Assembly: GCA_027371775.1 (NCBI GenBank)
Contig: DAHXLG010000004.1
Span: 1-44,419 of the forward strand
Reading direction: 5' to 3'
Length of the DNA stretch: 44,419 bases
DNA from: a bacterium
GTDB taxonomy: Bacteria; Pseudomonadota; Alphaproteobacteria; CAJXXZ01; DAHXLG01
Shown here piece by piece: positions 1 through 44,419 of this stretch (position 1 is the first letter of the stretch; each line of letters starts with the position of its first letter). Made by a program: the position numbers and the translations under genes. The notes under the pieces were generated by a model that was not told the DNA's origin, searched no databases, and worked only from the letters and a program-made list of their open reading frames with translations.

Positions 1-606
1 ATAATTTCCTAAAATTTGAGCTCCTTCTATCCGCTCAACATCATGAAAATGCCCTCCACCTTTATAGTAAACGCGAAAAGTAAAGCCATCAGATAAAACC
101 TGAGGCACAGCGCGAGTGCCAAAATGAGAACCATAACTAAATGGCAAAAAAGATGGCCCTTCAATTTTGCCCTTAAACAAGGCTAATTCTCTTTCGCAAA
201 CAGTGCTATAAGCTTCATCTTTGGCAAACTCAACATGCTTTGTAGCAAAATATGCACCTGCACAAATACCCAAAAATGCTCCACCATTAGAGACATATTC
301 TTGAATCTGCTTGTTACCTTCTCCGTTCAAATATTTACAATAATAACTTGATGCCCCACCTGGCATAATCAACAATATCGCATCTTTTTTCCATCTTCCT
401 GCAACAATATCTGCCGCTCTTATTTCTTTAATTTTGTACTTTTTAGTTATTAACTTACCAAGACCATCTTTGAGCGATTGCAATCCAATAGGTGCTGCTC
501 CCAAATCTGAATAAACATAAATTATATCAGGCGCAGCAAAACTAAATTGAATCAAACAAAGCAAACAAAAAAATTGTAAAAATTTAAAAATCGAACGTAA
601 TTTCAT
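1..606 (-). CDS. Secreted BPL_N-type (glutamine-amidotransferase-fold) protein, 3' end cut by window
   Basis: The frame is open for 202 codons from ATG at 606 to base 1, so the C-terminus lies outside the window. An in-frame ATG at 615 adds three residues. Residues 1-24 (MKLRSIFKFLQFF...FSFA) look like a Sec signal peptide cleaved before APDIIYVY, so the product is probably periplasmic or exported. The core has the nucleophile-elbow motif GGAFLGICAGAYFA, with the Cys of the class I amidotransferase fold, preceded by LLIMPGGA and followed by YYKGGGHF. These are typical of the BPL_N family: stand-alone bacterial proteins related to the N-terminal domain of fungal biotin-protein ligase. The substrate is unknown and no ligase domain is visible. 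A decayed tandem paralogue lies immediately upstream (717-1444). The fold is reasonably sure; the function is not. Confidence 0.75.
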   Translation of the reverse strand, partial: MKLRSIFKFLQFFCLLCLIQFSFAAPDIIYVYSDLGAAPIGLQSLKDGLGKLITKKYKIKEIRAADIVAGRWKKDAILLIMPGGASSYYCKYLNGEGNKQIQEYVSNGGAFLGICAGAYFATKHVEFAKDEAYSTVCERELALFKGKIEGPSFLPFSYGSHFGTRAVPQVLSDGFTFRVYYKGGGHFHDVERIEGAQILGNY

Positions 607-716
607 AAGACTCATTATATACAACATCATATCAAACAATCAACAAAGCAATATTATCACGCAATTTAAAAAGCCTCATGCAAAAAACTTTAAAAACACT
701 GCAGCTTATGAAAAAA

Positions 717-1444
717 TTAACAAATTAGTCGAGCAATAATATCTTTACAAAACAACAATCTATCTTCTTCAAAAATCTTTAACTCAGAAACAATTACCTT
801 TAAAAAACCATCAAAATCTTCTTCTCTCTCAAGCATTTGTTGATCAATTTCAAAATGAACTCCAGACAAAATCACTAATCCATTTCCATATTTTGTTTTA
901 ATAATAGCAGGTAGCTTATTTTTGTAATGAGCAATAATTTGAGCGTTTGAATTAACAAAATATCCTCCACCATTATAATAAACGCCCAATTGCCGACCAT
1001 CGTTTAAAATAATTTTTTCAGCACAAGCTCAACGAAGCAAATTATAATAAAACTTGTGAACTGGACCGTACGCCACGCAATCAACAAGCGCCAATGACGC
1101 TCACCATAAACTTGTAACCGACCACCCATATCAAATTCAACATTTCTACAAGCGTAGTAAGCACCAGCACATATCCCAAGATAAGATCCACCACCAGCAA
1201 CATATTTTTTTATCTGATTATTTCCAACACCATCAAGCTTATGACAATATGGCAGATCAGCACCACCTGGCATGACCAGTAAAACAGAGTCACTAATCCA
1301 TTCACCTAAAATAATTTTATCAGCTTTTATATCTCTCACATAATGCCTTGTAAGCTTAGAAAACATGGTTTTTGTATGAGCTAACACCATCGCATCAACT
1401 GCATGATCTGAATAAACATAAATTACATTTTTATTTTCTCTAGA
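717..1444 (-). pseudogene. Decayed tandem paralogue of the BPL_N-type protein
   Basis: Two open pieces in different frames together make a protein like its neighbour at 1-606. The N-terminal piece has IYVYSDHAV, LLVMPGGA and GGGSYLGICAGAYYA. The C-terminal piece has GVYYNGGGYF and runs to a TAA at 717. Three lesions are visible. First, the frame is closed at 1445-1447 (TAA) with no ATG before residue MVLAH, so the signal peptide and start are lost. Second, there is a frameshift near 1098, after VYGER. Third, a TGA at 1029-1031 interrupts the restored frame, which otherwise reads VAYGPVHKFYYNLLR then ACAEKIILNDGRQLG. The region is a remnant of a tandem duplication, unlikely to make a working product. 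Confidence 0.8.
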
Positions 1445-1766
1445 TTATTCACTAGTATAAATACACAACACTCTATGCAGCCATTTCTGAGTTTATTAGA
1501 ACAAATTTTAACAAAAAACAAGAAGTGACAAGCAACTCAATCATACCGTTATAAATTATTTCACAACGCAACAAATAAAAAATGCGCATGAAAACAGGCA
1601 GAAGCTTATCTCAAACAAATCTTCACATTAAATCTATAAACTATAAAAATCAATTTTCGAAATGAATCTTTTTAAAAGAATATTTTCATTCCAAAACATG
1701 TCCGTACAATTTTAAAAAAATATGATATTTCGTGCCAATAATACGGCACCAACAATATTACAAAGA
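1445..1766. other. AT-rich intergenic stretch, no gene seen
   Basis: About 320 bases between the decayed BPL_N copy and the 3' end of rpsD. I see no open frame with protein-like content, no tRNA-like fold and no clear terminator hairpin. Confidence 0.5.
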
Positions 1767-2390
1767 TCAGATCTTACGTGAGTAGTATTCCACGATCAAA
1801 TGTGGATTCACCTTAACTGGATAAGGTACTTCGTCTAAAGTGGGAACCTTGATTAACCTAGCAGCACATCCTTCATCTAGAGCTTCATAATATGTTGGCA
1901 ATGTACGCTCTGCTAGATCCATGGACTCCTTAATCTTAGCATGATCTTTAATTGTATCACGCAAAGAAACAACATCCCCAGCTTTTAACAAATATGAGCA
2001 CACAGAAGTAACGTTCCCATTCACCACGATATGCTTATGCTTGACCATTTGCTTGGCTGCAAAAATTGTAGGAGCCCATTTCATTCTATAAACAAAAGCA
2101 TCAAGACGAGATTCAAGCATACCAATAAACACTTGAGCCACGTTTTCCTTAGAACGACTTGCTTTAGTAAAGAAAATTCTAAACTGCTTTTCCTTCATGC
2201 CATAATAAAACTGCAACTTTTGCTTCTCAGATAACTGAACACCAAAGTTTGAAGTTCTTTTTCTTTTTGTGCTTTTACCATGCTGACCAGGCTTTGTTGG
2301 CCTTGTATTAACCGGGCTCTTTGGACGTCCCCATAGGTTAATTCCAAGTCTGCGATCAATTTTATACTTAGGAACCGTTACTCTAGACAA
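1767..2390 (-). CDS. rpsD: 30S ribosomal protein S4
   Basis: A protein of 207 residues, the normal length for S4, a primary 16S rRNA-binding protein of the small subunit that starts 5'-domain assembly. The N-terminal signature YKIDRRLGINLWGRPKSPVN and the S4 RNA-binding domain at about residues 95-155 (LESRLDAFVYRMKWAPT, then KHIVVNGN) are clear. The start is taken as TTG at 2390: the motif AAGGAG lies six bases upstream (about 2397-2402) and no in-frame ATG fits family length better. The gene stands alone, not in an alpha-operon, with about 470 bases to the divergent dapB. In many bacteria S4 represses its own operon; no such leader structure was recognised here. Confidence 0.96.
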   Translation of the reverse strand: MSRVTVPKYKIDRRLGINLWGRPKSPVNTRPTKPGQHGKSTKRKRTSNFGVQLSEKQKLQFYYGMKEKQFRIFFTKASRSKENVAQVFIGMLESRLDAFVYRMKWAPTIFAAKQMVKHKHIVVNGNVTSVCSYLLKAGDVVSLRDTIKDHAKIKESMDLAERTLPTYYEALDEGCAARLIKVPTLDEVPYPVKVNPHLIVEYYSRKI

Positions 2391-2861
2391 AACATTCTCC
2401 TTCCGTTTTCCTTATATTCGATTTTTCACGCCAGATATAATATGTACGGCGCAAATATCATCTCTAGTAATCCTATTACGTTTTTTATATTGTGTCTAGG
2501 TGTAACAGAATAAGATCCTAGTGTAACTTAAGCTTGGTTTTAATAACACTTGTGGATCTTGTTTGCACAACACTTTGACTTCATTTGTGTTTAGTAATTT
2601 ATACAAAACATACTTTTTAAAGCCACAAGCGTAAATCAAAAATTGTACAAAGCGTGCAACAAGCATTGGAGGTATATCAAGATGCCCAATAATATAAGTA
2701 TGTGACGTTAAACGACGAAAACATTCTCTTTTAAAAAAACAACCAAATTAATTCTTCTACGCATCTTTTTTCTTCTACACATCTTTTTTGGTCTAAGATA
2801 ATTTGTGAACATATCAAAAGCGGCTGCAATTATGCTAATCTTAACTCAAGGAACAAAAGGC
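2391..2861. other. Divergent intergenic region between rpsD and dapB
   Basis: About 470 bases that must hold the divergent promoters. It is AT-rich, and I see no further ORF that looks coded. Short pyrimidine runs occur at 2755-2790 (a repeated TCTTTTTTCTTCTAC-like motif), but no function is evident. Confidence 0.45.
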
Positions 2862-3500
2862 ATGAAACTAAAAATTGGAATAATAGGATCTGGCAAGCTA
2901 GCAAGCTGTGTAATAGACGCATTAAACACAAGCTACGATGCACAGCTTAGTGGAATTTATTCACAGCGTACAGATATAAATGCAACACAAAACATAACTC
3001 AATTACAGGAAGATTCCGACATTCTAATAGACTGCAGCACAAATGGTTTTGATGCGCGTGCAGACAAAATCAACAAGCCACTTGTAATTGCAACCACACA
3101 AGAATATGAAAAACTGCCGAATGTACCTATTTTAGTGCTTCCAAATGGATCTATTGGATGGAATTGCGTACACATGATGGTAGAAAAACTATCCAAACTA
3201 GGCAAATATGAGTTTATCATAACAGATATTCATCACAAGCATAAAAAAGACGCTCCATCAGGCACGGCACGAAGATTAATAAAAGCACTTGAAGGAAGCA
3301 ATGTAAAGTGCAGCAGTCATCGCGTAGGCGAAGTATTTGGCTTACATCAAATAATAGCAATTGGAGAACACGAAACTATCAAAATTGAACATGAAGCATC
3401 TTCTAGAGCCGCATTTGGAACGGGACTAATAAGCGCAGCAAAATGGCTGCATGGCAAGCCAAATAGCACATATACAGCTAACGATTGGCTTAAAAAATAA
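2862..3500 (+). CDS. dapB: 4-hydroxy-tetrahydrodipicolinate reductase
   Basis: Catalyses NAD(P)H-dependent reduction in the lysine/meso-diaminopimelate pathway, in the cytoplasm. The N-terminus has the dinucleotide-binding loop IGIIGSGKLA. The family signature ITDIHHKHKKDAPSGTARRL carries the catalytic His pair, the substrate-binding Lys and the DAPSGTA loop. The start is set at ATG 2862, giving 212 residues, because AAGGA lies nine bases upstream and the preceding GTG-initiated extension (from 2805) has no family counterpart. At 212 residues it is shorter than the usual 240-270; the shortening is mostly in the middle of the Rossmann domain. dapA and asd, encoding neighbouring pathway steps, are elsewhere in this window. 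Confidence 0.93.
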   Translation: MKLKIGIIGSGKLASCVIDALNTSYDAQLSGIYSQRTDINATQNITQLQEDSDILIDCSTNGFDARADKINKPLVIATTQEYEKLPNVPILVLPNGSIGWNCVHMMVEKLSKLGKYEFIITDIHHKHKKDAPSGTARRLIKALEGSNVKCSSHRVGEVFGLHQIIAIGEHETIKIEHEASSRAAFGTGLISAAKWLHGKPNSTYTANDWLKK

Positions 3501-3549
3501 AGTAAACAAGCTGGAATTAAAAATCTTAAAAATATAAACAAGTCATCTT

Positions 3550-4698
3550 CTAATAACAAAACATAAATGAATCACAATCTTGCTCAAATGCTTCATGTTC
3601 TTTGTAATCATCGGCTACATCATCTAAAGTCATCAAATAAACAACAAGAAAACATTGATAAATCATACGTGCAGCATCTAATGCTCGTAGCATAGATTGC
3701 TGACTTTTTGAAATCATAAGCAATAACATTTCACCTGGAAATGGCGCAATGACATTTTCCATCATCTTCTTTAAACAATCTGCTTCAAATGACGTCACAC
3801 CTGGCAATTGACTTATATCTGGAACTAAATTACCTTCTAAAAATATGCAAAAATTCAACAAACGCAATGGTCTAAGCTTAGACAAATAAATCAATTCTTG
3901 CACATTATAAACCAGTGTCGCTCCAGTATTTAAAACTTCGTGCAACAAATTGAAATTCTTGTGAACATCAAACGGATTAGCATTAATATTATTAAAATAG
4001 ATACTGTAAGTATCCATGCCAAACTTTCCAAAATCATATTCGAAAATGTTGTAACCATTATTTGCTATCCAAGCTAACAAATAATCACAAAGCGTTATCC
4101 CTCTTTTAACAATCCACCTATTAGCAGCTCCAAAATAGTTATCAGGCAAAATACTAATAGCCTCATTACTATAAATTCGTTCAAAAAAGACACTACAAAA
4201 TTCTTTTTTATTGCCAAATAATACATAAGCTTTCATACGCACAGGACACAAAACAACTTTGCAACTCCCAAATATATTCACACTCAGCGCCTTATAACAT
4301 GCAGAAACATCTCTCTCATCAAAAACAATGAAAACATTGCTTGAATCTATATTTTTGATATCGCAACGCAAATGCCTAGTGATAATAAATTTATGACGCC
4401 AAATTGTATCCATTAAACTACTCAATTCATTAGCATCAGAAACAGATAAGAACAAACAATCACCCTCGCTTAATTCAAATAACGGTTCAGAAAAAGGCTG
4501 AACTTGAGCTAACAATGTAGGATCTATTAAGTCACAAGTAAATCCATTATCTAAAGATTTAAGCAAGTGCAAAGAAAGCCAATCATCTTGTTTTTTTCCA
4601 AAAAATTTATCATGCTCCATGCCATACAAAAGCTCTGCGCAAGCAAATGATACATGCAAAACAATCGCATAACAAATTAAACGCAAAAAACTAATCAT
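3550..4698 (-). CDS. Unrecognised secreted protein
   Basis: I do not recognise the family. The frame runs upstream to 4788, with ATGs at 4764, 4755 and 4698. I choose 4698 because the product then starts with a clean signal peptide (MISFLRLICYAIVLHVSFACA, cleavage before ELLYG) and leaves 64 bases between this gene and divergent aspS. The ATG at 4764 would overlap the aspS start codon. The mature part of about 360 residues is mixed alpha/beta in appearance, moderately rich in Cys and Phe, with no membrane segment after the leader except a weakly hydrophobic stretch near the C-terminus (MIYQCFLVVYLMTLDD) and an acidic tail. No catalytic motif stands out. The length without a stop in such AT-rich DNA supports it being a real gene. 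Confidence 0.7.
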   Translation of the reverse strand: MISFLRLICYAIVLHVSFACAELLYGMEHDKFFGKKQDDWLSLHLLKSLDNGFTCDLIDPTLLAQVQPFSEPLFELSEGDCLFLSVSDANELSSLMDTIWRHKFIITRHLRCDIKNIDSSNVFIVFDERDVSACYKALSVNIFGSCKVVLCPVRMKAYVLFGNKKEFCSVFFERIYSNEAISILPDNYFGAANRWIVKRGITLCDYLLAWIANNGYNIFEYDFGKFGMDTYSIYFNNINANPFDVHKNFNLLHEVLNTGATLVYNVQELIYLSKLRPLRLLNFCIFLEGNLVPDISQLPGVTSFEADCLKKMMENVIAPFPGEMLLLMISKSQQSMLRALDAARMIYQCFLVVYLMTLDDVADDYKEHEAFEQDCDSFMFCY

Positions 4699-4762
4699 CA
4701 AAATATACGATATCACAAACGCAAGTCTTGTAAAACGACCAGCCAGAAGTATCATAGTATTC

Positions 4763-6511
4763 ATGAGCAACATATATAGAACACACACTTGCGGACAAAT
4801 TAATACCTCCTTAATCGATCAATCTGTTAAACTATCTGGTTTCGTACGCAAAAAGCGCGACCATGGCACAGTGCTATTTATAGACCTAGTGGATGCATCG
4901 GGCATCGTACAATGCGTTATCTCAAAATCAGATGATAGCCAAGCTTTTAAGGTAGCCGACAAAGTTTCGCATGAAAGCGTGGTAGTAATCGAAGGCAAAA
5001 TCATAAAACGCAGCAATGAAACAATTAACAAAAATATTTCATCAGGCGAAGTCGAATTGCTTATTACAAGCATGCAGGTACTATCAGCGGCACAAGAACT
5101 GCCATTTGCTATCAATCAACCTGATTTAAACGAGGAATTAGCTTTGCGCTATCGCTTCCTTTACCTGCGTCGCAAAGAAATGCAGGAAATATTGGCTATA
5201 CGTACTAATGTTATAAAGTTGTTACGTCAATACATGAACGAACTAGGGTTCATGGAAATTCAGACACCGATTCTAGCATCAAGCTCTCCAGAAGGCGCGC
5301 GTGACTATGTTGTACCAAGCCGATTGCATCCAGGTAAATTTTATGCATTACCACAAGCTCCGCAGCAATTCAAGCAGCTTTTGATGGCTTCTGGCATTGA
5401 GCGTTATTTCCAAATTGCTCCATGTTTTCGTGATGAGGATTCTCGTGCAGATAGATTAGTTGGCGAATTTTATCAGCTTGATTTTGAAATGGCATTTGCT
5501 ACCCAAGAAGATGTATTTAAAGTACTTGAACATGTGATGTACAGGCTATTCAAAACAATCAAACCAGAATACAAAATCCAAGAGAAATTTCCACGCATTC
5601 CATATCTAGAAGCAATTGCAAAATACGGCAGCGATAAACCAGATTTGCGCAATCCATTGTTGATTACGGATATAACAAACGAGCCGACTCCGAATATATT
5701 CAAACAGCTGGTAGCAGATGGAGGAAAATTGCTTGCAATAAGCGCACCAATTGAAGAAAAATCAAGTACATTCTTCGATCAGCTAACAGCGCACGTATCG
5801 CAGCTTGGAGCAAAAGGATTAGCATATTGCGTTTTAAAAGAAGGAGGATGGACTGGTCTGCTAGCCAAAATGTTGAGCGACGAAACGAAACAAATGATAG
5901 TCGGCAATACAGGAAATAACGCAATTTTCTTAATCGCGGATAAAAAAGATATGGCATACAAATTAGCAGGAGCTCTACGTACGCAATTAGGAAACAAACT
6001 CAACTTAATTGAAGAAAAAACATTTGCATTCTGCTTCATCACAGATTTCCCAATGTTTGAATGGAACGAAAGCAAGTCTGGAGAAAATAAATGGGATTTC
6101 ATGCACAACCCATTTTCTATGCCACAAAATTTGGATGCTCCAGTTGAAGAAATTCTATCATACCAATACGATATTGCATGTAATGGATACGAGCTTTCAA
6201 GCGGGGCAGTACGCAACTACAATCTAGACATCGTAAAAAGAGTATTCGAAATCGTAGGAGATGATTGCTCAAACTTGGAAGAGCGCTTCCCATTGTATAA
6301 ATCATTTAAATACGGAATCCCTCCACATGCAGGCAGCGCACCAGGAATAGATCGCATAATCATGTTACTAAGCGACCGTACAAACGTACGTGATATAGTG
6401 CCATTTCCACTCAACCAAAACGGCGAAAACTTACTAATGCACGCTCCTTGTGTTATACACGATCAATTACTTAAAGAGTTAAGGCTTGCGCTATTACCAA
6501 AAAACATATAG
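4763..6511 (+). CDS. aspS: Aspartyl-tRNA synthetase (probably non-discriminating)
   Basis: Class II synthetase of 582 residues, the normal bacterial length. It opens with the family start YRTHTCG and an OB-fold (LSGFVRKKRDHG), then the catalytic core with the EFYQLD element, motif 2 (QIAPCFRDEDSRADR, about residue 215), a GAD-domain insertion at about 290-420, and motif 3 (GSAPGIDRIIMLL, about 525). GatA and GatB are encoded in this window and so is tRNA-Asn, so by family knowledge the enzyme probably also charges tRNA-Asn with Asp for transamidation; that is inference. The ATG at 4763 fits the family N-terminus, though the ribosome-binding site is weak. Confidence 0.96.
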   Translation: MSNIYRTHTCGQINTSLIDQSVKLSGFVRKKRDHGTVLFIDLVDASGIVQCVISKSDDSQAFKVADKVSHESVVVIEGKIIKRSNETINKNISSGEVELLITSMQVLSAAQELPFAINQPDLNEELALRYRFLYLRRKEMQEILAIRTNVIKLLRQYMNELGFMEIQTPILASSSPEGARDYVVPSRLHPGKFYALPQAPQQFKQLLMASGIERYFQIAPCFRDEDSRADRLVGEFYQLDFEMAFATQEDVFKVLEHVMYRLFKTIKPEYKIQEKFPRIPYLEAIAKYGSDKPDLRNPLLITDITNEPTPNIFKQLVADGGKLLAISAPIEEKSSTFFDQLTAHVSQLGAKGLAYCVLKEGGWTGLLAKMLSDETKQMIVGNTGNNAIFLIADKKDMAYKLAGALRTQLGNKLNLIEEKTFAFCFITDFPMFEWNESKSGENKWDFMHNPFSMPQNLDAPVEEILSYQYDIACNGYELSSGAVRNYNLDIVKRVFEIVGDDCSNLEERFPLYKSFKYGIPPHAGSAPGIDRIIMLLSDRTNVRDIVPFPLNQNGENLLMHAPCVIHDQLLKELRLALLPKNI

Positions 6512-6641
6512 GTAGATAAATCGTAAGCAGCAATTTGCGAACTTAAGAGCACTTTCGATTAAAATAAATCAAGTTAGAATTAATATGCATGAGATATACC
6601 ATGCAACAAAAAAATTTCATATTTTATAATTTTATGTTAAG

Positions 6642-7070
6642 CTATAGCAATAATTTTAAATATTCTTCATCAGCCAATATTACATTTTGCAAAACATTAC
6701 ATTCCCTCATAGTAATTCTCCCACTATTGTCTAAAGGAATATAATTTGAAAGTAATCTATTTTGTGGTGCAAATTTCAAGAAAACGCTTTTAGAACATGC
6801 ATCATATAATTAATCAAACCTTTTTGATCACGATCCAACATTATGTCTGAATCTTATGAGCAAACATATACCTTTGATTTTTACCAAAATAATATCCAAC
6901 TCCAATTTTTACTGTGTTTAGTAAACCATCGTTGTTAAAGATCTCAGCATACATCAACATACCTAATGAGAGATAATCTTTCTGCTGATCAAAATATTTG
7001 TTATCCATATAAATTTTCAGCAGACAAATTCAAAAAGTATAATAGACAAAATATAAATAATTTTTTTCAT
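6642..7070 (-). pseudogene. Shattered gene for a small secreted protein
   Basis: On the minus strand a plausible reading starts at ATG 7070 (MKKIIYILSII, a signal-peptide start) and must shift frame to continue LNLSAENLYG. It must shift again to DNKYFDQQKDYLSLGMLMYA...TVKIGVGYYFGKNQ, again to MLDRDQKGLINYMMHVLK, and again to FAPQNRLLSNYIPLDNSGRI...EYLKLLL, ending at 6642. The pieces are consecutive and protein-like and together give about 140 residues. That pattern fits one gene broken by at least three small indels. The family is not recognised; the GVGYYFG segment could be a beta-strand of an outer-membrane protein, but this is a guess. Confidence 0.55.
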
Positions 7071-7158
7071 GTTATTTCTATATTACAAGATTTTATATTG
7101 CTCAACTAAACCAACTTACGCATAATATGAATTACAAACACAATTTATTGGAGGCTTT

Positions 7159-7860
7159 ATGATCATAGTAGTAGGAGGAATTAAAGGTGGCACAGGCAAA
7201 TCCACAATCGCATTCCATCTTGCAACACACGCATTTCTATCTGGAAAAAAAATCATGACATACGATTGCGATTATCCACAATTTTCCTTCAGTCGTTATT
7301 ATGAAAACCGCAAGAAGAACAAAACTGTGAAAACATGGGAAGAGCATTATCCAATAAAAGATATATCCAACATGCCAGAAATGAAAAATGACGTTATCAA
7401 TATAATTGATACACCAGGCAGATACGATGAGAATATTTTGAATATTCACAAAAAAGCAGATATAATAATCACACCAATCAACGATAGTTTCATGGATATC
7501 GATACAGTGATGAAAATCGAACAAGAGCGCTGGACACAGCCTGGCCAATACTACCAGGTAATTTTCGAAAACAAAAAGAATATGAAAGAATCATTATGGC
7601 TAGTCGTACGCAACCGATCAAGCAACGTTAATTCTAAGCATAAAAAGCTTGTGGAAGAAAAACTAAATGATCTTGCAAAAAGACTAAACTTCACAGTAAT
7701 GAAGGGTCTAAAAGAACGCAACATTTTCAGAGAGCTATTCTCACATGGGTTAACAGTATTAGACATAGAATCGAACAAAATGGCAATCTCACATCTTGCT
7801 GCAAAAATGGAAATCAAGACAATATGGAAAAGCATTGATGAATCAATAAATCATAAATAG
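7159..7860 (+). CDS. mipZ: MipZ-type ParA/MinD-like ATPase for division-site placement
   Basis: A protein of 233 residues with the deviant Walker A motif KGGTGKST (about 9-16), the A' region DCDYPQFSFSRYYENR, and Walker B NIIDTPG (about 88-94). The RYYENR element and the C-terminal block GLKERNIFRELFSHGLTVLD are the marks of alphaproteobacterial MipZ rather than of chromosomal or plasmid ParA. In Caulobacter MipZ binds ParB near the origin and keeps FtsZ from assembling over the poles; here this is by homology. It is shorter than typical MipZ (about 270). GGAGG lies just before the ATG, one of the strongest ribosome-binding sites in the window. It stands alone, with no ParB nearby. Confidence 0.88.
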   Translation: MIIVVGGIKGGTGKSTIAFHLATHAFLSGKKIMTYDCDYPQFSFSRYYENRKKNKTVKTWEEHYPIKDISNMPEMKNDVINIIDTPGRYDENILNIHKKADIIITPINDSFMDIDTVMKIEQERWTQPGQYYQVIFENKKNMKESLWLVVRNRSSNVNSKHKKLVEEKLNDLAKRLNFTVMKGLKERNIFRELFSHGLTVLDIESNKMAISHLAAKMEIKTIWKSIDESINHK

Positions 7861-7907
7861 ATCTTGTATGACTTACATTAATCGAAAAAATTTGAAATAA
7901 TTCAACA

Positions 7908-8195
7908 ATGTTATATTTATTATTGTTTTTATCAATCAATACATGGTGCCCTCAGCCATTTGAAGAGCAAGCAAAAAACAGAGAATCATTTAGCGCCTTC
8001 TTACAAAATGGAGCACAAACTACAAACCACACAATTTTCTTACCCCCTAAGCCTATATCTTCAGAAATTCCTATATCAAAAGCAAAAACTCCTACTACAA
8101 TCAGTACATATATTTCACAATTCGCATCTTCAGTATATCAATTAGGAAATAAAAAATCGGTGATTAGAAAATCTAAAAAAGTTAAAATAGATTAA
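7908..8195 (+). CDS. Possible small exported protein
   Basis: A 95-residue frame 48 bases after mipZ. It begins with a hydrophobic leader (MLYLLLFLSINTW) and continues with a Ser/Thr/Pro/Lys-rich, low-complexity part ending in a basic tail (KKSVIRKSKKVKID). No ribosome-binding site is seen and no family is recognised. A second frame overlaps it, so coding is uncertain. Confidence 0.35.
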   Translation: MLYLLLFLSINTWCPQPFEEQAKNRESFSAFLQNGAQTTNHTIFLPPKPISSEIPISKAKTPTTISTYISQFASSVYQLGNKKSVIRKSKKVKID

Positions 8196-8935
8196 AATGC
8201 AACTCTCTTTTTTTTTGATGCGAATTAAAACAAAAAGAAGTGATTTGTTTGATTAATCGAGTAAACTAAAAACGCAATATCTCATCTAAATTATGTTCTT
8301 TATCTATCAAAAAAATCAACTTTTTTAAGAATTTGTATAACTTTAATTTCTAAATAAATACAACAGCAAACTAAAATACTTTACAAATATATATAAACAA
8401 AAAACTCTGAACTTTACTAAGTGCATCAAAAGCAAAACAACTGATCTATATTTTCCATTTAAAAGTTCTTTCATATCTTTATAATATAGCCAATTCTGCT
8501 TCATTTGAATTATATCAACCAGTTTTATTGAAAGTTTTCGTGCAAACAAAATATCTACCTTCAACACATATAAACAGCTTAACAGCCGCTTGCAACTATT
8601 GAAAGCCTTTTATATTTTAGTTGCAAAAAAACAATATATTGATACTCCAAATTATGCTTCAACCAATGCAGTCAAATTTATACAGCGCAATTTAATCAAA
8701 ACCATGAAAAACTCGATCATAGATACTTTGCTCTCATATAAGGTAATGCATACTTATTCAACACATTTTCAAGATATTGCAAACCTATCAAGTACCAACT
8801 AACCTAATAATTTCAGAAACTCTAATTAGTAAATTATTCAAGCTAGATAATAAAAATATTATGCTTTCAACACAAACAAGAATGAACAATATCAGCGCTA
8901 TAACAAAAATTCAGTTCCGTTATATAAAACATTAA
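8196..8935. other. Long AT-rich region without a convincing gene
   Basis: About 740 bases between the doubtful small ORF and rlmE. A plus-strand frame of 70 residues (8590-8802, TTG start) and a minus-strand frame of 74 residues (8343-8567) exist, but neither has a ribosome-binding site or recognisable motifs. Decayed coding sequence is likely, though I cannot identify its source. Confidence 0.45.
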
Positions 8936-9538
8936 TCATGATAAATCACTTTGCTTAAAAGCGCATCCAATTAAATAAAATTCACTATTATCTAAGCAGC
9001 TAGCCTTTGGCTTAAAACGATACACTTTCTGAAAATGCTTTTTAAAATTAGCCAAAAATTCTATAAATGCAGCTCCATCAAAAATCTTGATACATATATT
9101 TCCACCTGGTTTTAAATGAGTCAGAGCAAGCGCTAACACCTCATTGGCAATATTCATTAACAACAGATGATTCAACTCACGCTGACTTGTACAATTTGGA
9201 GCAATATCAGAAAGTATCGTATCGTATACTGTATTGCCAATAAAATCTTTAGTCTCTTGTGAAAATATATCTGCCTTCAATGTACGCACGCCATGAATTG
9301 GTTGAATTGCAAGCAAATCTATGCCTTCAACATTTGCTCCAAATCTTTTGATAACTTGCAACCAGGCACCTGGAGCTGCTCCTAAATCAAGCACATTGCC
9401 ACGTATTATATTGTATTTTTGATGAATTTCGATCAATTTATAAGCAGAGCGCGCGCGATATCCTTCTTGTTTCGCTTTCACAAAAAATGGATCGTTTAAT
9501 CTAGTTTTCATCCATTGATGAGGATCACGTCTTTTCAT
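8936..9538 (-). CDS. rlmE: 23S rRNA (uridine-2552-2'-O)-methyltransferase
   Basis: A 200-residue SAM-dependent methyltransferase (FtsJ/RrmJ family) that modifies U2552 of the 23S A-loop at a late stage of 50S assembly. SAM motif I is NVLDLGAAPGAW (48-59). The catalytic K-D-K-E tetrad is visible as K34 (SAYKL), D111 (SDIAP), K151 (CIKIFDG) and E186 (NSEFYL). It follows the Ppx/GppA gene with a gap of about 20 bases on the same strand, an order common in alphaproteobacteria, so the two are probably cotranscribed. Confidence 0.95.
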   Translation of the reverse strand: MKRRDPHQWMKTRLNDPFFVKAKQEGYRARSAYKLIEIHQKYNIIRGNVLDLGAAPGAWLQVIKRFGANVEGIDLLAIQPIHGVRTLKADIFSQETKDFIGNTVYDTILSDIAPNCTSQRELNHLLLMNIANEVLALALTHLKPGGNICIKIFDGAAFIEFLANFKKHFQKVYRFKPKASCLDNSEFYLIGCAFKQSDLS

Positions 9539-9559
9539 TTCATTTCCGTTTTTTGAGCA

Positions 9560-10729
9560 CTATTTGGCATTCTTAGTATTAGCACCTTTTGAATTGTTTT
9601 TTTTATGTCTCATATAACGTCTATCTTTTTGTGTTCTTTTTTCATGACGATTGATATGTTTTAACTCAACAGCACCAGAAACATCTTCCTCATTTTCTTT
9701 TTTAACGATGTTGAAATTTCGTTTCAATACATGATTTTTTCCTATATTTATCAGTTTTTTTTTAGACTGCAAAGAATTTGAATTAGCTTTCTCAAAATGT
9801 TTTTGCGTATCTAAAATATTCGAAGAATTATCGTTGGATAACATATCAAGAATAATTCCTTCTTTCAATCCATATTCAGAAAGTACCAAACTATCTATCC
9901 TCATAGACTTAATCATGAGATACACCCAAGGCAACCCAGACTTAATCAAGCGAGTTTTCTTCAATCCAACACTAGGCATTTTACGCAATTCCTGCACATT
10001 CATTCTGTTAAATGATTGCAGAGCTTTGTATAAATCTGACACATTAAACCTTTGACCATCTACCCAGCTATCACGTTTTTTATGGAAATAATTATATGCA
10101 ATTTTCAATGTATTACATTTCGAGCAAATAATAGGCAACCCATGATATTTTTCAGCAAATTTCTCAAGCTTATGCAACGCATCATTTCTTCTTTGTTTTT
10201 CTACTCCGTTATTGATCAATCCAAGATCTAGCGAAATATAATCTTGCACAACAATAACATCATCTTTTTTCGTAACATATGCAATTTCTGTGCTGCCAGA
10301 CCCAATATCGACCACTAATGCATGATCTTTTATTTGATCTTGACATCCTAGGGCTGATAAATAAATCTCACGTCCAGAACTAATCACTTCAATCTTTATT
10401 CCAAATCGATTTTGAATTCTTTCAATAACTTCTTGCGACTGAGGTGAAAATCGCAAAGCAGCAGTCGCCACACAACTAATCTGGAAAGGTTGATTTGCAT
10501 GTTTAGCAAGCGAATTTTTGAATTTCTCGAAAACACGCTCAATACGATAAATAGTTGTTTTGGCAATGTTTTTACCCGGCTCCATTGTTCCAAAATTGAC
10601 GACGCAAGTATCATAGATTACTACACTAAATCTATCTTCAATACTATTAATTTTACACGATTTAGAATTATCTTTTGCTAAAATAAATCGACACAAATAT
10701 GTTCCAAGATCTATTCCAACATACAACAT
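9560..10729 (-). CDS. Ppx/GppA family exopolyphosphatase / pppGpp phosphohydrolase
   Basis: Actin-like ASKHA-fold phosphatase of 389 residues when started at ATG 10729 (MLYVGIDLGT). A GTG/ATG extension further upstream has no family match. The N-terminal phosphate loop YVGIDLGTYLCRF, the second loop VVDIGSGSTEIAYV, the LGLINNGVEK element and the closing LVLSEYGLKEGIILDML are all family features. The substrate, polyphosphate or pppGpp, cannot be decided from sequence. The last 70 residues are an unusual Lys/Arg/Asn-rich tail (NRHEKRTQKDRRYMRHKKNN) absent from canonical members. It lies upstream of rlmE in an apparent two-gene operon. Confidence 0.88.
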   Translation of the reverse strand: MLYVGIDLGTYLCRFILAKDNSKSCKINSIEDRFSVVIYDTCVVNFGTMEPGKNIAKTTIYRIERVFEKFKNSLAKHANQPFQISCVATAALRFSPQSQEVIERIQNRFGIKIEVISSGREIYLSALGCQDQIKDHALVVDIGSGSTEIAYVTKKDDVIVVQDYISLDLGLINNGVEKQRRNDALHKLEKFAEKYHGLPIICSKCNTLKIAYNYFHKKRDSWVDGQRFNVSDLYKALQSFNRMNVQELRKMPSVGLKKTRLIKSGLPWVYLMIKSMRIDSLVLSEYGLKEGIILDMLSNDNSSNILDTQKHFEKANSNSLQSKKKLINIGKNHVLKRNFNIVKKENEEDVSGAVELKHINRHEKRTQKDRRYMRHKKNNSKGANTKNAK

Positions 10730-10968
10730 GGAAAAATTATAACATTTTTTTATAAAATTTGCGACTATAAGAAAAATCAGGCACAATTAATCAAAAATAC
10801 TTTACTAATCGAAATTCATGCATGCACTACTTATAAATCATGTTAAAAAAACTGGTCAATTATATTCAACAAAACCAATTATCTCGATCATTGTTTACGA
10901 TTAACAAATCTTGCAGTATCATAACAGTATAGATATTTTAGGAATAAACTTAAAAAAAAGGAGGAATA

Positions 10969-11502
10969 GTGGAACTAAAAGAGCTTGAAGAAAAATTTCA
11001 AAAAAGCGTGAATATATTGATAGAAGATTTAAGTACAATACATGCTAGTAGAGTAGCTCCAGCAATATTAAAACCACTAGTAATAATTGATGATCAAGGA
11101 AATAAGCACTCAGCTATGGAAATAGGCATTGTAAGAGTTGTAAACAACAGAACATTGGCAATTAAACCTTGGATGCCAGAAAACATACCATGCATTGAAA
11201 AAGCTATTCGCGCATCTAACCTTGGAATAAACCCAATGACAATCGATGGAGAAGTACATCTACACTTCCCTGAATTAACACAAGAGCGAAGAAAAGAGAT
11301 AGCAAAATCAATCAACACATTTGCCACCAACACAAAGAATGCATTGCGCGCAATTCGTCACGATTTTATAAAAGAACACAAAAAGCCTTCAAAAGAAGAA
11401 GAAGTAAAATTCGAAAAAGATATCCAAAAAATTATCGATAAATTTAATGCAACAATTGATGGGCACGTTGATAAAAAACAAAAAGAAATAATGCATCTAT
11501 AG
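10969..11502 (+). CDS. frr: Ribosome recycling factor
   Basis: A 177-residue protein (family about 185) that, with EF-G, splits the post-termination ribosome. The N-terminal helix (LEEKFQKSVNILIEDLSTIHASRVAPAIL) and the C-terminal block (PELTQERRKEIAKSIN...FATNTKNALRAIRHDF, then DKKQKEI) give the three-helix bundle with the inserted beta domain. The start is GTG at 10969, fixed by AAGGAGG at 10958-10964. No pyrH or tsf lies beside it, unlike the order in many bacteria, so the classic cluster is broken here. Confidence 0.95.
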   Translation: MELKELEEKFQKSVNILIEDLSTIHASRVAPAILKPLVIIDDQGNKHSAMEIGIVRVVNNRTLAIKPWMPENIPCIEKAIRASNLGINPMTIDGEVHLHFPELTQERRKEIAKSINTFATNTKNALRAIRHDFIKEHKKPSKEEEVKFEKDIQKIIDKFNATIDGHVDKKQKEIMHL

Positions 11503-11719
11503 CACCCACTGCATCGTACACACAAATAATAAAAATGAAAGCTTGGATATCTACACTAAACTATTTCAAAAACTCTATGTGAATCTGCAATCAATCTTTA
11601 CTATCATGAACAAATATTCGTTAAAACAAAATAAAAATACAAAAGTTTAGCATATGCAGAATTTTAAGAAAAAAACATACTTACCTAATCAAATCAAACT
11701 TCCTTCGATATGATCTTAT

Positions 11720-12928
11720 CTATTTTGCAGCGATAAGTTTATGTGTATAAAATATGAACAAGCCTACCAAGATCATCGTAGCTAAGGCAAAAAAAGCCAT
11801 TTCAAGATTGAAAACAAAACTTACAACTACGCTTAAAATGCTAAACAAGCCTATAAAATAATGAAAGATTTTTTTGGAATTACGCAACAAAACGTATCCA
11901 CAAAATGCATAAATAGCAAGAGTTATATACACACACAAATCTGCTGTGAAATTAAACTGCTTGTTGATATTCATTCCACTCAAACATACGAAAATTGCAA
12001 AAGAAGCAAGAGATGAAACTAAGAGACCCAAAAATGAGGTGTCGCTATTCGCCTTCTTTAAAAACGCTTTTGGAAATATATTTGTTTCTGCATAAGCCAA
12101 GCCCATCTTGCTTGTCGCAGCTACCCAGCCGTACAATGCTCCAAATGAAGTGAATGCTATTAGAAATCCTAGATATTTCTCTGCTCCAACTCCAAAGAAC
12201 TGTCTAATCAACAATGCAAATGGCATACTACTGTTAGCTAATTCATCAGCAGGCGCACTTCCAACAACTAATAAAGATGAAATCACATACAACAAAGTAC
12301 ACGAAATAACACCTATCAAAAGACCTCTACGCGCAGCAACACCAGAGCCAAAAATTGATGCAGTTTCAATACCAAGAAAAGCCCACATACAAGAAATTCC
12401 AATAGTAAAGACATCTGATTGAGTACCTTGAGCAACTGGCAAGCTGAAAACATCTCGATTAATTATAAATAAAGATATAGGCAATCCAGCTAGAATAAAA
12501 AACTTAATCACAGTAAGCAAAACTTCAATACGCGCAACCACACTATATCTAACCGCTCCATTGGCAATAGTAAGCAGCGACATAATAATAGCACCAACCA
12601 AAACTGGATTGGAAAAATTTAAGCTAGCTACAATAACAACCAACAAACTAGTATTTCCAAAAATACAGCTAATCCAATAAACAATCGCAACCAGCTTCTT
12701 GAAAATAGGATTATTAAAATAATCGCTTAAAACGCTCGATTTAGGAAAAAGCATACAAAGACTACCAAACATAATTGCAAACACAGTAGCCATGCCACCA
12801 GCAATCGCCCAGCTATAAACGAGATTTATACCAAGTGGCGCCAATTTTGCAGGCAGCATAAAAAAGCCAGATCCTACAATGTTGCCAATCACGAATAATG
12901 CAACAATAAAAGAAGAATTTAAATTCAT
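11720..12928 (-). CDS. APC-family amino acid/polyamine transporter (AdiC/CadB-like)
   Basis: About 402 residues with roughly 12 hydrophobic segments. The first membrane helix carries GNIVGSGFFMLP (about 15-26), the glycine-rich unwound segment that binds the substrate carboxylate in AdiC/CadB/PotE. Later MWAFLGIETAS matches the W..GvE segment of helix 6, and FTSFGALYGW the helix 8 region. It is a little shorter than E. coli AdiC (445). A basic amino acid or its amine is the likely substrate, by family only. I prefer ATG 12928 over GTG 12943. In an auxotrophic intracellular bacterium such antiporters typically import host amino acids; that is inference. Confidence 0.85.
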   Translation of the reverse strand: MNLNSSFIVALFVIGNIVGSGFFMLPAKLAPLGINLVYSWAIAGGMATVFAIMFGSLCMLFPKSSVLSDYFNNPIFKKLVAIVYWISCIFGNTSLLVVIVASLNFSNPVLVGAIIMSLLTIANGAVRYSVVARIEVLLTVIKFFILAGLPISLFIINRDVFSLPVAQGTQSDVFTIGISCMWAFLGIETASIFGSGVAARRGLLIGVISCTLLYVISSLLVVGSAPADELANSSMPFALLIRQFFGVGAEKYLGFLIAFTSFGALYGWVAATSKMGLAYAETNIFPKAFLKKANSDTSFLGLLVSSLASFAIFVCLSGMNINKQFNFTADLCVYITLAIYAFCGYVLLRNSKKIFHYFIGLFSILSVVVSFVFNLEMAFFALATMILVGLFIFYTHKLIAAK

Positions 12929-13011
12929 AGCCTGTATTATCACAAAAATCTTTATAAATTAAAAGACCATTTTAACTTGTAACAATCTTTTCATTTATGT
13001 AAAGTCAAAAC

Positions 13012-13782
13012 ATGATAAAAATTCACGAAAAAGAAGAGTTTGAAAAGATGAGAAAAGCCGGAAAACTGGCTGCAACATTGCTTTATGAACTTGGTAAACA
13101 AACTAAACCTGGCATTACCACTCTAGACCTAGACAAATTTGCACAAGAATTCATAGAAAAACATAACACAAAATCTGCATGTTTTGGCTATACAGGAGGA
13201 GGAAAAACTCCTTTTCCAGGATATATCTGCACTTGCGTAAACCACGTAATCTGTCATGCATTTGGAACAAATCAAGTGCTAAACGAAGGTGATATTATAA
13301 GCATAGATGTTACACTAATAGTCGATGGATATCATGGAGACACATGTGCAACATTTGCTGTTGGAAAAATTTCAAATGAAGCGCAAAAATTAATCGACGC
13401 AACAAAACATGCAATGGAAGTTGGCATAATGGCAGCGCAGCCAGGCAATCATTTTGGAGATATCGGATACTCGATAGAACAACTGATGAAGAACAAATAT
13501 AACAACCAATATAGTATAGTCGAAGATTATTGCGGACATGGTATTGGAACAACATTTCACGCGCCTCCGCAAATAGAGCACACAGGCTTTGCAGGAACAA
13601 GTGAAGAAATCAAACCTGGCATGTTTTTCACAGTAGAGCCAATGATAAATGCAGGAACTCACGAAACAAGATTGCTAAAAGATGGCTGGACAGTAATCAC
13701 AAAAGACTACAGACTTTCAGCGCAATTCGAACATACAATAGGCATTACTGAAAATGGACCAGAAATATTTACACAACTTTAA
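13012..13782 (+). CDS. map: Type I methionine aminopeptidase
   Basis: A 256-residue metalloprotease that removes the initiator Met from nascent proteins. The five metal ligands are visible: D99 (ISIDVT), D110 (GDTCAT), H176 (CGHGIG), E209 (TVEPMIN) and E240 (QFEHTIG). Substrate-side His82 lies in CHAFG. Length and N-terminus are as in the bacterial type Ia enzyme, with no zinc-finger extension. It is a single gene; fmt, whose product acts upstream of it on initiator tRNA, is at 35.4 kb. No ribosome-binding site is obvious. Confidence 0.96.
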   Translation: MIKIHEKEEFEKMRKAGKLAATLLYELGKQTKPGITTLDLDKFAQEFIEKHNTKSACFGYTGGGKTPFPGYICTCVNHVICHAFGTNQVLNEGDIISIDVTLIVDGYHGDTCATFAVGKISNEAQKLIDATKHAMEVGIMAAQPGNHFGDIGYSIEQLMKNKYNNQYSIVEDYCGHGIGTTFHAPPQIEHTGFAGTSEEIKPGMFFTVEPMINAGTHETRLLKDGWTVITKDYRLSAQFEHTIGITENGPEIFTQL

Positions 13783-13806
13783 CCTTCTGCTGCTCTAATA
13801 ATTAAC

Positions 13807-13831
13807 AGCGAACGAACCCTACTTGTTCGCT
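13807..13831 (+). terminator. Stem-loop after map, possible terminator
   Basis: A perfect 7-bp inverted repeat, AGCGAAC (13807-13813) and GTTCGCT (13825-13831), with an 11-base loop, 25 bases past the map stop. It is not followed by a T-run, so factor-independent termination is doubtful; it may simply stabilise the 3' end. Confidence 0.35.
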
Positions 13832-14016
13832 ACCCCATCATACTTCATAAAACATTTCCTTGAATCACAACTACAATGGGCATATTCTTATGCTCTCATA
13901 ATGCACAGATTCATCTACTTGCATGTTTATCTCTATAAATCAAAACATGTTTTATAAACCTATAATTTTTCTAAAAATATCATTTTCTAAAGATATTAAT
14001 TAATGAAAAGAGCATA

Positions 14017-14787
14017 CTATTTGAGCAAATATTTTCCTAAATTATAACTAGTTCTATGATATTGACAAAAACCATGCTCTCTAATTGCAGCAACATGCAA
14101 GGTAGTACCATATCCCTTATTTCGATTAAAACCATAAACTGGAAATTCAACATCTAGACGATCCATAAACGCATCTCGTTCAACTTTTGCAACAATAGAC
14201 GCCGCAGAAATCGCTTGTACTTTTTGATCACCCTTGATTATAGCCGTACAATTTAAACCAAGCTCATCCATCCATTTAGGTTTTCTTCCATCTATAATCA
14301 GCCTATGATTGATAAACGAAGTACAATTTTGCACATTTAACAAATCTAAATCATGTTGCTCATCATTAGTTAACGAAACTTGTCTTTGAAAAGAACATAC
14401 TTGCGGATCTACCAATTGCGCTATCGAACCTTGATCTGCTAGTGGATCAATTGCTCGGTCAGCCAATGAGTCTGCTGCTGAAGATTGATCAGTGAATGGA
14501 TCAAGCGCTCGCAAAATTGCTTTATTATAAGCATAAGCCAATCCAAATTGATTAATTTCCTCAACCAAGCCAATTCCAATATTCCATGTAGCAATATCTT
14601 TTATAATCTCTGACATTTCCAAGCGCTTTTTGTGACTAATACTTTTCGAATCCACAAATTTTGTCTGACTGACACAATTAAGCTTAAGCGCGCAAACATA
14701 AATGGGCCCAGCCCAGCAGCCATAGCCAACTTCGTCGATACCAACTATAGAAAAATCGCTAAAAGATGGATCAACAAAATCATTCAC
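14017..14787 (-). CDS. rnhB: Ribonuclease HII with a repeat insertion
   Basis: Cuts RNA at single ribonucleotides and RNA-DNA hybrids. The four acidic residues are present: D18 and E19 (GIDEVGYG), D166 (LIIDGRK) and D205 (VERDAF), with the SIVAKVERD motif. Two oddities stand out. The conserved GRG that reads the ribose is GYG here (21-23). About 60 extra residues (roughly 95-155) sit between the helices, holding two copies of an 18-residue unit: RALDPFTDQ at 93 and RAIDPLADQ at 111. The enzyme is therefore 256 residues rather than about 200. The start is GTG at 14787, overlapping the lipoprotein stop by eight bases, so translation is probably coupled. Confidence 0.92.
   Translation of the reverse strand: MNDFVDPSFSDFSIVGIDEVGYGCWAGPIYVCALKLNCVSQTKFVDSKSISHKKRLEMSEIIKDIATWNIGIGLVEEINQFGLAYAYNKAILRALDPFTDQSSAADSLADRAIDPLADQGSIAQLVDPQVCSFQRQVSLTNDEQHDLDLLNVQNCTSFINHRLIIDGRKPKWMDELGLNCTAIIKGDQKVQAISAASIVAKVERDAFMDRLDVEFPVYGFNRNKGYGTTLHVAAIREHGFCQYHRTSYNLGKYLLK
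14404..14511 (-). repeat. Two 54-bp in-frame repeats inside rnhB
   Basis: Units at 14458-14511 and 14404-14457 encode the related 18-residue blocks starting RALDPFTDQ and RAIDPLADQ. About nine residues at the start of each unit are well conserved and the rest has diverged. The 54-bp length keeps the frame. The source of the insertion is unknown. Confidence 0.75.
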
Positions 14788-15373
14788 GAATCACGTATCC
14801 ATCAGCGCAAGATTCGTTTACAACAACTATGTAGTGCCTAAACACTTCAACACCATCCATTGATCTAACCGCTTGAATCACTTCTCGCTTTTCTTCTTGA
14901 CTATTTGTCACGCCAACAACCCAAACCTGATTCTTCATTGCTGCAACATAATAATTACGAGCAGACACGTTGAAATTAAACATCAGTTTTACACGTACTT
15001 TTAGAGCTAAATCACGATTCCACTCACCAATTTTCATTCCGTCTGCTAAACACTGAACGTTATCTGATTTCATGAAAACTAGAGCTTTCGCTTTTTCCAA
15101 ATTTTCTTTACTCGTAGCCGCACCTATAATCACTGGCGTTCCATATACGCCTACAATATCTAAAAACGGCTCATCAAGTTTGGCTTCTGCCCATACAGAT
15201 TGAATCGTAGATTCTAAATAAAAATTCTTGAATCGAAACTGTATTCCACCAACTTTTGAATGTTGATATCCAAGGTACATTCCTGTTCCTGCTACGCTAG
15301 ATATAATAAGTGCGGGCGCACATCCTGATAACAATAATGAAAACATTAAAGCAGATAATAAAAAAATTCTCAT
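14780..15373 (-). CDS. BON-domain lipoprotein
   Basis: About 197 residues from ATG 15373. A signal peptide with a lipobox (MRIFLLSALMFSLLLSGC) predicts diacylation at Cys and processing by LspA, which is encoded 0.6 kb away. A Gly-rich membrane-like segment follows (ISSVAGTGMYLGYQHS), then two BON-like alpha/beta repeats (about 45-105 and 115-190; second ends EEKREVIQAVRSMDGVEVFRHYIVV). BON proteins bind membranes or phospholipids and keep the envelope intact. The open frame continues 14 codons upstream, but these overlap tRNA-Asn, so they are rejected. The gene begins 10 bases after the tRNA and overlaps rnhB at its 3' end. Confidence 0.82.
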   Translation of the reverse strand: MRIFLLSALMFSLLLSGCAPALIISSVAGTGMYLGYQHSKVGGIQFRFKNFYLESTIQSVWAEAKLDEPFLDIVGVYGTPVIIGAATSKENLEKAKALVFMKSDNVQCLADGMKIGEWNRDLALKVRVKLMFNFNVSARNYYVAAMKNQVWVVGVTNSQEEKREVIQAVRSMDGVEVFRHYIVVVNESCADGYVIRE

Positions 15374-15383
15374 GATTCTTCCG

Positions 15384-15389
15384 CTCCTC
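15384..15389 (-). promoter_or_regulatory. Ribosome-binding site formed by the tRNA-Asn 3' end
   Basis: Reading on the minus strand, the last bases of tRNA-Asn (acceptor strand plus discriminator G) give GAGGAG, ten bases before the lipoprotein ATG at 15373. A weaker GGAAG lies four bases from the ATG. If the tRNA is excised the strong site is lost, so tRNA processing and lipoprotein translation could compete. Confidence 0.4.
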
Positions 15390-15456
15390 GAGCTGGACTC
15401 GAACCAGCGACCCAATGATTAACAGTCATTTGCTCTGCCGACTGAGCTATCGAGGA
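15384..15456 (-). tRNA. tRNA-Asn (GTT)
   Basis: A full cloverleaf: acceptor TCCTCGA / TCGAGGA, D arm TAGCTCAGTCGGCAGAGCA, anticodon stem ATGAC with loop TGTTAAT region giving anticodon GTT, and T arm GCTGG-TTCGAGT-CCAGC. The discriminator is G, usual for Asn. CCA is not encoded (CGG follows), unlike the other four tRNA genes in this window. Confidence 0.95.
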
Positions 15457-15497
15457 ATTTATGCACTTAATGTAACAAAACTTTAAATATATTACAA

Positions 15498-15842
15498 GTG
15501 CATGTTATTCATAACGCAATAATTTCTTATATCACCAAGGCTTTATCTAGGATTTGCAATAAACCAATCAAACATTTAGAACTTTACCTTCTTTGGTATA
15601 AATCATTTATTCAATCGCATCCAGAAAAACGAATTTATGAATTTTTCTGCAATATTTTAGAAGCTCATTTTGAATCGTTTGTATGTTCAGAAACTAAGAA
15701 CAAAGCAACGCATTCTGTAATTGCTAATCTTGCTAGCACAGCAATTTTGTTTAACTTCTTTTGTTCAACTTCTTTTAAAAGAACAACAACTTTAATATCG
15801 AAACTCATAAAAACAGAGCCATTCCATGCTGTAATTAAATAA
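15498..15842 (+). CDS. Possible protein of unknown function
   Basis: A frame of 114 residues from GTG 15498 with mixed, protein-like composition (e.g. HPEKRIYEFFCNILEAHFES, then NKATHSVIANLASTAILFNF). There is no ribosome-binding site or recognisable domain. It reads toward lspA, with a further small frame between, so it could be the head of that transcript. It could also be a remnant. Confidence 0.35.
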   Translation: MHVIHNAIISYITKALSRICNKPIKHLELYLLWYKSFIQSHPEKRIYEFFCNILEAHFESFVCSETKNKATHSVIANLASTAILFNFFCSTSFKRTTTLISKLIKTEPFHAVIK

Positions 15843-15845
15843 TTT

Positions 15846-15977
15846 ATGATTGCTCATATTGCTATCTTTGCGCTTTATTGTTTTCTAGCAAAACAAAATC
15901 AACCATTCTCTACAACACAACAAATATTTTTCTCACATAATCTTTTTCTAAAGTACAAAAAATATTATGATATATAG
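15846..15977 (+). CDS. Possible 43-residue membrane peptide before lspA
   Basis: A short frame, MIAHIAIFALYCFLAK then a polar Gln/Lys/Tyr-rich tail, whose TAG at 15975-15977 is one base before the preferred lspA ATG at 15979. That spacing suggests translational coupling. It lacks a clear ribosome-binding site and any homology I recognise. Confidence 0.28.
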   Translation: MIAHIAIFALYCFLAKQNQPFSTTQQIFFSHNLFLKYKKYYDI

Positions 15978-15978
15978 C

Positions 15979-16455
15979 ATGAACTATTACACATGGATTC
16001 CCTTTTTTGTTATGGCAATCGACCAAATGAGCAAAAGAATTGCTATGCACTGGCATTATAACAACATTCTTATCAAATCACCTTATCTAGAAAGCAAAAT
16101 TGTCTGGAACAAGGGGGTTAGCTTTGGAATGTTTGGAACATCATATTATAACGTACTTGTATACTGCGCAATTTTCATAAGCATCATTTTGGTAATTATA
16201 ACTTGGGCAAAATCAAAAAATAAGTTTGATATCATAGCATGGGGATTAATAGTTGGCGGAGGATTAAGCAACCTTTGGGATCGCTGGTTCTTTGGAGCAG
16301 TCTTAGACTTTATATCTATCTCCTTTTACGACCTGCAGTTCCCATGGATTTTCAACGTAGCCGACATAGCAATAACAATAGGAGCACTACTACTCATCAG
16401 GCGCTTCTTTATAAAAACAAGCAAAAAAGCATCCATTACGGAAAAAAGCAAATAA
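15979..16455 (+). CDS. lspA: Lipoprotein signal peptidase (signal peptidase II)
   Basis: Inner-membrane aspartyl protease that removes signal peptides from diacylated prolipoproteins. Four membrane segments fit the family. The motifs are DQMSKR (15-20), NKGVSFGMF (44-52), GGGLSNLWDRWFFGAVLDFI (93-112) and FNVADIAITIG (125-135), with catalytic aspartates D110 and D129. Starting at ATG 15979 gives 158 residues; an in-frame ATG at 15967 adds four. The C-terminus is a basic tail. mutL follows 60 bases later on the same strand. Confidence 0.95.
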   Translation: MNYYTWIPFFVMAIDQMSKRIAMHWHYNNILIKSPYLESKIVWNKGVSFGMFGTSYYNVLVYCAIFISIILVIITWAKSKNKFDIIAWGLIVGGGLSNLWDRWFFGAVLDFISISFYDLQFPWIFNVADIAITIGALLLIRRFFIKTSKKASITEKSK

Positions 16456-16515
16456 TAAAGCATATGACGTTTCGCATGACAAAATATAACATAATCCCAA
16501 AAAGCCAAATTCATT

Positions 16516-18393
16516 ATGAAGATTAAAAAGCTAAGTGAAAAAGTAATTAAGCAAATTGCAGCAGGTGAAGTAATAGCGCGTCCAGCAAACGCAATAAAAG
16601 AAATAATCGAAAATGCGATAGACGCTGGCTCAACCAACATTTCTATCCACGTGAACAAAACAGGATTAGAACGCATTGTGATCATAGATAATGGCTGTGG
16701 AATGGATAAAGACGATCTGGAACTTTGCACGCAACTACACACAACATCAAAAACTAGCGAAAAAGACCACATGTTTGGCACATCATCATTAGGCTTTCGA
16801 GGAGAAGCTCTTGCATCAATTAATGAAATTTCTGATATGACAATCGAAAGTAACGGGTATAAATTACACAAAAATAATATAACGCACTCAAATATCGAAT
16901 CAGGTACACGAATTGAGATACTAAACATGTTTGCAAATGTATCAGCAAGACTAAAATTTCTAAAATCAAGCCAAGTAGAATGGTTTCATATAAAATGGGT
17001 ACTTGAAAAATTCATGATCAGCGAATGCAATATAACATGGAAAATTTTCCATAATGAAAAAAAACTCTGGCATCTAGAAGCAGGTGAAACTCAGGTATAT
17101 CGTATAGAAAAATTGCTAGGAAGCAATGCGTATCCATTTTCACATGAATACAATAATATAAAAATTTCAGGTTATATATTAGATATTTCCGCACGCAACT
17201 TCAATGCACTTTTTATCAATAGACGCAGCGTGCGAGACAAAGCAATTGCGCAATATATGCGAAACATATTTAGCGAATATTACATGAAAAACGAGAACCC
17301 TGGATATATCATGAATATAGAAATTGATCCCATGATGGTCGATTGCAACGTACATCCTGCCAAAGAAGAGGTACGCATTATCAATCATGCTGATATATTT
17401 GCTATGCTTTCATTTGTTTTCTCTCATCAATTTTTTGCAAAAGCATTAAACAAAGAGCAAACTTTTCAAGTAAACACAAAAACTGAAGAACATGAAAACG
17501 AATACAAGCTAAGCTTTGATTCTCCAAAATTTGAAATGCCTGAAATTACGAATCGACAATTTGTGCATACAAAATTTGACCAAAAAGAAACAAATACACG
17601 CAATGAAAAAATAAATTTTGTAAATGAAACAAATACATATACATATCAAACAATCAAAGCTAATGAACAATCAACAAACAATTGGAAAAAACACAAGCCT
17701 TTCCAAACACCATCTGTTCATCGCATTATCGGACAAATACGCAACTCATTCATCATGTTTGAAACAGAAGATGGCATAGGTATTTTTGATCAACACGCAG
17801 CTCATGAAAGACATGTTTATGAAAAGATGAAAAAAGAACTATCAACAGGAAACTCTCAGCAACTGCTAATACCAATTGAAATTAACCTAACTCCATTGCA
17901 AGCAGAATATCTAATAAAAAATCAAACACAATTAGAAAACAAAGGTATAAGAATAAGCTGGCTACAAACAATCGAGTCTACTCAATTCGAAACTGATTGT
18001 GCCACATCATCGCAAGCAAGATCAACCAAACAATCACAAAATGAATCTCTTTTAACTAAATCAGACTATGCAAACACAACAATATTAAAAGCTTCTAATT
18101 CAGCATATAAATTGGCACTTACTCATATTCCACAAAGCTTACCAGCATTAGATTGCGCGAAATTTATAGAAACTGAGCTTGAAGAAAACTGCAATATTGA
18201 AACATTAATCGATAGATTGGTTGCCGATATTGCTTGTAAAAATGCATTAAAAGCCAACACTCAACTTTCGATTGAGCAAATGTATGCTCTGATGGAAACA
18301 GCGCTAGAGAATGTACCAATCTGCAACCACGGTCGCCCAGTATTTAAATATTTCACTCACTTAGAAATTGAAAATTGGTTTAGAAGAAAATAA
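16516..18393 (+). CDS. mutL: DNA mismatch repair protein MutL
   Basis: A 625-residue GHKL ATPase and matchmaker of mismatch repair. The N-terminal ATP site is clear: GEVIARPANAIKEIIENAID (19-38), DNGCGM, and GFRGEALASI. The Lys/Asn-rich linker (about 330-390) is followed by the C-terminal dimerisation domain. That domain holds DQHAAHERHVYE near residue 424, the DQHA(X)2E(X)4E metal-binding endonuclease motif, plus ACKNALKAN and CNHGRP near the end. It should therefore be a nicking MutL, as in bacteria lacking MutH. It ends in the usual FRRK-like terminus. mutS is not in this window. Confidence 0.95.
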   Translation: MKIKKLSEKVIKQIAAGEVIARPANAIKEIIENAIDAGSTNISIHVNKTGLERIVIIDNGCGMDKDDLELCTQLHTTSKTSEKDHMFGTSSLGFRGEALASINEISDMTIESNGYKLHKNNITHSNIESGTRIEILNMFANVSARLKFLKSSQVEWFHIKWVLEKFMISECNITWKIFHNEKKLWHLEAGETQVYRIEKLLGSNAYPFSHEYNNIKISGYILDISARNFNALFINRRSVRDKAIAQYMRNIFSEYYMKNENPGYIMNIEIDPMMVDCNVHPAKEEVRIINHADIFAMLSFVFSHQFFAKALNKEQTFQVNTKTEEHENEYKLSFDSPKFEMPEITNRQFVHTKFDQKETNTRNEKINFVNETNTYTYQTIKANEQSTNNWKKHKPFQTPSVHRIIGQIRNSFIMFETEDGIGIFDQHAAHERHVYEKMKKELSTGNSQQLLIPIEINLTPLQAEYLIKNQTQLENKGIRISWLQTIESTQFETDCATSSQARSTKQSQNESLLTKSDYANTTILKASNSAYKLALTHIPQSLPALDCAKFIETELEENCNIETLIDRLVADIACKNALKANTQLSIEQMYALMETALENVPICNHGRPVFKYFTHLEIENWFRRK

Positions 18394-18540
18394 ATTAACT
18401 ATAAACATCATTCAAGATTTTATTTACATGAAAAACAATAAAAAGGATACTTTGACTACTTGTTGAAATTCTGACAAAGCGTAACACTTAAAAAGCAATT
18501 TCATCTTCCTACAATTTGGATTGAATAGTAAAATAGTATC

Positions 18541-19143
18541 ATGAGTTTTAATATAAAAATGCAAGAGAATGAAGTTGGCACAATCGTGTTGCTACACGGA
18601 TACGGCGCAGATGCGGAAAATCTAAGATTTTTAGCAGACGAATGGAAACAATATTTCAAAGATTGGAATTATATTAGCATCGACGGTCCAACAGCTATAG
18701 CATATGGCGGATATTCATGGTTCGATCTTGGAGGCGAAAACTGGCTAAAAGATATTATCCAATCGGCAGAATACATAACAGATCAATTCAAGGACTACAA
18801 GAAAAAATTGATTTTTGCAGGATTTTCTCAAGGAGCATTCTTATCCGCACATCTTGGCGCATACTCAAATTTGAATATATGCGGATGCATCTGCTTTAGC
18901 GGAGGTCTAATTCCAATGCAAAAACCGGCACATAAAACGCCTTTATATTTTATCCATGGAACAGCAGACCAGGTAATTTTACCCGAATGGTTTGAACAAA
19001 CATTACAATTTGGAAATGATAGAAATCTGCCAATTACAGGCACGCTCATCGATGAAATGGATCATGAAATAAATGAAACTGCTCTAGCACGCGCAACAAT
19101 GCAACTGCAAAAATGGATCAAATCAGATAATCTAATTCAATAA
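18541..19143 (+). CDS. Phospholipase/carboxylesterase family alpha/beta hydrolase
   Basis: A 200-residue serine hydrolase of the abhydrolase_2 group (bacterial carboxylesterase II, related to acyl-protein thioesterase). The oxyanion segment is LLHGYGADAENL (17-28). The nucleophile elbow is GFSQG with S96, the acid is D143 (HGTADQVI) and the His is H175 (MDHEIN). There is no signal peptide, so it is probably cytoplasmic. Short acyl esters are likely substrates by family; the true substrate is unknown. It is a single gene between mutL and tRNA-Pro. Confidence 0.88.
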   Translation: MSFNIKMQENEVGTIVLLHGYGADAENLRFLADEWKQYFKDWNYISIDGPTAIAYGGYSWFDLGGENWLKDIIQSAEYITDQFKDYKKKLIFAGFSQGAFLSAHLGAYSNLNICGCICFSGGLIPMQKPAHKTPLYFIHGTADQVILPEWFEQTLQFGNDRNLPITGTLIDEMDHEINETALARATMQLQKWIKSDNLIQ

Positions 19144-19423
19144 ACACTATGTTGTAATTGAAAACAACTTTCTTGAACAACACTGCAACGTAATTTCTAG
19201 TTTTAGCTCCACTTTTGATAAGAAAACCAATTAAAAAATACATCTCAAACTTGCCAAGCAACCGCAATTATAAATTAAATTAACAAAGTGAGAAAATATG
19301 TAAAGCAAAATGTACTTATGATAGTAGACTTTTTAATAAAAGTTTGCTATAAATAAGAAATCGAGTTGTGTTGAATAAGAGAATTTTCGCTCGAATAAGT
19401 TTTGTTTAAAACTCGATCATAGA

Positions 19424-19500
<77 letters not shown>

Positions 19501-20245
19501 AAAAAAATAACAAACAAATGAACTGAATCATAAAGTAAATTGCTCAAAAACTGTAGCATGACTTTAAACAAAATAGTTTCCAATACCTCAAACAAGCATT
19601 ACAACGTGAACATGCAATAAATTACCGCGACTAATTTAAATAAAATAGGTTCCAATATCAGAAATAAGCATTCAATATATCAATTCCATTTTCTGGAATC
19701 ATCGATGATATAACAAATTCAGAATCATACAAACTAAAAATCCTTCATCAAACTAATATCAAAGGATAAAGTATGTTTAACAGAAAGTCGCTCTTTTATT
19801 ATGCTTGCTGAAAATTCTATAGAAGGAAGTATGAGCTTTCTGTTTTTGTAAGATGAAATCCCAACATAAAAAACAGAGCCAAAATAATCTTGCTATAATT
19901 AATAAGCATCAAGCCATCTAAAATAATTCCAAAAACTTATATCACAACCACTCAAAATATATATATAGGAAATAATTTAATATGCCCATTCTGTTTTTAC
20001 AAATTGCAATAATGCAACGTACCGTTAAATATACACCTTATAAGCTCAAATCATACAATTCTTCACCTTCGATATATTAATAAAACATTATTACTACTTT
20101 TTTCATAATAACTTTTTAATTGGAACTAAATTTTGCAAACAGCAAAAATCAAAAAACTGGAAACTAAAATTAAAACGATATGAATTCTACTACATAATAA
20201 ACATTTGCTAAAAACTTTCACTTTTTTACAAAATTACTGGCAAAA
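19501..20245. other. Long AT-rich non-coding stretch with a diverged repeat
   Basis: About 745 bases with no convincing gene. Two diverged copies of a motif of about 40 bases occur near 19564 and 19636: AAACAAAATAGTTTCCAATA and AAATAAAATAGGTTCCAATA, each followed by a similar C/A-rich stretch ending AAGCATT. No open frame connects them. Confidence 0.5.
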
Positions 20246-20320
20246 TGGTGCCGGATGTCGGATTTGAACCAACGACCCCCTGATTACAAATCAGATGCTC
20301 TACCACTGAGCTAATCCGGC
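20246..20320 (-). tRNA. tRNA-Thr (TGT)
   Basis: A 75-base tRNA with CCA encoded. The acceptor is GCCGGAT / ATCCGGC, the anticodon stem TCTGA/TCAGG encloses loop TTTGTAA (anticodon TGT), and the T arm is TTGG-TTCAAAT-CCGA. A second threonine tRNA, with anticodon GGT, is at 42 kb. Confidence 0.95.
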
Positions 20321-20524
20321 CAAAAGCAAAATGCGATGTATGTTTTTCATTTATAACAAATTTCTGTTTTAAAATCTAGCCTTAAAGATTTTTTATAAAA
20401 CATACATGTTCTTTTATCGTAAGAAAATTGAACTTATGATGAAAATAAATTTCGCATATCAATTTTGCAAATACTACTTTCTAATATAAAAATCCACTTT
20501 CGCAATACGCAATTTCAAAAAAAC

Positions 20525-21838
20525 ATGATAGACTCAACACATATGCGTATTTTTCTACTTGGCATGAGCGGCATTGGCATGCAAGCTCTTGCAAAAATTG
20601 CACAGCAATCTGGATACGAGGTATCAGGAAACGATGATTCTCTACCAATCCAAGCACTAATAGAATCTGGAATTACATATCAAAACACAATTCCTGAAGA
20701 TACAGATTATATAGTATATTCTTCTGCCATCAAAGAAAGCCATCCTTTAATGATTACTGCACGTGAACGTAACATTCCATGCATTAATCGTACAGATTTT
20801 TTAACCGACTATATCCAGTTTAATCCACAAAAAATACTAATTGCAGGAGCACACGGGAAAACAACAACAACATGTATGCTCGCGTATATTTTAGGCATGA
20901 AATCTTACGCAATTGGTGGAATGGTTAATGGATACAAATTCTCTGGCAACAACGAATTAGATGAATTTACAGCAATCGAAACTGATGAATCAGATGGCTC
21001 ATTCATCAAATGGAAAGGTTCTTATAAAATTCTTTTAAACGCAGATTATGAACACATGGATTTCTTTGAAACAGAGGTAAATGCTCTCAAATATTACAGA
21101 AATTTTGCCATAAGAGATATCGAAACAACCAAACTTATCATAGAAGCTGAATGCAAAAAATTCCTTGCATTAGAAAATCATCCTAATATGATTATATACG
21201 CAGAAAACGGAAAACATGATTGTCATTTCTCATATAGCAACATTACATGCAAACCTGATGGACTATATTTTGATATCATAAATCATATTGCAAAGCTCAC
21301 GCTACCAATTTTCCTGCCATTGTTTGGAAAACACAACGCATCGAATTTCACAGCACTATATGCATTGCACGCAAATCTTGGCATGACACACGAAGAAATA
21401 GCAACAAAAATTGCAAAATTTCCTGGTGCAAAAAAACGCATGTACAAAATCAAAACAGAAAATGGATTTAACCTATATCTAGATTATGGACACCATCCAA
21501 AAGAAGTAGCAGCAGTACTAAATGCAGTATGGGAACACAAAAAAACAAGACCCAATGTTGTGCTAGAGCCACATCGTTACTCAAGGTTGCAATATACATG
21601 GCAACAATGGCCAGAAGCATTAAAAGGTAATAAAGTTTTTGTTGTTCCAATACACACAGCATCAGAAATTCCAATTGAAGGTATCACACGGGAAAATTTC
21701 GTAAAATTCTTACGTGAAAACAATGTAGATGCGCATCTTTTAGAAGATTTCAATCAATATAAAATGGATAACGAAACAATATGTTTTAGCGCAGGAAAAC
21801 TATCTGCAATGCTAGAAAAATTAGTTAAAACAAGATAG
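20525..21838 (+). CDS. murC: UDP-N-acetylmuramate--L-alanine ligase
   Basis: Cytoplasmic Mur ligase that adds L-Ala to UDP-MurNAc, the first peptide step of peptidoglycan synthesis. The N-terminal Rossmann domain starts RIFLLGMSGIGMQALAKIA. The ATP loop is GAHGKTTTT (about 108-116), followed by ETDESDGSF. The C-terminal domain has LYLDYGHHPKEV and PHRYSRL. GAHGKTTT and DYGHHP favour MurC over the recycling ligase Mpl. I take ATG 20525 (437 residues); ATG 20543 (MRIFLL) is as plausible, and neither has a good ribosome-binding site. It is not inside a dcw cluster, so that cluster is scattered. Confidence 0.9.
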   Translation: MIDSTHMRIFLLGMSGIGMQALAKIAQQSGYEVSGNDDSLPIQALIESGITYQNTIPEDTDYIVYSSAIKESHPLMITARERNIPCINRTDFLTDYIQFNPQKILIAGAHGKTTTTCMLAYILGMKSYAIGGMVNGYKFSGNNELDEFTAIETDESDGSFIKWKGSYKILLNADYEHMDFFETEVNALKYYRNFAIRDIETTKLIIEAECKKFLALENHPNMIIYAENGKHDCHFSYSNITCKPDGLYFDIINHIAKLTLPIFLPLFGKHNASNFTALYALHANLGMTHEEIATKIAKFPGAKKRMYKIKTENGFNLYLDYGHHPKEVAAVLNAVWEHKKTRPNVVLEPHRYSRLQYTWQQWPEALKGNKVFVVPIHTASEIPIEGITRENFVKFLRENNVDAHLLEDFNQYKMDNETICFSAGKLSAMLEKLVKTR

Positions 21839-21994
21839 CTAACGCAAAAATTCTTTTTATAAATATCTTATAGAGCAAAAGGAATACTTTGTATCAAATA
21901 AATTCAATCATTACTATCAAAAATCTACGTAGTTTTTGGAATGAGATAAATATACAAGCACTACTTGAAGATACAGTATGCTTGACTACAAAAA

Positions 21995-22130
21995 TTATTT
22001 TTCATCAACAACTTTCTTTCCAAGATACTTCTTATGAAATACATTCTCAGTGACTAAATTCTTAGCAGTTACATTCTTAATGGCAGCTTTTTCATCAACA
22101 ACTTTTTTAGAAACTGCCCTTCTTTGCGCT
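21995..22130 (-). pseudogene. Out-of-frame remnant of the POT transporter's C-terminal tail
   Basis: The minus-strand frame reads RRTLAQRRAVSKKVVDEK and AAIKNVTAKNLVTENVF, ending KKVVDEK at 21995. It has the same Lys/Val/Ala-rich style as the tail of the transporter upstream. Removing one copy of the 16-bp duplication at 22131-22162 joins the transporter frame to this one, so this is tail sequence lost by frameshift. Confidence 0.7.
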
Positions 22131-24002
22131 AATGTTCTTCTGCGATAATGTTCTTCTGCGCTGCTTTTTTGTAGAAGGTTTAGCAAGGCTCCTCTTAGAA
22201 ACAGCCCTTTTCACACCAGCGCTTTTCACAACTGCTTTTTTAGACGCATCCTTCTTTGCGCTAACTTCCTTTGACTTGGACTTTTTCACATCAGCTTTCA
22301 CACCTTCTGTTTTTTTAGCCACAACTTTTTTTTCACTAGACTTATCTGAAACTTCTTTTTCTTCTGGCTTTTTAGAAGCAACGCTTTTAACAACTCCCTT
22401 ATTTTCAAGCTCTAATGAATTTGAAGGTTTTTTTGCATGAGCTTTTTTCTTATTGAAAAACATATTTTCACTCTCTTTCTTATTATCAGCCCAGAACGTT
22501 TCAGCTTGCGTACTTAAATTTTTTAAAGGAATATTTCTAATAACATGATCACTTTTTTCAATCGATTTATATGACGCTGCAATAACTAGTTTTATAAAAT
22601 AAAACATAGGCAAAAAAGCCACAACAAACAAAGTGTTATATAATGCCACAGTCTTAAATCCGTTTGCGTAAATTGATAGCGAAACTGATGCATCATAAAA
22701 TCCTTCTTTCGTAGGCACAGCCATAAATCTACCAATGTAAATACCAGCAACGTTTGCAAAGCCCATAAACAACATCACAAGCGACATCATAAATCCACGC
22801 AAATGCACAGGACTAAGCGCTGTAATCTGAGACTGAACAAAAGGCCATACAATAAGCTCTCCAAATCCAGTAGTTATAACCGCTGCTAAGAAATAAAAAT
22901 AAGATACTCGATAATCTTGATCCGCGTTCAAACAACCATAATATAGCAATCCAAAACACAAGCTAGTTGTTAGCATGCCAAAAATGAATTTGGAAATTTG
23001 ATGTTTATTACTACGACTTTTTCTAATAGAAACAAACAAGCCAATAATAATGATTGAAATTGGATTAATCGATTGTGAAACAGTTGCAGGAATTGGATAT
23101 CCAAAAACATAAGATGAAACATTTCTATCTGCAAATAAAGTAATTAACGAACCTAACTGCATTTCCATTGCAAAAAACACAATTAAACAAACCATCAATA
23201 AACCAAGTGCAATCAATCTCTTTCTTTCATTTGATTTGATAATGACACCAAAAAATACACACAACACTGCCAGACCAAAATAATGAAATAGCCGCGTGGT
23301 GAATAAATTGCCTTCAATTACATGGCCAAAAAAGATACCAAATGCCAGACAAACAATAAGCATTATATCGAATATAGATAACCCTGCGTAACGACGTCTC
23401 AACAAATTTGGATTAGGGCTCGCACCATGTTCCCCAAAAACATACCGATTTTTAAAGAAAATAACCAAACTAATCAATATGCCTAAAGTAGCCAAGCTAA
23501 ATCCATAATACCAACCGTAGTAATAAGCAATGTATCCACACAAGATCGAAGCTAATGCTGACCCAATATTCACCCCAACATGCAAGAAAACAAATCCACG
23601 CATGCGATTAGCATCATTTGCATAGTAAAATGTACCTAGTAAACTATTTATATTTGCTTTGAAAAAACCGGTACCCACAACAAGCATTCCAAGACCCATA
23701 AAGAAATAACCTGAATCAAACATAGAACATAAAATTGTTATCTGCCCGAAAGCAATTAGTATACCGCCAAGTACTATCATCCTTTGAAAACCAAATACAC
23801 GATCAGCAAGCACGCCAGCCAGCACAGGCGTTGAATACACAAGGGCAGCTGTGACTGAGTATGCTGCATAAGCACGTGCATCTTGGAATCCAAAATGTGA
23901 TATTAGGAATAAAACCAAAAGAGTTCTAACACCATAGTAGCTAATTCTTTCAAACAGCTCTACTGCAAAAACAACTCTAAGGAAACTGGGAATCGTGTTC
24001 AT
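22107..24002 (-). CDS. POT/PTR-family proton-dependent peptide transporter with a lysine-rich tail
   Basis: A 631-residue inner-membrane transporter. The first helix has the POT signature ELFERISYYGVRTLLVLFL. VGTGFFKANINSLLGTFY and FGELIVWPFVQSQITALSP are the other family blocks, so it probably imports di/tripeptides with protons. The membrane part ends near residue 490. Then comes about 115 residues dominated by Lys, Ala, Val and Ser (SKKPEEKEVSDKSS, KKAVVKSAGVKRAVSKRSLA), resembling histone H1-like bacterial tails and unlike normal POT proteins. A 16-bp duplication near the end shifts the frame and replaces about 40 further tail residues by QKNISAKKGSF. AGGAGG precedes the ATG. The transporter call is firm; the role of the tail is unknown. 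Confidence 0.9.
   Translation of the reverse strand: MNTIPSFLRVVFAVELFERISYYGVRTLLVLFLISHFGFQDARAYAAYSVTAALVYSTPVLAGVLADRVFGFQRMIVLGGILIAFGQITILCSMFDSGYFFMGLGMLVVGTGFFKANINSLLGTFYYANDANRMRGFVFLHVGVNIGSALASILCGYIAYYYGWYYGFSLATLGILISLVIFFKNRYVFGEHGASPNPNLLRRRYAGLSIFDIMLIVCLAFGIFFGHVIEGNLFTTRLFHYFGLAVLCVFFGVIIKSNERKRLIALGLLMVCLIVFFAMEMQLGSLITLFADRNVSSYVFGYPIPATVSQSINPISIIIIGLFVSIRKSRSNKHQISKFIFGMLTTSLCFGLLYYGCLNADQDYRVSYFYFLAAVITTGFGELIVWPFVQSQITALSPVHLRGFMMSLVMLFMGFANVAGIYIGRFMAVPTKEGFYDASVSLSIYANGFKTVALYNTLFVVAFLPMFYFIKLVIAASYKSIEKSDHVIRNIPLKNLSTQAETFWADNKKESENMFFNKKKAHAKKPSNSLELENKGVVKSVASKKPEEKEVSDKSSEKKVVAKKTEGVKADVKKSKSKEVSAKKDASKKAVVKSAGVKRAVSKRSLAKPSTKKQRRRTLSQKNISAKKGSF
22131..22162 (+). 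repeat. 16-bp tandem duplication in the transporter tail
   Basis: Two adjacent copies, AATGTTCTTCTGCGAT and AATGTTCTTCTGCGCT, differing at one base. Sixteen is not a multiple of three, so the duplication shifts the reading frame of the POT transporter C-terminus. Confidence 0.9.
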
Positions 24003-24307
24003 AAACCTCCTAAAAAATCCCTATCCGCATTTAATCATGATATAAAAATGATAGCAACCCCAATAAGCTTTTTCACAGCCATATAAGCAACATTATATGC
24101 AATATACAAAGCAATATTTTTTATTATTCGAAATTTTTTATTCAAACATAAGAAAAAACTCAAACAAGCTTTCATATTTACCGCCTTTAAAGAGATTTTT
24201 AACGAAATTAAAACAACAATAAAAAATCAATTAATTCTATATTTATTTATTCTTAAAAATCAAATAAAAAATAATCTTTTTTTATACATAAAACAAAAAA
24301 TATTCTA
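24003..24307. other. AT-rich intergenic region upstream of the POT transporter
   Basis: About 305 very AT-rich bases, including the Shine-Dalgarno of the transporter at its left edge. I see no gene or clear hairpin. Confidence 0.5.
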
Positions 24308-25240
24308 CTAATTCATTGCAAGTACATAATAAACTTCTTTTTTCAAATCTTCAGCACGTAAATTTAAATCTATATCATGTGCTAAAAGTTTCTGCACAAG
24401 AACTGGATAACTCTTTTGTAAACTAGTCAATTTCTTTCTTCTATTAGCAAATATAATGCGAGTATATTCATCTAATTTTTTTAAATCAACATTATTTAAG
24501 CGATCATGTTTCGTAAGTTTGATCACCTGCGATTCCACCTTAGGTTTAGGAGCAAAATCATTACTAGAAACATCGATTATTTTCTGCACGTCATAACGCG
24601 CTTGCACAAAAATTCCAAGACGAGAATAGCTAATTCCACTAACACGCTCAGCCACCTCTTTTTGCAGCATAAAAACAGCGCAAGAAGCAGGCTCATAAAC
24701 TAATTTTTCAAGTATTTTTGAACCAACATTATAAGGCAAGTTACCAACAACATAAGTATTATGAAAATCAGCACAAGCATTTAAATCATATTTCAAAAAA
24801 TCTTGGGCAATGATATTTAAGCGAGAATATTTTGTTTGAAAAACCCTATCCTCATAATCTAAAAATTGAACATCATCACTAGCAATCAGTATCTTTGCTT
24901 GTGCAATTTTTTCATTCAAAAACGCAACACAATCTGCATCAATTTCAACTGCAGTTACTGAATATTTTTCAAGCAGATAGTCTGTAAGCGCACCTTGACC
25001 TGGTCCAATTTCAAGAATACTTGCAGCAGGCTTATAAGTGTTTTCCAAAGCTTGAACAATCTTATATATCACACGTTTGTTTTTGAGAAAATGCTGGCCA
25101 AAATGCTTTTTTGGGTATTTTTTGTATTTTACTAAATCTTTCACACTTGAGTTATTAACTGAATTTTTTTTTAAAAAAGATGCATAGCAAATATTAGAAA
25201 CATTAAATCTCGTTTTTTTTGCATTAAATCGATAAGTCAT
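24308..25240 (-). CDS. rsmA: 16S rRNA A1518/A1519 dimethyltransferase
   Basis: Dimethylates two adenines in the 3' hairpin of 16S rRNA during late 30S assembly. The entry motif KKHFGQHFLKNKRVI, SAM motif I LEIGPGQGALTDYLL, the acidic end VEIDAD, the catalytic NLPYNVGS and the C-terminal FANRRKKLTSL are all present. The start is ambiguous. ATG 25240 gives 310 residues with about 40 extra residues (MTYRFNAKKTRFNVSN...) before the conserved KKHFGQHFL, while a GTG at 25144 would give the usual length. ATG 25240 lies only six bases after tRNA-Glu, with no ribosome-binding site, so the message may be nearly leaderless after tRNA release. Confidence 0.93.
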   Translation of the reverse strand: MTYRFNAKKTRFNVSNICYASFLKKNSVNNSSVKDLVKYKKYPKKHFGQHFLKNKRVIYKIVQALENTYKPAASILEIGPGQGALTDYLLEKYSVTAVEIDADCVAFLNEKIAQAKILIASDDVQFLDYEDRVFQTKYSRLNIIAQDFLKYDLNACADFHNTYVVGNLPYNVGSKILEKLVYEPASCAVFMLQKEVAERVSGISYSRLGIFVQARYDVQKIIDVSSNDFAPKPKVESQVIKLTKHDRLNNVDLKKLDEYTRIIFANRRKKLTSLQKSYPVLVQKLLAHDIDLNLRAEDLKKEVYYVLAMN

Positions 25241-25246
25241 GATTTT

Positions 25247-25321
25247 TGGCATCCCCAACGGGAATCGAACCCGTGTTGCCGCCGTGAAAGGGCGGCGTCC
25301 TGACCGCTAGACGATGGGGAC
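25247..25321 (-). tRNA. tRNA-Glu (TTC)
   Basis: A 75-base tRNA with CCA encoded. The acceptor GTCCCCA / TGGGGAT has a G-T first pair, the D arm is CGTCTAGCGGTCAGGACG, the anticodon stem CCGCC/GGCGG encloses loop CTTTCAC (anticodon TTC), and the T arm is ACGGG-TTCGATT-CCCGT. It is immediately upstream of rsmA on the same strand. Confidence 0.96.
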
Positions 25322-25422
25322 ATCTTTTGTATTTTCTCATATTATTAGGAAAAAATCAACAGATATAAAACAGCACTCACTATTTAGTATCGATAATAAA
25401 AATGATACAATGAAATCGTACA

Positions 25423-26634
25423 ATGCAGCATATATCAAGCACAGCAAAAATACTAATTTTCAATAGTGAATATGCAAAAAACATAAAACTGGAACTAGAT
25501 AACGAGCCAAATTACACAACAGAAATTTTACAAAATTTAGATCAATTAGAAGAAAAATTATCTTTATATGCTCCCGATTTATTAATCATTGATTTTGACA
25601 AAACACCTGAGATAATTAAAAAAATTCAAAACATTCCATTCATAACATATTGCAAACGCGAAAATTTTGAGCAAGCAATTGAATCGCTACAACTTGGTGC
25701 ACACACATGTTTAGCAAAAATAACAGGAAAAGAAAATTATCTAAACCACATACAGCTAATTGAAGCAACGCATAACGCATTAAAATTCAACCGCAAAAAA
25801 CAAGATATAACAAATACAGCACTAATTGCAAAATCAAAACGCATGCAAAGCTTAATTAAATCAATTAAAGAACTCAAGAACGCGCGCGCAATTTCATTTA
25901 TTGGTCCAATTGGATGTGCCAAAAAATTCATAGCAAATTACTTTGCAAAATTATGGGGTAGAACAATTTATGTAATAGATTGCGAAAACAGCAACATAAC
26001 AAAAATATTCAACATGATTGAGTATCTGATTGATCAGCCGACTAATAAAATGTTTATCATCAATCATCCAGAGCAGTTAAGCCATGCTATGCAAACACGT
26101 CTTGCGCACATTATCCATGCCACAATCGGCAACAGTGCAAATCAATGGATCAATATAATTGATAATGAAGATGAGAAAAACATAATCAAACTATTGCATG
26201 ATCGTATTTCTATTTTTCGCATTATGTTTCCAACACTTGAAGAAAGAGCGGAAGATATAAATGATATTACGAAAATAATGCAAAAAAACATTGCAAAAAC
26301 ATTAAACAAAAAAATACGCAAATTAGATATGCCAAAAATTATAAACAAACAATGGCCTGGCAATTTCAAGCAGCTAAAAACATATATAGAGCAAATGTTT
26401 TACATAAGCAATCAAATTGAAACAACAGAGCATGCAGATATTTTAATTGACGAGATTTTTTTAAATATGAGTTTAAAAGACGCAACAAATTTATTTGAAA
26501 AAATATACATCAAGAAACAGATTGCAAATAAAAAAGGAAGCATACAAGAAGCTGCAAAAACGGCGCAAATTAACCGCACAACACTGTATCGAAAACTACA
26601 AAAAGATCAGAAAAGCGCGATACACAAGATTTAA
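25423..26634 (+). CDS. NtrX/NtrC-like response regulator with an eroded AAA+ domain
   Basis: A 403-residue protein with NtrX-like layout. A receiver domain (about 8-120) keeps the phosphoacceptor D57 (PDLLIIDFD) and K99 (CLAKI). The middle region (about 140-330) corresponds to the sigma-54 AAA+ domain, but the P-loop is GPIGCAKK rather than GxxGxGK and the GAFTGA sigma-54 contact loop is missing. A C-terminal Fis-type helix-turn-helix follows (GSIQEAAKTAQINRTTLYRK, 372-391). It may therefore bind DNA under receiver control without ATP-driven sigma-54 activation. No partner histidine kinase is adjacent. The C-terminal helix-turn-helix and receiver calls are good; NtrX orthology is inference. 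Confidence 0.75.
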   Translation: MQHISSTAKILIFNSEYAKNIKLELDNEPNYTTEILQNLDQLEEKLSLYAPDLLIIDFDKTPEIIKKIQNIPFITYCKRENFEQAIESLQLGAHTCLAKITGKENYLNHIQLIEATHNALKFNRKKQDITNTALIAKSKRMQSLIKSIKELKNARAISFIGPIGCAKKFIANYFAKLWGRTIYVIDCENSNITKIFNMIEYLIDQPTNKMFIINHPEQLSHAMQTRLAHIIHATIGNSANQWINIIDNEDEKNIIKLLHDRISIFRIMFPTLEERAEDINDITKIMQKNIAKTLNKKIRKLDMPKIINKQWPGNFKQLKTYIEQMFYISNQIETTEHADILIDEIFLNMSLKDATNLFEKIYIKKQIANKKGSIQEAAKTAQINRTTLYRKLQKDQKSAIHKI

Positions 26635-27064
26635 CGCAGTAAATATCCAACTTATTGCCTATCAGTAGACAATCAGCAGACTATCCGTATTGTGCTTGAG
26701 TTCAAGTTACTAAATATAAGACTAGCCCTTGCAAACATTAAGTGGCTCACATTATGTGCAATACATGGAACATAAAGAATACAATTGCTATTGAATTTTT
26801 GAAAAAGTATCTGCAGCTATTATTGCAGTTTTAGAAACTAGCTATCTGCAAGTGATATTCCATTATAATTATTGCATGAAATAATATGCTCACCCAAGTT
26901 GGTAATCTTGCCACATATAATATATCGCGAGTGCTTGCGCAATTAACAAAAGCAAATAAAGCGCGGCAAAATGAAATATTTTCTGCTTTATAAGACTAAA
27001 CCTAGATAAACCATCCAATATTAAAAGAAACAGCTAACAAAGGACAAATTGAGTTTCTGCTTAT
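26635..27064. other. Intergenic region with a possible coding remnant
   Basis: About 430 bases. A plus-strand frame at 26886-26993 reads MLTQVGNLATYNISRVLAQ then LTKANKARQNEIFSAL. It is protein-like but only 35 residues, without a ribosome-binding site, and probably a fragment of a decayed gene. Nothing else is seen. Confidence 0.35.
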
Positions 27065-27910
27065 TCAAACGCAGCTAAAAGAACCAGCGTGCTCAAAAGT
27101 AGGCAGCGGATTAAACTGAGCACGGAAATATGGCTGGATTACCCCCCATTTAGCAAGTACAAGCTTGACGGCCTGCGGATTTGGTATACTATACGCTAGC
27201 TTGCACAAATTTGTCCATTGAGCAGCATTTTCTAAGCGAGCATCATGATCATCCAAACTATTCCACAATGTAAGCAAACATTCTGGAGCAATGCTACCAA
27301 GAGTTGAGATCACTCCCATTGCTTTCCCATTATTCATAAAAAATGGATTAGATAAATAATCATCGTTACCAGTCAACCATTGCCACTGGGTATACTTATT
27401 AGACAATCGTTCAAACTGCATATCATCGCATTCTTTCATGCCAATAATATTTGGAACATCCACCAGCGCATCATAAATTTGCTCAGTAATTGCACAGCCA
27501 ACTCTACTAGGATTATTATACAAAATAACAGGCTTATGAACTGTTGAAGCAATCATCTTAAAATATTCAACTATCGCGGCTGTATGAGGTTTAAAATAAA
27601 TACATGGCGTTACACATAAATAATCATAATCAAGAAACATTCGATCACGTGCAAGTTCATAGTTAAAAGAAGCTATACAAACCATGATGGGCTTATTGCT
27701 CAACTTGCGTACAAGCGCTATATATTCAGATAATTCATCATTAGTCATAAGCATCCCTTCGCCTACGCTACCACCTATTAAATAGCCAGCAAAATCATAC
27801 TTTTCCATCAACTTTACATATTGCTCTGCAGCTGATTTATCAAATTTCTTTGCAAAATCAAATGGCGTAATTAAAGAAAGCCAAATACCTTGAATATTTT
27901 CGTTTTTCAT
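27065..27910 (-). CDS. dapA: 4-hydroxy-tetrahydrodipicolinate synthase
   Basis: A 281-residue TIM-barrel aldolase that condenses pyruvate with aspartate semialdehyde, the entry to lysine/meso-DAP. The Schiff-base lysine is K159 (IIGMKECDD) and the catalytic tyrosine is Y131 (LYNNPSRVG). The usual GTTGE loop reads GSVGE (47-51): the catalytic Thr becomes Ser and the next Thr becomes Val. The barrel start GIWLSLITPF and the VTPCIYFKP strand fit. Other pyruvate aldolases share this fold, but dapB and asd in the same window support DapA. It is a single gene, convergent with the NtrX-like gene. Confidence 0.87.
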   Translation of the reverse strand: MKNENIQGIWLSLITPFDFAKKFDKSAAEQYVKLMEKYDFAGYLIGGSVGEGMLMTNDELSEYIALVRKLSNKPIMVCIASFNYELARDRMFLDYDYLCVTPCIYFKPHTAAIVEYFKMIASTVHKPVILYNNPSRVGCAITEQIYDALVDVPNIIGMKECDDMQFERLSNKYTQWQWLTGNDDYLSNPFFMNNGKAMGVISTLGSIAPECLLTLWNSLDDHDARLENAAQWTNLCKLAYSIPNPQAVKLVLAKWGVIQPYFRAQFNPLPTFEHAGSFSCV

Positions 27911-28289
27911 GCAATGATCGTAGCTCTAATAAGTAGAAGTTGCAACTATCTGAAATTCCTAATTCATAAAAGAAAATCAGTGGCTAGTTTTGTCGAGCAT
28001 TTAAATGCTATACATACTTGAAAAATTTTTCTATCACCGATATTTATGATAAAAACAAAAATACAAAGCGCGATAAAAATATACTCTAGCTCTAGAAAAC
28101 AACATCAGCTTAGCAAAGGTGAGCCATCTTTGTGAAACACTCATGCGCCATATCATATAACACATCAATTTTTACAATCCATTATCTCACACGAAATAAT
28201 AAAGCAAAAATAAATATGAAACAAATGTGCTACAAGCAATAACCAAAACACGACTTAAAAGACCATAAAATTATATAAAACTAAGAAGA
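27911..28289. other. Intergenic region between asd and dapA
   Basis: About 380 AT-rich bases. It holds a perfect 14-base palindrome, AGCATTTAAATGCT, at 27996-28009; no gene or terminator is recognised. Confidence 0.45.
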
Positions 28290-29258
28290 TTATATCTTAT
28301 CACTCAAAATCTTTTTCGCAATCTGCCATGCATTAAGCGCTCCACCCTTGCGCAAGTTATCGCATACAAGCGTAATAGACCACATATTGTTCTCATGTTT
28401 ACGCAATCTGCATGCAAAAACCGAGTCTTCTTGAGCCGCAATTAATGGAGTAGCCATGCCAGGCAAATATACAATACCAACATCACCAATTGCCTTCATC
28501 ATTCTTTGCATATTACAATTTTCATTTAGACGAAATGTAATAGTAGCCATATGTCCAACTGTAACGGGAACACGCGCAACTGACGCAATAATTTGCATGC
28601 TAAGCTCATCTGTATCTAATATTTTATGCAACTCTTGAACAATTTTTATTTCTTCATCGCAATTACCGTGCTCCTCAAACTCACCGATTGCAGGAATTAC
28701 GTTAAAAGCCATAGGATCGTCATAATACATACCATGTTTCAAAGCTTGCATATTCGAAAATTTAATTTCCTTAAAAAATGCACTCATAGCTTTGCTTCCT
28801 GCGCCAGAAACTGATTGATACGTTACAACATTAACAAACGTTGGTCCAAATTCTCTAATTGCATGCAAAAAAATTGCAACAGGAATCGCAACACAATTAG
28901 GGCTAGCTACAACTTTTACAGAATTCAATTTATCACCATTAACCTCTGGTACAACCAAAGGAACATCGCTATCCATGCGAGTTGCAGATGATTTATCCAC
29001 CCAAATTGCACCACTTTTTTTAATGCGAGATTTAAACGGATTAATCAAATTGGCATCAACAGCACTAAAAATGAGATCATATTGCTCTGGCTCAAAACTT
29101 TCAAGCTTACGCACTGGTAAAATTTTATTACCCAAACTGACCTCAACTCCATCAAGGCTACCAAAGCAATCTAGCTCACACTTAACTTCTTCCTCTTCTA
29201 AAATACGTAGTAAATTTTTTCCAATCAATCCACGTGCACCCAAAACCGCAATTTTCAT
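28290..29258 (-). CDS. asd: Aspartate-semialdehyde dehydrogenase
   Basis: A 322-residue NADPH enzyme that reduces aspartyl phosphate to aspartate semialdehyde, the substrate of DapA. The dinucleotide loop is IAVLGARGLIGKNLL. The nucleophile is C122 (SPNCVAIP), the substrate segment is TYQSVSGAGSKA, and the catalytic His is H236 (RVPVTVGH). It is slightly shorter than the usual 335-345 residues. It is the third gene of an apparent accD-fdx-asd transcript, 15 bases after the ferredoxin stop. Confidence 0.94.
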   Translation of the reverse strand: MKIAVLGARGLIGKNLLRILEEEEVKCELDCFGSLDGVEVSLGNKILPVRKLESFEPEQYDLIFSAVDANLINPFKSRIKKSGAIWVDKSSATRMDSDVPLVVPEVNGDKLNSVKVVASPNCVAIPVAIFLHAIREFGPTFVNVVTYQSVSGAGSKAMSAFFKEIKFSNMQALKHGMYYDDPMAFNVIPAIGEFEEHGNCDEEIKIVQELHKILDTDELSMQIIASVARVPVTVGHMATITFRLNENCNMQRMMKAIGDVGIVYLPGMATPLIAAQEDSVFACRLRKHENNMWSITLVCDNLRKGGALNAWQIAKKILSDKI

Positions 29259-29273
29259 AAGAACCTCTCGTTT

Positions 29274-29618
29274 CTATTTATTAGGACAAAAATTCCTAGA
29301 ATCAGCAGGAATATGAAACACAATACCATCCATGCTTTTATCAAGCTTAACCTGACATCCCAAACGCGAAGTAGACGTTAACCCACGTGCAAGATCAAGC
29401 ATATCTTCTTCCTCAATCGATTTTTGTGCAAGCTTACGAGAATAGCAACATGGCTCTACTACTACGTGACATGTTGAACATGCAAGCGACCCCTCGCAAG
29501 CTCCCTCAAGCGGAACATCATAACGACGCGCCACCTGCAACACAGTCTCCCCCTCATTAGCCAGAAATTCATGCTTAGATCCATCTTGATACACAAATAT
29601 CACTTTAATTTCGCTCAT
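29274..29618 (-). CDS. fdx: 2Fe-2S ferredoxin (adrenodoxin/ISC type)
   Basis: A 114-residue electron carrier. The four cluster cysteines have the vertebrate-type spacing: C41, C47, C50 (GACEGSLACSTC) and C88 (LGCQV). The GLTSTSRLGCQ block is typical of the ISC-associated Fdx that feeds electrons to Fe-S cluster assembly. The start is ATG 29618, preceded by GAAGGA. The ATG lies inside the end of accD (14-base overlap), so translation is probably coupled. The hsc/isc genes are not present in this window. Confidence 0.9.
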   Translation of the reverse strand: MSEIKVIFVYQDGSKHEFLANEGETVLQVARRYDVPLEGACEGSLACSTCHVVVEPCCYSRKLAQKSIEEEDMLDLARGLTSTSRLGCQVKLDKSMDGIVFHIPADSRNFCPNK

Positions 29619-30486
29619 TTTTCCTTCTTTCTTTTTTATTTTCACGTGCACGTGCAAAAATATCTAAAATTTTAGTCAGCTCTTTTTTCATTTCAGACCT
29701 ATGCACAATAGCATCAACAAAACCATGCGATAACTGAAACTCTGATCTTTGAAACCCTTCTTCAAGCTTAATTTGCATAGTTTCTTCAATAACTCTTGGA
29801 CCAGTAAATCCAATCAATGCATTAGGTTCACTAAGTGTAATATCACCAAGCGAAGCAAACGAAGCGATAACTCCACCAGTTGTAGGATCTGATAAAACAA
29901 CAATATATGGAACATCATTTTCACGCAAAAACTGGCAGGCCAAAACCGTTTTAGGCATTTGCATAAGTGAAATAATACCCTCTTGCATACGCGCTCCGCC
30001 AGAAGCTGTCACTGCAATTAATGGAATATTTTTTGCAATCGCTAAATTTGCCGATTGCAAAAATGCAGAGCCCACATACTGACCCATTGAACCACCTATA
30101 AAATTGAAATCCATTACAAACAAAATTGCTTTGTTACCATCTAGACTAATCTCTGCCGCTATCGCTGCATCATGTATCTGAGTCTTTTTACGGGCATCTT
30201 TTAAACGATCTTTATAATTTTGTGTATCCTTAAAACCAAGCGGATCATCTTTAAACACAGGCAAACTAATCATTTTTGGCTTAACATCAGAAAGCATATT
30301 GATACGCGCAATGGCAGAAATACGTTCGTGGAAATTACATTTTGGACACACGCATAAAGCAAGCTCCCACTCTTTAGCAAAAATCATCTCAGAGCAGCTA
30401 GGGCAAGCATGCCATAAATTTGCAGGACTATTTGATTCCGTATTTGATTGAATCTTCGGCTTAACTAAATTTAAAAACCAACCCAT
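29605..30486 (-). CDS. accD: Acetyl-CoA carboxylase carboxyltransferase subunit beta
   Basis: A 293-residue subunit that, with AccA, transfers CO2 from carboxybiotin to acetyl-CoA to make malonyl-CoA. The N-terminal zinc ribbon has C28, C31, C47 and C50 (CPSC ... CPKC). The crotonase-like core has GGSMGQYVGSAF, ITASGGARMQEG-type sequence (VTASGGARMQEG) and SDPTTGGVIASFASLGD, with the oxyanion glycines. It ends in a basic tail (RARENKKERRKNER). accA is not in view. It is first in a compact accD-fdx-asd run. Confidence 0.95.
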   Translation of the reverse strand: MGWFLNLVKPKIQSNTESNSPANLWHACPSCSEMIFAKEWELALCVCPKCNFHERISAIARINMLSDVKPKMISLPVFKDDPLGFKDTQNYKDRLKDARKKTQIHDAAIAAEISLDGNKAILFVMDFNFIGGSMGQYVGSAFLQSANLAIAKNIPLIAVTASGGARMQEGIISLMQMPKTVLACQFLRENDVPYIVVLSDPTTGGVIASFASLGDITLSEPNALIGFTGPRVIEETMQIKLEEGFQRSEFQLSHGFVDAIVHRSEMKKELTKILDIFARARENKKERRKNERN

Positions 30487-30589
30487 GTGCTATACCTATT
30501 TTCCTAGACTCTATTTTACATTATATTAAATATTGCAACAACCAGAATATATCCGCTCGCATTACGGGCATGGCTAAGCTCCCCCATGC

Positions 30590-30800
30590 CGCATAAGCGT
30601 TGGCATGCACAGAAACTTGTTGATCCTTGGCATGAACGGTTAGCATTCACAAAAAAATTGTTGATATAGCATGAACGCATTCACAAAGACTTGTGGTCCT
30701 TCCAACAAACTTTAGCATACACAGAAGCTTGTTTATACGTCACGCGAGCGTTAGCATTCACAAAAACTTGTTGATACGTCACGCGAGCGTTAGCATGCAA
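30590..30800 (+). repeat. Degenerate tandem repeat array, unit about 39 bp
   Basis: About six units built on GCGTTAGCATTCACAAAAAC plus TTGTTGATACGTCACGCG. The two best copies start at 30747 and 30786, exactly 39 bases apart, and earlier copies (near 30597, 30638, 30676 and 30711) are diverged and vary in length. There are no spacers of even length and no long inverted repeat in the unit, so it is not a CRISPR. It fills most of the 446 bases between accD and gatB. Confidence 0.75.
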
Positions 30801-30810
30801 AGAAAAACGC

Positions 30811-30864
30811 TCACTCAGTCTTAACAAATTCAGGAATTGCACCTACCCTTCGTTTCCTTCATCA
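30811..30864 (-). pseudogene. Duplicated 3' end of gatB
   Basis: These roughly 54 bases are nearly identical to 30957-31010, which encode the GatB C-terminus (KETKGRCDPEFVKIE). A one-base insertion in the copy breaks the frame. The copy is about 147 bases downstream of its parent and abuts the repeat array. Confidence 0.85.
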
Positions 30865-30932
30865 CTTTCCATAACAAAATTATTTACATAAACACAAAAG
30901 AACGAAACGCTATTTCATGAAATTGATCAAAC

Positions 30933-32369
30933 CTATACCTGCTCGATCATGCGCAAGCACTCAATCTTAACAAATTCAGGATCGCACCTACCCTTCGTTT
31001 CCTTCATCACGTTACCGACAAAAAACATCAACAAAGCGGTTTTTCCAGCTTTATATTTTGCCACTTCATCTGGCGAATTTTTCAAAATCGCTGCGATTAT
31101 GTTTTTGATATCGTCTTCACCAAGACGTTCCATATACCCGCGCTCCTTAATCAAGCTATCCAAATCGCATTCATAATTACACATAAGATCATCAAGCAAA
31201 TCTTTCGCATTCGAGCGCGAAATTTTGCCCTCTTGGCACTGCACAATCACATTAGAAAAAGAAGAAATAAACTTAGTTTCCATAACTTGTGATGCAAAAT
31301 CCTCTAAATCTATCTTCATTTTTGCAAGACGTCCATTCAATTCAGAAACAATCCAGTTTGAAGCAGTACCAGCAAACTTTACATCAATTTCACCAAGCAA
31401 TTTATTAAAAAACTTAACTCGAATTGGATGCTCTGTAAGAACAGTCGCTTGCTCAAGAGCCACACCCATATCCTGATACTTCACACGAGTGACCTGCGGA
31501 AGCTCTGGAAGATTATTACGCACTTGCTCAATAAACTCCTCTTCCAATACAATTGGCAGCAAATCTGGGTCTGGAAAGTATCGATAATCAGAAGCATCTT
31601 CCTTATCTCTCATAGACTTCGTCACACCAGATTTCGAATCAAACAATTTCGTTTCCTGAACAACTAGCTCACCTGCGTTCAACTTATGCTCTTGCACATC
31701 CGCTTCGTAATCAATCGCCTTGGCAATAAAACGATATGAATTAATGTTCTTCATTTCTACGCGCGTACCATAAGGCTCTCCCTCTTTGTGCAAAGACAAA
31801 TTCACATCTACGCGCAAGTTTCCAGCTTCCATATCGCATTTACATGTACCTAAACACAACAACAGAGCTCGCAATTCCTTTATATACTCAACCACTTCTT
31901 GAGCACTTTTAAAATCAGGCTCAGTTACAATTTCCATTAAAGGAACACCAACGCGATTCAAATCAATGAAAATCGATCCATCTTCATTGATAGTTTTTCC
32001 AGCATCTGCCTCAATATGCAAACGGTTGATCCTAATAGGACCAAATGAACAATGCAACACTCCATTCAACCCAATTGGTTTATAAAACTGCGATATCTGA
32101 TAACCCAACGGCAAATCAGGATAAAAATATTGCTTGCGATCAAAAATCGATTCCTTGTTTATATGCATACCTAATGCAAGTGCAGTTTTTAAAGCCATGT
32201 TTACCGCTTCCTGATTTGGCACAGGCAAGCTGCCAGGCATTCCAGCATCAAGCCATGTTACATTGATATTCGGCTGCTTCGCCTCTTGATTGAGCGCGCG
32301 TGAAAACAACTTGGTTTTAGTGTTTATCTGAGCGTGAACCTCTAGACCTAATACTTTTTTATATGTCAT
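30933..32369 (-). CDS. gatB: Asp/Glu-tRNA amidotransferase subunit B
   Basis: A 478-residue kinase/transamidase subunit that phosphorylates Asp-tRNA(Asn) or Glu-tRNA(Gln) and passes it ammonia made by GatA. The N-terminal signature GLEVHAQINTKTKLF, the zinc/metal and ATP region (DLPLGYQISQFYKPI, INEDGSIFIDLNRVGVPLMEIV), and DYRYFPDPDLLP are all clear. A C-terminal YqeY-like domain (about 390-478) contacts the tRNA. The start is ATG 32369, overlapping the gatA stop as ATGA, with GGAGG inside the gatA end; the frame upstream of this is gatA sequence. gatC is not in this window. Confidence 0.96.
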   Translation of the reverse strand: MTYKKVLGLEVHAQINTKTKLFSRALNQEAKQPNINVTWLDAGMPGSLPVPNQEAVNMALKTALALGMHINKESIFDRKQYFYPDLPLGYQISQFYKPIGLNGVLHCSFGPIRINRLHIEADAGKTINEDGSIFIDLNRVGVPLMEIVTEPDFKSAQEVVEYIKELRALLLCLGTCKCDMEAGNLRVDVNLSLHKEGEPYGTRVEMKNINSYRFIAKAIDYEADVQEHKLNAGELVVQETKLFDSKSGVTKSMRDKEDASDYRYFPDPDLLPIVLEEEFIEQVRNNLPELPQVTRVKYQDMGVALEQATVLTEHPIRVKFFNKLLGEIDVKFAGTASNWIVSELNGRLAKMKIDLEDFASQVMETKFISSFSNVIVQCQEGKISRSNAKDLLDDLMCNYECDLDSLIKERGYMERLGEDDIKNIIAAILKNSPDEVAKYKAGKTALLMFFVGNVMKETKGRCDPEFVKIECLRMIEQV

Positions 32370-33889
32370 TCTACACCTCCAACCAACTGGATATTTTTTA
32401 TCTTTCCATTCCAATCGACAATTTCCTCAATCTTTTTAGCAACAACGACTACATTAATTTCATCAGATCTTCTGCCAATAATCTGGATACCAACAGGCAG
32501 ATGAGTCTGCGCATTAAGCACACTTAAATCAGGATTCTCAACTCTTTGCCCAGCCTCAACCCTAGTCAAAGTAAAAGGAATCTGCATAGCAGGTCCGCCA
32601 TAAATATTGGCCAAAACCGTATATAAATCCTCTAAATACATTTCAATTGCAGTACGTTGAGCTCCAATCTCAAAAGCGGTGCTAGCTGTAGTCGGAAGCA
32701 AAATAGCATCGTGATTCTCAAACAAACCATCCATCTGCCTTACAATTTGAGCGCGCAACTTGACTGCCTTGCCGAAGAATTTCTCATATTCCCCAGCAAG
32801 TAAAACATAATTACCAATTAAAATTCTTCGCTTAACTTCAGTACCAAACAAAGCGCGTGTGTTATACAATATTTCTTCGAACGTATCGCCTGCACCACGT
32901 GGACCATAGCGAATACCATCATAACGAGCCAAGTTAGAAGCAGCCTCTGCCGGAGCAATAATATAATACAACTTAATTGCAAGCTCAAACGAAGGCAAAG
33001 TAATTGGCTCAATAATCGCCCCTTCTTTCTTCAAAGATTCAAGTAAGGAATTTAAACAAGCACGATACTCTTCATCCAAGTGGTCAAACGCCTGAAATGC
33101 AACACCAATACGCTTTTCTTTTACATTTCCAGAAACGCTAGATAAAGCAGGAACTTCTTCTTTCAAAGATGTAGCTTCCATAGCATCATATCCAGCCATT
33201 GATTCAAGAATAATACATGCATCCTGGACATTGCGCGCAAATACACCCGGATGATCAAGAGAAGATGCAAAAGCAATCACACCACGACGAGAACATCTGC
33301 CATAAGTTGGCTTAAATCCAACAATTCCACAAAAAGAAGCTGGTTGACGAACAGATCCACCAGTATCAGTACCAAGCGCGCCAACGCACATATTTGCAGC
33401 AACAGCGGCAGCAGAACCGCCCGAAGACCCACCTGGCACACGCGCGACACAATCAGACAAAATCCAAGGGTTCACAACCGGACCGAATACACTAGTCTGA
33501 TTAGAAGAACCCATAGCAAACTCATCCAAGTTCGTTTTAAAGGGAATAATATATCCAGCATTTTTTAATTTCTCAATCACAAACGCATCATATGGAGCTA
33601 TAAAATCTTCCAAAATTTTTGAACCTGCCGTAGTTCTAGTATCTTTGACCAAAAACAAATCTTTTATTGCAACAGGAATGCCAGTTAACGGACCCTGCTT
33701 GCAAGAACCATCGTTATTATCCAACTTACGCGCATGTTCTTTCGCAGATTCCCAATATTCTTCTATATGAGCATTCAAGCAACGCAATTTTTCAAAGCGA
33801 GAATGATAAGCATCAATCAATTGACTATAAGAAAACTCTTTGCTTGCAATTCCTTTTCTAATTTCCTCTATCGTTAAATTTGTCAGCAT
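32366..33889 (-). CDS. gatA: Asp/Glu-tRNA amidotransferase subunit A
   Basis: A 507-residue amidase-signature enzyme (usual 480-490) that hydrolyses glutamine to supply ammonia to GatB. The Ser-cisSer-Lys triad is visible: K76 (VAIKDLF), S155 (GGSSGGS) and S179 (DTGGSVRQPA). It is followed by gatB with a 4-base overlap, giving strongly coupled subunit synthesis. With AspRS, and with tRNA-Asn at 15.4 kb, the pair is probably needed for Asn-tRNA as well as Gln-tRNA formation; the specificity is inference. Confidence 0.96.
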   Translation of the reverse strand: MLTNLTIEEIRKGIASKEFSYSQLIDAYHSRFEKLRCLNAHIEEYWESAKEHARKLDNNDGSCKQGPLTGIPVAIKDLFLVKDTRTTAGSKILEDFIAPYDAFVIEKLKNAGYIIPFKTNLDEFAMGSSNQTSVFGPVVNPWILSDCVARVPGGSSGGSAAAVAANMCVGALGTDTGGSVRQPASFCGIVGFKPTYGRCSRRGVIAFASSLDHPGVFARNVQDACIILESMAGYDAMEATSLKEEVPALSSVSGNVKEKRIGVAFQAFDHLDEEYRACLNSLLESLKKEGAIIEPITLPSFELAIKLYYIIAPAEAASNLARYDGIRYGPRGAGDTFEEILYNTRALFGTEVKRRILIGNYVLLAGEYEKFFGKAVKLRAQIVRQMDGLFENHDAILLPTTASTAFEIGAQRTAIEMYLEDLYTVLANIYGGPAMQIPFTLTRVEAGQRVENPDLSVLNAQTHLPVGIQIIGRRSDEINVVVVAKKIEEIVDWNGKIKNIQLVGGVE

Positions 33890-34082
33890 AAAGGCAGTAT
33901 ATGAGAAATTTCACATCAATACCAGATGAGAATTTGAGTTAAAGCAAATCATAAAAAAAATCAAAACATATCATTTAATCCATGGTAACAACTGATTGCA
34001 ATAAATTGCGATTATAATAAATTCAACGCATTGTATTTCACATAGACGATTTGTACAATGCGCTTGCCATAAAGACAAGCCA

Positions 34083-34727
34083 TTGGCTTTTCCAAGTATA
34101 TCAGATAAAATACGCAAAGTGTTATTACAAGCGTTAAGTTTATGTCCTAGAAGTTGGAAACTGATATTTCTTTTAGAAGAATTAAAGATAGATTATAAAT
34201 TGCAAAACCTAGCGCTCAACAGCAAAAATGAATTTCCAATATTAGAAAATCACCATTCAGATTTCAGCTATATTTTTACAAACATGAGCAAAATCGCGCT
34301 AACAGAAGAAGAAAAGAAATTTTATGGCATCTGGAGCAGCATAATTGATTGCAAATTAATTCCCGAAATCATCATGCCAATTAGGTACGAACGGTCAATC
34401 AAGCCGATTGTATTTCGCGAACATTCATGTCTATCAACATTGAGCAAAAAGCGATCTGAATTAAAAACGAAGCTCAAAGAAATTTCTGAATATTTACGTA
34501 ACAATCAATGGCTTGGTCCAAAACATTTCTCAATTTGTGATATAACTCTAAGCACAGCAATCGCTTGCATGGATTACTTAGGCGAAATTGCATGGAGCGA
34601 CCCTGAGCTGGAAAGCTTATATACGTGGTACTTAAAAATAAAATCAAGATCATCATTCAAGCCAATTTTAGAACAAAAATGCAGAGGCATAAAAGCGCAC
34701 TTAAACTTTCAAAAAATAGATTTTTAG
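34083..34727 (+). CDS. Glutathione S-transferase-like protein
   Basis: About 214 residues with the GST layout: an N-terminal thioredoxin-like part (VLLQALSLCPRSWKLIFLLEELKIDYKL, then FPILENHH in place of the cis-Pro segment) and an all-helical C-terminal domain. The C-terminal domain contains HFSICDITLSTAIACMDYL, the N-capping/hydrophobic-staple motif. No ATG fits the N-terminus; TTG at 34083 is the only nearby start and lacks a ribosome-binding site, so the true 5' end is uncertain. The glutathione-binding residues are poorly kept, so a non-catalytic or decaying GST is possible. It is divergent from gatA. Confidence 0.65.
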   Translation: MAFPSISDKIRKVLLQALSLCPRSWKLIFLLEELKIDYKLQNLALNSKNEFPILENHHSDFSYIFTNMSKIALTEEEKKFYGIWSSIIDCKLIPEIIMPIRYERSIKPIVFREHSCLSTLSKKRSELKTKLKEISEYLRNNQWLGPKHFSICDITLSTAIACMDYLGEIAWSDPELESLYTWYLKIKSRSSFKPILEQKCRGIKAHLNFQKIDF

Positions 34728-34737
34728 AAAACTGAAT

Positions 34738-34899
34738 TTAACTTACATACAAAAAATTTTTGTCATCTACATTAAGCCAATTAATGCAATTTTCTTTCTG
34801 TTTCAACCCCCAAAAAAAGGGCTTTTCTTGCTTATATGAAACATCTTTAACCAATTCTAAGCTTTGTCGAGAACTGATCTTACAATCAAACGCATCCAA
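34738..34899 (-). CDS. Possible 53-residue protein
   Basis: A TTG start at 34899 is preceded by AGGAGG (34904-34909) with a four-base spacer. The frame reads DAFDCKISSRQSLELVKDVS, then YKQEKPFFWGLKQKENCINW, then LNVDDKNFLYVS, ending at 34738. The codon use and mixed composition look coded, but the family is unknown. It could equally be the tail of a larger decayed gene, since the upstream frame (VLLPFIDSVFE) also looks coded but is closed by TAA. Confidence 0.4.
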   Translation of the reverse strand: MDAFDCKISSRQSLELVKDVSYKQEKPFFWGLKQKENCINWLNVDDKNFLYVS

Positions 34900-35434
34900 T
34901 TTGCCTCCTGTTTATTCAAACACGCTGTCTATAAATGGCAATAGCACACTTTAGAAATGAGTTGTAAAAAACAAGCAATTTATGTTCTTAGGTATGGTAT
35001 TTCTTAAAAAACTATCTTCAACATAACTAAAAAAGCACTTGATAAGTTCAAAATAGGTAAGATAAAGCTAAAATAGCCAATATTAAGCATGCTTACTTTA
35101 TTCGGTACAAATAAAATGAAACATACAAAATTTTTAACAACTTCACTAACCTTCTTAAAAACCGATCGTTTAAGTACTAACAATATCCAATTTGCTTTCT
35201 GTTTTCTATACTAAAACGAAAATACCCAAAAAAAGTAAACAAATATACGAAACATATAAAATATACAAATTTAATATAATAGCAAAGTCATATTCAAGAA
35301 TATTGATTGGAAATAGAAGCCTTGCTGCTTATCAAAGCTCAATCAAAATTTGGCCAAACTAATTTCCCTTACTCATTTGCACATTAACAAAACACCTTTG
35401 TACATGTATCAGATACGAAACGCAACATTGCTTC
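34900..35434. other. AT-rich region with a diverged copy of the small-ORF leader
   Basis: About 535 bases. Near 35185-35215 the minus strand carries AACAGAAAGCAAATTGGAT, matching the leader and start of the 53-residue ORF (AACAGGAGGCAAATTGGAT); the frame then meets a stop after seven codons. This suggests an old duplication. No other gene is supported. Confidence 0.4.
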
Positions 35435-36361
35435 CTACCCATTCTTAAGACCATTCATAAAATTTCTTATATGCATTATTTTTTTCCCAGATTTTTGCAC
35501 AAAAATTGGCGCAATCTCGCCATCAGCTACAGTAATCTTAAATAAACTATGTTCATCCGCCTTACAACATGCAAAACATTTAAGCTCTAAAGAAGGAAAA
35601 TAAACGTATCCAAAAGCCTTGATTTTTGAACATATTATTTCAATTGTATCCTCATTAGCAGCAAACAAATCTTCTTTCATAATTAATTTGGAATATGTCG
35701 CGCCATCAGATAGTAAATTAGACGAATTATCAACAAAATTACCTGAATTTTTGTGATCTATTCTTAGAGTACTTTGAGAAGATGGAGCTATCTTCCCATC
35801 TAAATAGTCTCTCATTTTTGCCGCCACCCAAGAAGGACCAAACTGACAAATTTCACGCATCAAGCTAGTTGATGTATGATGCTTGCTAATAGCAAAAGGC
35901 AATTGAGCAATAATATCACCAGTATCCATACCAGCATCCATTAGCATCAACGTAATTGCCGATTCACGCATCTTTTGTAAAATCGCATATTGAATAGGAC
36001 TAGGCCCACGCAACAAAGGCAACCTAGAAGGATGAATATTAACCCAACCCATACGCGGCAAATGCAACCATGCTAACGGAATAATTTTTCCAAAAGCAAA
36101 CAACAAGACACAATCAACTTTGGCAAGACGAGATTCTAAATCAGCACGATCATAAGAACCACCATTAATCTTATCAATTTCAAAACAATCAATCCCATTT
36201 TTTTGCGCCCAGATAGCAACAGCAGACTGAGCTACACAATGACCTCTATCCTTTTTTTTGGCCGATTGCGTAATAACAAAATCTATTTTGTATTCACAAT
36301 ATACAGCATCAAAAAACTTACATACAAACTCGGGCGTACCGCATAGCGCAATTGATTTCAT
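35435..36361 (-). CDS. fmt: Methionyl-tRNA formyltransferase
   Basis: A 308-residue enzyme that formylates initiator Met-tRNA using 10-formyl-THF. The catalytic Asn/His motif NIHPSRLPLLRGPSPIQYAI and the DAGMDTGDII loop with its Asp are clear; the usual RGAAPIQ reads RGPSPIQ. The C-terminal OB-like tRNA-binding domain (about 205-308) is diverged. The start is ATG 36361, with GGAG six bases upstream, rather than the ATG four codons earlier. The usual partner def is not next to it. Product removal by the map enzyme (13 kb) comes later in the same path. Confidence 0.93.
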   Translation of the reverse strand: MKSIALCGTPEFVCKFFDAVYCEYKIDFVITQSAKKKDRGHCVAQSAVAIWAQKNGIDCFEIDKINGGSYDRADLESRLAKVDCVLLFAFGKIIPLAWLHLPRMGWVNIHPSRLPLLRGPSPIQYAILQKMRESAITLMLMDAGMDTGDIIAQLPFAISKHHTSTSLMREICQFGPSWVAAKMRDYLDGKIAPSSQSTLRIDHKNSGNFVDNSSNLLSDGATYSKLIMKEDLFAANEDTIEIICSKIKAFGYVYFPSLELKCFACCKADEHSLFKITVADGEIAPIFVQKSGKKIMHIRNFMNGLKNG

Positions 36362-36593
36362 ATTAAACTCCATGCTATTACTAGATATTTATTCATTTTT
36401 AATCATATCAGAATGAGCAATCGCAACGCTATGCTTACAAAACTAATATCAGAAGAAAGCGATTCACTCACAAATCTGCTTATAAATGCAATATATAGCT
36501 TCGCAACACTCAAAGCGCAATAAATGTCAAAAATTTTGAAATCAATTTCACAATACTATCAAGTTTATTGCTAAAAGATCCGGATTTTGCTTA

Positions 36594-36612
36594 CTATCTT
36601 TACTAAAGATAG
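36594..36612 (-). terminator. Hairpin at the end of the ATP synthase operon
   Basis: A perfect 8-bp stem, CTATCTTT and AAAGATAG, with a three-base loop, starting seven bases past the atpC stop on the minus strand. It is followed by TAAGCAAAATCC rather than a T-run, so it is a plausible but weak terminator or 3'-stability element. Confidence 0.45.
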
Positions 36613-36618
36613 CAGATT

Positions 36619-37020
36619 TTATTTACTATCCTTCCATGCTATCCAACAATTTGTACCATACCCACCAAAGTTTTTCATTTGCTCTTCAACCTCTTTGCTC
36701 AATTCACTTTCCATAAAAATAGGAAACGCAAAAATATACAATTTTCCATCTTCAATTTTGACATAACCGTAGCCATTACAAAACGTACGCACACCCTCTG
36801 CACTTTTTGAATAAATATCGTAAGCATGCTTATTATCTTTTGCATGAGGTTCACGCATTTGTACTGTGATTTTTCCAGGACACAAGAAAAAAGTTGTACT
36901 CTCATGACCATGCATAACAACAACTTCCCCATCATGCAAAGTGACAAATTTCACACTCTGAACCCTTCTATCAAGCACCTGATGAGAAAACGTGCAAATA
37001 GTACATTCAAATAATTGCAC
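36619..37020 (-). CDS. atpC: F1 ATP synthase subunit epsilon (diverged)
   Basis: Identified by position at the end of atpHAGD and by a weak but recognisable epsilon beta-sandwich: VQSVKFVTLHDGEVVVMHGHESTTFFLCPG matches the family GxxGVLPGH...L.PG block, and GYVKIEDGKLYIFA the last strand. An insertion (REPHAKDNKHAYDIYSKSAE) lengthens the sandwich, and the C-terminal helical part that regulates ATP hydrolysis is cut to about 28 residues. The start is GTG 37020, with GAGAGG six bases upstream; a TTG at 37038 is the alternative. About 133 residues. Confidence 0.72.
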   Translation of the reverse strand: MQLFECTICTFSHQVLDRRVQSVKFVTLHDGEVVVMHGHESTTFFLCPGKITVQMREPHAKDNKHAYDIYSKSAEGVRTFCNGYGYVKIEDGKLYIFAFPIFMESELSKEVEEQMKNFGGYGTNCWIAWKDSK

Positions 37021-37255
37021 AAAGCACCTCTCGTTCAAAAAACCTAATAAAATGTAGAGTAAAAAGCTCTCTACAAACCAAAAAAAATTTCTCTTTAATA
37101 TAAATAAAATACTCGTCGGAAAATATTAAATGAAATTGTCTTGCAATATTAAAAAACCAAGCTTTTATTTTTGCAAATATTTTTGTAAACATTTCTTGCA
37201 CGAAACTCATTAATACACAGAATGGAATAGAATTATTACAAAAATTGAAGGACAT
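37007..37255 (-). CDS. Unknown small ORF between atpD and atpC
   Basis: An 82-residue frame whose ATG is three bases after the atpD stop, with AGGAG from the end of atpD about ten bases upstream. Its stop overlaps the atpC start by 14 bases. It is very rich in Phe and Ile (FTKIFAKIKAWFFNIARQ, then EYFIYIKEKFFLVCREL), with mixed charge and no clean membrane helix. Such a gene is not part of the standard operon. The tight fit on both sides argues for translation; the Phe-rich composition is also what AT-rich chance sequence would give. Real coding is uncertain. Confidence 0.4.
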   Translation of the reverse strand: MSFNFCNNSIPFCVLMSFVQEMFTKIFAKIKAWFFNIARQFHLIFSDEYFIYIKEKFFLVCRELFTLHFIRFFEREVLCAII

Positions 37256-37258
37256 TTA

Positions 37259-38716
<1,458 letters not shown>

Positions 38717-39511
38717 TCAGACTATACCTGCCGTTATTTCATTTAACTCGAGTGTGATTTTTTCCTGTCGAGCCTTATTATATAACCTTGCAATCAATTT
38801 TCCCATATCCTCTGCATTCGTTTTTGCCTGAGTCATCGCAACCAAACGTTGTATGTTTTCCTCAAGCATGCTAGACAACATGGCAGAGTACAAATATCGT
38901 GCAAGCAAAATCTGAGCATACTCACTTGGAATTTGATCAGCCATAGCTTTAGTTTCCTCATCCAAATTTTCACGCACAGCATCTAAAACTCTTTGTTTAG
39001 AAACAATTTGCTTAACCACAACTTTATCCTTGCTAAAATAATGCAGATTCATCTCACAAAATGAATGATTTTTCAAAAAATCAGAAACACGAGAAACTGC
39101 TTTAAACAATTCCATCTGATCAAGAAAAGTATTGCCAAAAAATAAAGTACGCTCATTATTAGCACAAGCACTCTCAAGCTTAGACCCGAACACTAACCAA
39201 TAATCTCCGTTATTCTTATGATACTTAAAATATGCGCTAATCTTATTCATAAAATCACCACACATACCTTTATCACAAGCTATTATAATGTTAACTTTGC
39301 AAACAGCATTTTTATTCATAATATGACCCAAAATCACATACTCTAAAATTCGATTTTCAGTAGCATCAATCATTTGAGAAGAATTCGCAAAATCAGCCAA
39401 GCATTTTTCAACCTTGCGCACGCGTACAACAGCAGCCGCTTTCATAGCACAACTTGCTCTGTATATCATATCAATTGTCTTTTTTCTGCTTTTTAAAGCT
39501 ATTAAACTCAT
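38717..39511 (-). CDS. atpG: F1 ATP synthase subunit gamma
   Basis: A 264-residue rotor shaft. The N-terminal helix MSLIALKSRKKTIDMIYRAS...MKAAAVVRVRKVEK and the C-terminal helix EENIQRLVAMTQAKTNAEDM...ARQEKITLELNEITAGI form the coiled coil inside the alpha3beta3 ring. The central Rossmann part is diverged and short relative to the usual 285-290 residues. ATG 39511 is two bases past the atpA stop, so coupling is likely. Confidence 0.94.
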   Translation of the reverse strand: MSLIALKSRKKTIDMIYRASCAMKAAAVVRVRKVEKCLADFANSSQMIDATENRILEYVILGHIMNKNAVCKVNIIIACDKGMCGDFMNKISAYFKYHKNNGDYWLVFGSKLESACANNERTLFFGNTFLDQMELFKAVSRVSDFLKNHSFCEMNLHYFSKDKVVVKQIVSKQRVLDAVRENLDEETKAMADQIPSEYAQILLARYLYSAMLSSMLEENIQRLVAMTQAKTNAEDMGKLIARLYNKARQEKITLELNEITAGIV

Positions 39512-39512
39512 T

Positions 39513-41060
39513 CTATGCTGCCTCAACCATGGTATATTGCCTCAAGAAATTCTTAATTGCCTCCACCATTTGTTCTTCAAGTCTTTCATCAAACGAGTGC
39601 TCTCGACTAATTGTTTCAACCAAAATAGGCTCTGCAACTTTCATATATTCAATAAGCTCATTTTCAAATTCTTCAACAGATCCTTTAAGCACAATTTTAT
39701 CCAACAACCCACGAATACCGGCAAACAAACCAATCACCATCTTCTCAAAACTCACTGGCTTATTTACATTTTGTTTAAACAAGTTAGTCAACAAACGTCC
39801 GCGCATCAACATTTTTTGTGTTTCAGCATCAAGATCAGAAACAGCACGTGCAAAAGATTCATATTCTCTAAACTGAGCCAATTCACCCTTCAATCTACCA
39901 GCAATCTTTCGCATCGCCTTATACTGCGCTGCTGAACCAATACGGCTTACAGAAAGACCAATATTAATAGCAGGCTTTTGTCCATCAAAAAACAATTGCT
40001 TATCAAGATAAATCTGTCCATCAGTAATCGAAATCACGTTAGTTGGAATGTAATCAGAAACATCGCCAGCTTGGGTTTCAATAATTGGAAGCATTGTCAC
40101 AGACCCACCACCAAGCTCATCTTTCATTTTCACAGCTCGCTCTAACAAACGTGAATGCAAATAGAAAATATCACCTGGATATGCTCCACGCGCAGGTGTA
40201 CGACGCATCAATAAGGAAATCTCACGGTACGCATCAGCATGTCTTGATAAATCATCAAACACCACAAGCGCGTTCATTCCCTGATCGCGAAAATATTCTG
40301 CAATCGCAGCGCCAGCCATAGGAGCAATATACTGCATAGAAGAAGGATCCGATGCGTCTGCAGTTACAATAATTGTATATTCCATAGCTCCATGTTTTTT
40401 GAACAAATCGTACATTTTAGCCACGTCTGCGCGCTTTTTACCAATTGCTACATAAATGCAATAAGCAAACTTCTCGCCTTTATCTCGTACATTTTTCTGC
40501 ATCAAAATAGTATCAATTGCAATTGAGCTTTTTCCAGATTGTCTATCACCTAGAATAAGCTGCTTTTGTCCTAAACCAATTGGAACTAGAGCATCGATAA
40601 TTTTAATACCAGTTTGCAATGGATCACACACAGAAGAACGCGACATAATCCCAGGAGCATCAGCTTCAATCAAACGTTTTTGCGAAAACTGCAAAGGACC
40701 ATCTTCATCAAGAGCTTGGCCAAGCGGATTAATAACTCTTCCAATCAAGCCTTCTCCCACAGGCACAGAAACATGTTCATTAGTAGCAAACACCTCAACG
40801 CCCTCTACAACCTGATCAGTTTTATTAAACAACATGATGTTAACAAAATTTTGCTCAATACCCATGACCATACCAAATCCATCATCAAGGAACTTAACAA
40901 TTTCGCCCAAGCTTACGCCGTCTAAACCAGCCACGCTTGCAATGCCATCACCTGCAGTAATGACAACACCAAAATCTTTTGGATCCAACCTGAGGTTAAA
41001 ATCTCTAATCTTAGCATTCAAACTATCTATAAATGATTGATAATCTTTAAAATGGCTCAT
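39513..41060 (-). CDS. atpA: F1 ATP synthase subunit alpha
   Basis: A 515-residue non-catalytic nucleotide-binding subunit. Walker A is GDRQSGKS (family GDRQTGKT), followed by CIYVAIGKKRADVA, VVFDDLSRHADAYREISLL, RTPARGAYPGDIFYLHSRLLERA and the signature PAINIGLSVSRIGSAAQ with the arginine finger. The start overlaps the atpH stop by four bases (ATGA). Length and all motifs are normal. Confidence 0.97.
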   Translation of the reverse strand: MSHFKDYQSFIDSLNAKIRDFNLRLDPKDFGVVITAGDGIASVAGLDGVSLGEIVKFLDDGFGMVMGIEQNFVNIMLFNKTDQVVEGVEVFATNEHVSVPVGEGLIGRVINPLGQALDEDGPLQFSQKRLIEADAPGIMSRSSVCDPLQTGIKIIDALVPIGLGQKQLILGDRQSGKSSIAIDTILMQKNVRDKGEKFAYCIYVAIGKKRADVAKMYDLFKKHGAMEYTIIVTADASDPSSMQYIAPMAGAAIAEYFRDQGMNALVVFDDLSRHADAYREISLLMRRTPARGAYPGDIFYLHSRLLERAVKMKDELGGGSVTMLPIIETQAGDVSDYIPTNVISITDGQIYLDKQLFFDGQKPAINIGLSVSRIGSAAQYKAMRKIAGRLKGELAQFREYESFARAVSDLDAETQKMLMRGRLLTNLFKQNVNKPVSFEKMVIGLFAGIRGLLDKIVLKGSVEEFENELIEYMKVAEPILVETISREHSFDERLEEQMVEAIKNFLRQYTMVEAA

Positions 41061-41545
41061 TTTATTATTTCCTCTTGTACGCTTGATTGTATATTGAACA
41101 GGATATTTTTAAAACTACCATCGTAATATTTGCCATCCAATTTAATTATCAATCCACCAATAATAGAATCATCTTGTTCGTATACAAAATTTAACTTGCC
41201 GTATTGTTTATGAAACTTCTCATTCAATTTCACCTCAAGCTCACCTCTAGAATCTATTTGTTTGGCAAAAATCACGAAGCAATCAAGCGGCTCATAAATC
41301 GCCTTTAAGCTAATATACAATTCATGCAACACAACCAATATCGTGTTAGGCATAAACTGAGCTCTAGCAACCTCTAGACACATAAAGAAATCTTTTGAAA
41401 ATTCTTTTTCAAGCTCCTTAAATACAACTTTCATATGCTCATGTGATAATTGGTTTGAAACCAATATTTGTCTTAATTTACAACACTCTGGTGCAAAAAA
41501 TTTTTTTAAACTATCGTAATTTTCTTTCGATTTGAAATTGCACAT
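41057..41545 (-). CDS. atpH: F1 ATP synthase subunit delta
   Basis: A 162-residue stator subunit joining F1 to the b subunits. The N-terminal part (six-helix bundle) is diverged and shorter than usual. The C-terminal family signature is clear: DDSIIGGLIIKLDGKYYDGSFKNIL. It is first in the atpH-A-G-D-C operon. The F0 genes are not adjacent, which is normal for alphaproteobacteria. No ribosome-binding site is evident before ATG 41545. Confidence 0.9.
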   Translation of the reverse strand: MCNFKSKENYDSLKKFFAPECCKLRQILVSNQLSHEHMKVVFKELEKEFSKDFFMCLEVARAQFMPNTILVVLHELYISLKAIYEPLDCFVIFAKQIDSRGELEVKLNEKFHKQYGKLNFVYEQDDSIIGGLIIKLDGKYYDGSFKNILFNIQSSVQEEIIK

Positions 41546-42041
41546 GATTCACAGCTATCAAAACATTATAGCACATAATAATCTTCTGTATAGCCATTTT
41601 GTATATTTTGCTAAACTATCAATATGGATATGAATCAATATCAATATTCCTAAACTTTCATATATCTTACTATTAGCCCATATAACATGGCTAAAAGAAC
41701 ATTGCCAAAAGCGCAAAATGTTGAAAATCTCGCACAGGCGATTGCTTGATTATGCAGCTTAATCTTGTTTATTAAAAATATGTTTTCTTGCTTAATGTTT
41801 AAATATCAACTTTCATATATTGTTAAAGAAAAGCAAAAATAGCTAAAATACAACGTATTTAAAAGCTAAAAACATTAATAGATCTTGAAAACCTGATAAT
41901 CTTATGTTACATTTGGGCTCTCATTGGGCTCTCAAACAAAATAGGTCTGGCCAACTTTAGTAGAATGTATCAAAACTCTTGTTAGCTATTCAAAACAAGA
42001 TACTAGCATGCAAGAAATTTTTATTTTATGATATAGGCATC
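41546..42041. other. Intergenic region upstream of atpH and tRNA-Thr
   Basis: About 495 AT-rich bases that should hold the atp promoter on the minus strand. An 11-bp tandem repeat, TTGGGCTCTCA, lies at 41913-41934. A plus-strand frame at 41687-41749 (MAKRTLPKAQNVENLAQAIA) is protein-like but stops after 20 codons; it may be a remnant. No RNA gene was recognised. Confidence 0.4.
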
Positions 42042-42116
<75 letters not shown>

Positions 42117-42186
42117 GGCAAAAAACACCATTTTCTTTACAAATCAAGCAAATAAGAATATCATTAAGAAAGAAATTGAGGAAACA

Positions 42187-42627
42187 ATGCAATACACGCT
42201 ATCTATAATCAAACCAGACGCAATGAAACGTAATTTGCAAGCAGCCATTTTGAAAATGATCGAAGATGCTGGCTTGAAAAGCTTAGTTCAAAAAACAATT
42301 CATCTAACAGCAGAGCAAGCCCAAGCGTTTTATGCAGTACACAAGGATCGTCCGTTCTATAAACAGCTATGGGAATCAATGATAGAATGCCCAGTATCAG
42401 TACAAGTTTTATACGCAGAAGATGCAATCAAGAAATATCGTGATCTAATGGGAGCAACAAACCCTAGCGACGCAAGCGAAGGCACAATCAGAAAAGAGCA
42501 TGGTCTTTCAATTGGAGAAAATTCTGTACACGGATCAGATAGTGAAAAAAATGCAGAATATGAAATTGCACAAATGTTTAGCGCAACTGAATTAATTGAA
42601 GCTGCTTTAAAAATCAAGTTGCAATAA
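42187..42627 (+). CDS. ndk: Nucleoside diphosphate kinase
   Basis: A 146-residue enzyme that moves the gamma-phosphate between NTPs and NDPs through a phospho-histidine. The active-site block is NSVHGSDS with H115, and the Kpn-loop region is NPSDASEGTIRKEHG. The N-terminus YTLSIIKPDA is normal. GAGG lies six bases before the ATG. The next small gene begins 19 bases after it with its own strong ribosome-binding site. Confidence 0.96.
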   Translation: MQYTLSIIKPDAMKRNLQAAILKMIEDAGLKSLVQKTIHLTAEQAQAFYAVHKDRPFYKQLWESMIECPVSVQVLYAEDAIKKYRDLMGATNPSDASEGTIRKEHGLSIGENSVHGSDSEKNAEYEIAQMFSATELIEAALKIKLQ

Positions 42628-42645
42628 AACTGTTTAGGAGAAAAT

Positions 42646-42792
42646 ATGACAACAAATACAAAAAAAACAAATAAATATTTATTAGCCGCAGGCTTTATAT
42701 TATCGTTATTTGGAGCATCCAAAATGTTCAAATCAACAGAATGTCCCATTTGCGAACAGCCAAAATGCCATTGCGCCACAAAGGCTGGCTAA
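42646..42792 (+). CDS. 48-residue membrane-anchored peptide with CxxC and CxC
   Basis: ATG 42646 is preceded by AGGAG with a five-base spacer, one of the best ribosome-binding sites here. The product begins with a polar N-terminus (MTTNTKKTNK), has one membrane segment (YLLAAGFILSLFGASKMF) and ends with a short tail, STECPICEQPKCHCATKAG. The tail has cysteines as C-x2-C-x4-C-x-C, a pattern suited to metal binding or thiol exchange. It lies between ndk and dsbB, all on the plus strand, and its leader AGGAGAAAATATG is the same as that of dsbB. The family is not recognised. The topology, whether the tail is periplasmic or cytoplasmic, cannot be settled from sequence. Confidence 0.65.
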   Translation: MTTNTKKTNKYLLAAGFILSLFGASKMFKSTECPICEQPKCHCATKAG

Positions 42793-42935
42793 TTAAACTA
42801 GATTCATGTATCACAAAACCAACATACTTAACATATAAAATCAATTTTAAATAAAACTAGTCGAATTTTCTTATTTGTTATAGACTTTATTTAAATTACA
42901 AAATTAGAGTAATAAAATAGCTAAAAGGAGAAAAT

Positions 42936-43358
42936 ATGAAAAACAGAAAATCATTCTGGCAACCAATGAAAGCAGAGCAAATGAAATACGCAATAATAGC
43001 ATTTTGGCTATGTGCATCATTTGCAATATTACCAAGATACCTTCCATTAGGCAGACCATGCGCACTGTGCTTGATACAAAACATACTGTACACAATTCTT
43101 GCTGCACTATGTTTCTTTGCAAAATGGGCTCCTTTGATGCGTAAAGCTAGCGAAATCTGCGCCTATATTATTGCACTGACAGCAACGTATCACATGACAA
43201 TCGTGCTAAACATAATCACTGGACCAAAAGTTTGCTCTCTAAATGCAACATTCCTAGAAAAGACATTATCCGCTTGCAACCAATCAAGTCCATGGATGGT
43301 TGCAACAAGTTTTAGCTTATCTCTAATCTTACTATGGCTTTTAAAGAAAGCAAAATAA
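42936..43358 (+). CDS. dsbB: Disulfide bond formation protein DsbB
   Basis: A 140-residue inner-membrane protein with four hydrophobic segments. It reoxidises DsbA and passes the electrons to quinone. The first cysteine pair is C42 and C45 (GRPCALCLIQN, the P-C-x-L-C-x-x-Q motif) and the second periplasmic pair is C100 and C114 (KVCSLN...SACNQSSPW). It is shorter than E. coli DsbB (176) and close to the compact alphaproteobacterial form. AAGGAG precedes the ATG. dsbA is not in this window. Confidence 0.9.
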   Translation: MKNRKSFWQPMKAEQMKYAIIAFWLCASFAILPRYLPLGRPCALCLIQNILYTILAALCFFAKWAPLMRKASEICAYIIALTATYHMTIVLNIITGPKVCSLNATFLEKTLSACNQSSPWMVATSFSLSLILLWLLKKAK

Positions 43359-44148
43359 GTCATTGTTTTTCAAAATCTTACTCAATACTTGCTCAATATT
43401 TTGAACAATAAGAATAATTTAAAAAGAAAAGTCAAAAAATAAAATATTAAGCAGTTATAAATTATAAAAGATTAACATCCAATCTCTGAATAAACTGCAG
43501 AATTAGCCTAACCAAGACAAATTAAGAATTGGAGAAGCGGATTTTAGGTATATATATAATTCATGATATCCGATTAGGCTTACAATATTCTCAAGAAAAC
43601 ACTTATAACTCAATTTATCAAACGATAAAAAATGATCTTTCTCAAATAATTTAGTTAAAATTGTACCATTGCTGGTTGCTTTATAGCAAAGCTACGCTCT
43701 TTAGAGAAATTTGCAAACTCATGCATAATTGAAAAAACCATTTAAAGCTTTTTTTCTAAAATTTCCAAGATAAGTTGCGCTTCAACAACACTATAGCGTA
43801 TACAATTGATCTTCTGCTTGCTTCCCCATCTGCAAATACTTACAAAAAGGAAATCTTTAAAAAAATCACATAAAAATTAATAATTTCTTTCAGCAAATTA
43901 TACTAAGAAGCAATTTGGATAAACAGAACTAAATTGCACATTTGATTTGCCACAAGAACTAAAAAGAAGCATAACATTCAACAATCTAGGCTTAGAAAGA
44001 TGATCGCGATTTCAAGCTTCAATAATTGGATTATTAAATTTTGCTCGATTAAATTTTTCTAATAGCAATTAAAGAATTTGCCTGAGCTTCATCATACCAA
44101 AGCTTTTGAAAAACGAGCGCAATAACCTTATTCAATCTTCTGACTATA
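43359..44148. other. Long AT-rich region with decayed minus-strand coding
   Basis: About 790 bases after dsbB. Several short minus-strand pieces look coded but are broken by stops or shifts, including the piece listed at 43742-43875, one around 43910-43985 (MLLFSSCGKSNVQFSSVYPN) and one around 44055-44150 (VRRLNKVIALVFQKLWYDEA). The last lies just past the stop of the repeat-protein gene, in another frame. No intact gene is supported. Confidence 0.4.
43742..43875 (-). pseudogene. C-terminal fragment of an unrecognised gene
   Basis: The minus-strand frame reads CDFFKDFLFVSICRWGSKQ, then KINCIRYSVVEAQLILEILE and KKL before TAA at 43742. The composition is that of a real amphipathic C-terminus, but the frame has no start codon and is closed upstream by TAA. 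It is probably the last piece of a decayed gene. Confidence 0.35.
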
Positions 44149-44419
44149 CTATTCTGCCAAATTAGACATAAAAGACGACATTAAATTCTTGGATACAGCA
44201 TCAAATAGAGCAATAGGATGCGCAGGAGAAATATTTAATTCATCTCTTTCTCTAGCTTGCTTAACTGGAGTATCTGGAGTACTTGCACGTGATATTAATC
44301 TATCAATAGGAGTATTTAAAGTAGGTACTGAAGATCCAGTATCATCAAATAGAGCAATAGGATGCGCAGGAGAAATATTTAATTCATCTCTTTCTCTAGC
44401 TTGCTTAACTGGAGTATCT
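44149..44419 (-). CDS. C-terminal part of a repeat protein, 5' end outside window
   Basis: The frame is open from the right edge to TAG at 44149, about 90 residues. It contains two copies of a 25-residue block (DTPVKQARERDELNISPAHP then IALFD) separated by a 23-residue linker (DTGSSVPTLNTPIDRLISRA and STP), giving a 48-residue period. After the last copy comes AVSKNLMSSFMSNLAE. It is polar, Pro/Thr/Ser-rich, with no membrane segment in view. The function is unknown; in host-associated bacteria such repeats are common in surface or secreted proteins, which is only a suggestion. Confidence 0.7.
   Translation of the reverse strand, partial: DTPVKQARERDELNISPAHPIALFDDTGSSVPTLNTPIDRLISRASTPDTPVKQARERDELNISPAHPIALFDAVSKNLMSSFMSNLAE
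44201..44419 (-). repeat. 144-bp direct repeat within the right-edge gene
   Basis: Copies start at 44201 and 44345, exactly 144 bases apart. At least 75 bases (44201-44275 and 44345-44419) are identical by eye and the second copy runs off the window. The period is a multiple of three, so the frame is kept. Confidence 0.9.

Follow-up and report, generated by a model that had tools for sequence, protein, structure and literature searches.

The window, that is the whole analysed stretch of 44,419 nucleotides, carries on its minus strand a gene coding for a transporter of the POT family that ends in a long lysine-rich tail. The sequence-only reading of this DNA had described such an open reading frame (ORF), and its position and composition were confirmed; the ORF has a length of 631 amino acids. 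The lysine-rich tail is real and is unusual for the POT family. The region comprises the following features:

22107-24002, minus strand: uninterrupted ORF of 631 amino acids with ATG start, coding for the POT transporter and its tail
22575..24002, minus strand: POT-family core, residues 1-476, with 14 hydrophobic segments (PF00854, TIGR00924, alignment with 11 relatives, Foldseek)
22110..22574, minus strand: C-terminal extension on the cytoplasmic side, residues 477-631 (hydropathy, tails of relatives, AlphaFold model)
22110..22487, minus strand: lysine-rich low-complexity part, residues 506-631 (composition: 35 K, 5 R, net charge +26)
22120-22160, minus strand: 16-bp tandem duplication of 2.6 copies with 92% matches, whose +1 frameshift results in the stop codon at 22107-22109
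21995-22109, minus strand: lysine-rich continuation, out of frame (KKVVDEKAAIKNVTAKNLVTENVFHKKYLGKKVVDEK, then stop), within the ORF 21995-22186

The neighboring gene on the plus strand (20465-21838), which is convergent to the POT gene, codes for a MurC-like ligase that appears divergent, as it scores below the MurC equivalog cut-off (263 versus 335 bits).

The source assembly represents a reduced genome and has a size of 840 kb in 168 contigs, a G + C content of 28% and a completeness of 84%; the genome-wide rankings given below cover approximately 753 kb of these 840 kb. Its 16S rRNA gene places the bacterium in the Alphaproteobacteria, with Tistrella as best match (approximately 82%). The ORF at 22107-24002 is the single match to PF00854 in this genome, and none of the seven genomes of order-mates contained a PF00854 match.

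The core of the protein was matched by PF00854 with 135.9 bits (cut-off 27) and by TIGR00924 with 216.7 bits (cut-off 130.2). In the alignment with 11 relatives it retains the conserved columns E15, E18 and R19 (the ExxER motif in TM1), K115 (TM4) and E382 (TM10), which we take to be the catalytic and coupling residues of POTs. It deviates from the FYxxINxGS signature by having FLHVGVNIGS instead, where H141 (23580-23582, minus strand) replaces a tyrosine that is nearly invariant in the 11 relatives; this exchange might alter proton or substrate handling. An AlphaFold model, for which the alignment was shallow (six sequences), had a core of fair quality, its N-terminal half reaching a pLDDT of about 80; it was compared to solved structures by Foldseek. 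The best match was DtpA (6gs4; E=3.5e-20, TM-score 0.77 by target), and TM-scores to POT structures were mostly 0.7-0.8 by target. Separately from this model, DtpA, DtpB, DtpC and DtpD were identified as solved relatives, with DtpC, DtpA and DtpD as the best. Since the profile, fold and catalytic-residue tests all agree, the core is kept in the POT family despite its variant signature. The whole core with its fold, the ExxER motif, the TM4 lysine and the TM10 glutamate is common to E. coli DtpA, DtpB and DtpD (PDB 6gs1, 8b17, 4q65), to which it is about 26-29% identical in structural alignments, whereas the ORF differs from these proteins in its extra tail of approximately 152 residues and in having His141 where a tyrosine is usual.

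Hydropathy analysis and the positive-inside rule revealed 14 hydrophobic segments, the basic loops lying on the face expected to be cytoplasmic; this agrees with the MFS fold of 12+2 helices and cytoplasmic N- and C-termini that characterizes POTs. The even number of segments and the positive-inside loops, together with the homology to DtpA, place the C-terminus in the cytoplasm. The description as a normal POT transporter and the proposed cytoplasmic position of the tail are thus both upheld, the former by the two profile scores, the motif residues and the match of the model to DtpA. Judged from its sequence and family membership, the core is a POT/PTR2-family, DtpA-like, proton-coupled di/tripeptide symporter with 14 transmembrane segments and predicted transport activity. 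It would operate as other POTs do, presumably importing host- or environment-derived peptides as an amino-acid source, and substrate transport should not require the tail.

The extension after the last membrane helix has a length of approximately 152 residues, of which approximately 108-126 form the lysine-rich portion. The earlier description of about 115 residues dominated by Lys, Ala, Val and Ser was therefore right as to the existence of a lysine-rich tail but gave too small a size for the extension as a whole; its limits also have to be revised, as the lysine-rich coding pattern extends beyond the stop codon of the ORF, to position 21995, in a different frame. The final 126 residues contain 35 K, 19 S, 13 V, 12 A, 5 R and 14 acidic residues, which gives a net charge of +26. 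In the AlphaFold model a linker (residues 493-522) is predicted to be helical, and residues 524-631 are predicted to be disordered (pLDDT approximately 28-44, all below 50).

POT relatives were searched in 60 related genomes, 385 genomes of the class and 398 genomes of the phylum. Across these three sets the closest relative was 35% identical, and the relatives inspected ranged from 25 to 35%. No comparable tail was found at any of 60 POT loci (a few of which represent the same gene twice), where at most 37 residues follow the last span; the longer ones of these tails are rich in acidic residues. The only POT in a scan of genome contigs, from Algoriphagus (28% identity), had no such tail; among seven POT loci in a scan of viral contigs, none with a complete gene had a long basic tail, locus L185 being left aside as unusable. 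A literature search for POTs with lysine-rich tails yielded nothing relevant. The claim that the tail is unlike that of other POTs agrees with these results. The sequence-only reading had also named close relatives lacking the tail as evidence against its view, a condition that applies here only in part: the 60 POTs do lack the tail, but none of them is close, with the best at 35% identity and no POT in the order-mates. As far as sampled, the tail appears lineage-specific, the sampled relatives all being distant (at most 35% identity), and tails of this kind have not been seen in the POT family within the sample studied here.

The sequence-only reading had compared the tail to histone H1 and considered a fusion with a histone-like gene. 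The isolated tail indeed matched the Pfam model HC2 (PF07382) with 26.6 bits (E=7.6e-6) and the NCBIfam H1-like model (NF038053) with 25.0 bits (E=1.9e-5), but these scores are far below the respective cut-offs of 40 and 80 bits. With its sequence reversed, the tail still scored 24.7 bits against HC2, and none of six exact-composition shuffles of the tail was matched. Since the reversed tail matches and the shuffles do not, the HC2 model responds to the spacing of lysines in either direction, so that the order of the residues holds no homology signal; a score independent of direction fits low-complexity convergence and not descent. No other PF07382 match or H1-like gene was found in the genome itself, and HC2 matches in order-mates occurred only within a PEAK-repeat protein. 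The latter, from order-mate G001, has 694 amino acids consisting mostly of EAKEPEAKEP repeats (L034, 1102-3186, minus strand; G001:C1, approximately 212.4-213.9 kb). What the tail has in common with HC2 and the Burkholderia H1-like family is a low-complexity composition rich in Lys, Ala, Val and Ser; it differs from both in scoring below the cut-offs, in scoring equally when reversed and in being attached to a membrane protein. A true fusion with a histone-H1/HC2-like gene was rejected on these grounds and is highly improbable. Profile matches to HC2 and H1 models can be compositional and call for caution.

The tandem duplication near the end of the gene alters the last 20-25 residues or so and relocates the stop codon. 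The frame changes because 16 is a multiple of three plus one. Past the stop codon at 22107-22109 the other frame remains open and lysine-rich for about 37 codons, coding for KKVVDEKAAIKNVTAKNLVTENVFHKKYLGKKVVDEK, to position 21995, and discounting one 16-base unit puts this continuation in frame with the tail, which would yield a protein of about 663 amino acids. Two families of direct repeats, D1 and D2, have copies on both sides of the junction; their spacing is a multiple of three within each side and 133 (= 132 + 1) across the junction, offset by the duplication. Downstream of genes in this genome, few alternative frames (8 of 900, about 1%) stay open over 42 codons and contain 9 or more lysines. 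Beyond composition, the continuation and the tail showed no significant similarity at the peptide level (p=0.26), and the argument for a continuation hence relies on the frame, its openness and the DNA repeats common to both sides. Before the duplication the tail probably ended later, or the assembly contains an error. We read the frame change as a recent event or an assembly error; the exact end of the tail, which looks weakly constrained, should not be over-interpreted.

An artefact of sequencing or assembly could concern the duplication alone or the entire join of core and tail. The source is a draft assembly (168 contigs, 84% complete), and the duplication accounts exactly for the frame change. 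Against an artefact, the tail lies in the interior of a 44-kb contig, and core and tail form one unbroken frame of 631 codons with a codon-position composition that is continuous from one to the other; the GC3 of the tail (0.32) resembles that of the core (0.28), as expected for a translated region. Moreover, short tandem duplications of a similar kind occur elsewhere in the genome (31 in 753 kb, this one included, about one per 24 kb). An artefact is thus considered quite unlikely. The proposal that the tail had grown by repeat expansion received weak support: apart from this single 16-bp duplication the self-similarity of the tail DNA is marginal, with 17 of 300 codon shuffles reaching the observed value, and repeat expansion across the whole tail was not retained. 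The locus illustrates that the end of a low-complexity tail can be rewritten by one short tandem duplication.

The lysine richness goes beyond chance: within the 753 kb ranked, the tail comes first in lysine content, both when the last 100 residues of each of 522 ORFs are compared and in any 100-residue window of the 414 ORFs of at least 150 amino acids (30 K). It is also the longest and most basic tail after the last transmembrane segment among the 15 multi-TM proteins found (152 residues with 43 K/R, followed by 87 residues with 15). No homologous copy of the tail was matched elsewhere in the genome, and a search of 371-372 genomes of the class at E<=1e-4 retrieved no tail homolog except a ribosomal protein bL21. 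This nearest match in the class sample, named by eye, belongs to another alphaproteobacterium (L149, 1504-2049, minus strand) and has a long KKTAA-repeat tail, which is read as convergent composition. Lysine-rich C-terminal low-complexity regions as in bL21 and DNA topoisomerase I are of the same kind, which is already documented for prokaryotic proteins (PMC6821194), but they sit on nucleic-acid-binding proteins, whereas the tail described here is on a peptide transporter.

Basic C-termini also occur on unrelated proteins of the genome, namely Ppx/GppA, FtsH, CTP synthase and TopA (the last three named by eye). A net charge of at least 8 was found in 2.2% of the C-terminal 30-mers of the genome and in 1.9% of those of one order-mate, compared to 0.2-0.4% of internal ones; the tendency towards K/R-rich C-termini is present in order-mate G001 and absent in the G006 sample. 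The Ppx/GppA phosphatase homolog (PF02541; 9560-10786, minus strand, in the window) has approximately 90 extra K/R-rich residues at its C-terminus, ending in RTQKDRRYMRHKKNNSKGANTKNAK. K/R-rich ends were further observed in a CTP synthase-like, an FtsH-like and a TopA-like protein and in an unnamed membrane protein of the same genome. Proteins with K/R-rich tails are located as follows:

Joined contigs L069+L071, 28412-30178 and 21217-23136: K/R-rich-tailed proteins
Joined contigs L072+L073, 14771-17104 and 8520-10049: K/R-rich-tailed proteins

The explanation that we favor, with moderate confidence, is that of an ordinary POT with a lineage-specific, disordered polycationic tail that derives from low-complexity growth at the 3' end of the gene and has a loose electrostatic or near-neutral role. 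The tail would have arisen by such growth, without a histone gene having been captured, and would be fast-evolving, with an exact sequence and end that are weakly constrained. With its charge of +26 it may lie on the anionic inner leaflet or on other polyanions near the membrane by non-specific electrostatics, and it may slightly tune or stabilize the transporter or be nearly neutral. We consider near-neutral or non-specific contact likeliest because many proteins with no relation to each other show an enrichment of basic C-termini in the genome and in one order-mate. The gene clearly illustrates the appearance of lysine-rich low-complexity C-terminal tails on mutually unrelated proteins of reduced, AT-rich genomes. 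Several points speak against this interpretation. The tail is the extreme of the genome in length and basicity, which could mean a selected function, and drift is not obviously able to hold the charge so consistently positive. Growth by slippage is also undemonstrated, since the self-similarity of the DNA is marginal outside the 16-bp repeat. Furthermore, the tail is close to the core in its base composition at codon positions, and the duplication could stem from a mistake in the assembly.

If the tail is functional, a disordered polycation would control a POT post-translationally or determine where it is localized. One conceivable function is that of a regulatory membrane switch, by analogy to the C-terminal domains (CTDs) of ProP and BetP, in which the tail would rest on anionic lipids when the ionic strength is low and be freed at high cytoplasmic K+, and its K+-dependent release would change transport activity. 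The CTDs of ProP and BetP provide a precedent, being sensitive to both K+ and anionic lipids (PMC10710835), and they share with the tail that it is long, charged, in this case basic, cytosolic and attached to a secondary transporter. However, the tail is unrelated to these CTDs in sequence, so that the likeness is by analogy only, and no amphipathic segment was found in it: the hydrophobic moment is at most 0.27 across residues 475-537, which include the predicted helix. POTs are not known to be osmosensors, and the end of the tail has been changed by a frame-shifting duplication. A switch of this kind is therefore unlikely.

Contact with nucleic acids or ribosomes would be another possible function, in which the tail would bind rRNA, mRNA or DNA at the membrane and thereby aid co-translational insertion, as thought for the basic tails of Oxa1/YidC2, or tether the nucleoid. 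In prokaryotes, lysine-rich low-complexity regions occur preferentially in proteins that bind DNA or RNA (PMC6821194), basic tails of the YidC2 type are important for function (PMC8546722), and the composition of the tail is like that of HC2. That resemblance is compositional, though, there is no known need for such contact in a substrate transporter, and the tail is kept by none of the relatives inspected, which makes this function improbable. It is likewise a long shot that the tail is a putative polyanion-binding module by which, in a reduced symbiont, the POT is tied at the membrane to RNA, ribosomes or the nucleoid; if true, a solute carrier would here employ an H1-like tail in a novel way.

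Two further proteins with unusual sequence features were observed. In the window, an RNase HII-like ORF (named by eye; 14017-14787, minus strand) has an apparent internal insertion with repeated motifs of the DPFTDQ/DPLADQ type. Order-mate G001 encodes a protein of approximately 1035 amino acids (L199; G001:C1, approximately 281211-284318) that apparently has a signal peptide, is strongly basic in its N-terminal part and contains two IQ motifs resembling those of eukaryotes (ATKIQALFRGRS); it is a candidate host-facing protein.
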